DNA from: Tannerella sp.
GTDB taxonomy: Bacteria > Bacteroidota > Bacteroidia > Bacteroidales > Tannerellaceae
DNA length: 36,105 bases
Assembly: GCA_031270465.1 (NCBI GenBank)
Contig: JAISXP010000059.1
Coordinates: forward strand, 1-36,105
Reading direction: 5' to 3'
Shown: piece by piece, positions 1-36,105 of the stretch
Numbering within the stretch: the first letter of the stretch is position 1
How the letters are laid out: every line of letters begins with the position of its first letter
The notes under the pieces: model-generated
Told to the model about the DNA's origin: nothing
Seen by the model: only the letters and a program-made list of their open reading frames with translations
Databases searched by the model: none
Position numbers and translations under genes: made by a program

Positions 1-2
1 AA

Positions 3-182
3 CTTTACATGAATATCTGTCCGTTTAAAAGGAAACCGTGGCAATTAGATGCGGGAAAAGATTATACGTTGCGTTACCGGATTGCAGTATATAGCGGTAA
101 AATGACTCCCGAACGTGCAGAACGCTACTGGCAGGATTTCGCCAATCCGCCTGCCGTATCCGTTAAGAAAATAACTCCGTAA
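3..182 (+). CDS. C-terminal end of a DUF6807 (PmoA-like) family protein, 5' end outside the window
   Basis: Only the last 59 codons are present; the frame is open from the left edge to TAA at 180-182. The fragment contains LRYRIAVYSG followed by a helix with MTPERAERYWQDF and a short Pro-rich tail. This resembles the end of DUF6807 proteins (often labelled PmoA), which in Bacteroidota sit in glycan or sugar-acid clusters and whose function is not established. It ends 12 bases before the MFS transporter gene, so the two are probably cotranscribed. The family call rests on a short stretch; the coding call is firmer than the family. Confidence 0.6.
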   Translation, partial: LYMNICPFKRKPWQLDAGKDYTLRYRIAVYSGKMTPERAERYWQDFANPPAVSVKKITP

Positions 183-194
183 AATAAAAACAGT

Positions 195-1457
195 ATGTCG
201 GAACAGAAAAAGACACGCATCCGGTGGTTCATCCTTTCGCTTTTGTTCGTAGCCACCACACTGCTGTACATCGACCGCGCCGCGCTGGGCATCATGGCGC
301 CTTACCTGCAGGAACAAATCGGCTGGACGGAACGTCAGTACGGATACATCACTTCGTCGTTCATGATTGGTTACGCGATTTGTTTTCTCCTGATGGGGCA
401 TTTCATCGACCGTACAGGCACGCGGAAGGGATACGCCATTTCCGTCGGACTGTGGAGCGTGGCGCAGTTGGCACATTCGCTGGTTTCCTCGTGGGTGGGA
501 TTTGCCGTTAGCCGGTTTGGGCTGTCGATCGGGCAGTCGGGAAATTTTCCGGTATCCATCAAGGCCGTTGCCGAATGGTTTCCCAAAAAAGAACGCGCCC
601 TGGCCGTCGGCCTCTTCAACGGCGGAGCCAATGTCGGCACGATGGTGGCGCCGCTGGTCATACCGGTGGTGGTGCTGCTTTTCGATTCGTGGCGCGCCGC
701 TTTCGTGTGGACGTTTCCCCTTTCGCTTGTCTGGATAGTCTGCTGGCTGAAGTTTTATTCCGGACCCGGGCGAAACAGGCGCGTCAACCGCGCCGAACTG
801 GACTACATCCTGAGCGACGCCGAGGAAGCCACCACCGAAAAGGTATCTTACGGAAAACTGCTGGGCGTCCGCGCAACCTGGGCCATCCTGGCTGGAAAAT
901 TCATTGCCGACCCCGTCTGGTGGTTTTATCTGTTCTGGGGAGCAAAATATCTTCATACCCGATTCGGACTGAACCTGTCGGAAATCGGATTGCCGTTCTT
1001 TGCCATTTATTCGGTATCGTGGGGAGGAGGCATTATGCTGGGCTGGCTGTCGTCACGTCTGTTGAAAACCGGCAGCCTGAACCGCGGACGCAAGTTCAGC
1101 ATGTTGGCCTGTGCCGTTTGCGCCCTGCCGGTCATGCTGGTTCCGCATACCGGCAATCTATGGGCGGCGGTAGCGCTGATTGCGCTTGCTGCCGGCGGAC
1201 ACTGCGGCTGGTCGGCCAATATTTTCAGCCTGATGAGCGACGTTTTCCCAAAAAAAGTGACGGCATCCATCTCCGGGCTGGGCGGTTTTGCCGGCGCCAT
1301 GGGAGGATTCATCGCACCGATACTGATTGGCGCTTCGCTGGAAGGCTCCGGTGTGGACGGATATGCCATCCCTTTTACCGTAGCGGCGTTCGCCTATTTT
1401 TTTGCACTGGGCGTCATTCACTGGCTGGTACCGCATATCCGTCCGATTAAAATGTAA
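195..1457 (+). CDS. MFS transporter, anion:cation symporter type (hexuronate-transporter-like)
   Basis: This 420-residue protein has about twelve hydrophobic segments, as usual for the major facilitator superfamily. Helix 1 carries YIDRAALGIMAPYLQ and the loop between helices 2 and 3 carries GHFIDRTGTRKGY, a form of MFS motif A. The motif SIGQSGNFPVSIKAVAEWFP before helix 5 and the FNGGANVGTMVAP stretch are typical of the ACS family that includes ExuT and related sugar-acid permeases. It probably imports an organic anion such as a uronate by proton symport at the inner membrane. It lies between a DUF6807 gene and a UroD-like/oxidoreductase pair, a common arrangement in Bacteroidota sugar-acid clusters. 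The substrate is inferred only. Confidence 0.85.
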   Translation: MSEQKKTRIRWFILSLLFVATTLLYIDRAALGIMAPYLQEQIGWTERQYGYITSSFMIGYAICFLLMGHFIDRTGTRKGYAISVGLWSVAQLAHSLVSSWVGFAVSRFGLSIGQSGNFPVSIKAVAEWFPKKERALAVGLFNGGANVGTMVAPLVIPVVVLLFDSWRAAFVWTFPLSLVWIVCWLKFYSGPGRNRRVNRAELDYILSDAEEATTEKVSYGKLLGVRATWAILAGKFIADPVWWFYLFWGAKYLHTRFGLNLSEIGLPFFAIYSVSWGGGIMLGWLSSRLLKTGSLNRGRKFSMLACAVCALPVMLVPHTGNLWAAVALIALAAGGHCGWSANIFSLMSDVFPKKVTASISGLGGFAGAMGGFIAPILIGASLEGSGVDGYAIPFTVAAFAYFFALGVIHWLVPHIRPIKM

Positions 1458-1498
1458 ACTATTTACCGTATCAAATTATCACCATAAAATAAAAAGAC

Positions 1499-2662
1499 AT
1501 GACTGGAAAAGAACGAATACAAACGACGTTGAACCATCAGGAACCCGACCGGATTCCCTACGACCTGTCGGGAACAAACGTCACCGCCATCACGAAAAAC
1601 GCCTATCGGCGGGCGATGGAATTTAGAGAGCTGTCCACGGAATACAATCCCGAAATCATAGACCCCATTCAGCAAATCATCACTCCTTCGGAGGAAAACC
1701 TGCTGAAACTGAAATCGGACACACGGAGAATCGGCGCCGCCCGTATCTTTCAATATGAAAAGAACAGGATCATCGAAGGCGACGTCATCAGCGTGTACGA
1801 CTTCTACGGATGCAAGTGGACGTACAATCCCGAACAGGACATATATTTCAACTTGGCAAGCTCACCCCTGGCCGGGTACGACGACATCCTGCACCATCTG
1901 GACAGGTTGCCGCGTCCCGACTGGGAAAGCTACATCGCCGACCTCGAAGACTGCCTGAACCGGCAGATACGGATGGCAGGCGATTTCTGCTGCATCGCCG
2001 ACCGCAATACGGCCGGTTTTACGGAAAATTCGCAGCGTATCCGCGGATACGAAAGCTGGTTTATGGACACCGTGCTTGATTCGAAAGGTGTGGAAGCCTT
2101 GTTGGAAATCGTTCTGGAAGACAAGATAAAATATTGGGACGCCGTCATCGACTGGGCAATAAAAACAGGTAACGCCGACAAAATACAGATAGTCTCCGAA
2201 GGCGACGACCTCGGCGCGCAGGATTCTACCATACTTGCGCCCGACATGTTGCGGGCGACGGTCATTCCGCGCATGAAACGCCTGTTTACCCATGTCAGAC
2301 AACGCCTGCCGCATGTAAGAATCTTTCTGCACAGCTGCGGCTCCATCCGTCCCCTCATTCCCGACCTGATCGACGCGGGAGTGGACATCCTGAATCCGGT
2401 GCAGTTCACGGCCAAAGACATGGAACTGGAAGGACTGAAGAAGGATTTCGGGAAAGACCTCACGTTCTGGGGAGGCGGCGTCGATACACAGTCGACGCTG
2501 AACAGGGGTACACCTGCACAGGTACGCGACGAGGTGAAACGCATCATCGACCTGATGGCGCCCGGTGGAGGCTTTGTATTTGCGCCGGTGCACAACGTGC
2601 AGGAAGACGTCCCGCCTGCAAACTTTTGGGCCATGTGGGATGCCCTGAATGAATATTGCTAA
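1499..2662 (+). CDS. Uroporphyrinogen decarboxylase family protein (MtaA/UroD-like), not a haem enzyme
   Basis: The 387-residue protein starts with TGKERIQTTLNHQEPDRIPYD, the usual opening of UroD/MtaA-like proteins. HSCG (in IFLHSCGSI) corresponds to the zinc-binding His-x-Cys of methylcobamide:CoM methyltransferases, followed by LIDAGVDILNPVQ. The C-terminus has FAPVHNVQEDVPPANF, common in this subfamily. No methanogenic or cobalamin context is visible; the neighbours are sugar-related. It is therefore unlikely to be HemE and may be a methyltransferase or demethylase acting on a methylated sugar or cofactor, but this is inference. The stop overlaps the start of an alternative upstream reading of the next gene, and the two are surely one operon. 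Confidence 0.8.
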   Translation: MTGKERIQTTLNHQEPDRIPYDLSGTNVTAITKNAYRRAMEFRELSTEYNPEIIDPIQQIITPSEENLLKLKSDTRRIGAARIFQYEKNRIIEGDVISVYDFYGCKWTYNPEQDIYFNLASSPLAGYDDILHHLDRLPRPDWESYIADLEDCLNRQIRMAGDFCCIADRNTAGFTENSQRIRGYESWFMDTVLDSKGVEALLEIVLEDKIKYWDAVIDWAIKTGNADKIQIVSEGDDLGAQDSTILAPDMLRATVIPRMKRLFTHVRQRLPHVRIFLHSCGSIRPLIPDLIDAGVDILNPVQFTAKDMELEGLKKDFGKDLTFWGGGVDTQSTLNRGTPAQVRDEVKRIIDLMAPGGGFVFAPVHNVQEDVPPANFWAMWDALNEYC

Positions 2663-2678
2663 TTTAATACATATCATC

Positions 2679-3998
2679 ATGAATCAGAGAAGAAGTTTTT
2701 TAAAGAAAAGTGCCATGCTGGCGGCAGGAAGTTTTCTGGCGCCGGCGATTGTCCCGGCATCGGTATTCGGGAAGAATGCGCCAAGCAACCGTATCACGGT
2801 AGCCTGCATCGGGCTGGGACGGCAAATGGTCAACCCGAACATTCCGCAGTTGCTCAAGTCGCCACACGCGCAGATCGTAGCAGTATGCGACGTGGACAGT
2901 TGGCGACTGGAGAAAGCCCGCGCACAGGTGGACGAGTATTACGGAAAAGAGCGGGGCGCCACATATCAGGCGTGCCGGACATATTCCGATTACCGGGAAA
3001 TATTGCAGGACAAAAGCGTCGACGCTGTGATGCTGTCGCTGCCCGACCACTGGCATGTGCCGATGGCCGTCGAAGCGATACGCGCCGGAAAACACGTATC
3101 GCTCGAAAAACCCGTGTCCACCTGCATCGGTCACGGACGCCGCCTGGTGGAAGCCATCCGGAAATCCAAAGTGATTACCCGCAACGACAGCGAGTTTCGC
3201 ACCCTGCCCGATATATGGAAAGCCGTCGAAGCAGTTCGCAACGGCCGTATCGGAAAGGTGCAACGGATTTATGTGGCCGTGCCGCCCGAACTGAACGGCG
3301 ACCCGCTGCCCCCACAACCCACCATGCCCGTGCCGCCCGAACTGAATTATGATTTCTGGCTGGGACCCGCCTGGGAAGCGCCCTATACCGAAAAGCGCGT
3401 CCATGCCGTCAAAGGTTACGGACGTCCGGGCTGGATGCGCGTAAGCGACTACTGCAACGGGATGATTTCGAACTGGGGAGCGCACCTGGTCGGCATCGTG
3501 CAGTGGGGTAACAACACGGAATACACCGGACCCGTCGAAATCGAAGGAACGGGCGACTTCGACCGGGGACTGTGGAATACCATGAACCGTTTCGACATAC
3601 GCTACCGGTTTGCCGACGGTGTAGAGGTGTTCTACAAAATCGAACGTCCGTATGTGCGTTTTGAAGGAACCGGCGGATGGGTGGAGATAGAATATCCCGA
3701 CAAACTGTCGGCCTCGTCGCCGGACATCCTGAACACGCCGCTGGGAGCAAACGAAAAATCCTTCCGCGTGGACTTGAGCGACAAGGATGATTTCCTTATG
3801 GCCATCAAGGAAAACCGCCCCTCGCTCGAACCGCTGGAAACGGCACACCGAACCATCTCGATTTGCCAACTGGGTCTGATTGCCGTGAAAATCGGCGCCA
3901 AACTGCAATGGGATCCCGAAAAAGAAGATTTTATCGGCGACAATGCGGCTTCGGCAATGCTGGATATTCCGGTAAGGGAAAAATATTTCAGGTGGTGA
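2679..3998 (+). CDS. Tat-exported Gfo/Idh/MocA family oxidoreductase
   Basis: The chosen ATG gives MNQRRSFLKKSAML, a twin-arginine signal (RRSFLKK) followed by a hydrophobic stretch and an Ala-rich cleavage region. An in-frame ATG 30 bases upstream overlaps the previous gene's end and would only add ten residues before the signal. The mature part begins with a Rossmann fold (TVACIGLGRQ, then IVAVCDVDSWR), followed by LPDHWHVPMAVEAIRAGKHVSLEKP, the EKP motif of the family. The length of 439 residues is typical. It probably acts in the periplasm on a sugar or glycoside with a tightly held nicotinamide cofactor, exported folded. Substrate unknown; the neighbouring transporter suggests uptake of the product. 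Confidence 0.88.
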   Translation: MNQRRSFLKKSAMLAAGSFLAPAIVPASVFGKNAPSNRITVACIGLGRQMVNPNIPQLLKSPHAQIVAVCDVDSWRLEKARAQVDEYYGKERGATYQACRTYSDYREILQDKSVDAVMLSLPDHWHVPMAVEAIRAGKHVSLEKPVSTCIGHGRRLVEAIRKSKVITRNDSEFRTLPDIWKAVEAVRNGRIGKVQRIYVAVPPELNGDPLPPQPTMPVPPELNYDFWLGPAWEAPYTEKRVHAVKGYGRPGWMRVSDYCNGMISNWGAHLVGIVQWGNNTEYTGPVEIEGTGDFDRGLWNTMNRFDIRYRFADGVEVFYKIERPYVRFEGTGGWVEIEYPDKLSASSPDILNTPLGANEKSFRVDLSDKDDFLMAIKENRPSLEPLETAHRTISICQLGLIAVKIGAKLQWDPEKEDFIGDNAASAMLDIPVREKYFRW

Positions 3999-4024
3999 CG
4001 ATAAACCGTTAGAGACTGGTGGAC

Positions 4025-4360
4025 ATGACACAGTTTGACGCTTCGCGTGAACTGACTTTTCCGGTATCGGGCTTCCCCGCCGTTACCCGCATGGTGGAAG
4101 CGGGCGAAAGTATTCAGGAAATATACACGCCCGCGCTGCCTGCCGGAAAAAACTCAAAAAGCCGATTTCACGATACGGCATGGAAATGAAACGCTGTACC
4201 GGTGTGCGACATAATCCGTTCACCCTCGCCGCTGCACAAATATGCCGACGATGAGGATTTGCTCATCAGCGCCGGCAACTCGCACTGGATGTTCAATTCG
4301 TCACCCTGCCTGCCGTTCAGCATGATGCAGATTGCGCCCGACAATCAGGATGAAATATGA
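4025..4360 (+). pseudogene. Decayed fragment resembling a GH92-type glycosidase
   Basis: One frame from ATG 4025 encodes about 54 residues, hits TGA at 4187-4189, then continues in the same frame for about 55 residues to TGA at 4358-4360. The second part contains HWMFNSSPCLPFSMMQIAPD, which resembles the N-terminal block of GH92 alpha-mannosidase-like enzymes. Adding one G at about 4360 would read IWKGG, as expected for that block, so a single-base deletion probably lies here. No further similarity was seen in 4361-4499, so most of the gene is missing. It follows the Gfo/Idh/MocA gene directly and may have been the last gene of that operon. The family call is by eye from a short block. Confidence 0.45.
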
Positions 4361-4499
4361 AAGGCGGATTGACTTGTCCTGAAAAAACTTTACGGATTCG
4401 CTTTACTCTTACCGTTTTCGGCTCGTAAGTATAAATGTTCAGACGTGCCAATGTAGCATATTGTCCGGACGTGGTTTTCTGGAATCATGATACAGACCG

Positions 4500-5012
4500 C
4501 TATTCACTGTAACCGGCCGTTTTTTCCAGTTTCTTCACCAGACGGTGTAAAAAATACAGGGGTATGAATCCCACTATCCCGAAAGAACAGTCTATCAGTC
4601 TCCAGTAAAACGGGATATGCCGGATTTCACCGCATATCAAGGCCAGGGGGATAACCCCCGCACAGGAAATCATTCCAAAATAAATAATCCATTTATTGCG
4701 GACCGGTTTCCGGTAAACACCCGCAAAAGCAACCGCAATGAGCAAATGGGCAAATGCCAGCCAGTCCGTGCCATAAGCCAGAAACGGATAGTCGGAATTT
4801 GTTTGAACGATACCTTCCCTGACTGTGGCAATCCATGCTTTTATACCGGAATAAGTTTCCGGAGGAACTTCCGGGGAGATGCCCAATACGGAAGACAGCA
4901 ACCGTATTTCCGTTTCAAGAGGAAATGTGGTGACTCCCCAGAATATGAGTGACAGCATGTAGAAAACAACCGTCACTCGAACTGTCAATAATAACTTGCG
5001 TTCTCTGTTCAT
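4500..5012 (-). CDS. Small multi-pass membrane protein of unknown function
   Basis: The 170-residue protein has four predicted membrane segments: near residues 8-28, around 83-100, 110-128 and 140-158. Conserved-looking polar motifs flank the helices: YGTDWLAFAHL, NKWIIYFGMISC and WRLIDCSFGIVGF. A soluble loop of about 50 residues, rich in Glu and Pro, lies between helices 1 and 2. I recall similar conserved hypothetical membrane proteins in Bacteroidota but no named function. It reads opposite to the sugar cluster on its left and in the same direction as the exporter gene on its right, separated by 125 bases. No clear promoter was found in front of it. Confidence 0.75.
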   Translation of the reverse strand: MNRERKLLLTVRVTVVFYMLSLIFWGVTTFPLETEIRLLSSVLGISPEVPPETYSGIKAWIATVREGIVQTNSDYPFLAYGTDWLAFAHLLIAVAFAGVYRKPVRNKWIIYFGMISCAGVIPLALICGEIRHIPFYWRLIDCSFGIVGFIPLYFLHRLVKKLEKTAGYSE

Positions 5013-5137
5013 CTTTCTTTTCGATTTAAAGCGTCATGAACTTTCATTTCTCTGCTATCCTTATCCTTACTGTTCTCAACAGGTGTGCTTTTATGCAGTC
5101 CGGACGTTTTACGCTGTTTTCAGCCCTGTCTTCATTC

Positions 5138-6514
5138 TCAATTTTCGCATTTTCTCCCCGCATCCTTTACACGGAAAGCAGAGGTATACGCCCCTGCGAT
5201 GCAAAGAATTGCGCATACAATAAACGTCGTACGGAAACTTTTCATCAGCAGCGGATACAGTTCGGGCACAATCAGCCGGTTACCCAGATGCAGCGATGTC
5301 GCCATCATGGCAATTCCCATGCTGAACGACTGTCCGACCTGCCGCACCGTTCCCATTGTGGCCGATGCCTGCCCGTAGAATCTCTTCTCGACCGAGCCCA
5401 TGATAATCGTTGCATTGGGCGACGAAAACAGTCCGAACCCCACACCCAGCAGCGCAAGCAGGACGACAACGACCATCATCGGCGTATCGCCGGCGATGAA
5501 AACAAGCCCGCACAGTCCGCACACAATCACGCACATCCCTGCGGTAGCGAGAGCGGCCGGATTCAGTCTGTCGGACAGCCTGCCGGCGTAAAGTGAAACC
5601 AGACATTGCACGCCTGCCTGCACAATCAGCACCATCCCTGCATCCTGCGCATTGAAGCCGCGGACATATTGCAGATACAGGCTCATGATGTATGTTACCG
5701 CATACGTGCAGGCATAGTTAATTAGCGACGAAAGGTTAGACAGTCCGAAGACTCTGTTTCCCGAAAAGATGCGGACGTCGAACACCGGCTGCCTGTCTTT
5801 CAATTCATAACACACGAAAAGGACAAAAGCCGCCATTCCCAGCCCGATGCTGACAAACGAAATCGCTTGCGGCAGCCTGGAGAACCCGAAAATCAGACCG
5901 AACAGACCTGCCGCGTAGATAACCGACCCCGCATAGTCGAACTTTTCGCCCTTCGACTCCGTCCATTCACCTTTAAGCGCGAGCAGCGAACCGGCGACAA
6001 CAAAAAATCCAAATATTCCGGTCAGAAAAAAAAGGCTTTTCCATCCCCAGTAATGCGTCAGCAGGCCGCCGATGCAGGGTCCCGAGGCCAGCGCCGAATA
6101 GACGACGGCCGTATTGATTCCGATGACTTTACCCCGTTCCTGCGGAGGGAAGACAGCTGTAAGGATGGCCATATTCGTCCCGAACATCATGGCACAGCCC
6201 AGTCCCGAAAGTCCGCGGAACACAATCAGTACGCTTCCCGACGGCGCCAGTCCGCACAGAAAAGTGAATATGCTAAAAATCGCTATGCCGCAGATAAAGA
6301 CCCTTTTCCGTCCGATCAGATCGCCCAGACGCGCAAACGGCACCTGAAAAATAGCCGTCGTAATCAAGTAGGCCGTCGCTATCCAGCCGAGCGATACGGC
6401 TTTCATCGAAAAAGCCTCGCCTATCTGCGGCAGAGACAGATTGATGGACGAACCCATGAAGGGCACCAGAAAGGAGACAAGACAAATGAACGCAAGCGTC
6501 GTTTTTTTTCGCAT
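5138..6514 (-). CDS. MFS drug-type exporter, DHA2 (EmrB/QacA-like) family
   Basis: The protein begins MRKKTTLAFICLVSFLVPF and is 458 residues long with about fourteen hydrophobic segments, the number expected for the DHA2 family. ARLGDLIGRKRVFICG is MFS motif A, and GPCIGGLLTHYWGWKSLFFL near helix 5 matches motif C of drug:H+ antiporters. AGRLSDRLNP is a second motif-A copy in the C-terminal half. An in-frame ATG at 6544 would add ten residues and lies 8 bases after the stop of the Crp/Fnr gene; the shorter start is preferred because it opens directly into helix 1. It is very likely cotranscribed with that regulator. It probably exports a toxic small molecule; which one is unknown. Confidence 0.87.
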   Translation of the reverse strand: MRKKTTLAFICLVSFLVPFMGSSINLSLPQIGEAFSMKAVSLGWIATAYLITTAIFQVPFARLGDLIGRKRVFICGIAIFSIFTFLCGLAPSGSVLIVFRGLSGLGCAMMFGTNMAILTAVFPPQERGKVIGINTAVVYSALASGPCIGGLLTHYWGWKSLFFLTGIFGFFVVAGSLLALKGEWTESKGEKFDYAGSVIYAAGLFGLIFGFSRLPQAISFVSIGLGMAAFVLFVCYELKDRQPVFDVRIFSGNRVFGLSNLSSLINYACTYAVTYIMSLYLQYVRGFNAQDAGMVLIVQAGVQCLVSLYAGRLSDRLNPAALATAGMCVIVCGLCGLVFIAGDTPMMVVVVLLALLGVGFGLFSSPNATIIMGSVEKRFYGQASATMGTVRQVGQSFSMGIAMMATSLHLGNRLIVPELYPLLMKSFRTTFIVCAILCIAGAYTSAFRVKDAGRKCEN

Positions 6515-6552
6515 GGATACTGTCGATTCAAAAATTTTCGGCAAGAGATTGA

Positions 6553-7254
6553 CTAACCCAGACGGCTGATTTTCCGCAATCGCTCTTCGTCAATGATTTT
6601 CACCTTCCGCCCGTCGAGGGCAATGATGCGTTCCGAGACGAAATTGGACAGTGTACGGATGGCGTTCGACGTCGTCATGTTCGACAGGTTGGCCAGGTCT
6701 TCGCGCGAGAGATAGATGCTGATGGTTGCACCGTCCGTCTCAAGGCCATAGCAGTCCACCAAAAACAAAAGCGATTCGGCCAGACGCCCGCGAATATGCT
6801 TTTGCGTCAGATTGACGGTGCGTTCGTCGGCAATACCCAAATCAATGGACAACTGGTGGATGAAGAACATCGCCAGTTTCAGATTGGCACGAATCAGACT
6901 GTCGACCACCGTCATCGGGATGATGCACACCGTCGACATTTCAAAGGCATACGCATCCGTCAGATATTTTTCCCCCGCGAAGTATGCACGGTAGGCAAAA
7001 TACTGAATCGGCTTTATCATGCGGATGATCTGACTGCGTCCACCCACTCCCTGTTTGGAAATTTTCACCTTGCCCTTGAGCAGGCACATCATATCTTGCG
7101 GCTCATCTCCTTCGCTGTAGATTTTTTCACTCCTTTTGAAATGCCGAATGATTGAATTAGCCCTCAGAATCTCACGCTCATGCTCCGTCAGAACGCGCCA
7201 AACCTCTGACAAACTGGATGATATATCTATTTCTTTCCTTTCCTGTTTTACCAC
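6553..7254 (-). CDS. Crp/Fnr-family transcriptional regulator
   Basis: The 233-residue protein has a cyclic-nucleotide-binding-like beta-roll at roughly residues 20-140 (IYSEGDEPQDMMCLLKGKVKI is the typical core), a long dimerisation helix, and a C-terminal winged helix-turn-helix with LSREDLANLSNMTTSNAIRTL. No Cys cluster for an FeS centre is present, so it is not an Fnr-type oxygen sensor. The start is GTG: an in-frame TAA lies just upstream at 7261-7263 and the first internal ATG is at residue 55, inside the beta-roll. A consensus promoter lies just upstream. The gene precedes an exporter gene with almost no gap, suggesting it controls that exporter and itself. The ligand is unknown. Confidence 0.88.
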   Translation of the reverse strand: MVKQERKEIDISSSLSEVWRVLTEHEREILRANSIIRHFKRSEKIYSEGDEPQDMMCLLKGKVKISKQGVGGRSQIIRMIKPIQYFAYRAYFAGEKYLTDAYAFEMSTVCIIPMTVVDSLIRANLKLAMFFIHQLSIDLGIADERTVNLTQKHIRGRLAESLLFLVDCYGLETDGATISIYLSREDLANLSNMTTSNAIRTLSNFVSERIIALDGRKVKIIDEERLRKISRLG

Positions 7255-7284
7255 AACCTGTTATACAACATAATTTATGAAGCA

Positions 7285-7316
7285 CAAATTTACAACATGT
7301 TTTTCGATGCGACAAA
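7285..7316 (-). promoter_or_regulatory. Bacteroidota-type promoter for the Crp/Fnr-exporter operon
   Basis: On the minus strand, TTTG (7316-7313), 20 bases, then TAAATTTG (7292-7285) match the Bacteroidota -33/-7 consensus TTTG-N19-21-TAnnTTTG exactly. Transcription would begin near 7278, leaving a leader of about 25 bases before the GTG start. Confidence 0.65.
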
Positions 7317-7338
7317 CATTTTTACAAAAATTCTCGTT

Positions 7339-7357
7339 AAAAAAAAAGGGGTGACCC
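7339..7357 (-). terminator. Possible terminator after the DUF1460 gene
   Basis: Just after the stop of the DUF1460 gene, the minus strand reads GGGTCACCCC followed by nine T residues. The GC-rich part is a short palindrome with a stem of only about four pairs, so termination would be weak; the T-run in the right place is the main support. Confidence 0.4.
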
Positions 7358-7361
7358 GATT

Positions 7362-8228
7362 TTATTGCATGATCCGCACAATCATCACACCGGCGGAAGT
7401 CCTGGCGGCCGATGCAAAAACCTGCAACGGACGTTCGTCGATCATCACCTTCCTGCCCGTCGAAGAGGCGTGCACAAGTCTCAAAGCGCCGTCCTGCCGG
7501 TAGACGAATCCGACATGAGACACGTCCAGCCCCTCGATATTTGTCACGAAACAGACGATATCGCCGTTTTTAATCCCTTCGGCGCAGTCGTGAATACGCT
7601 CCGGCGGAATCATGGCATATCCCGTGCGCAACGATATTTCTTCTTCCTTTTCGCGCATCGTCCGTATCCTGCCGGGCTGCGATTTCAACTGGCGGTAACT
7701 GTCCGGATGCGTAGACATGTACGACAGTTTTAGCGACAGCGGCTCGCCTCCGAGCGATTGCGTCACGTCGCGGACGAAACCTTTGCGGCTGTTTTCGAAA
7801 ATCCAGTCCGAAAAGTAATGCAGCCTGTCCGTGTAGTCGTTTATCGTGCCGTTCCGGTATCGCAGTTTCTGCAGATAACGGCAAAATGATTCGAACGAGG
7901 GATTTGTTTCTTTCATGGCAAGCGCCACGGCGACAACCGTTTCTACAAAGGTAGTGCAGTCAAGTTCGCGCAGGTTCACAATCAGCCTCTCGGGTTCTTT
8001 TTCGAGCGTCGATGCCACATAAGGCCTGTCTGCGAAGCAATGGGCGGCTTCGATAATCAGGTCGCCTGTCGGAAGCGTCTTTTTATCCGCAAGGATTGCC
8101 GCACACCGGTTCCATATCTCGATATCCCCGTCCGTATAATCCGCGTATCCCGTCAGCGCCTGCCCCAGGCAGTTACCCGTCATCGACAGCGCTGTCAGAA
8201 TCAGTATTATTCGTAAATACATGTGCAT
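7362..8228 (-). CDS. DUF1460 family exported amidase-like protein (NlpC/P60 fold)
   Basis: The 288-residue protein starts with a signal peptide (MYLRIILILTALSMTGNCLGQ). The core has LRELDCTTFVETVVAVALA, whose Cys is the likely nucleophile, and VSHVGFVYR, whose His is the likely partner; both are characteristic of DUF1460, a cysteine peptidase/amidase-like family related to N-acetylmuramoyl-L-alanine amidases. It probably acts on cell-wall peptides in the periplasm. Three starts are possible: GTG at 8234 overlapping the uvrB stop, ATG at 8228 (chosen, 2 bases after that stop) and ATG at 8222. It is the last gene of the pspC-uvrB operon. No functional link between wall turnover and uvrB is evident; cotranscription may be incidental. 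Confidence 0.85.
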   Translation of the reverse strand: MHMYLRIILILTALSMTGNCLGQALTGYADYTDGDIEIWNRCAAILADKKTLPTGDLIIEAAHCFADRPYVASTLEKEPERLIVNLRELDCTTFVETVVAVALAMKETNPSFESFCRYLQKLRYRNGTINDYTDRLHYFSDWIFENSRKGFVRDVTQSLGGEPLSLKLSYMSTHPDSYRQLKSQPGRIRTMREKEEEISLRTGYAMIPPERIHDCAEGIKNGDIVCFVTNIEGLDVSHVGFVYRQDGALRLVHASSTGRKVMIDERPLQVFASAARTSAGVMIVRIMQ

Positions 8229-8230
8229 AA

Positions 8231-10255
8231 TCACTCCTTTTTGTCGGCCAGGTACTGCAATTTGATCATCTCGTCCCGATATTGCGCCGCTTCGATGAAA
8301 TCCATCCGTTTGGCGGCTTCGGCCATCAACTTTTTCGACCGTTCGATGGCCTTTTCCAATTGCTCGCGGTTCATGTATTGCAGGACGGGATCGGCGACAA
8401 GCACCGGTTCGGGTTCCGTGTATGCATACTTTTCTATGGGCTTGGGGGGTTGCCTTTCGCTCAGGATCGAAACGGTGTTCTTTACGATTTGTTTCGGCGT
8501 GATACCGTGTTTAAGATTGTAGGCCAACTGTTTTTCGCGCCGGCGGTTGGTTTCGTCGATAGTCCGCCGCATGCTGTCCGTGATTTTGTCTGCATAAAAA
8601 ATCACCTTGCCGTTCACATTGCGTGCCGCCCGGCCGGCCGTTTGCGTCAACGAACGGTGTGAACGCAGAAAACCCTCCTTGTCGGCATCCAGCACTACAA
8701 CCAGCGAAACCATGGGCAAGTCCAATCCTTCGCGAAGAAGATTGACGCCCACAAGCACGTCGAACAGTCCGTTTCGCAAGTCGTCCATAATCCGTACGCG
8801 TTCCAGTGTTTCCACATCACTGTGGATATACCTGCACCGTATATCCATCCGTTCCAGATAGATCGTCAGTTCTTCCGCCATCCGTTTGGTGAGCGTCGTC
8901 ACCAGTACGCGCTCGTCTACCGCTGTCCGCTGTGCGATTTCTTCCATCAGGTCGTCGATCTGATTCAGGCTCGGACGCACTTCGATCACGGGATCAAGCA
9001 ATCCTGTCGGGCGGATAACCTGATCGACGACAACGCCTTCGCACCGCTGCAACTCAAATTCCGCGGGAGTGGCGCTTACGTATATCACATGCGGCGTCAG
9101 CGAATCGAACTCGGCAAACGTCAGAGGGCGGTTGTCCTTCGCCGCGGGAAGACGGAAGCCGTACTCAATCAGCGTCTCCTTGCGGGAATGGTCGCCGCCG
9201 TACATCGCCCTGATTTGCGGCACCGTGACGTGACTCTCGTCCACAATCAGCAGGAAGTCTCTCGGAAAATAGTCCAGCAGACAATACGGCCGCTCGCCCT
9301 CCGCCCGACCGTCGAAATACCGTGAATAATTCTCTATGCCCGTGCAGTGTCCCAGTTCCTGAATCATTTCCAGATCGAAAGAGACTCTTTCCTGCAACCG
9401 TTTTGCTTCCAGGTTTTTTCCCTGTCCGTGGAGATATTCGACCTGATGTCCCAGATCGACATGTATCTGTCCGAGTGCCATATTGATGCGTTCCTGTGTG
9501 GTCACGAAGAGGTTGGTCGGATAGATGTTCAACTGGCGCTGTTCGTCATATTCCTGCCCTGTCAGCGGATTGAACGAGGCAATCCGGTCGATCCGGTCGC
9601 CCCAAAACTCGATATGATAGGCCATCCCGTCGTAACTTTCGATGGAAGGGAAAATATCGACCGTATCGCCGTTTACTCTGAAACTGCCGCTCTTAAAATC
9701 GACCTTGTTGTTTACGTACAGCGCATTGACGAGCAGCCGCAACATGTTGTCGCGCGCTATATTCATCCCTGTTTCGAGATAAACGACTTTTTCGGCGAAG
9801 GCGCTTGGGTCGGCCATACCGTACAGACAGGAAACCGACGAAACGACAATCACATCCTTGCGTCCCGACAGCAGTGATGCCGTCGCTCGCAGACGCAGCT
9901 TGTCTATTTCGGCATTGATGGCGAGGTCTTTCTCGATGTAGGTATCCGTGCTCGGTATGTAGGCTTCGGGCTGATAATAATCGTAGTAGGAAACGAAATA
10001 CTCGACCGCGTTGCGGGGAAAGAAACTCTTGAACTCGCTGTACAGCTGGGCAGCCAGCGTTTTGTTGTGACTGAGTATAAGCGCGGGTTTCTGTACGTTG
10101 GCGATGACGTTGGCTATCGTAAATGTTTTGCCCGAACCCGTCACTCCCAGCAACGTCTGATACGGAATGCTGTGCATAATGCCCTCGGACAGTGCCTTGA
10201 TGGCTTCCGGCTGGTCGCCCGTGGGTTTAAATGGCGATTCGACTTTGAAACTCAT
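8231..10255 (-). CDS. uvrB: Excinuclease ABC subunit B
   Basis: The 674-residue protein is the standard length of UvrB, the DNA-damage verification helicase of nucleotide excision repair, which works with UvrA and UvrC in the cytoplasm. It has the Walker A motif GVTGSGKTFT near residue 40, the beta-hairpin YYDYYQPEAYIPSTDTYIEKD near residue 95, helicase motif II LLIVDESHV, and motif VI QTAGRAARN. The C-terminus has the UVR motif (EQLEKAIERSKKLM through DFIEAAQYRDEM) that contacts UvrC. It begins 3 bases after the stop of the PspC gene and is followed directly by the DUF1460 gene, so the three form one transcript. Confidence 0.98.
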   Translation of the reverse strand: MSFKVESPFKPTGDQPEAIKALSEGIMHSIPYQTLLGVTGSGKTFTIANVIANVQKPALILSHNKTLAAQLYSEFKSFFPRNAVEYFVSYYDYYQPEAYIPSTDTYIEKDLAINAEIDKLRLRATASLLSGRKDVIVVSSVSCLYGMADPSAFAEKVVYLETGMNIARDNMLRLLVNALYVNNKVDFKSGSFRVNGDTVDIFPSIESYDGMAYHIEFWGDRIDRIASFNPLTGQEYDEQRQLNIYPTNLFVTTQERINMALGQIHVDLGHQVEYLHGQGKNLEAKRLQERVSFDLEMIQELGHCTGIENYSRYFDGRAEGERPYCLLDYFPRDFLLIVDESHVTVPQIRAMYGGDHSRKETLIEYGFRLPAAKDNRPLTFAEFDSLTPHVIYVSATPAEFELQRCEGVVVDQVIRPTGLLDPVIEVRPSLNQIDDLMEEIAQRTAVDERVLVTTLTKRMAEELTIYLERMDIRCRYIHSDVETLERVRIMDDLRNGLFDVLVGVNLLREGLDLPMVSLVVVLDADKEGFLRSHRSLTQTAGRAARNVNGKVIFYADKITDSMRRTIDETNRRREKQLAYNLKHGITPKQIVKNTVSILSERQPPKPIEKYAYTEPEPVLVADPVLQYMNREQLEKAIERSKKLMAEAAKRMDFIEAAQYRDEMIKLQYLADKKE

Positions 10256-10258
10256 CTC

Positions 10259-10459
10259 TCAATTCTTTTTTTTCTGCGGAATGACTATCCATAATATCAG
10301 ATATGCCAGAAATCCCGAAAAAACCGTAAAAAGACTCAGCAGGATGTATCCGACCCGCACAAGTACAGGGTCAAGCCCGAAATACTCCGCAATGCCGCCA
10401 CATACGCCGGCTATCATTTTCTCTTCGTCCGAACGGTATAACCTTTTTGATGTATCCAT
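10259..10459 (-). CDS. PspC domain small membrane protein
   Basis: This 66-residue protein consists of one PspC domain: KRLYRSDEEKMIAGVCGGIAEYFGLDPVLVRVGY followed by one long hydrophobic helix (ILLSLFTVFSGFLAYLILWIVIP) and a Lys-rich tail. In Bacteroidota such stand-alone PspC proteins are common; in enterobacteria PspC takes part in sensing inner-membrane stress, but that role cannot be assumed here. It is the first gene of the operon with uvrB and is preceded by a good promoter. Confidence 0.9.
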   Translation of the reverse strand: MDTSKRLYRSDEEKMIAGVCGGIAEYFGLDPVLVRVGYILLSLFTVFSGFLAYLILWIVIPQKKKN

Positions 10460-10481
10460 GCTCTTTTTATTTTTTAAATGA

Positions 10482-10512
10482 CAAAATTACAACAAGGAAT
10501 AGACATCTCAAA
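10482..10512 (-). promoter_or_regulatory. Bacteroidota-type promoter for pspC-uvrB-DUF1460
   Basis: On the minus strand, TTTG (10512-10509), 19 bases, then TAATTTTG (10489-10482) match the -33/-7 consensus. Transcription would start near 10475, about 15 bases before the PspC ATG at 10459. Confidence 0.65.
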
Positions 10513-10811
10513 ATTCGACACGATTTTTTTTGTTTACCGTGACGTGTTAGATTCAGGATTTTTAAAAAAATAAATTGTTCCGTTATTCAGTCATTCAGAC
10601 ATTTAATACCCAATCAGCATTTCAAAATACGCATCGGGATCGGAATCCGGCAGAAGATCGTACAGCAATCATTCTCCGGATGAAGACAAAACTTTTGAGA
10701 CAGCCCCGTTCGGTTTCGAAACATTCGCTTATTGTTTATTTTAACATTCTTGAAAAGCAGTAATTGCCTTGCCGTAAAAGTGCCTTGCAGTTGATTTTTC
10801 ATTATGTTAAA
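10513..10811. other. Intergenic stretch between divergent operons, no feature recognised
   Basis: This AT-rich stretch lies between the pspC promoter (minus) and the xylose regulatory region (plus). Short open frames occur on both strands but show no family resemblance. No tRNA, hairpin terminator or repeat was found. Confidence 0.5.
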
Positions 10812-10844
10812 GAGACAATAAGAATAATGGCCTTATTGTGTCTC
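10812..10844. promoter_or_regulatory. Inverted repeat upstream of the xylose operon, possible operator
   Basis: ACAATAAG (10815-10822) is repeated inverted as CTTATTGT (10832-10839), and the flanks GAGACA (10812-10817) and TGTCTC (10839-10844) are also complementary. The dyad is AT-rich and centred about 140 bases upstream of the Nudix regulator start and about 100 bases upstream of its -7 box. It has no T-run and no gene ends here, so an operator is more likely than a terminator. It may be the binding site of the Nudix regulator or of another catabolite regulator. Confidence 0.45.
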
Positions 10845-10924
10845 ATACAATTTGCAATTTATTACGTTTCATATATTTAACATGATTTTATTCAGCAATG
10901 TATCGGACGTATGGTTTTTATGCA

Positions 10925-10932
10925 TACATTTG
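10925..10932 (+). promoter_or_regulatory. -7 element of the xylose operon promoter
   Basis: TACATTTG matches the Bacteroidota -7 consensus TAnnTTTG. No TTTG is found 19-21 bases upstream, so the -33 element is weak, as is common for activated promoters. Transcription would start near 10938, about 29 bases before the ATG at 10967. Confidence 0.5.
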
Positions 10933-10966
10933 CATCCAAGTTTAAACAGTGAAAGGATGCTTCGCC

Positions 10967-11707
10967 ATGAAGACTAATTTTATTCATACTTATGTTTCTG
11001 TGGACTGTATCGTGCTGGGTTTCGACAACGACCAGTTGAATGTGTTGCTGGTGCAACTCGACCGTGAAAAAATCGGGGATAAAAGCCTGAAACTTCCAGG
11101 TAGCCTGATATACGATCACGAAGACGTGGACGATGCCGCCCAACGGATACTGTTTGAGTTGACGGGTATTAAACGGATGAACCTTAGGCAATTTAGATGT
11201 TTTGCCTCGCCTGACCGCGCCAGTCATCCCGACGACATCAAATGGATGGACAAAGCGTATCATCCGAATATAAACCGCCTGATAACAGTCGCATACCTGT
11301 CTTTATGCAAGATTGACAAAAAACTGAACAACGTCTCGAAGTACAAATCTACGCAGTGGCGGCGGTTAAACGATCTGCCGCAGATGCCGTTTGACCATAA
11401 CCTGATTGTGAAAGCGGCGCGCAGGGAAATCGAACGCTGGGTGGAACACGACCCCGCCATCGTGTTCGAGCTGTTGCCGCACAAGTTTACAATCAGCCAG
11501 TTTCATGCGCTGCACGAAGCCGTTTACAATCGAAAAATCGACATCCGCAATTTCCACAAAAAGGTAAAAAACATGCCGTATATCGTGGCGCTGGACGAGA
11601 AGCAAAAAAACGTGACACATCGTGCGGCGCGTTACTACAAGTTTGACAAGACAATCTACAAAACGACTAAAAAACAATTTATCATACTTAATTTTACACA
11701 TTTATGA
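10967..11707 (+). CDS. Nudix-fold transcriptional regulator of xylose use (NrtR/AraR-like)
   Basis: The 246-residue protein has an N-terminal Nudix fold (about residues 5-140) and a C-terminal winged helix-turn-helix (LLPHKFTISQFHALHEAVYNRKIDIRNFHKKV). The Nudix box is degenerate: the expected REUxEE is replaced by RILFEL, so the metal-binding glutamates are largely lost and the domain probably senses a sugar or sugar phosphate rather than hydrolysing nucleotides. Bacteroides thetaiotaomicron uses Nudix-type regulators of this kind for arabinose and xylose genes. ATG 10967 was chosen over GTG 10949 because MKTNFIHTYVSVD starts the fold directly. Its end overlaps the xylB start (ATGA), indicating coupled translation and direct control of this operon. 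Confidence 0.88.
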   Translation: MKTNFIHTYVSVDCIVLGFDNDQLNVLLVQLDREKIGDKSLKLPGSLIYDHEDVDDAAQRILFELTGIKRMNLRQFRCFASPDRASHPDDIKWMDKAYHPNINRLITVAYLSLCKIDKKLNNVSKYKSTQWRRLNDLPQMPFDHNLIVKAARREIERWVEHDPAIVFELLPHKFTISQFHALHEAVYNRKIDIRNFHKKVKNMPYIVALDEKQKNVTHRAARYYKFDKTIYKTTKKQFIILNFTHL

Positions 11708-13200
11708 AATACTTATCCGGTTATGACATAGGAAGTTCGTCCGTCAAGGCGTGTCTGGTAGACGCGGAAAGCGGTAAAATAGTGGCTTCGGATTTCTTTC
11801 CGAAGGAAGAGATGAAAATTACGGCGGTACAATCCGGCTGGGCTGAACAGGAGCCGTCCGAGTGGTGGACGAATCTGGCACTTGCGCACCGTTCCGTGAT
11901 GCAAAAGGCCGGCGCCAGGGGAGACGAGATACTGGCTATCGGCGTGACATGGCAGATGCACGGACTGGTGCTGACCGACAGGGACAAACGGGTTCTTCGC
12001 CCGTCCATTATCTGGTGCGACAGCCGCGCTGTTCCGTACGGCGAGAAAGCGTTCGACGCCATCGGCCGGGAGAAATGCCTGTCGCGACTGCTGAACTCGC
12101 CGGGCAATTTCACGGCATCCAAACTCGCATGGGTGAAAGAGCATGAGCCGCATGTGTTTGAGCGAATCGACAAACTGATGCTGCCCGGCGACTATATCGC
12201 CATGAAACTGACGGGCGATGCAGCGGTGACCGTCGAAGGCCTGTCGGAAGGTATTTTCTGGGATTTCAAAACGAACACGCTCTCGGACGACGTGCTGAAT
12301 CATTACGGCATACCGCGCAGCTTTTTCCCCGAAATAAAACCTGTTTTCGGCATACAGGGATACGTTTCGGCCGAGGCGGCAAGAGAACTCGGACTGAAAG
12401 AAGGCATCCCCGTGACCTACCGCGCGGGTGACCAGCCAAACAATGCGCTGTCGCTAAACGTTTTTGAGCCGGGCGAAATCGCTTCCACGGCGGGGACGTC
12501 GGGCGTAGTCTACGGGATTCTGGACAAACTGAACTACGACGTGCAGTCTCGCGTAAACACTTTTGCACATGTGAATTATACTCCCGAACAAATCCGTCTC
12601 GGCGTGCTACTCTGCATCAACGGAACGGGAATTCTAAATTCATGGATGAAGCGGAATCTGGCGGTCGAAGGGCTTTCGTACGACGGGATGAATCACCTCG
12701 CCGCACAGTCGCCCATCGGAGCCAAAGGGCTGTCCGTTATCCCGTTCGGCAACGGCGCAGAGCGCGTACTGGGTAACAGGGACATCAACTGTTCGCTGCA
12801 CGGCATCAATTTCAATATACACGACAGGCGGGATGTCCTGCGCGCATCGCAGGAAGGCATCGTTTTCTCGTACGAATACGGCATGGAGATTATGCGCGAA
12901 ATGGGCATACAGATACATACCGTCAGGGCCGGACGCGCGAATATGTTCCTCAGTCCTGTTTTTGTACAGACCCTGTCGGGGCTGAGCGGCGCAACAATAG
13001 AATTGTACAATACCGACGGAGCCGCGGGCGCAGCCAAAGGCGCAGGTATCGGCGCAGGATTCTACGCTTCGCACAATGAAGCATTTGCGAGCCTTGAGAA
13101 ACTGTCGGTCGTCGAACCCGATGTTCACAGCAGGGAGGCATACCGCGAAGCGTACGAAAAATGGAAAAGATTAGTCGCAATACATAAACAGTCAACATGA
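11704..13200 (+). CDS. xylB: Xylulokinase (FGGY family)
   Basis: The 498-residue protein phosphorylates D-xylulose to xylulose 5-phosphate, the entry point to the pentose phosphate pathway. FGGY-kinase features are clear: SGYDIGSSSVKACLVD as phosphate-1 loop, GVTWQMHGLVLTD typical of xylulokinases, and YRAGDQPNNALSLNVFEPG, whose Asp is the catalytic base, followed by the STAGTSGVVYG phosphate-2 region. The length is normal. The start overlaps the stop of the regulator gene, and its own stop overlaps the start of the GH30 gene by the same ATGA pattern. Context with xylA and xylE makes xylulose by far the most likely substrate. Confidence 0.95.
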   Translation: MKYLSGYDIGSSSVKACLVDAESGKIVASDFFPKEEMKITAVQSGWAEQEPSEWWTNLALAHRSVMQKAGARGDEILAIGVTWQMHGLVLTDRDKRVLRPSIIWCDSRAVPYGEKAFDAIGREKCLSRLLNSPGNFTASKLAWVKEHEPHVFERIDKLMLPGDYIAMKLTGDAAVTVEGLSEGIFWDFKTNTLSDDVLNHYGIPRSFFPEIKPVFGIQGYVSAEAARELGLKEGIPVTYRAGDQPNNALSLNVFEPGEIASTAGTSGVVYGILDKLNYDVQSRVNTFAHVNYTPEQIRLGVLLCINGTGILNSWMKRNLAVEGLSYDGMNHLAAQSPIGAKGLSVIPFGNGAERVLGNRDINCSLHGINFNIHDRRDVLRASQEGIVFSYEYGMEIMREMGIQIHTVRAGRANMFLSPVFVQTLSGLSGATIELYNTDGAAGAAKGAGIGAGFYASHNEAFASLEKLSVVEPDVHSREAYREAYEKWKRLVAIHKQST

Positions 13201-14606
13201 TGAGAAAAACAGTTCTTATTATCGGAGTGGCCTGCCTGGTCGCCGCCTGCGAGGAGGTTGAGGAGGCGGGATGGGTAAGCACAACGCCCGAAAGCAGCTT
13301 TGCCGAACAGCCCGCCCTCACACTGTTCTCGACGACGGAGAATATGATAACAGACGTGACAGTCCATACGGACAGGAAGCTGCAGAAAATCGAGGGCTTC
13401 GGCGGATGTTTCAACGAACTGGGCTGGGTGACGATTTCGTCGCTGAACGAAGCCGATCGCGACATCGTCATCAGAGACCTGTTCAGCCCGGCAGGGATGA
13501 ATTTCACGTTCTGCCGGATGCCTGTCGGGGCAAACGATTTTGCGCGCGACTGGTATTCGTACAATGAAACGGACGGCGATTTCGAGATGAAGAATTTCTC
13601 GATCGACAACGACCGTGAAACGCTGATACCCTTCATCCGCGCCGCCCGGAAAGTCAACCGCTCCCTCCGCATCTGGGCGTCGCCGTGGAGTCCGCCGACG
13701 TGGATGAAATACGGCAGGCATTACGCCTGTCGCGCGGGCGGCGAACTGAACGGCCTCGAGGGCGACCCCGGCGCCTCGCAGGAAGGCACAAACATGTTTA
13801 TCCAGAAAGCGGAATATTTCGAAGCCTACGCGCTGTATTTCCGCAAGTTCATCGAGGCATACCGCCGCGAAGGCATCAAAATCGAAATGGTCGCCCCGCA
13901 AAACGAATTCAACTCGTGCCAGATATTCCCCTCGTGCACATGGACGGCCGACGGGCTGAGCACCTTTATCGGCGACTATCTCGGCCCGCAGATGAAGAAA
14001 ACCGGCGTCAGGGTTATGCTCGGCACGATGGAACGCCCCAATCATCTGCTGGTCGACACCGTCATGCAGCGCAAAAGCGGCACGTACATCACCGACATCG
14101 GGTTCCAGTGGGCAGGCAAGGATGCCATCGCCAAGATACACGAGACGTATCCGGACATCCGCCTGATGCAGAGCGAAAGCGAGTGCGGAAACGGTAAAAA
14201 CTCCTGGGAATACTGCTTCTACACCTGGGAACTGATGAAGCATTACTTTAACCACGGCATCTCGTCGTACATGTACTGGAACATCTCGCTCGATGCGGAC
14301 GCCGCCGACAATCGCTGGAAATGGCCGCAAAATTCGCTGATATCCGTGGATATGCAGAATAAAACGTATCGATACAACCCCGAATATTACCTGATGAAGC
14401 ATCTCAGCCATTTTGTGAAACCGGGGGCGCGACGGCTTGCGACGGAAGGCGACGACAACGTCCTCGCATTCGTCAATCCGAACAGATCAATCGTCCTGCT
14501 GACTGCCAATGCGACGGCGAAAACGAAGAGAATGACCGTCAAGGCCGGCAAGCGGATGTTTGCCGTCACGGTTGCCCCGCAGTCGATCAATACATTTATA
14601 TTATAA
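13197..14606 (+). CDS. GH30-family glycoside hydrolase lipoprotein (glucosylceramidase-like)
   Basis: The 469-residue protein starts with a lipoprotein signal ending in LVAAC (Cys18), so it is probably anchored in a membrane facing the periplasm or surface. The fold is GH30: IEGFGGCFNELGW near residue 65, WASPWSPPTWMKYG near 160, acid/base Glu237 in APQNEFNS, and likely nucleophile Glu327 in LMQSESECG. The C-terminal beta domain ends with APQSINTFIL. GH30 enzymes cleave beta-glucosides, beta-xylosides, beta-1,6-glucans or glucuronoxylan. Its place between xylB and xylA, with ATGA overlap to xylB, suggests it releases xylose or a xylo-oligosaccharide for this operon. The subfamily was not determined. 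Confidence 0.9.
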   Translation: MMRKTVLIIGVACLVAACEEVEEAGWVSTTPESSFAEQPALTLFSTTENMITDVTVHTDRKLQKIEGFGGCFNELGWVTISSLNEADRDIVIRDLFSPAGMNFTFCRMPVGANDFARDWYSYNETDGDFEMKNFSIDNDRETLIPFIRAARKVNRSLRIWASPWSPPTWMKYGRHYACRAGGELNGLEGDPGASQEGTNMFIQKAEYFEAYALYFRKFIEAYRREGIKIEMVAPQNEFNSCQIFPSCTWTADGLSTFIGDYLGPQMKKTGVRVMLGTMERPNHLLVDTVMQRKSGTYITDIGFQWAGKDAIAKIHETYPDIRLMQSESECGNGKNSWEYCFYTWELMKHYFNHGISSYMYWNISLDADAADNRWKWPQNSLISVDMQNKTYRYNPEYYLMKHLSHFVKPGARRLATEGDDNVLAFVNPNRSIVLLTANATAKTKRMTVKAGKRMFAVTVAPQSINTFIL

Positions 14607-14676
14607 AACCGGCTCCGCGATGAACAGGAAGGCATATTCGGCACCCGGCTCAAGACACGGATTGAGGTTTCATACT

Positions 14677-14714
14677 CCCGGTGTCAGGGGAAGCCGTCTT
14701 CCCGGCGTCAGGGG
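14677..14714 (+). repeat. Pair of 14-base direct repeats in the GH30-xylA gap
   Basis: CCCGGTGTCAGGGG (14677-14690) and CCCGGCGTCAGGGG (14701-14714) differ by one base and are spaced 24 bases start to start. Each is itself nearly self-complementary (CCC and GGG ends). They lie in the 181-base gap before xylA, where no consensus promoter was found. They could be paired regulator sites or small hairpins that adjust xylA expression. Confidence 0.5.
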
Positions 14715-14787
14715 CAGAGTCGCAAGAGTTAAAAGATTTGGCATTAATAAACAAATAACATATTATTCATTTTAAATATAGACAATT

Positions 14788-16116
14788 ATGAAAGTTTTGA
14801 AAGGAAGTAAAGAGTTTTTTCCCGGAATCGGGACAATCACATTTGAAGGAAGAGAGAGCAGGAATCCGCTGGCATTTCACTGGTATGACGAAAGCCGGAC
14901 TGTGCTGGGCAGGAGCATGAAGGACTGGTTTCGTTTTTCGATGGCATACTGGCATACGCTGTGTGCCGAGGGCGGCGACCCGTTTGGCCCGGGCACGAAG
15001 AAGTTCCCGTGGAACGATGCCCCGGACGCCATCAGCCGCGCCAAATACAAGATGGATGCGGCGTTCGAGTTCATGACAAAAATCGGCATTCCGTTCTACT
15101 GTTTCCATGACGTTGATCTGGTGGACGAAGGCAGCAGTTTCGCCGAATACGAAAGCAATCTGGCTAAAATCGTGGACTATGCAAAGGAGAAACAGGCGGC
15201 ATCGGGCATCAAACTGCTGTGGGGTACCGCCAACGTGTTCAGCAATCCGCGCTACATGAACGGCGCCGCGACGAATCCCAACTTCGCCTCCGCAGCATGG
15301 GCGGGCGGACAAATCAAGAACGCCATCGATGCTACCATCGCGCTGGGCGGCTCGAACTACGTCTTCTGGGGTGGACGCGAAGGATACATGAGCCTGCTCA
15401 ATACTGACATGAAACGCGAAAAAGATCACCTGGCCATGATGCTCGGCATCGCCCGCGACTACGGACGCCGAAACGGCTTCGAGGGCACGTTCCTCATCGA
15501 ACCCAAACCGATGGAACCGACCAAGCATCAGTATGACTTCGATAGCGAAACGGTCATCGGATTCCTGCGCCACTACGGACTGGACAGGGATTTCAAGGTC
15601 AACATCGAGGTAAATCATGCGACGCTGGCTGGCCACACGTTCGAACATGAACTGCAGACGGCAGCCGACGCCGGACTGCTCGGCTCGATCGACGCCAACC
15701 GCGGCGACTACCAGAATGGCTGGGATACAGACCAGTTCCCGGTGAACCTCTACGAACTCGTACAAGCCATGCTCGTCATCGTCGAATACGGCGGATTCAC
15801 GACCGGCGGCACGAACTTCGACGCCAAGACGCGTCGGAACTCGACCGACCTCGAAGACATCTTCATCGCCCACATCTCCGGCATGGATGCGTTTGCCCGC
15901 GCACTGGTCGTGGCAGCCGACGTGCTCGAGAAATCGGACTACGCCAAATGGCGCAAGGCACGCTACGCCTCGTACGACGCGGGCGACGGCAAGGCGTTCG
16001 AAGAAGGCAAACTGACCCTCGAAGACCTGCGCGACATCGCAGCCCGAAGCGGCGAGCCGGCGCAAATCAGCGGCAAGCAGGAACTGTATGAAGCACTCAT
16101 CAACCTCTACATCTAA
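14788..16116 (+). CDS. xylA: Xylose isomerase
   Basis: The 442-residue protein converts D-xylose to D-xylulose using two divalent metal ions. It is a group II isomerase: [13 protein letters not shown] contains catalytic His107 and Asp110; metal-binding residues lie in [36 protein letters not shown] and [11 protein letters not shown]; the substrate-end motif GWDTDQFP follows. Length and sequence are typical of Bacteroidota XylA, the type also found in anaerobic gut fungi. It lies 12 bases upstream of xylE, so the two share a transcript, probably with the regulator-xylB-GH30 genes upstream. Confidence 0.98.
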
Positions 16117-16128
16117 AATGCAAGCAAA

Positions 16129-17526
16129 ATGTCTGACGCTGAAAACGGAAACAAACTGTATCTCTACGCCATCACGCTCGTAGCCGTTCTGGGAGGCCTG
16201 CTCTTCGGATACGATACGGCCGTCATATCGGGAGCCGAGAAGGGACTGGAGGTATTCTTCTCGCGGGCAACCGATTTCGAGTACAACAAACTGCTGCACG
16301 GCCTGGCGTCGTCGAGCGCGCTGATAGGATGCGTGCTTGGAGGCGCCATTTCGGGCATGCTCGCCTCCCGCCTGGGACGGCGAAACTCGTTGCGCCTCGC
16401 CGCCGTGCTGTTCTTCCTCTCGGCACTGGGGTCGTACCGTCCCGAATTTCTCTTCTTCGAGAAGGGCGTGCCCACGTTCGAACTGTTCGTCGCCTTCAAC
16501 CTCTACCGCATACTGGGAGGTATCGGCGTCGGACTGGCATCGGCCGTATGCCCGATGTACATCGCCGAAATTGCACCGTCGAACATCCGCGGCACGCTGG
16601 TTTCATGGAACCAGTTTGCCATCATCTTCGGTATGCTGGTCGTGTATTTCGTCAACTACCTCATACTTGGCGGTCACGACGCGGCCGACGAATGGTCTGC
16701 CACGGTCGGCTGGCGGCAAATGTTCGTTTCCGAAGCCTGGCCTGCCGCCCTGTTCGGGATTCTCCTCTTCTTTGTTCCCAGGACGCCGCGCTATCTCGTC
16801 CTGATACAGCAGGAAACGAAAGCGCTCGACATATTGACAAGAATCAACGGAGCATCGAAGGCCGGCGAAATACTCTCGGAAATCAGAGACACGCTGAAGG
16901 AGAAAACCGAAAAGATATTCACCTACGGCGTCACTGTGATTATAATCGGCATCCTGCTGTCCGTCTTCCAGCAGGCCATCGGAATCAATGCCGTACTCTA
17001 CTACGCTCCCCGCATCTTCGAAAGCGCAGGTGCCGAAGGTGGCGGCATGATGCAAACCGTCATCATGGGCGTGGTGAACATCACCTTCACGCTGGTAGCC
17101 ATTTTCACTGTCGACCGTTTCGGGCGCAAGCCGCTGCTTATCATCGGCTCCATCGGAATGGCCGCCGGCGCCTTTGCAGTAGCCGTTTCCGACCATCTGG
17201 GGTTGCAGGGACTCATTCCGGTTCTCTCCGTAATCATTTATGCCGCCTTCTTCATGATGTCGTGGGGGCCGATATGCTGGGTGCTGATCTCCGAAATATT
17301 TCCGAACACCATCCGCGGCCAGGCCATAGCCATTGCCGTCGCCTTCCAGTGGATATTCAACTACATCGTATCATCCACTTTCCCGGCGCTCTACGTCTTC
17401 AGCCCGATGGTAGCCTACGGACTTTACGGCACCATCTGCCTCGGCGCAGCCTTCTTCGTCTGGAAATGGGTGCCCGAGACGAAAGGCAAGACGCTGGAAG
17501 ACATGACGCGCCTCTGGCGTAAATAA
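16129..17526 (+). CDS. xylE: D-xylose:H+ symporter (MFS sugar porter)
   Basis: The 465-residue protein has about twelve membrane helices and the sugar-porter signatures: LLFGYDTAVISGAEKGLE in helix 1, SRLGRRNSLRLA in the helix 2-3 loop, RILGGIGVGLASAVCPMYIAE in helix 4-5, QQAIGINAVLYYAP in helix 7, DRFGRKPLLIIG in helix 8-9 and WVPETKGKTLEDM at the end. The QQ-x-IN-x-YY motif and the context make xylose the likely substrate. It completes the pathway: uptake (XylE), isomerisation (XylA), phosphorylation (XylB). Confidence 0.95.
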   Translation: MSDAENGNKLYLYAITLVAVLGGLLFGYDTAVISGAEKGLEVFFSRATDFEYNKLLHGLASSSALIGCVLGGAISGMLASRLGRRNSLRLAAVLFFLSALGSYRPEFLFFEKGVPTFELFVAFNLYRILGGIGVGLASAVCPMYIAEIAPSNIRGTLVSWNQFAIIFGMLVVYFVNYLILGGHDAADEWSATVGWRQMFVSEAWPAALFGILLFFVPRTPRYLVLIQQETKALDILTRINGASKAGEILSEIRDTLKEKTEKIFTYGVTVIIIGILLSVFQQAIGINAVLYYAPRIFESAGAEGGGMMQTVIMGVVNITFTLVAIFTVDRFGRKPLLIIGSIGMAAGAFAVAVSDHLGLQGLIPVLSVIIYAAFFMMSWGPICWVLISEIFPNTIRGQAIAIAVAFQWIFNYIVSSTFPALYVFSPMVAYGLYGTICLGAAFFVWKWVPETKGKTLEDMTRLWRK

Positions 17527-17547
17527 CGTCTCCGGATCGCCGTGTCC

Positions 17548-17607
17548 CTCCGTGTCTCTCCGTGTAAGAAACAATTACACGGAGTTGCACGGAGAAGAGA
17601 CACGGAG
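17548..17607. repeat. Imperfect inverted repeat of the TCTCCGTGTAA family (copy 1)
   Basis: The left arm reads CTCCGTGTCTCTCCGTGTAA (17548-17567 region); the right arm contains TTACACGGAG (17575-17584), an 11-base insertion, then AGAGACACGGAG (17596-17607). The arms can pair with a bulge. A second copy with the same core lies at 35270-35318. Both are intergenic, so this looks like a dispersed palindromic element. It sits between convergent xylE and the TerC gene and could also stop transcription from both sides. Confidence 0.75.
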
Positions 17608-17695
17608 AACCGCAGAGAAACCGGCTTTTCCGCCGGGCGAGGCATCCCCGACAGGATGCTCCCTGAATCGTTGAATTTTTGAATCTTTGAACTGC

Positions 17696-17720
17696 CGGTG
17701 CAATTCACGAAATTGCACCG
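17696..17720. terminator. Hairpin between convergent xylE and the TerC gene
   Basis: CGGTGCAATT (17696-17705) and AATTGCACCG (17711-17720) form a perfect 10-base stem with a 5-base loop. It lies 15 bases downstream of the TerC gene end and 170 bases after xylE. There is no long T-run, so it is a candidate bidirectional terminator or mRNA 3'-end structure. Just upstream, at about 17664-17692, is a run of TTGAATC/TTTGAA direct repeats. Confidence 0.5.
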
Positions 17721-17734
17721 CGCAGTATTAAACG

Positions 17735-18694
17735 CTACTTCTTCGTCTTCATCAACGAGATGACAACCCCCAGCGCCAAAATGGAAAATGTGAAAACGAG
17801 CGATTGCTCCGACCTGATTTCAAGCCCGAAATGAGGCGAAAAGATCTTGCAGCCGATAAAGACAAGGATGATTGCCAGGGCATGCTTCAGGTACACAAAG
17901 CGATTGACGGCGGCGGCCAGCAGAAAGTACAGCGAACGCAATCCCAGTATGGCAAAAATATTGCTGGTGTAAATCACGAACGTGTCCTGCGTAATGAGAA
18001 ATATGGCGGGAATGCTGTCGATGGCAAAAATCACATCCATGATTTCTATCAGCAACAGAGCCAGAAACAGGGGAGTGATATAATTCTTTTCATCTTTCTT
18101 TACAAAAAAGTGCTCGCCGGACAGGTCGGGCGTGATCCGGAACCTTTGTGACAGAAAACGGAACAGTTTGCCCTCTTTAATATCGGATTTTTCTTTTTCG
18201 GGAAACAGGAATTTGATTCCCGTGAATATCAGAAATATCGAAAACAGGTACAAAATCCAGTGAAACCTGGCAACCAGTGCCGCCCCGATAAATATCATGA
18301 CCGCACGCATGACGACCGCGCCCATAATACCCCAGAACAGTACGCCGTGCTGGTATCTGACCGGTATGGTCAGAGACGTGAATATAAGCGAAATCACGAA
18401 AATGTTATCCATCGAAAGGCTAAGCTCGACCAGATAGCCGGTATAAAACAGCATACCGGTCTCGCTGCCTTTTTCGTAAATGACAAACAGCCCGAAAAGA
18501 AGCGCTATCAAAACATAGCTGGCGCAGATTATGAGGATTTTCCTGATTTTCTGCTCTTCGTCCTTCCTGTGAAAGACGAACAGATCCAGATAAAGCAAAA
18601 CGGAGACAACCGTTACGAAAATCACCCACATCCATCCCTGAGGTAAAACCGGATGTCCGGCTTCGAGCAGCGTTACAGTTTCCATACAAGTCAT
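17735..18694 (-). CDS. TerC/Alx-family integral membrane protein
   Basis: The 319-residue protein has about eight or nine membrane helices and the two family motifs: VELSLSMDNIFVISLIF in the third helix region and IEIMDVIFAIDSIPAIFLITQD later, both carrying acidic residues inside the membrane. Alx of E. coli and related proteins export or balance manganese; some TerC proteins assist metal loading of exported enzymes. The ATG at 18694 overlaps the DUF6599 stop by ATGA; an open extension upstream would run deep into that gene and was rejected. Cotranscription with an exported FeS oxidoreductase is notable. Substrate is inferred only. Confidence 0.9.
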   Translation of the reverse strand: MTCMETVTLLEAGHPVLPQGWMWVIFVTVVSVLLYLDLFVFHRKDEEQKIRKILIICASYVLIALLFGLFVIYEKGSETGMLFYTGYLVELSLSMDNIFVISLIFTSLTIPVRYQHGVLFWGIMGAVVMRAVMIFIGAALVARFHWILYLFSIFLIFTGIKFLFPEKEKSDIKEGKLFRFLSQRFRITPDLSGEHFFVKKDEKNYITPLFLALLLIEIMDVIFAIDSIPAIFLITQDTFVIYTSNIFAILGLRSLYFLLAAAVNRFVYLKHALAIILVFIGCKIFSPHFGLEIRSEQSLVFTFSILALGVVISLMKTKK

Positions 18695-19560
18695 TTCAGT
18701 TTTTCCGTTATTTCTTTCATCCATTCGGCGGCATCCTGCACCGTCTCGCCGTTTTCGTTGTATGCCCCGACGATGTACTGTCCTTTCCATACGGCAGGGA
18801 TATCGCCATTGTACCGGTCTTTGACGACAATGCTGCCTTCGTCCGTGACAGCCTGTTGCCCGGTAAATTCAGCGTAACGGTCCAATACCTTGCGGGCGCC
18901 GTCTTTCGTTTTGCCGTCGACGACAAAAAGCAGGAACGTCTGTCCTTCGTGCCCGTATCTTGCCGAATAGACGGACTTCAAAAACTCGTGGCCGATAAAA
19001 CCTTTCGTCGTGTAGGATTCCGACCATGCGCGTTTCCCTTTCGCCGGAAACAGTTTTGCCACGGGCGGATATGTGGCGCCGGCATCGATCCTGTCCGACA
19101 GTCGCCGGCCAATCGCACGGAGAGTTTCTTCCGCATCGCCGGCGCTGCTGCTCCACATCTTCACGTAAATACATCCTGCGAAGAAGAACAGGTTTTGAGC
19201 ATCGCCCTGTGCCTCGCCTCCGATGTCGAAATGCGCCAGTTCGTCCGAACGTTCCGATGCGTACATGCCGAAAGCATCTTCGGGCGTGGCATGGCGATAC
19301 GCCTGTATTGTGATGTAATCATCGCCTTTCCTGTACTCCAGAGAAGTCATTTCCTCAAAATTGTTCTCTATGAACAGGGGCGCCGCGCCGTTGATGCGGT
19401 CGAAAAGATTGTCGGGGTTGAAGACTTCCGTTTCGTCCGACAGCGTCCATCCCGGGAAATCGGCCAGCCACGATTTCAACTGTCCGGGCGTCTGGGCGAC
19501 GAGCAGTTGAACGGACATCAGCACAAGAATGGCAAAGATTGTCTGTCTGAAATATTTCAT
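18691..19560 (-). CDS. Exported DUF6599 family protein
   Basis: The 289-residue protein begins with a signal peptide (MKYFRQTIFAILVLMSVQLLVAQ) and continues with WLADFPGWTLSDETEVFNPDNLFDRINGAAPLF, the start of the DUF6599 domain, then TIQAYRHATPEDAFGMYASER. Proteins of this family occur in Bacteroidota and other anaerobes, often beside Tat-exported oxidoreductases; their function is not known to me. An alternative start four codons upstream (19572) is possible. It lies 33 bases after the aldo/keto reductase gene and overlaps the TerC start, so it is the middle gene of a three-gene operon. Confidence 0.8.
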   Translation of the reverse strand: MKYFRQTIFAILVLMSVQLLVAQTPGQLKSWLADFPGWTLSDETEVFNPDNLFDRINGAAPLFIENNFEEMTSLEYRKGDDYITIQAYRHATPEDAFGMYASERSDELAHFDIGGEAQGDAQNLFFFAGCIYVKMWSSSAGDAEETLRAIGRRLSDRIDAGATYPPVAKLFPAKGKRAWSESYTTKGFIGHEFLKSVYSARYGHEGQTFLLFVVDGKTKDGARKVLDRYAEFTGQQAVTDEGSIVVKDRYNGDIPAVWKGQYIVGAYNENGETVQDAAEWMKEITEKLK

Positions 19561-19593
19561 CCGTATATACATTTATACTTGCAATCTGTGTGT

Positions 19594-20790
19594 TCAACTC
19601 AGAAGTACGTCGGGGACATGCAGTACGGGCGTGACTGCGGCTATTTTCCGTGCGACGTCGAAGCCGGACGTACATTTCACCCTGCATCCTCCGTTGCCGC
19701 AACTGCGGCACATCCTGTCGGGCAGGCGCAGTTCCTGCAGTGTCTCTTTGGAAAGGGTTGCGTTTTTGTAGCCGTAGGCATACATGTAGGCACGCATCAT
19801 GTCGGGGATTGGCAGGTGTTCGACACACATTTCGCTGCATTTCCCGCATTGCTGGCAAAACATCATCTCCTGCGTGCTGAGCATGGCGAGATATTTCCTT
19901 TCACTTTCCGTCAGGACAGGGTCTTTGACGGCGGCCAGACATTCGTCGAACTCGTCGAAATTGCTGAATCCGGGGATGACGGTTGTGATGTTTTCGTTTT
20001 GCCATGCCCACTTCAGGCAGGCTTGCGAATTGATTTTCTTCTTTCCTTCCGCATCTTCGACGGCGCCTGTCATCGTCTTCATGGCAACAAAGCCGACGCC
20101 GGCTTCGACGCCGCGCGCGATGGCCTCGTCCGTTTCCTTCAGATTGGCAAGTTTGAAGTTGTACGACAGGAGTATCACGTCGTATGCGCCCGTTTCGACG
20201 GCGGCATCAATCAGCGCAGGGTTCAGCGCATGTGTAGAAAAGCCGATGTGGCGGATTTTGCCGTCGGCTCTGAATTTTTTCAGCAGGTTGATGATTCTTT
20301 CGTCCGTCACCTGTTCGATCCTGTTGAGCGCGTGCGTGTAGAAAATTTCCACATGATCCATCTGCAGGCGTTTCAGGCTAAGGTCCAGCAGCGCCGTAAA
20401 GTCGTTTTCAAAACTGTCTTTCAGCGGGAAGTCAAATTTGCCCTTCGTTGCGATACAGAACGAATCGCGGGGTTTGTCCTTGAAAAAATTGCCGAGCATC
20501 ACTTCGTTTTGACCGTTCTGGTATCCGTGAGCCGTGTCGAAGAATGTGATACCGGCGTTGTAGGCCGCTCTGACCACATTGGGATTGTCTGCCCGCATCA
20601 CTCCCATGCTGAGGATGGGTATCGTAATGCCCGTTCTTCCCAGCGTACGCTGGGGAAATTCATTTACCTTACGGTATGCATGATTGATTTTCAGCGAGGC
20701 GGCTGCTGTATCCGGCATGAACAGCGCACCTGCTCCGGCGGTTGCCGTCAGGCGAAAAAAGTCACGTCTGTTTAATTTCTTTGTGTCCAT
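19594..20790 (-). CDS. Tat-exported aldo/keto reductase with C-terminal iron-sulfur domain
   Basis: The 398-residue protein starts with a twin-arginine signal (LNRRDFFRLTATAGAGALF). The aldo/keto reductase barrel follows: GRTGITIPILSMGVMR, ITFFDTAHGYQNGQNEVMLG with catalytic Asp and Tyr, IATKGK with the Lys, and EIFYTHAL with the His. The C-terminal 90 residues carry two Cys groups, CQQCGKCSEMC and CRSCGNGGCRVKC; the first is ferredoxin-like and the second probably supplies the remaining ligands for one or two FeS clusters. The enzyme would act in the periplasm with electrons passing through the clusters. Physiological substrate unknown. It heads the operon with DUF6599 and TerC. Confidence 0.9.
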   Translation of the reverse strand: MDTKKLNRRDFFRLTATAGAGALFMPDTAAASLKINHAYRKVNEFPQRTLGRTGITIPILSMGVMRADNPNVVRAAYNAGITFFDTAHGYQNGQNEVMLGNFFKDKPRDSFCIATKGKFDFPLKDSFENDFTALLDLSLKRLQMDHVEIFYTHALNRIEQVTDERIINLLKKFRADGKIRHIGFSTHALNPALIDAAVETGAYDVILLSYNFKLANLKETDEAIARGVEAGVGFVAMKTMTGAVEDAEGKKKINSQACLKWAWQNENITTVIPGFSNFDEFDECLAAVKDPVLTESERKYLAMLSTQEMMFCQQCGKCSEMCVEHLPIPDMMRAYMYAYGYKNATLSKETLQELRLPDRMCRSCGNGGCRVKCTSGFDVARKIAAVTPVLHVPDVLLS

Positions 20791-20901
20791 TGTTAAAACG
20801 ATTTTGATTTGATAACACTAAATATTTTTGAAACCTTTGATTTCACAAAATTGGCGTTTTTTGTTGAGAGAAACAAATAAACTTACATTATTATGCATTT
20901 T

Positions 20902-22695
20902 TCACATCCGGTTGGGCACATCTATCCCCAGCAGCGACATCCCTGAACGGATAACTTTTGCCGTATTGGCAGACAGCATCAGACGCAGGTTTTTTGTTTC
21001 CGTATCCGGTTCGTTCAAAATCGAATAGTCATGATAGAACTGATTAAATTCTTTCACCAGATCGTATACATAGTTGGCGATGCAGGCGGGACTGCAGGTC
21101 TCTCCCGCTTCGCAGACAGTGGCGGCATATTCCGCAAGCCGCTGTATCAATGCTTCTTCTTTGGGCGAAAGAGGTGTGGACAGAGGCAACTGTCCGGGCA
21201 ATACCAGTTCCTGTTCTTTGGCCTTGCGCAGGACGGAACATATCCGCGCATGGGTGTACTGAATGAATGAAGCCGTGTTTCCGTTGAAATCAATGGATTC
21301 TTTCGGATTGAAGACCATGTTTTTGCGCGGGTCGACCTTCAGGATAAAGTATTTCAGCGCTCCCAAGCCGATCATGCGTATGATTTCGCCGGCTTCTTCG
21401 TCGCTCAGTCCGTCGAGTTTGCCCAGTTCGCCGGAAATCTCGCGGGCGGCGGCGATCATTTCATCCATCAGGTCGTCGGCGTCGACTACTGTTCCCTCGC
21501 GACTTTTCATCTTGCCTTCGGGCAATTCCACCATCCCGTACGAGAAATGAACCAGATTCTTGCCGAAAGCAAAGCCAAGTTTGTCCAGCAGAACCGAAAG
21601 CACCTGAAAGTGGTAGTTCTGTTCGTTTCCTACCACATAAATCATCTGTTCGATCGGGTAATCGTCGAAGCGCAGTTTGGCTGTCCCGATGTCCTGCGTC
21701 ATGTAGACGGATGTGCCGTCGGAGCGGAGCAGGAGTTTCTCGTCGAGTCCTTCGCCTGTCAGGTCAGCCCATACGGAGCCGTCGTCGCGACGGTAGAAGA
21801 TGCCTCTCTCAAGCCCGTCCAGCACTGTTTTCCGGCCTTCGAGGTAGGTTTGCGATTCGTAATAGATGCGGTCGAAATCGACTCCCAGGCGGCGGTATGT
21901 TTCGTCGAAACCTTCGTAGACCCAGTTGTTCATCGTTTCCCACAGCGCGACGACTTCCGGGTCGCCGGCTTCCCATGCGCGCAGCATTTCGCGTGCTTCG
22001 ATCATCAGTACAGACCGCGCCTCGGCTTCAGCGCAGTTCAGACCCTGCTTTTCGATATTTTGGAGTTCTTCCTTGTAATGTCTGTCGAACAGGACGTAAA
22101 AGTCTCCGACCAGATGGTCGCCTTTCCTGCCCGAAGACGCGGGAGTCACACCCTCGCCCCATTTCTTCCAGGCCAGCATGGATTTGCAGATATGGATTCC
22201 GCGGTCGTTGACGATGTTCGTCCTGACTACCTTCCGTCCGTTTGCAGTCAGAATATTCGAGAGGCTGAATCCTAACAGATTGTTGCGCACATGTCCCAGG
22301 TGGAGCGGCTTGTTGGTGTTCGGAGAGGAATATTCTACCATCACCAATGGCGAACGTTCGGTGACAGGCCGGATACCGTATTGCGGGTCGGCGTTCATTT
22401 CGTTGAGCAGCGCAATCCAGCAGGGTGTGGCAACCGTCAGGTTGAGAAAGCCCTTAATTACGTTGAATCCGGCAACGATTTCCTCGTTTTGCAGCAAACA
22501 GAGACCGATGTCGTGCGCCGTCTCTTCGGGCGATTTCTTCGAAATGCGGAGAAGAGGAAACACGACCAGGGTCTGATGTCCCTGAAATTCTTTTTTCGTT
22601 TTCTGCAATTGTAGCAGTCCTGCAGGCACATCAGCATCATACAGCATCTTGATGGCCGAAACTACGGCGTCCGAAAGTCTTTGTTCGATATTCAT
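20902..22695 (-). CDS. argS: Arginyl-tRNA synthetase
   Basis: The 597-residue protein charges tRNA-Arg in the cytoplasm. It has the N-terminal Arg-tRNA-synthetase additional domain (about residues 1-90), the class I HIGH motif as HLGHVRNNLLG in SSPNTNKPLHLGH, and a KMSKS-like KMKSREGTVVDADDL. The C-terminal DALR anticodon-binding domain ends with LLGIDVPNRM. The length is normal for Bacteroidota. A -7 element lies just upstream. Confidence 0.97.
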   Translation of the reverse strand: MNIEQRLSDAVVSAIKMLYDADVPAGLLQLQKTKKEFQGHQTLVVFPLLRISKKSPEETAHDIGLCLLQNEEIVAGFNVIKGFLNLTVATPCWIALLNEMNADPQYGIRPVTERSPLVMVEYSSPNTNKPLHLGHVRNNLLGFSLSNILTANGRKVVRTNIVNDRGIHICKSMLAWKKWGEGVTPASSGRKGDHLVGDFYVLFDRHYKEELQNIEKQGLNCAEAEARSVLMIEAREMLRAWEAGDPEVVALWETMNNWVYEGFDETYRRLGVDFDRIYYESQTYLEGRKTVLDGLERGIFYRRDDGSVWADLTGEGLDEKLLLRSDGTSVYMTQDIGTAKLRFDDYPIEQMIYVVGNEQNYHFQVLSVLLDKLGFAFGKNLVHFSYGMVELPEGKMKSREGTVVDADDLMDEMIAAAREISGELGKLDGLSDEEAGEIIRMIGLGALKYFILKVDPRKNMVFNPKESIDFNGNTASFIQYTHARICSVLRKAKEQELVLPGQLPLSTPLSPKEEALIQRLAEYAATVCEAGETCSPACIANYVYDLVKEFNQFYHDYSILNEPDTETKNLRLMLSANTAKVIRSGMSLLGIDVPNRM

Positions 22696-22712
22696 TGCGA
22701 TGAATTTTTCCG

Positions 22713-22720
22713 CAAAGTTA
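22713..22720 (-). promoter_or_regulatory. -7 element of the argS promoter
   Basis: The minus strand reads TAACTTTG, matching TAnnTTTG, about 18 bases upstream of the argS ATG. The -33 position has only TTTC at 21 bases' spacing, a weak match. Confidence 0.5.
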
Positions 22721-22772
22721 CGAAAAGATATTCGATAAATTGAAATCCTGCCGCCTGTCGAACGGGATTCGA

Positions 22773-25700
22773 TTATTCGTTATTCATTAACAACTGTTCC
22801 ATTTCTTCCTTTGTCAGTTTATTTTTCTCGAGGAGGCGTTCGACGAGCCGGTCGATTGCAGGTTTCTGTTCACGAAGGGTTTCGATGGCCAGGGCAAGTT
22901 CGCGGCGGATGATGGCGGAGATGCGTTCGGCGATTTTGCCGGCGAGAGGGCCGCGGGTAGCTTCGTCGTCGGAGAGGAAGACGGGGCCGGTTTCGTCGTC
23001 CATGCCGTAGGAGCAGATCATGGCGCGGGCGATGCGGGTAGCGCTTTGCAGGTCGCCTGATGCGCCGCTCGAGATGCCGTCGTCGTCGCCGTAGTAGACG
23101 ATTTCGGCCGCCCGTCCGCCGAGTGCGGTACGGATGCGGGCGAGGAGTTCGTCGCGCGTCTTGAGCGGAGTGTCTTCGTCGGCCGCATGTTCCATATATC
23201 CGCCGTGGCTGCCGCGGGCAACGATGGTGAGATAGGCGGGCGTACGTCCGGCGAGGAAACAGAGGCAGGCGTGTCCCGCTTCGTGCCGTGCGACGCGCTG
23301 GAGATAATCCTTTCCCCAGTCACGCTTTTCACCGTGCCGGTTGAGTTCGAAGGCCTCTTCGAGCGTGTCGTCGTCGAGTGGCTGTTCCTTTTTAGCAGCC
23401 ATGCGGAAGGCGAGTTCGAGCACCGTTTCCAGACCGGCAAGGCTGTATCCGGCAGAGCGTTCGGCCAGGCGCTGAATCATTGATTCGGCGACTTTGTTCG
23501 GTCGCTTGCCGAGCATGAGTGTCAGGTATCGCGCCCGGTCGTCTCTGTCGGGCAGGTCTACGAGGATTTTGCGGTCGAAGCGGCGAGCGAGGGCGGGATC
23601 GATCGTGCCGGTGGCGCGCCGTCCTTCCTCGATGTCGAAATTGGTGGCGGCGAGCACGAAAACAGGGCGCTTGAGATCGACGGTGAATCCGTCCATTTCG
23701 GTGAGCAGTGCGTTGAGCGCCATTTCTTCGCCGTGTCCGGTGTGTCCTGCACCGCGCGTGCGGCCTATGGCGTCGATTTCGTCGATGAAGATGATGGCCG
23801 GGGCGTACCGGCGTGCACGGGCGAAAAGATTGCGTACGGCTTCGGGGCCGCTGCCCTGCCATTTGGTTACGAAGCTGCTTGCGGCGGCGGGGATAAAGGC
23901 GACGTCGGACTCGCCGGCCATGGCGCGCGCAAGCATCGTCTTGCCGGTGCCCGGCGGGCCGTAGAGCAGTACCCCTTTGGGTAGCCGGTAGCCCGATGCA
24001 GCAGTTTTTTTCGGATCCTTGAGGAAATTGATGAAGTATTGCAGTTCGCTTTTTGCGTCGGCGGCGCCGATGACGTCGTCGAAGCGGGCGTCGGGCTTTT
24101 CGATTTCATTGAGCACATCACGGCTGTCGTCGGCCGCAACGATGCGGCGGAGTGAAAATTCGCGCAGGCGGATGATTGCCTGCGTCCTGTCGGGCGAGAG
24201 AATGGGCGCGGTTTCGAACGAGAGCGCCTTGCGCTGCATGGCCAGGGCTGCGGCAGCGCCCTGCAGGCAGGCTTGCGCGCAGATGTTTTTGATTTCTTCG
24301 GCAATAATGCCACTGTCGCCCTCCGACAGCGCAAGTTTGCCTCTGGCTCCGGCGCGGACGAAAGCTGTAAGCAATTCTTCGTCGATACCAAATCTATCCG
24401 ATTCAAGCAGATAGACAGGCATGTCGGGCAGGCGTTCGCGCAGGGTCTTGAAGAAGTTGCGCGAGGTTTTCAGCGACGATGCGCCGGGAGGTATGTAATT
24501 GAATGCGCCAATGGTAGCGAGCGGATTCGGCAGGGCTACGCCGGGTTCGGCCACGGTAGCCAGCGGGTCGAGTTTCTTTCGCGTCTCTCCCGACAGTTCC
24601 ACGAGCACGAGATGAATGTCTTTTTCGCTCAACAGTTTCAGAGCTTCGTCCGTCTCGGTGGAATGATGAATTTCGACATCCGGCAATGCGTCGCGCAATT
24701 TTTCGAGGCACGCTTCGTCGCCGAAGAAAAGGATTTCCGGCCGTTCCGGAGTTGAGAACAGCGGTTTTACGTCGTCCGGCAGGCTATCGGTTTCCACGCC
24801 GAAACGAATGGTCTGCATCCGTTCGAGTGCCTGTTCGAGGCCTGTATCCCAGAGGCGGAAAAGTTTGAAGAGTTCGTTTTTGAAAAACAGTTCAGTGCGT
24901 GCACAAAGAGTACGCGCATCGACCTGCCCTCCTTCGGCAAAAAGGAGTACGGAGGCAAGCAGTTCACCGCCTTCTATCCTGATGCCGTACTGTTTTTCAA
25001 AGAGCGCGCAAAGGCGTTGAAATTCGGTTGAACTGATTTTCTCGAGATGATGCGCCTGCAGATGATTGAACATCATGGGATAGCCGGTAGCCAGTCGCGA
25101 GCAGATGGCAGCAGGGAAATAAGGTTTGCCCGTCTGCGGATGAGTATCGGTTTCGAGGGCGCCGAGTATGGCTTGACGCGACAGTCCGGCGGCGCCGGAG
25201 CGGAAATCTCCCTCGTAGAACTGGCGTCCGGCGTTGGTCGTAAAGATGATGACGGTGTCGCGGAAGGAGATGTTCTCGTCGAGAAAATCGTCGTGCAGGA
25301 TGCCGGCATCCAGAATTTGCAGGAAGAGTTGGATAGTGTTCAGATGCGCCTTTTCGATTTCGTCGAAGAGGAGTATGCTGTGCGGATTTTTCTTGACGAA
25401 GCCGGTGAGCAAGCCGGGTTTGGCATCCTTGTAGCTGGCGTTGAATCCTATCAGGTTGGAATGTGCCTGGTGGTCGGCGAAGTTACTCATGTCGAATCGC
25501 CTGAAGGGGGTGCCGAGCACTTCGGCCGCCTGTTCGGCGAGGAAGGTTTTCCCTACGCCCGGAGGTCCGGCGAAGACGAAGATGGCGCGCGGGCGGCGGC
25601 GTTTTTCGTCGGCAGCAGCCAGCACTTCGGCATTGAAAATGCCTTCGGCAAAGGCATGGACGGCGTGGTCTTGCCCGTGTATCTTGTCGAGCAGAGCGTA

Positions 25701-26234
25701 TCGCATCCTGCGGATACGTCCGGTCAGCGAGGGCAGGAAGGAGACGCCTTCGATCTGGGGTGTGGCCGGCTTTTCGGGTGTTGGCTTTTCGGGTGTTGGC
25801 TTTTCGGCCGGTTTTCCGAGAAGGAGAATGGTTTCGAGCATGGGTGTCGGCTCTTCGAGCAAGGCGGACAGCAAGTGTGCGGCCGACAGGGTTTCGCCTG
25901 CGGCTTTCGCGACAGCTTTCGCGTGCAGACCTTCGACCAGCGTTTTTCCGTTGCCCGAAGGCTTTTCGCCGGAGAGAATCCTGCGCAGTTGCGAGCGTAC
26001 CTTGCGCGAATCTATCCCGGCCGCTTTCAGCAGGGTTACCACCTGGCGGATGTCGGCATCGGTCTGTTCGCGATAGCGGGAGTTGGGCGCGATGTCGTCG
26101 GCAGTGATTTCCGACAGTTTGAGCAGTCCCAGAAACAGATGTTCGGGATGCAGTTCCATGGTCAGGGCGACGGCTTCCATCGTGGCGCGTATCCTGACGA
26201 ATGACAGGGATCTTGTTTCTTCAAGTTTTTCCAT
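22773..26234 (-). CDS. Clp N-domain/AAA protein fused to a soluble FtsH-like AAA zinc protease
   Basis: The 1153-residue protein joins two machines. Residues 1-140 look like a Clp N-terminal repeat domain; 141-160 are a Pro-rich linker (KPTPEKPTPEKP); 175-470 are an AAA module like the ClpB second ring, with Walker A GPPGVGKT (223-230) and Walker B ILLFDEIE (287-294). Residues about 498-635 resemble a receiver fold (EILFFGDEACLEKL, HLVLVEL) without clear phosphorylation residues. Residues 715-945 are an FtsH-type AAA: Walker A GPPGTGKT (759-766), Walker B IIFIDEIDA (814-822), pore loop KWQG where FtsH usually has FVG. The M41 peptidase follows with HEAGH (984-988) and probable third zinc ligand Asp1061. 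FtsH's membrane helices are absent. As last gene of the Hsp70 operon it probably degrades or unfolds clients handed over by the chaperones. Confidence 0.88.
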   Translation of the reverse strand: MEKLEETRSLSFVRIRATMEAVALTMELHPEHLFLGLLKLSEITADDIAPNSRYREQTDADIRQVVTLLKAAGIDSRKVRSQLRRILSGEKPSGNGKTLVEGLHAKAVAKAAGETLSAAHLLSALLEEPTPMLETILLLGKPAEKPTPEKPTPEKPATPQIEGVSFLPSLTGRIRRMRYALLDKIHGQDHAVHAFAEGIFNAEVLAAADEKRRRPRAIFVFAGPPGVGKTFLAEQAAEVLGTPFRRFDMSNFADHQAHSNLIGFNASYKDAKPGLLTGFVKKNPHSILLFDEIEKAHLNTIQLFLQILDAGILHDDFLDENISFRDTVIIFTTNAGRQFYEGDFRSGAAGLSRQAILGALETDTHPQTGKPYFPAAICSRLATGYPMMFNHLQAHHLEKISSTEFQRLCALFEKQYGIRIEGGELLASVLLFAEGGQVDARTLCARTELFFKNELFKLFRLWDTGLEQALERMQTIRFGVETDSLPDDVKPLFSTPERPEILFFGDEACLEKLRDALPDVEIHHSTETDEALKLLSEKDIHLVLVELSGETRKKLDPLATVAEPGVALPNPLATIGAFNYIPPGASSLKTSRNFFKTLRERLPDMPVYLLESDRFGIDEELLTAFVRAGARGKLALSEGDSGIIAEEIKNICAQACLQGAAAALAMQRKALSFETAPILSPDRTQAIIRLREFSLRRIVAADDSRDVLNEIEKPDARFDDVIGAADAKSELQYFINFLKDPKKTAASGYRLPKGVLLYGPPGTGKTMLARAMAGESDVAFIPAAASSFVTKWQGSGPEAVRNLFARARRYAPAIIFIDEIDAIGRTRGAGHTGHGEEMALNALLTEMDGFTVDLKRPVFVLAATNFDIEEGRRATGTIDPALARRFDRKILVDLPDRDDRARYLTLMLGKRPNKVAESMIQRLAERSAGYSLAGLETVLELAFRMAAKKEQPLDDDTLEEAFELNRHGEKRDWGKDYLQRVARHEAGHACLCFLAGRTPAYLTIVARGSHGGYMEHAADEDTPLKTRDELLARIRTALGGRAAEIVYYGDDDGISSGASGDLQSATRIARAMICSYGMDDETGPVFLSDDEATRGPLAGKIAERISAIIRRELALAIETLREQKPAIDRLVERLLEKNKLTKEEMEQLLMNNE
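25771..25800. repeat. Two tandem 15-base units in the linker of the Clp-FtsH gene
   Basis: TTTTCGGGTGTTGGC occurs twice in tandem (25771-25785, 25786-25800), with a partial third unit after it. It encodes the PTPEK repeats of the Pro-rich linker between the Clp N-domain and the first AAA module. Copy number may vary between strains. Confidence 0.8.
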
Positions 26235-26259
26235 GTTTTATTTATATTTTTGTTTTTAT

Positions 26260-28905
26260 TTAATGAACGGTACGGTACATTTCTAAAACCAGTCCGAATA
26301 ATGCATGAACAATTTCCATTGTAGACGGAATCCTGCCCAAAGGAATTGCTTCAGCAATCAATGATTTGCCGCGTTCGATCAGCAGTTTTGCCTGTTCTCT
26401 GTCTTTCCATCTATAAGAATCAAAATTTTCATTAAACATTATTACATACTGTTCGCCACCTGTTGGCGTCATTTCAAGCACAAACTTCTGTTCGACGATT
26501 TTATAGGTAACTTCCTTTGTCTTTCTAATATTTTTCTCGCGACTGATTGTTTCTTTATTCCCGGGAAAATCATTGCATGTTGCTTCTGCTGCAGCCAGAT
26601 ACTTTTCATCATATCCGGGCATTCTGTTGATTCCTTTGCTTTTGATTATATATATCATCGTGTCCAGTTCGTAAAAGGCCTCCGTCATTTCCTTTTCTGC
26701 TTTCCGGTATCTCATCTGTGCTTTGACAGGGTACAATTCGAACAGTTGCCTGCGGAGGTTGTTGTGAATTTCCAGTCTTTTGAAGAGGTCGCTTTCCCCG
26801 GCTTTCAAACTTTTTTCGAGTTCGGAAAGTCGTTCGCTGACTTTGGCCGCGGTTTGCCTGTCTGCTTCCGGGATTTCGCCGGTAGCATTTATTTCATGTA
26901 TGTCCTGTCTGGCTGCCGAGATTTTTTTTAAAATATCTTCTTCCGAAGGAACTTCGGCCTGCTTGATTTCAATGTCCAGTTCTTTGGTATAATCCAGTAA
27001 CGGGAAAAAAGCTTTGAAGTGCATGGTTTGCGCCTTGTCTACCTTTATGGTAATCTCCACATCGCTGTTTTGGGGTAATGTATACGGAATGTCTTCGCCG
27101 GTTATGATCACTTCGCGGATCAGGTCGTTCAATTCTGGGTCAGCGCCTACGGCATTACAGTCTCCCTGATAGATGCCGATACAAAACCAGTCATCTTTTT
27201 CTCCTTTACGTATTTTACACGTGGTCTTCAGACCTTTGACGACACCCGTAGCCGGCAGATTTCTGTTTTTTTCCAGTCCCTTGACGGGAAAGAAACCAAG
27301 GCCATCCTTGTTTTCGAAATACTTGGCAATGCCGACATGATAAGATAAAACCTGCGTTTTGGGAAAGTCGATACTTTGAATGATATTGAATTGATCGGGT
27401 TCGCAGTCCAGCCGGTTTCCTTTTTCGTCGAATACCTGTATCTCGAACGAATTGGAACGATTTTCAAGCAGAAGGACTTCAATGAGGGTTGCTTTCCTGT
27501 CGCTGATGCGCTTCAATCCGCTTGACCAGGCTTCGTCGACACGCCTAATGCCGACAAAGATCTCGTTTGGAAAGCGTTCGGTTGATTTTTCTTTCAACGC
27601 CTTGATGGAAACCAGTGCATTCTTTTCCATGCCTGTCGCTTCATATTTGACGTCCAGTCGGAGTTTATCTGCGTAAGGTGTCGAACCGCCATCGCCGCCT
27701 CCCTGCTGTACGGTTTTGGGGTCTTCAGCAACAGCGGGGATATCCACATCCACAGTAGAAGCGTAGATCGCAGCTCCCTGTGCTACGACTGTCATCGGAT
27801 CTTTGGACGTGTCTACGTGCTCGGTGATTTGTTCGCGCAACATGCACCGCAGGATGGGCGAATGGGTGGGTCCGCCCACCGGAATAAGCGCGTCGAGGTC
27901 GGCGCCCTGCAGGTTGTTGCGCTTCAGCAGTCCTTTCGCAATGTCGATGGCTTTCTGAAAGATGGGCGAGAGGACGCGCTCCATGTCTTTCTGCGTGACG
28001 GTTACGTCTACTTCGGGAGCTTCGCCTTCTTCGTCCTCAAAGGGCAGGTCGCCCAGATCGGTAAGGATATTGTGCTTGTCCCTGAACGACATTTGAATCT
28101 TGGCTTCTTCGGCCAGCCGCTTGACGCCGTTTCGCAAAATCTCTCTCCTGTCGGGGTCGTTAAGAATACCTTCGATGACAAAATTTTTCTGGAGGTACGG
28201 CAGGATAATCTGGTCGACGATGGCTTCGTCGAGGTTTTTGCCGCCGAGCCAGTTATCTCCGTCGGTATCTTTGACGGACAGGATTCCTTCTTCGGCTTTT
28301 ACGAGTGTGGCGTCGAAGGTGCCGTCGCCAAAGTCGAATACGAGCCAGTATCCGTCTTTTTTTTCGGCGTCCAGGCCGTAAGCAGTTGCCGCAGCAACCG
28401 GTTCCTGAAGCAAAACGACCTGCTTGAATCCGGCCAGTTTGGCTGCCTTGATGGTTGCTTCGTTTTGTGGACTGAGGAATTTGGCGGGCACGGTGATTAC
28501 TATCGACGAGAGATTTTCGTCCAGTACCAGTGATTTCAGTTTTTTCAGTACTTCGGCCGACAGTTCTTCCGAAGGAATTTCCCTGTTCATGTGGCTGCTT
28601 CGATAGGTATGTGTGGTACCCATTGTGCGTTTAAATTCGATATATGAATTGGTTTCGCCCTTTTTGAAATCCTTCATCGCCCTCATTACATTCAAATCCT
28701 TCATCGCCCTCGTTGTGTCGTTTTTCATCACATTCATTGCCGGGTCGCCGACCTGCACGACCTGTTTTTTGTTGAAATATACGCAGGAAGGCACGATATC
28801 CTTCAGTATGTCGGATTTTATGATTCTGGGGACGCCGTTTTCCATCCGGGCGATGGCTGAATTGGTTGTGCCCAGGTCGATGCCGTAGTCAATTTTCGTT
28901 CTCAT
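26260..28905 (-). CDS. Hsp70-like chaperone A, with altered phosphate-2 loop
   Basis: The 881-residue protein has a complete Hsp70 nucleotide-binding domain: IDYGIDLGTTNSAIAR at the start, Lys92 in IEFKRTMG (equivalent to the catalytic Lys of DnaK), and VGGPTHSPILR plus DPMTVVAQGAA for adenosine binding. The phosphate-2 motif reads DFGDGTFD (191-198) instead of DxGGGTFD; the Asp194 codon GAC differs from GGC in paralogue B by one base. The interdomain region is a Gly-rich loop then DKLRLDVKYEA, unlike the DnaK linker. The beta domain ends near ELDIEIKQ (about residue 650), and the last 230 helical residues are unrelated to those of paralogue B. It is longer than DnaK (about 640). It may be impaired in ATP use and act as a partner of B. 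Confidence 0.92.
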   Translation of the reverse strand: MRTKIDYGIDLGTTNSAIARMENGVPRIIKSDILKDIVPSCVYFNKKQVVQVGDPAMNVMKNDTTRAMKDLNVMRAMKDFKKGETNSYIEFKRTMGTTHTYRSSHMNREIPSEELSAEVLKKLKSLVLDENLSSIVITVPAKFLSPQNEATIKAAKLAGFKQVVLLQEPVAAATAYGLDAEKKDGYWLVFDFGDGTFDATLVKAEEGILSVKDTDGDNWLGGKNLDEAIVDQIILPYLQKNFVIEGILNDPDRREILRNGVKRLAEEAKIQMSFRDKHNILTDLGDLPFEDEEGEAPEVDVTVTQKDMERVLSPIFQKAIDIAKGLLKRNNLQGADLDALIPVGGPTHSPILRCMLREQITEHVDTSKDPMTVVAQGAAIYASTVDVDIPAVAEDPKTVQQGGGDGGSTPYADKLRLDVKYEATGMEKNALVSIKALKEKSTERFPNEIFVGIRRVDEAWSSGLKRISDRKATLIEVLLLENRSNSFEIQVFDEKGNRLDCEPDQFNIIQSIDFPKTQVLSYHVGIAKYFENKDGLGFFPVKGLEKNRNLPATGVVKGLKTTCKIRKGEKDDWFCIGIYQGDCNAVGADPELNDLIREVIITGEDIPYTLPQNSDVEITIKVDKAQTMHFKAFFPLLDYTKELDIEIKQAEVPSEEDILKKISAARQDIHEINATGEIPEADRQTAAKVSERLSELEKSLKAGESDLFKRLEIHNNLRRQLFELYPVKAQMRYRKAEKEMTEAFYELDTMIYIIKSKGINRMPGYDEKYLAAAEATCNDFPGNKETISREKNIRKTKEVTYKIVEQKFVLEMTPTGGEQYVIMFNENFDSYRWKDREQAKLLIERGKSLIAEAIPLGRIPSTMEIVHALFGLVLEMYRTVH
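28667..28711. repeat. 27-base tandem duplication inside Hsp70-A
   Basis: AAATCCTTCATCGCCCTC occurs at 28667-28684 and again at 28694-28711, 27 bases apart. It adds the peptide block RAMKDLNVMRAMKD near residues 66-79 of Hsp70-A; paralogue B lacks it (it reads RILKIFLKG there). The reading frame is kept. Confidence 0.8.
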
Positions 28906-28921
28906 CTTTTCATTCGTTTGG

Positions 28922-28965
28922 GGAATATCCCCTTCTCCGCCTTGCGGGGGAGAAGGGGGATATCC
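28922..28965. repeat. Strong hairpin between the two Hsp70 genes
   Basis: GGAATATCCCCTTCTCCGC (from 28922) pairs with GCGGGGGAGAAGGGGGATATCC (to 28965) around a short CTTGC loop, with one or two bulges. It lies in the 83-base gap between Hsp70-B and Hsp70-A. No T-run follows on the minus strand, so it is more likely an mRNA-stability or attenuation structure than a full terminator. Confidence 0.65.
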
Positions 28966-28988
28966 GTAACAAGTGACTGTTATGAATA

Positions 28989-31565
28989 CTATTTCAAAGT
29001 GCCTCCACCGGGTGTTTCATCGTCAGGAAGCATTTGATGCAATGCCAAGACAATAGCCCGAACTTCGGAAGTTCTACCCAAAGCGACCAGTTGATTGCCT
29101 TTTTCAATCAACTGTTTTGCCATTGCAGGATTAGACCAGTGGAGTGAGTGGAAGTTTTGGGCATAGTGATTCAGGAACTGCACAAACATCAGGCCTCCGG
29201 TTACTGTATCGACAAGTTGAAAGTGCAATCCTTTCATTTCCTGCGTCAATTTCTTTGCTTCCTTCACATCTTTAGCAGGGATGATTTGCCTCATCTTTCT
29301 GTTAAAGTCATCCACCATGGCTTTCAATTTGCCCATATCCAGGTTATTTGCGCTGTCGCCAATTTTTTCTATCAACTCATTTAATTCAAGACTGGCGTCT
29401 TTCATTTCCCTTTCTGCTTCCGGCCATTTATCCTCCGAACTGCCGGCGGCACCTAATTTGAGCATTTGCTTGCGGAGACTGTTTTGAATGTTCATTTTCC
29501 CGTCGGCGCTGCCTTTTTCGTTTTCCAGTTTTCCTTCGAGTCTGTCAAGTTCTTCGACGACTTCGGCTGCTCCTGCCTTTATTGCCTTCGCTTTTGCATC
29601 GGCGATTTGTTTTGAAAGGTCTGTTACCGAAGGCATCGCGGTTTGCTTGATTTCAATGTCCAGTTCTTCGGCATAATCCAGTGACGGGAAATAAGCTTTG
29701 AAGTGCATGGATTGCGATTCGTCTATCTTGATGGTAATATCCACGTTGCTGTTTTCCGGCAACAAATTGGGAATGGTATCGCCGGTTATGATTACTTCGC
29801 AGATCAGGTCGTTCAGCGCCGGGTCGGTGCCTTTGGCATTGTAGTCGCCCTGATAGATTGGAATGCGTATCCTGTCCTGCGAATTGCGGGGTCTGATTTT
29901 TTTTCGGGTTTTGAGGCCGTTTACCACACCCGTAGCCGGTAAGGTCTTGCTTTTTTCCAATCCTTTGACGGGAAAGAACAGGTCGGCTTCCTCGTCTTCG
30001 AAATACTTGGCAATGCCGACATGATAAGATAAAACCTGCATTTTGGTCACGCCGCCGATACCTTGAATGATATTGAACTGATCGGGTTCGCAGCTCAGCC
30101 TGTTTCCTTCTTCGTCGAATACCTGTATATCGAACGAGTTGGAACGATTTTCAAGCAGAAGGACTTCTACAAGGGATGCTTTCCTGTCGCTGATGCGCTT
30201 CAAACCGCTTGACCAGGCTTCGTCGGCACGCTTGATGTCGACAAAGATCTCGTTTGGAAAGTGTCCGGTTGATTTTTCTCTCAGCGCCTTGATGGAAACC
30301 AGTTCATTCTTTTCCACGCTTGTTGCTTCATATTTGACGTCCAGTCGGAGTTTATCCGCGTGAGGTGTCGAACCGCTATCGCCGCCTCCCTGCTGTCCGG
30401 TTTTGGGGTCTTCAGCAACAGCGGGGATATCCACATCCACAGTAGAAGCGTAGAGCGCAGCTCCCTGTGCTACGACTGTCATCGGATCTTTGGACGTGTC
30501 TACGTGCTCGGTGATTTGTTCGCGCAACATGCGCCGCAGGATGGGCGAATGGGTGGGTCCGCCCACCGGAATAAGCGCGTCGAGGTCGGCGCCCCGCAGG
30601 TTGTTGCGCTTCAGCAGTCCTTTCGCAATGTCGATGGCTTTCTGAAAGATGGGCGAGAGGACGCGCTCCATGTCTTTCTGCGTGACGGTTACGTCTACTT
30701 CGGGAGTTTCGCCGTATTCGTCCTCAAAGGGCAGGTCGCCCAGATCGGTAAGGATATTGTGCGCGTCCTTGAACGACATTTGAATCTTGGCTTCTTCGGC
30801 CAGCCGCTTGACGCCGTTTCGCAAAATCTCTCTCCTGTCGGGGTCGTTAAGAATACCCTCGATGGCAAAATTTTTCTGGAGGTGCGGCAGGATAATCTGG
30901 TCGACGATGGCTTCGTCGAGGTTTTTGCCGCCGAGCCAGTTATCTCCGTCGGTATCTTTGACGGACAGGATTCCTTCTTCGGCTTTTACGAGTGCGGCGT
31001 CGAAGGTGCCGCCGCCAAAGTCGAATACGAGCCAGTATCCGTCTTTTTTTTCGGCATCCAGGCCGTAAGCAGTTGCCGCAGCAACCGGTTCCTGAAGCAA
31101 AACGACCTGCTTGAATCCGGCCAGTTTGGCTGCCTGGATGGTTGCTTCGTTTTGTGGACTGAGGAATTTGGCGGGCACGGTGATTACTATCGACGAGAGG
31201 TTTTCGTCCAGTACCAGTGATTTCAGTTTTTTCAGTACTTCGGCCGACAGTTCTTCCGAAGGAAATTCCCTGTTCATGTACCTGCTCCGATAGGTATGTG
31301 TGGTACCCATTGTGCGTTTAAATTCGATATATGTATTGGTTTCGCCCTTTAGGAAAATCTTCAATATCCTCGTTATGTCGTTTTTCATCGCATTCACTGC
31401 CGGGTCGCCGACCAGCACGGCCTGTTTTTTGTTGAAATGTACGCAGGAAGGCACGGTATCCTTCAGCGTGTCGGATTTTATGATTCTGGGGACGCCTCTT
31501 TCCATCCGGGCGATGGCTGAATTGGTTGTGCCCAGGTCGATGCCGTAGTCAATTTTAATTCTCAT
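28989..31565 (-). CDS. Hsp70-like chaperone B
   Basis: The 858-residue protein is the tandem paralogue of Hsp70-A, nearly identical over the nucleotide-binding domain. All ATP motifs are intact: IDYGIDLGTTNSAIAR, Lys83 in IEFKRTMG, the phosphate-2 loop DFGGGTFD (182-189), VGGPTHSPILRRM and DPMTVVAQGAA. The following region (DKLRLDVKYEATSVEKNELVS onward) replaces a canonical DnaK linker and beta-sandwich, and clear similarity to A stops after ELDIEIKQ. The C-terminal part is a helical region with two coiled-coil-like stretches and a Gly-rich end. The start overlaps the stop of the GrpE-like gene (ATGA), indicating coupled translation. It is probably the active ATPase of the pair. Confidence 0.93.
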   Translation of the reverse strand: MRIKIDYGIDLGTTNSAIARMERGVPRIIKSDTLKDTVPSCVHFNKKQAVLVGDPAVNAMKNDITRILKIFLKGETNTYIEFKRTMGTTHTYRSRYMNREFPSEELSAEVLKKLKSLVLDENLSSIVITVPAKFLSPQNEATIQAAKLAGFKQVVLLQEPVAAATAYGLDAEKKDGYWLVFDFGGGTFDAALVKAEEGILSVKDTDGDNWLGGKNLDEAIVDQIILPHLQKNFAIEGILNDPDRREILRNGVKRLAEEAKIQMSFKDAHNILTDLGDLPFEDEYGETPEVDVTVTQKDMERVLSPIFQKAIDIAKGLLKRNNLRGADLDALIPVGGPTHSPILRRMLREQITEHVDTSKDPMTVVAQGAALYASTVDVDIPAVAEDPKTGQQGGGDSGSTPHADKLRLDVKYEATSVEKNELVSIKALREKSTGHFPNEIFVDIKRADEAWSSGLKRISDRKASLVEVLLLENRSNSFDIQVFDEEGNRLSCEPDQFNIIQGIGGVTKMQVLSYHVGIAKYFEDEEADLFFPVKGLEKSKTLPATGVVNGLKTRKKIRPRNSQDRIRIPIYQGDYNAKGTDPALNDLICEVIITGDTIPNLLPENSNVDITIKIDESQSMHFKAYFPSLDYAEELDIEIKQTAMPSVTDLSKQIADAKAKAIKAGAAEVVEELDRLEGKLENEKGSADGKMNIQNSLRKQMLKLGAAGSSEDKWPEAEREMKDASLELNELIEKIGDSANNLDMGKLKAMVDDFNRKMRQIIPAKDVKEAKKLTQEMKGLHFQLVDTVTGGLMFVQFLNHYAQNFHSLHWSNPAMAKQLIEKGNQLVALGRTSEVRAIVLALHQMLPDDETPGGGTLK

Positions 31566-32524
31566 GATTGTACTGTATTTGTAATATTATTGTTGTTAAT
31601 GGATGAATCCTGACTGTCGTCGTCCTGCGGACCTACGGATACTTCGATTTGTGCGGACTGAATCATTTTGCCGTTGTAGTTGACTTGCGGGACTATCACT
31701 TTCGTGATGACTTCGGCGCCGGCCTCGAGGTTCTCGTCGGGGATGGAGTTGACTACGGTTACTTTCATGCCTTCGTGGAATTCTTTTCCGAGCAGTTGGG
31801 GCACTTCGTATCCGTTGGCGGCAAGGTTGTCTTTCAATGTGCCTACCGAGCGTTTCAACTGTTTCAGGCCTTTGGTGCCTTCGCTCATCAGGCTGATGTT
31901 TCGTTCGATCACGTTGATTTCGCTTGCCACCTTCAGCGCCAGCGAATGGTCGATTTCGGGTTCGGGCGTATCCGATTCAACCGGTACCTGATTTTCCAGC
32001 TTTTTGACCAGAAGCTGTATTTCCCGGTCAAACTCGTTCACCAGTTTTTCTTCGATTTCGTCTTTCGTTTTGCCCACCTGTTCGATGATGGCGGACTTGT
32101 CGGTTTTCTGCCGCCTGCTCAGGAACCAGTAGACCAGCACGGAGAGGATGATGGCCATGAGGAGGACAATCACGACGTAGAGGGTGGTGTTGCTTACCGA
32201 GCGGCCGACTTCCTGAAACCGCTGGTTGGCGGAGGCTTCGGTGGTCGAGATTTTTACGCCGAGCTGGTCTGCCGTTTCGCGGATGGCCTGGCTGTTGCTT
32301 TGTGTCGACTGCCGGAGTGTCTCGATGGTTTCGCCGGCGGCCTTGAGCCGGGTCTGCAGGGCGGTTACTTCGCCGCGCAGTTTTCGCGTTTCCGTACGGA
32401 GCGTCTGCAGTTCGCTTTTTACGGTCTGCAACTCCTTTTTCAGTTCATCCGTTGCCGGATTGCCGTTCTGTGCCGACGCTGCTGCGCCTGCCAGAAGGAA
32501 TAGAGCCAATACAATTTTTTTCAT
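31562..32524 (-). CDS. Single-pass coiled-coil membrane protein with GrpE-like C-terminal domain
   Basis: The 320-residue protein has a signal peptide (MKKIVLALFLLAGAAASAQ), a coiled coil over about 24-75 (LQTVKSELQTLRTETRKLRGE), a membrane helix at 114-135 (LYVVIVLLMAIILSVLVYWFL) and a cytoplasmic-side part at 136-320. Within it, residues 195-250 form helices and 245-298 resemble the GrpE wing: LLGKEFHEGMKV matches the GrpE GxxFDPxxHEAM region, and AGAEVITKVIVPQ then NGKMIQSAQIEVSVG matches TVVEVLQKGY...RxLRPAMVKV. It would thus be a nucleotide-exchange factor anchored in the inner membrane. The Hsp70 genes follow with an ATGA overlap, which strengthens the call. The resemblance is by eye and needs a profile comparison. 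Confidence 0.65.
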   Translation of the reverse strand: MKKIVLALFLLAGAAASAQNGNPATDELKKELQTVKSELQTLRTETRKLRGEVTALQTRLKAAGETIETLRQSTQSNSQAIRETADQLGVKISTTEASANQRFQEVGRSVSNTTLYVVIVLLMAIILSVLVYWFLSRRQKTDKSAIIEQVGKTKDEIEEKLVNEFDREIQLLVKKLENQVPVESDTPEPEIDHSLALKVASEINVIERNISLMSEGTKGLKQLKRSVGTLKDNLAANGYEVPQLLGKEFHEGMKVTVVNSIPDENLEAGAEVITKVIVPQVNYNGKMIQSAQIEVSVGPQDDDSQDSSINNNNITNTVQS

Positions 32525-32572
32525 CGTTCTTTTATTTTAAATGTGTGTTATAAATTTGTTTTGAGATCTTTT

Positions 32573-34996
32573 TCATCTTTCTTTCATTGTCAACATGCCG
32601 AGGGCCGACAGCAGCCAGAAGAATCCGTACACGATGAGCGTGCCCGATACCCACCTGGGCATCGGCAGCCAGTCGAAATACCAGATCAGGAACAGCGCCA
32701 GTTCGGGCAGAAAGAGTATCAGATGCTGCGAGTGCCAGAAGCGCGACATCTTCGAGCGGTTCAGCCGCCGCGTGTTGCACAGCAGCATCATCCGTATGTT
32801 GTCGTATGCCCAGAAGAATCCGTAGATGCTGAATATGGCGTGCCATACGGAGTTGACGGAGAGATTGCCCAGGTCGATGATGCAGACGGCGATGAGCGGC
32901 AGGAGCAGCGAGCGGAAGAAATAGGTCCAGTACATCACTCCGGGCGAGCCGTTGAGGCGAAACATGGTCGATGCCAGGTGGCCTCCGGGATTCATGGCTT
33001 TCAGTTGCTGGATTTTGAACATTGCATAAAACAGTATGCCGAAGGCAAGCACCCAGAAGCTTATGCTGTCGAGAAGCGAGAGGGCTGTTTTTTCCTGCAC
33101 GATCATGTAGGTATTTTTATATATATAGAAAAGCCACATGTTCGCAAGGAAAGTGATGAATACGCCGAAGGCGGGCATTCGCCGCTTCACGAGGCTGGCG
33201 ATGCCGTAGGATGTGCAGAAGAACCAGAACATGACGAGGGAGTACGGCAGGCTGCGGACAAATTTGCCGACGGCGGCGGGGTCGGACACGACATGCCACC
33301 GGTATTCGAGCAGCGCGAACAGGGCGACGGGTATGATCGTGGTCCAGAAGAAGTATTTCACGGCAGCCCATGCCGTACCGCCGCGAAACGTCAGTCCGTT
33401 GATTGTCGTACGGCGCTTTGGCGCGGGCTGTCTTTTTCCGGCCGGCTTTGGTGCGGGGGGTTTTTGGCCGGAAGCTTTTTGTTCGAAAACCGTTTTCGCG
33501 GGTGTCCTCTGTACGGGTGCCCTCTGTACGGGCTGTTCACTGTTTCCGCTCTGCTTTCCGCCCGACAGCGCTTCCCTGTTTTTTTCCAGTCGGGCGCGAA
33601 CTTCGGAGTTGAGTTCCATTTTTTCGATTTCTGCCATCAGCGTGTGCGCCTCGTTTATCTTCTTTATAAGGACTGTCACGTTCGGACGGTTTTCAATCAT
33701 GCTGTTCACGTCGGCAATCGTCATGTCCAGCGCCTTGTCTGCAATGAGGGAGCTTAGTGTCCGGTAATGCCCTCCGGCGCCCGAACTGCCGCCCATGTTC
33801 GCCAGCGTTTTTCTGCTGTCTTCGAATCTTTTCCTGAGCGCGCTCCCGACGACGAGCGACTGTCCCTTGAGGAGGAGGCTTTCGGCGACATCTTTTTTCG
33901 ATTTGCCCGTCGCGGGCGAGTTGTCGTCAGCGTTTTTCAGCATTTTGAGGAGCGGCTTTGTTTCGTTCAGCAGTTCTTGTGCGTCTTCTACGGTTTGGTT
34001 TCTTTCTTTTTTCAGCATCTGTGCGAGCATGGCCAGCGCCATCATTGTTTCGAGGTTTTCCTGCTGGCCTTCGCTGTCTGCCTTGCTGTTGTTGTAGTAG
34101 TCGATGGAGCACAGGAGGATTTCTTCGGCGACGCTGTCGGTGGCCGACGTGTATTTGAGGTCGTTGGCGCCGGTGAGGTTTTTCAGCGTCGCGAGGTCGC
34201 CCGACGTGTCGTCGTAGAGTTTGCTGCCGATGCTGTCGGCTCTGGCGGGATTATCCTTTCGTTTCCGTGCGGCGTCTTCTGCCTTGCGTTCGATTTCGGC
34301 AGCAAATCCTTTGGCAAATTCTTCCATGAAGTCGCTTTTGGCGGCAAAGCTGAGCGTCGACAGCGCTTTTATCGCTCTGGCCGTGGTGATGTTTCGTTTG
34401 TTTGCGCTCTCGATGTCTTTCATGAGCGTGCGCAAGAAGGAGAGTTCGAGTTCGGCTGCCGTCACTCTGAAGGTTTTGTCGGTTGTCCGTGTGACGAAGT
34501 CGCGGAGGCAGTCGCTTTCGAGGAATTTGATTTTGAGCGCAAGCGCCTGTTCGAAAGCGGCGACGGCGCCCGACTTCATCTGCTGGCTGCGGCAGAGGAG
34601 CAGAGTGGAGAGGTTGTGGAAGGCGGAACTGTTGCGCGGCGTGACCGTGCCGGAGGCGGTGAGTTTCGTCCATATTTCGGCGGCGTAGTCGGGGTCGTTG
34701 TCTGCCAGGGCGTCGAAGGCAGGCTCGTCCGTGATGTCGTTGCCGGTATAGAACCAGAAGAGAGCGGCATTCATGCGGTCGCTGTCGAGGTCGAGGCGCG
34801 AGGCGGCTTCGCTTACCGCGGTGTCGGTGCGCGAGAGTGTGCCGAGCGCCGGGAAGGCACAGTCTTCTCCCCGTGGCGGCTCCTGACCTGCTTCCAGGTA
34901 CATTAGCAGCCGGCTTATCTTCGCATTGCGTTCTCTTGCGGTTGCCCCGGCAAGCAGACCGATTACGCGGTACGGGTTGTTCAGAATGCTTTTCAT
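32573..34996 (-). CDS. J-like N-terminal domain fused to a multi-pass membrane region
   Basis: The 807-residue protein starts NNPYRVIGLLAGATARERNAKISRLL, like helix I-II of J-domains (NPYxVLGL...A...E), but the HPD motif needed to stimulate Hsp70 is absent. LSRTDTAVSEAASRLDLDSDRMNAALFWFYTG follows, a block I recall in Bacteroidota hypothetical or DnaJ-like proteins beside Hsp70 genes. Residues 100-475 are helical, perhaps TPR-like. A Pro/Lys/Gln-rich linker (485-530) with PVQRAPVQRTP leads to about eight membrane helices (546 to the end). As first gene of the Hsp70 operon it is probably a membrane-bound recruiter of the Hsp70s. The J-domain relation is tentative. Confidence 0.6.
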   Translation of the reverse strand: MKSILNNPYRVIGLLAGATARERNAKISRLLMYLEAGQEPPRGEDCAFPALGTLSRTDTAVSEAASRLDLDSDRMNAALFWFYTGNDITDEPAFDALADNDPDYAAEIWTKLTASGTVTPRNSSAFHNLSTLLLCRSQQMKSGAVAAFEQALALKIKFLESDCLRDFVTRTTDKTFRVTAAELELSFLRTLMKDIESANKRNITTARAIKALSTLSFAAKSDFMEEFAKGFAAEIERKAEDAARKRKDNPARADSIGSKLYDDTSGDLATLKNLTGANDLKYTSATDSVAEEILLCSIDYYNNSKADSEGQQENLETMMALAMLAQMLKKERNQTVEDAQELLNETKPLLKMLKNADDNSPATGKSKKDVAESLLLKGQSLVVGSALRKRFEDSRKTLANMGGSSGAGGHYRTLSSLIADKALDMTIADVNSMIENRPNVTVLIKKINEAHTLMAEIEKMELNSEVRARLEKNREALSGGKQSGNSEQPVQRAPVQRTPAKTVFEQKASGQKPPAPKPAGKRQPAPKRRTTINGLTFRGGTAWAAVKYFFWTTIIPVALFALLEYRWHVVSDPAAVGKFVRSLPYSLVMFWFFCTSYGIASLVKRRMPAFGVFITFLANMWLFYIYKNTYMIVQEKTALSLLDSISFWVLAFGILFYAMFKIQQLKAMNPGGHLASTMFRLNGSPGVMYWTYFFRSLLLPLIAVCIIDLGNLSVNSVWHAIFSIYGFFWAYDNIRMMLLCNTRRLNRSKMSRFWHSQHLILFLPELALFLIWYFDWLPMPRWVSGTLIVYGFFWLLSALGMLTMKER

Positions 34997-35156
34997 TTGT
35001 CTTGCTTTTTTTATTTTATCTTTTTACTGTTACCGTTTTTTTATTTTTTCATAGTCTGCCATGTCTTTTTCCGTTCGGACGGCTCTACTGTTATGTATAG
35101 AGTGGGTTATAATGCCGAAATCTATCACCCGGTACCGTCTTTTTTACTGTCGGGCG

Positions 35157-35188
35157 CAAAATTAAAACAATAAACACAAAATCGCAAA
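35157..35188 (-). promoter_or_regulatory. Bacteroidota-type promoter of the Hsp70-protease operon
   Basis: On the minus strand, TTTG (35188-35185), 20 bases, then TAATTTTG (35164-35157) match the consensus fully. Transcription would start near 35150, giving a leader of about 155 bases before the ATG at 34996. It is the only consensus promoter found for the five genes. Confidence 0.65.
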
Positions 35189-35269
35189 TAATTTTTTCTT
35201 AATGTCCGGACGGGGATGTTTTTTATTTCGTCGCGGAGATATGGGGGGACTGAATGACTGTAATATGTT

Positions 35270-35318
35270 CTGTGTCTCTCCGTGTAACTTTTTTTTACAC
35301 GGAGAGAGACACACAGAG
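35270..35318. repeat. Inverted repeat of the TCTCCGTGTAA family (copy 2)
   Basis: CTGTGTCTCTCCGTGTAA (35270-35287) pairs with TTACACGGAGAGAGACACACAG (to about 35317) around a T-rich loop of seven or eight bases. The core TCTCTCCGTGTAA is shared with the copy at 17548-17607. It begins just after the 3' end of the ankyrin gene. Confidence 0.8.
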
Positions 35319-35325
35319 GGAAATG

Positions 35326-36105
35326 CTATGATGTGCCGTGGTACGCAAGGAGTATTTTTACCGTTTCGGTATGGCCATTCCTGGCCGCTTTTTTCAGTGC
35401 GGTTTCGCCATATTCGTCACTGATATTTACATCGGCGCCATGCGCAAGAAGGACCTTTACCGTTTCGGTATGGCCATTCTCTGACGCCTTCATCAGTGCA
35501 GTATCGCCATCGTAAATATAATCTGTGCCGGTACTCTCGTTGATATAATCGCCATAGTGTTCGTTCACGGCGTTTATATCCGCACCGTGCGCAAGGAGAA
35601 CTTTTACTGTTTCGGTATGGCCGTCTTCGGCTGCCACTATCAGCGGGGTATTGTTATACCATTCACTGTCTCTTGCATTCACATCGACGCCGTGTGCAAG
35701 GAGAGCTTTTACGGTTTCGACGAAGCCTTCTTTGGCTGCCAGTATCAGCGCTCTTTCGTCTCCTTCCGAGTTCATGTTTTCGACGTTTACATCAACGCCC
35801 TGCGCAAGGAGAAATTCGATCATATCGCCGCTGAGTACATCGTCCGCATCGTATATTTCCTTTATATCATTTATATTGGCGCCGTGTGCAAGGAGCAATT
35901 TCATCATTTCGACACAGTTTCCACAGTCTTCACAGTATGCATACATCAGTGCGGTGTTGCCCTCTTCGTCACGTGCATTTATATCGGCGCCATGCTCAAG
36001 GAGTATCTTTACCGTTTCGAGCCTCCAGGAACAGGATGCATACATCAGTGCGGTTTCGCCATATTCGTCACTGATATTTACATCGGCGCCATGCTCAAGG
36101 AGTAT
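35326..36105 (-). CDS. Ankyrin-repeat protein, 5' end outside the window
   Basis: The frame is open from the right edge to the stop at 35326, giving at least 259 residues. At least six ankyrin repeats are visible, each with TALMxAxxxGHTETVKxLLAHGADVN or a variant. Two repeats carry longer inserts (around KEIYDADDVLSGDM and INESTGTDYIYDGD). The last repeat breaks off as ILLAYHGTS, so the C-terminus is either natural or was cut by the adjacent palindromic repeat. An internal Met at 36043-36045 is not the true start because repeats continue before it. Ankyrin repeats bind other proteins; no enzymatic domain is visible in the part present. It is divergently placed? No: it reads in the same direction as, and upstream of, the Hsp70 operon. 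Confidence 0.85.
   Translation of the reverse strand: MLLEHGADVNISDEYGETALMYASCSWRLETVKILLEHGADINARDEEGNTALMYAYCEDCGNCVEMMKLLLAHGANINDIKEIYDADDVLSGDMIEFLLAQGVDVNVENMNSEGDERALILAAKEGFVETVKALLAHGVDVNARDSEWYNNTPLIVAAEDGHTETVKVLLAHGADINAVNEHYGDYINESTGTDYIYDGDTALMKASENGHTETVKVLLAHGADVNISDEYGETALKKAARNGHTETVKILLAYHGTS
35394..35443. repeat. 50-base exact repeat inside the ankyrin gene (unit 1)
   Basis: This 50-base stretch, encoding the GADVNISDEYGETAL block, recurs exactly at 36045-36094, 651 bases away. Base-level identity in repeats whose other units differ suggests recent copying or gene conversion. Confidence 0.85.
36045..36094. repeat. 50-base exact repeat inside the ankyrin gene (unit 2)
   Basis: Exact copy of 35394-35443, at the right edge of the window. 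Recombination between the two would remove about six repeats in frame. Confidence 0.85.

Follow-up and report, generated by a model that had tools for sequence, protein, structure and literature searches.

Intergenic palindromes of a Tannerella genome and the inverted arrays that frame GxxExxY nuclease genes

The two intergenic palindromes of this 36,105-nucleotide stretch of Tannerella sp. DNA (hereafter the window) are probably gene-less, non-autonomous members of a mobile superfamily of inverted arrays, the gene-bearing form of which carries a GxxExxY nuclease. Each arm of such an element would consist of two to four 7-nt units (here CACRGAG/CTCYGTG) at intervals of roughly one helical turn, with two arms facing each other as inverted repeats. 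In the gene-bearing form, a single gene encoding a GxxExxY PD-(D/E)XK nuclease would lie between the arms.

The palindromes and the genes beside them are positioned in the window as follows:

16129–17526, + strand: sugar/MFS transporter gene, ending 13–14 bp ahead of copy 1
17540–17607, no strand: copy 1, an imperfect palindrome, intergenic between convergent genes; units CTCCGTG at 17548 and 17558, centre GTAA-loop-TTAC, units CACGGAG at 17578, 17588, and 17601
17611–17617, + strand: CGCAGAG, an additional 3' unit of copy 1 that follows a spacer AAC and fits the unit pattern
17735–18790, − strand: TerC-family gene, convergent with the transporter gene, so that copy 1 lies between both 3' ends
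35268–35318, no strand: copy 2, a palindrome; TTCTGTG at 35268, CTCCGTG at 35278, a T-run in the loop, CACGGAG at 35298, and CACAGAG at 35312
35326–36045, − strand: ankyrin-repeat protein gene, with copy 2 just past its 3' end

The core TCTCCGTGTAA is found exactly at 17557–17567 (+), 35277–35287 (+), and 35295–35305 (−). If up to one mismatch is allowed, there are six matches in the window against 0.36 expected, a number that none of 100 shuffles attains. Folded as DNA, the copy 1 hairpin (17540–17605) has a free energy of −23.6 kcal/mol (z −8.7) and the copy 2 hairpin (approximately 35269–35317) one of −17.4 kcal/mol (z −7.0); in neither case do any of 200 shuffles equal the value. An earlier note on this DNA had proposed two related intergenic palindromes within 18 kb with a common core, and this is borne out, as both fold far better than shuffled sequence. 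The note was right to describe the element as a palindrome, but it underrated its extent and structure: the element is longer, with up to four units per arm. No Rfam family matches the window. A second dispersed repeat, GAATCGTTGAATTTTTGAATCTTTGAA, lies just past copy 1 (17659–17694), and many sites match it in this genome and in congeneric species. The window also contains an unusual gene cluster (22773–34996). One of its proteins, of 1153 aa, combines two AAA domains with a peptidase domain of the M41 (FtsH-like) type; two others, encoded in tandem and 881 and 858 aa long, are Hsp70-like, and another, of 807 aa, has no Pfam match.

The window is one contig (C171) of a 3.03-Mb draft genome (G000) that comprises 183 contigs at 91% completeness. 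The exact core has ten matches in this draft and the reversed control none; after two chance coding matches (L001 and L006) are dropped and the arms of copy 2 are counted once, these represent at least seven true palindromes. Two looser patterns, CTCYGTG-N3-CTCYGTG and CTYYGYG-NN-CTYYGYGGT, give 18 matches and 18 further matches, respectively, with none for their controls. A genome-wide count thus yields at least seven exact-core palindromes and related doublets rather than the window's two copies only, and the similarity among them goes beyond chance. The earlier note's suggestion of a genome-wide repeat family holds, with copies scattered through this genome, through those of several species of the genus, and far beyond.

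These palindromes are inverted arrays in which the 7-nt unit CACRGAG/CTCYGTG recurs every 10–11 bp, up to four times per arm; certain copies add outer arms of opposite polarity. Two layouts are observed. The first, that of the window hairpins, runs from CTCYGTG units through GTAA, a loop, and TTAC to CACRGAG units, while the second runs from AACCACRGAG... through a short centre to ...CTCYGTGGTT; both are joined in some copies (for example, L307). Variation between the arms of different copies takes the form of unit substitution and not of variation as a single RNA. At one locus of this genome (L405, C136:57080–57577), four 78-bp AACCACAGAG..CTCTGTGGTT doublets are arranged in tandem.

The earlier note had further suggested a family of the REP type moved by a tyrosine transposase. 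The palindromes are indeed intergenic and dispersed, and Y1 transposases exist in the genome, but a search of the draft for a REP-associated tyrosine transposase flanked by the CACRGAG motif found none. There are only two Y1_Tnp genes, and other palindromes flank both: L040 (contig C170) is surrounded by GTCCCGTAGGGAC palindromes and L041 (contig C6) by GGGCTTTAGCCC/GGCTTCAGCCGAC and related palindromes as well as by TGTCTAAAGGCAAC, with CACRGAG arrays absent from the flanks of either. With their own palindromes, these IS200-like genes appear to form the genuine REP/RAYT-like pairs of the genome. The window palindromes also lack the GTAG/CGTC head, having GTAA/TTAC or AACC/GGTT edges instead, and their arms are arrays of units, not a single 20–40 bp hairpin. 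Mobilisation as ordinary REP elements by a RAYT is consequently hard to credit.

In other genomes, the recurrent neighbour of the CACRGAG-type repeat is a gene for a GxxExxY PD-(D/E)XK nuclease. The assumption that repeats of this kind border GxxExxY genes was put to the test here. In relatives, arrays are found at the edges of the GxxExxY gene (L042, L066, and L071), and the inverted ends of short doublets are likewise found around GxxExxY genes of other genomes. A first sample, in which public genomes were scanned by protein alignment alone, gave 80 GxxExxY loci from many phyla, 74 of them with sufficient flanks. Both arms, of at least two units each, are present in the expected orientation at 28 of these 74 loci and in the reverse orientation at three, and 55 have at least one arm; by comparison, both arms are seen in none of 397 distal tile pairs used as a control. 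The median inverted-arm score is 36 within a locus, versus 20 between loci and 18 for distal sequence, and the units of the two arms of one locus agree at 93%, versus 79% between loci (0/2002 permutations). In a second sample, with loci found by the PF13366 profile, the corresponding medians are 32 and 17.5 (p 4e-10). Near-perfect inverted arms are exemplified by L158, L193, and L148. Four-helix-bundle (23S IVP, PF05635) genes, which are a comparable class of accessory gene, were considered as an alternative partner and rejected, as arrays of any kind are found at none of 30 such loci.

The general unit at GxxExxY loci is CRCRRAG, and the hosts comprise many bacterial phyla and an archaeon. 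Four-unit arms, 3-4-3 spacers, and TTA/TAA edges are common to the dispersed hairpins and to GxxExxY loci L211 and L372. The polarity of the window copies (CTCYGTG-loop-CACRGAG) is the reverse of that in most gene-bearing forms, and a form with the gene in the loop is rare (L386). The PF13366 profile has no match in the Tannerella draft itself, which is 91% complete.

The unit present at a locus follows the subfamily of its nuclease. With motifs that were set after part of the data had been seen, CRCRRAG arrays are found at 77 of 110 GPG-LLE loci versus none of 16 others (GxGFLE), and the RAT-type unit (CNCNRAT) at 10 of 16 GxGFLE loci versus 4 of 110 GPG-LLE loci. The same motifs were retested on 35 later loci, where the counts are 11/21 GPG-LLE loci versus 0/14 for CRCRRAG, and 2/21 versus 8/14 for the RAT type. 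Paralogues within one genome have differing units, each matching its nuclease subfamily, and genome-wide repeat content therefore cannot account for the split. Other GxxExxY subfamilies (L043–L064 and L411–L446) have other inverted units, of the ATCTGCG, TTCGTG, AATCCTG, CTATGTG, CACTAAG, and GAATTAA types, a diversity that suggests several repeat families of common origin.

This co-variation inside single genomes speaks against a different arrangement of the same parts, in which the arrays are primary dispersed repeats that spread by other means and serve as target sites for the GxxExxY gene, a guest inserted in or between them. Some GxxExxY genes do lie between two complete palindromes (L151 and L052), and array-rich genomes without GxxExxY exist, but at many loci (L148, L158, and L372) a single arm borders the gene on either side, within a few bases of it. 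We regard insertion of a guest gene as unlikely; even so, it would imply that the nuclease recognises the array.

The flanked genes belong to the GxxExxY family as defined by both TIGR04256 (E 3e-45) and PF13366 (PDDEXK_3; E 3e-36). A structure model of the protein (pLDDT 95) has lambda exonuclease and the Cas4 protein SSO0001 as its top matches among solved structures (probability 0.97–1.0, with E values of just 2.5e-3 or weaker), and D67, E77, K79, and Q91 are invariant across 53 GxxExxY sequences. The match to a Cas4 profile is weak (E 1.6e-5), and a search of solved structures by sequence gave no match. The model and these invariant residues accord with a PD-(D/E)XK fold and its active site. 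Nucleases of the lambda exonuclease/Cas4 type work on DNA ends and single strands, an activity that suits hairpin-forming arrays. The NCBIfam and Pfam entries for GxxExxY give no evident function or repeat partner.

Array ends are dispersed in 27 of the 30 genomes that have an arm-flanked GxxExxY gene, with approximately 930 matches versus four in the control. The dispersed copies examined are doublets of approximately 65–80 bp whose polarity is that of the gene arms. Across all loci, element lengths are bimodal: gene-less versions, which are present in many copies, span 57–113 bp, and gene-bearing versions 440–580 bp. The highest number, 251 array ends, was found in a Methanosarcinales draft (G069; L332–L351), many of them in three larger repeated contexts. 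In a phylum sample of 148 genomes, GxxExxY is present in 31 of 35 array-rich genomes versus 43 of 113 others (p 1.5e-7); collapsed to genera, the association has a p value of 0.0014, with phylogeny otherwise uncorrected. Among the 61 nearest genomes this correlation is not evident, as judged by eye, with GxxExxY in five of ten array-rich genomes. Several array-rich relatives (G020, G027, G029, and G042) either have no GxxExxY gene or have one without CACRGAG-type arms, and the arrays are patchily distributed across the genus.

Several observations are signs of mobility. In one relative (G010), a GxxExxY element splits the mutA-mutB operon, and a decayed version of it is present in another (G004); at the species level of this comparison, most relatives have the operon uninterrupted, and the space between mutA and mutB measures −4 to 34 nt in most of the other congeneric species. 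In three further loci (L214, L215, and L218, from other species of the genus) this gap contains a different inserted gene, read as NYN-domain-like. The dispersed hairpin elements of G042 are 97–100% identical over approximately 150 bp and differ in their outer flanks, and contigs terminate inside the repeat many times in G042 and G020 and once in the Tannerella draft. No target-site duplication above shuffled sequence was detected in 66 elements (mean 2.2 nt versus 2.0 nt shuffled). Exact empty sites at strain level were not found, and comparison with plasmids and phages gave eight distant plasmid matches and no phage match.

The G042 copies would also suit MITEs mobilised by a DDE transposase or one of another type, in which the hairpin is just contained or hitchhiking. 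In both G042 and G069 the hairpins lie inside longer conserved repeats that another transposase could move, and in the Tannerella genome CGCAAAG-type arrays (L406–L410) are embedded in a longer repeat whose ends resemble CAATTTGAATTGTCG and which may be a separate MITE. The window copies, however, have no longer conserved flank, the 66 elements show no target duplication, and such an origin would give no reason for GxxExxY to be linked to particular units across phyla; we consider it improbable.

Comparison at the site of copy 1 addresses a further reading, that of regulatory hairpins that stay in place under selection, as bidirectional terminators or as stabilisers of mRNA 3' ends. The location of copy 1 between convergent gene ends, and of copy 2 past a gene 3' end with a T-run in its loop, would fit such a role. 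A copy 1-type palindrome is nevertheless absent downstream of the transporter gene in its 18 detected relatives in the genus, one of which (G062) has separate CTCYGTG pieces there; as gene order downstream of the transporter is unconserved, the comparison shows just absence beside its relatives. This lack of conservation, the patchy distribution in the genus, the near-identical dispersed copies, the tandem copies, and the ends built of extended arrays all speak against selection in place, and we give stationary hairpins very little credence. Secondary co-option of a palindrome as a terminator is possible.

We therefore favour gene-less members of a GxxExxY-associated superfamily as the explanation of the window palindromes. 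The nuclease would recognise the array, probably as a hairpin or single-stranded DNA, as its lambda exonuclease/Cas4/RecB-like fold would suggest. It would then cut the ends of the element, moving or copying gene-less derivatives as well as its own element, with integration completed by host repair without target duplication. That the window copies themselves were moved by a GxxExxY nuclease is what we infer.

The pairing of arrays with GxxExxY has no description in the literature searched, a scope outside which subscription papers and preprints fell, and the motif strings tested are absent from it save in one PCR primer. Where that literature names GxxExxY, which is rarely and once in passing, repeats are not the main subject. 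The repeats that frame GxxExxY genes suggest an overlooked kind of mobile DNA. We put at about even the chance that GxxExxY nucleases represent a class of minimal mobile elements, widespread in bacteria and archaea and so far undescribed, with one nuclease gene between inverted arrays, a co-evolving unit, and crowds of gene-less palindromes moved in trans. If so, common dispersed repeats of the CTCTGTG, CTTTGCG, ATCTGCG, and TTCGTG types would share one origin. Such arrays abound in numerous genomes from the environment and the gut, and a single archaeal draft has as many as approximately 250 ends. A named but functionless nuclease family of many phyla would be given the role of recognising, and probably mobilising, its cognate repeats; a further class of nuclease would join the known means of moving palindromic repeats, and a direct biochemical test becomes possible.

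The proposed system would work like REPIN-RAYT, but with an unrelated nuclease. In both, short palindromes are scattered between genes, inverted copies of the repeat flank a small nuclease gene, gene-less doublets are far more numerous than gene-bearing copies, and target duplication is not evident (PMC2817692, PMC3116915). They differ in that the RAYT nuclease is of the Y1 HUH type, whereas that of GxxExxY is PD-(D/E)XK (lambda exonuclease/Cas4/RecB-like); in that REP elements have a single hairpin with a GTAG/CGTC head, in contrast to arrays of 7-nt units in 10–11 bp steps; and in that GxxExxY arrays span many bacterial phyla and an archaeon. The MITEs of DDE insertion sequences are similar in being short elements with the inverted ends of a longer gene-bearing form, and in their bimodal lengths, but here no DDE transposase lies between the ends and target-site duplication was not detected. 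The single-strand transposons of the IS200/IS605 type share subterminal hairpins and insertion without target duplication; unlike them, the CACRGAG motif has no associated Y1 transposase, and the gene found between its arms in other genomes is that of the GxxExxY nuclease.
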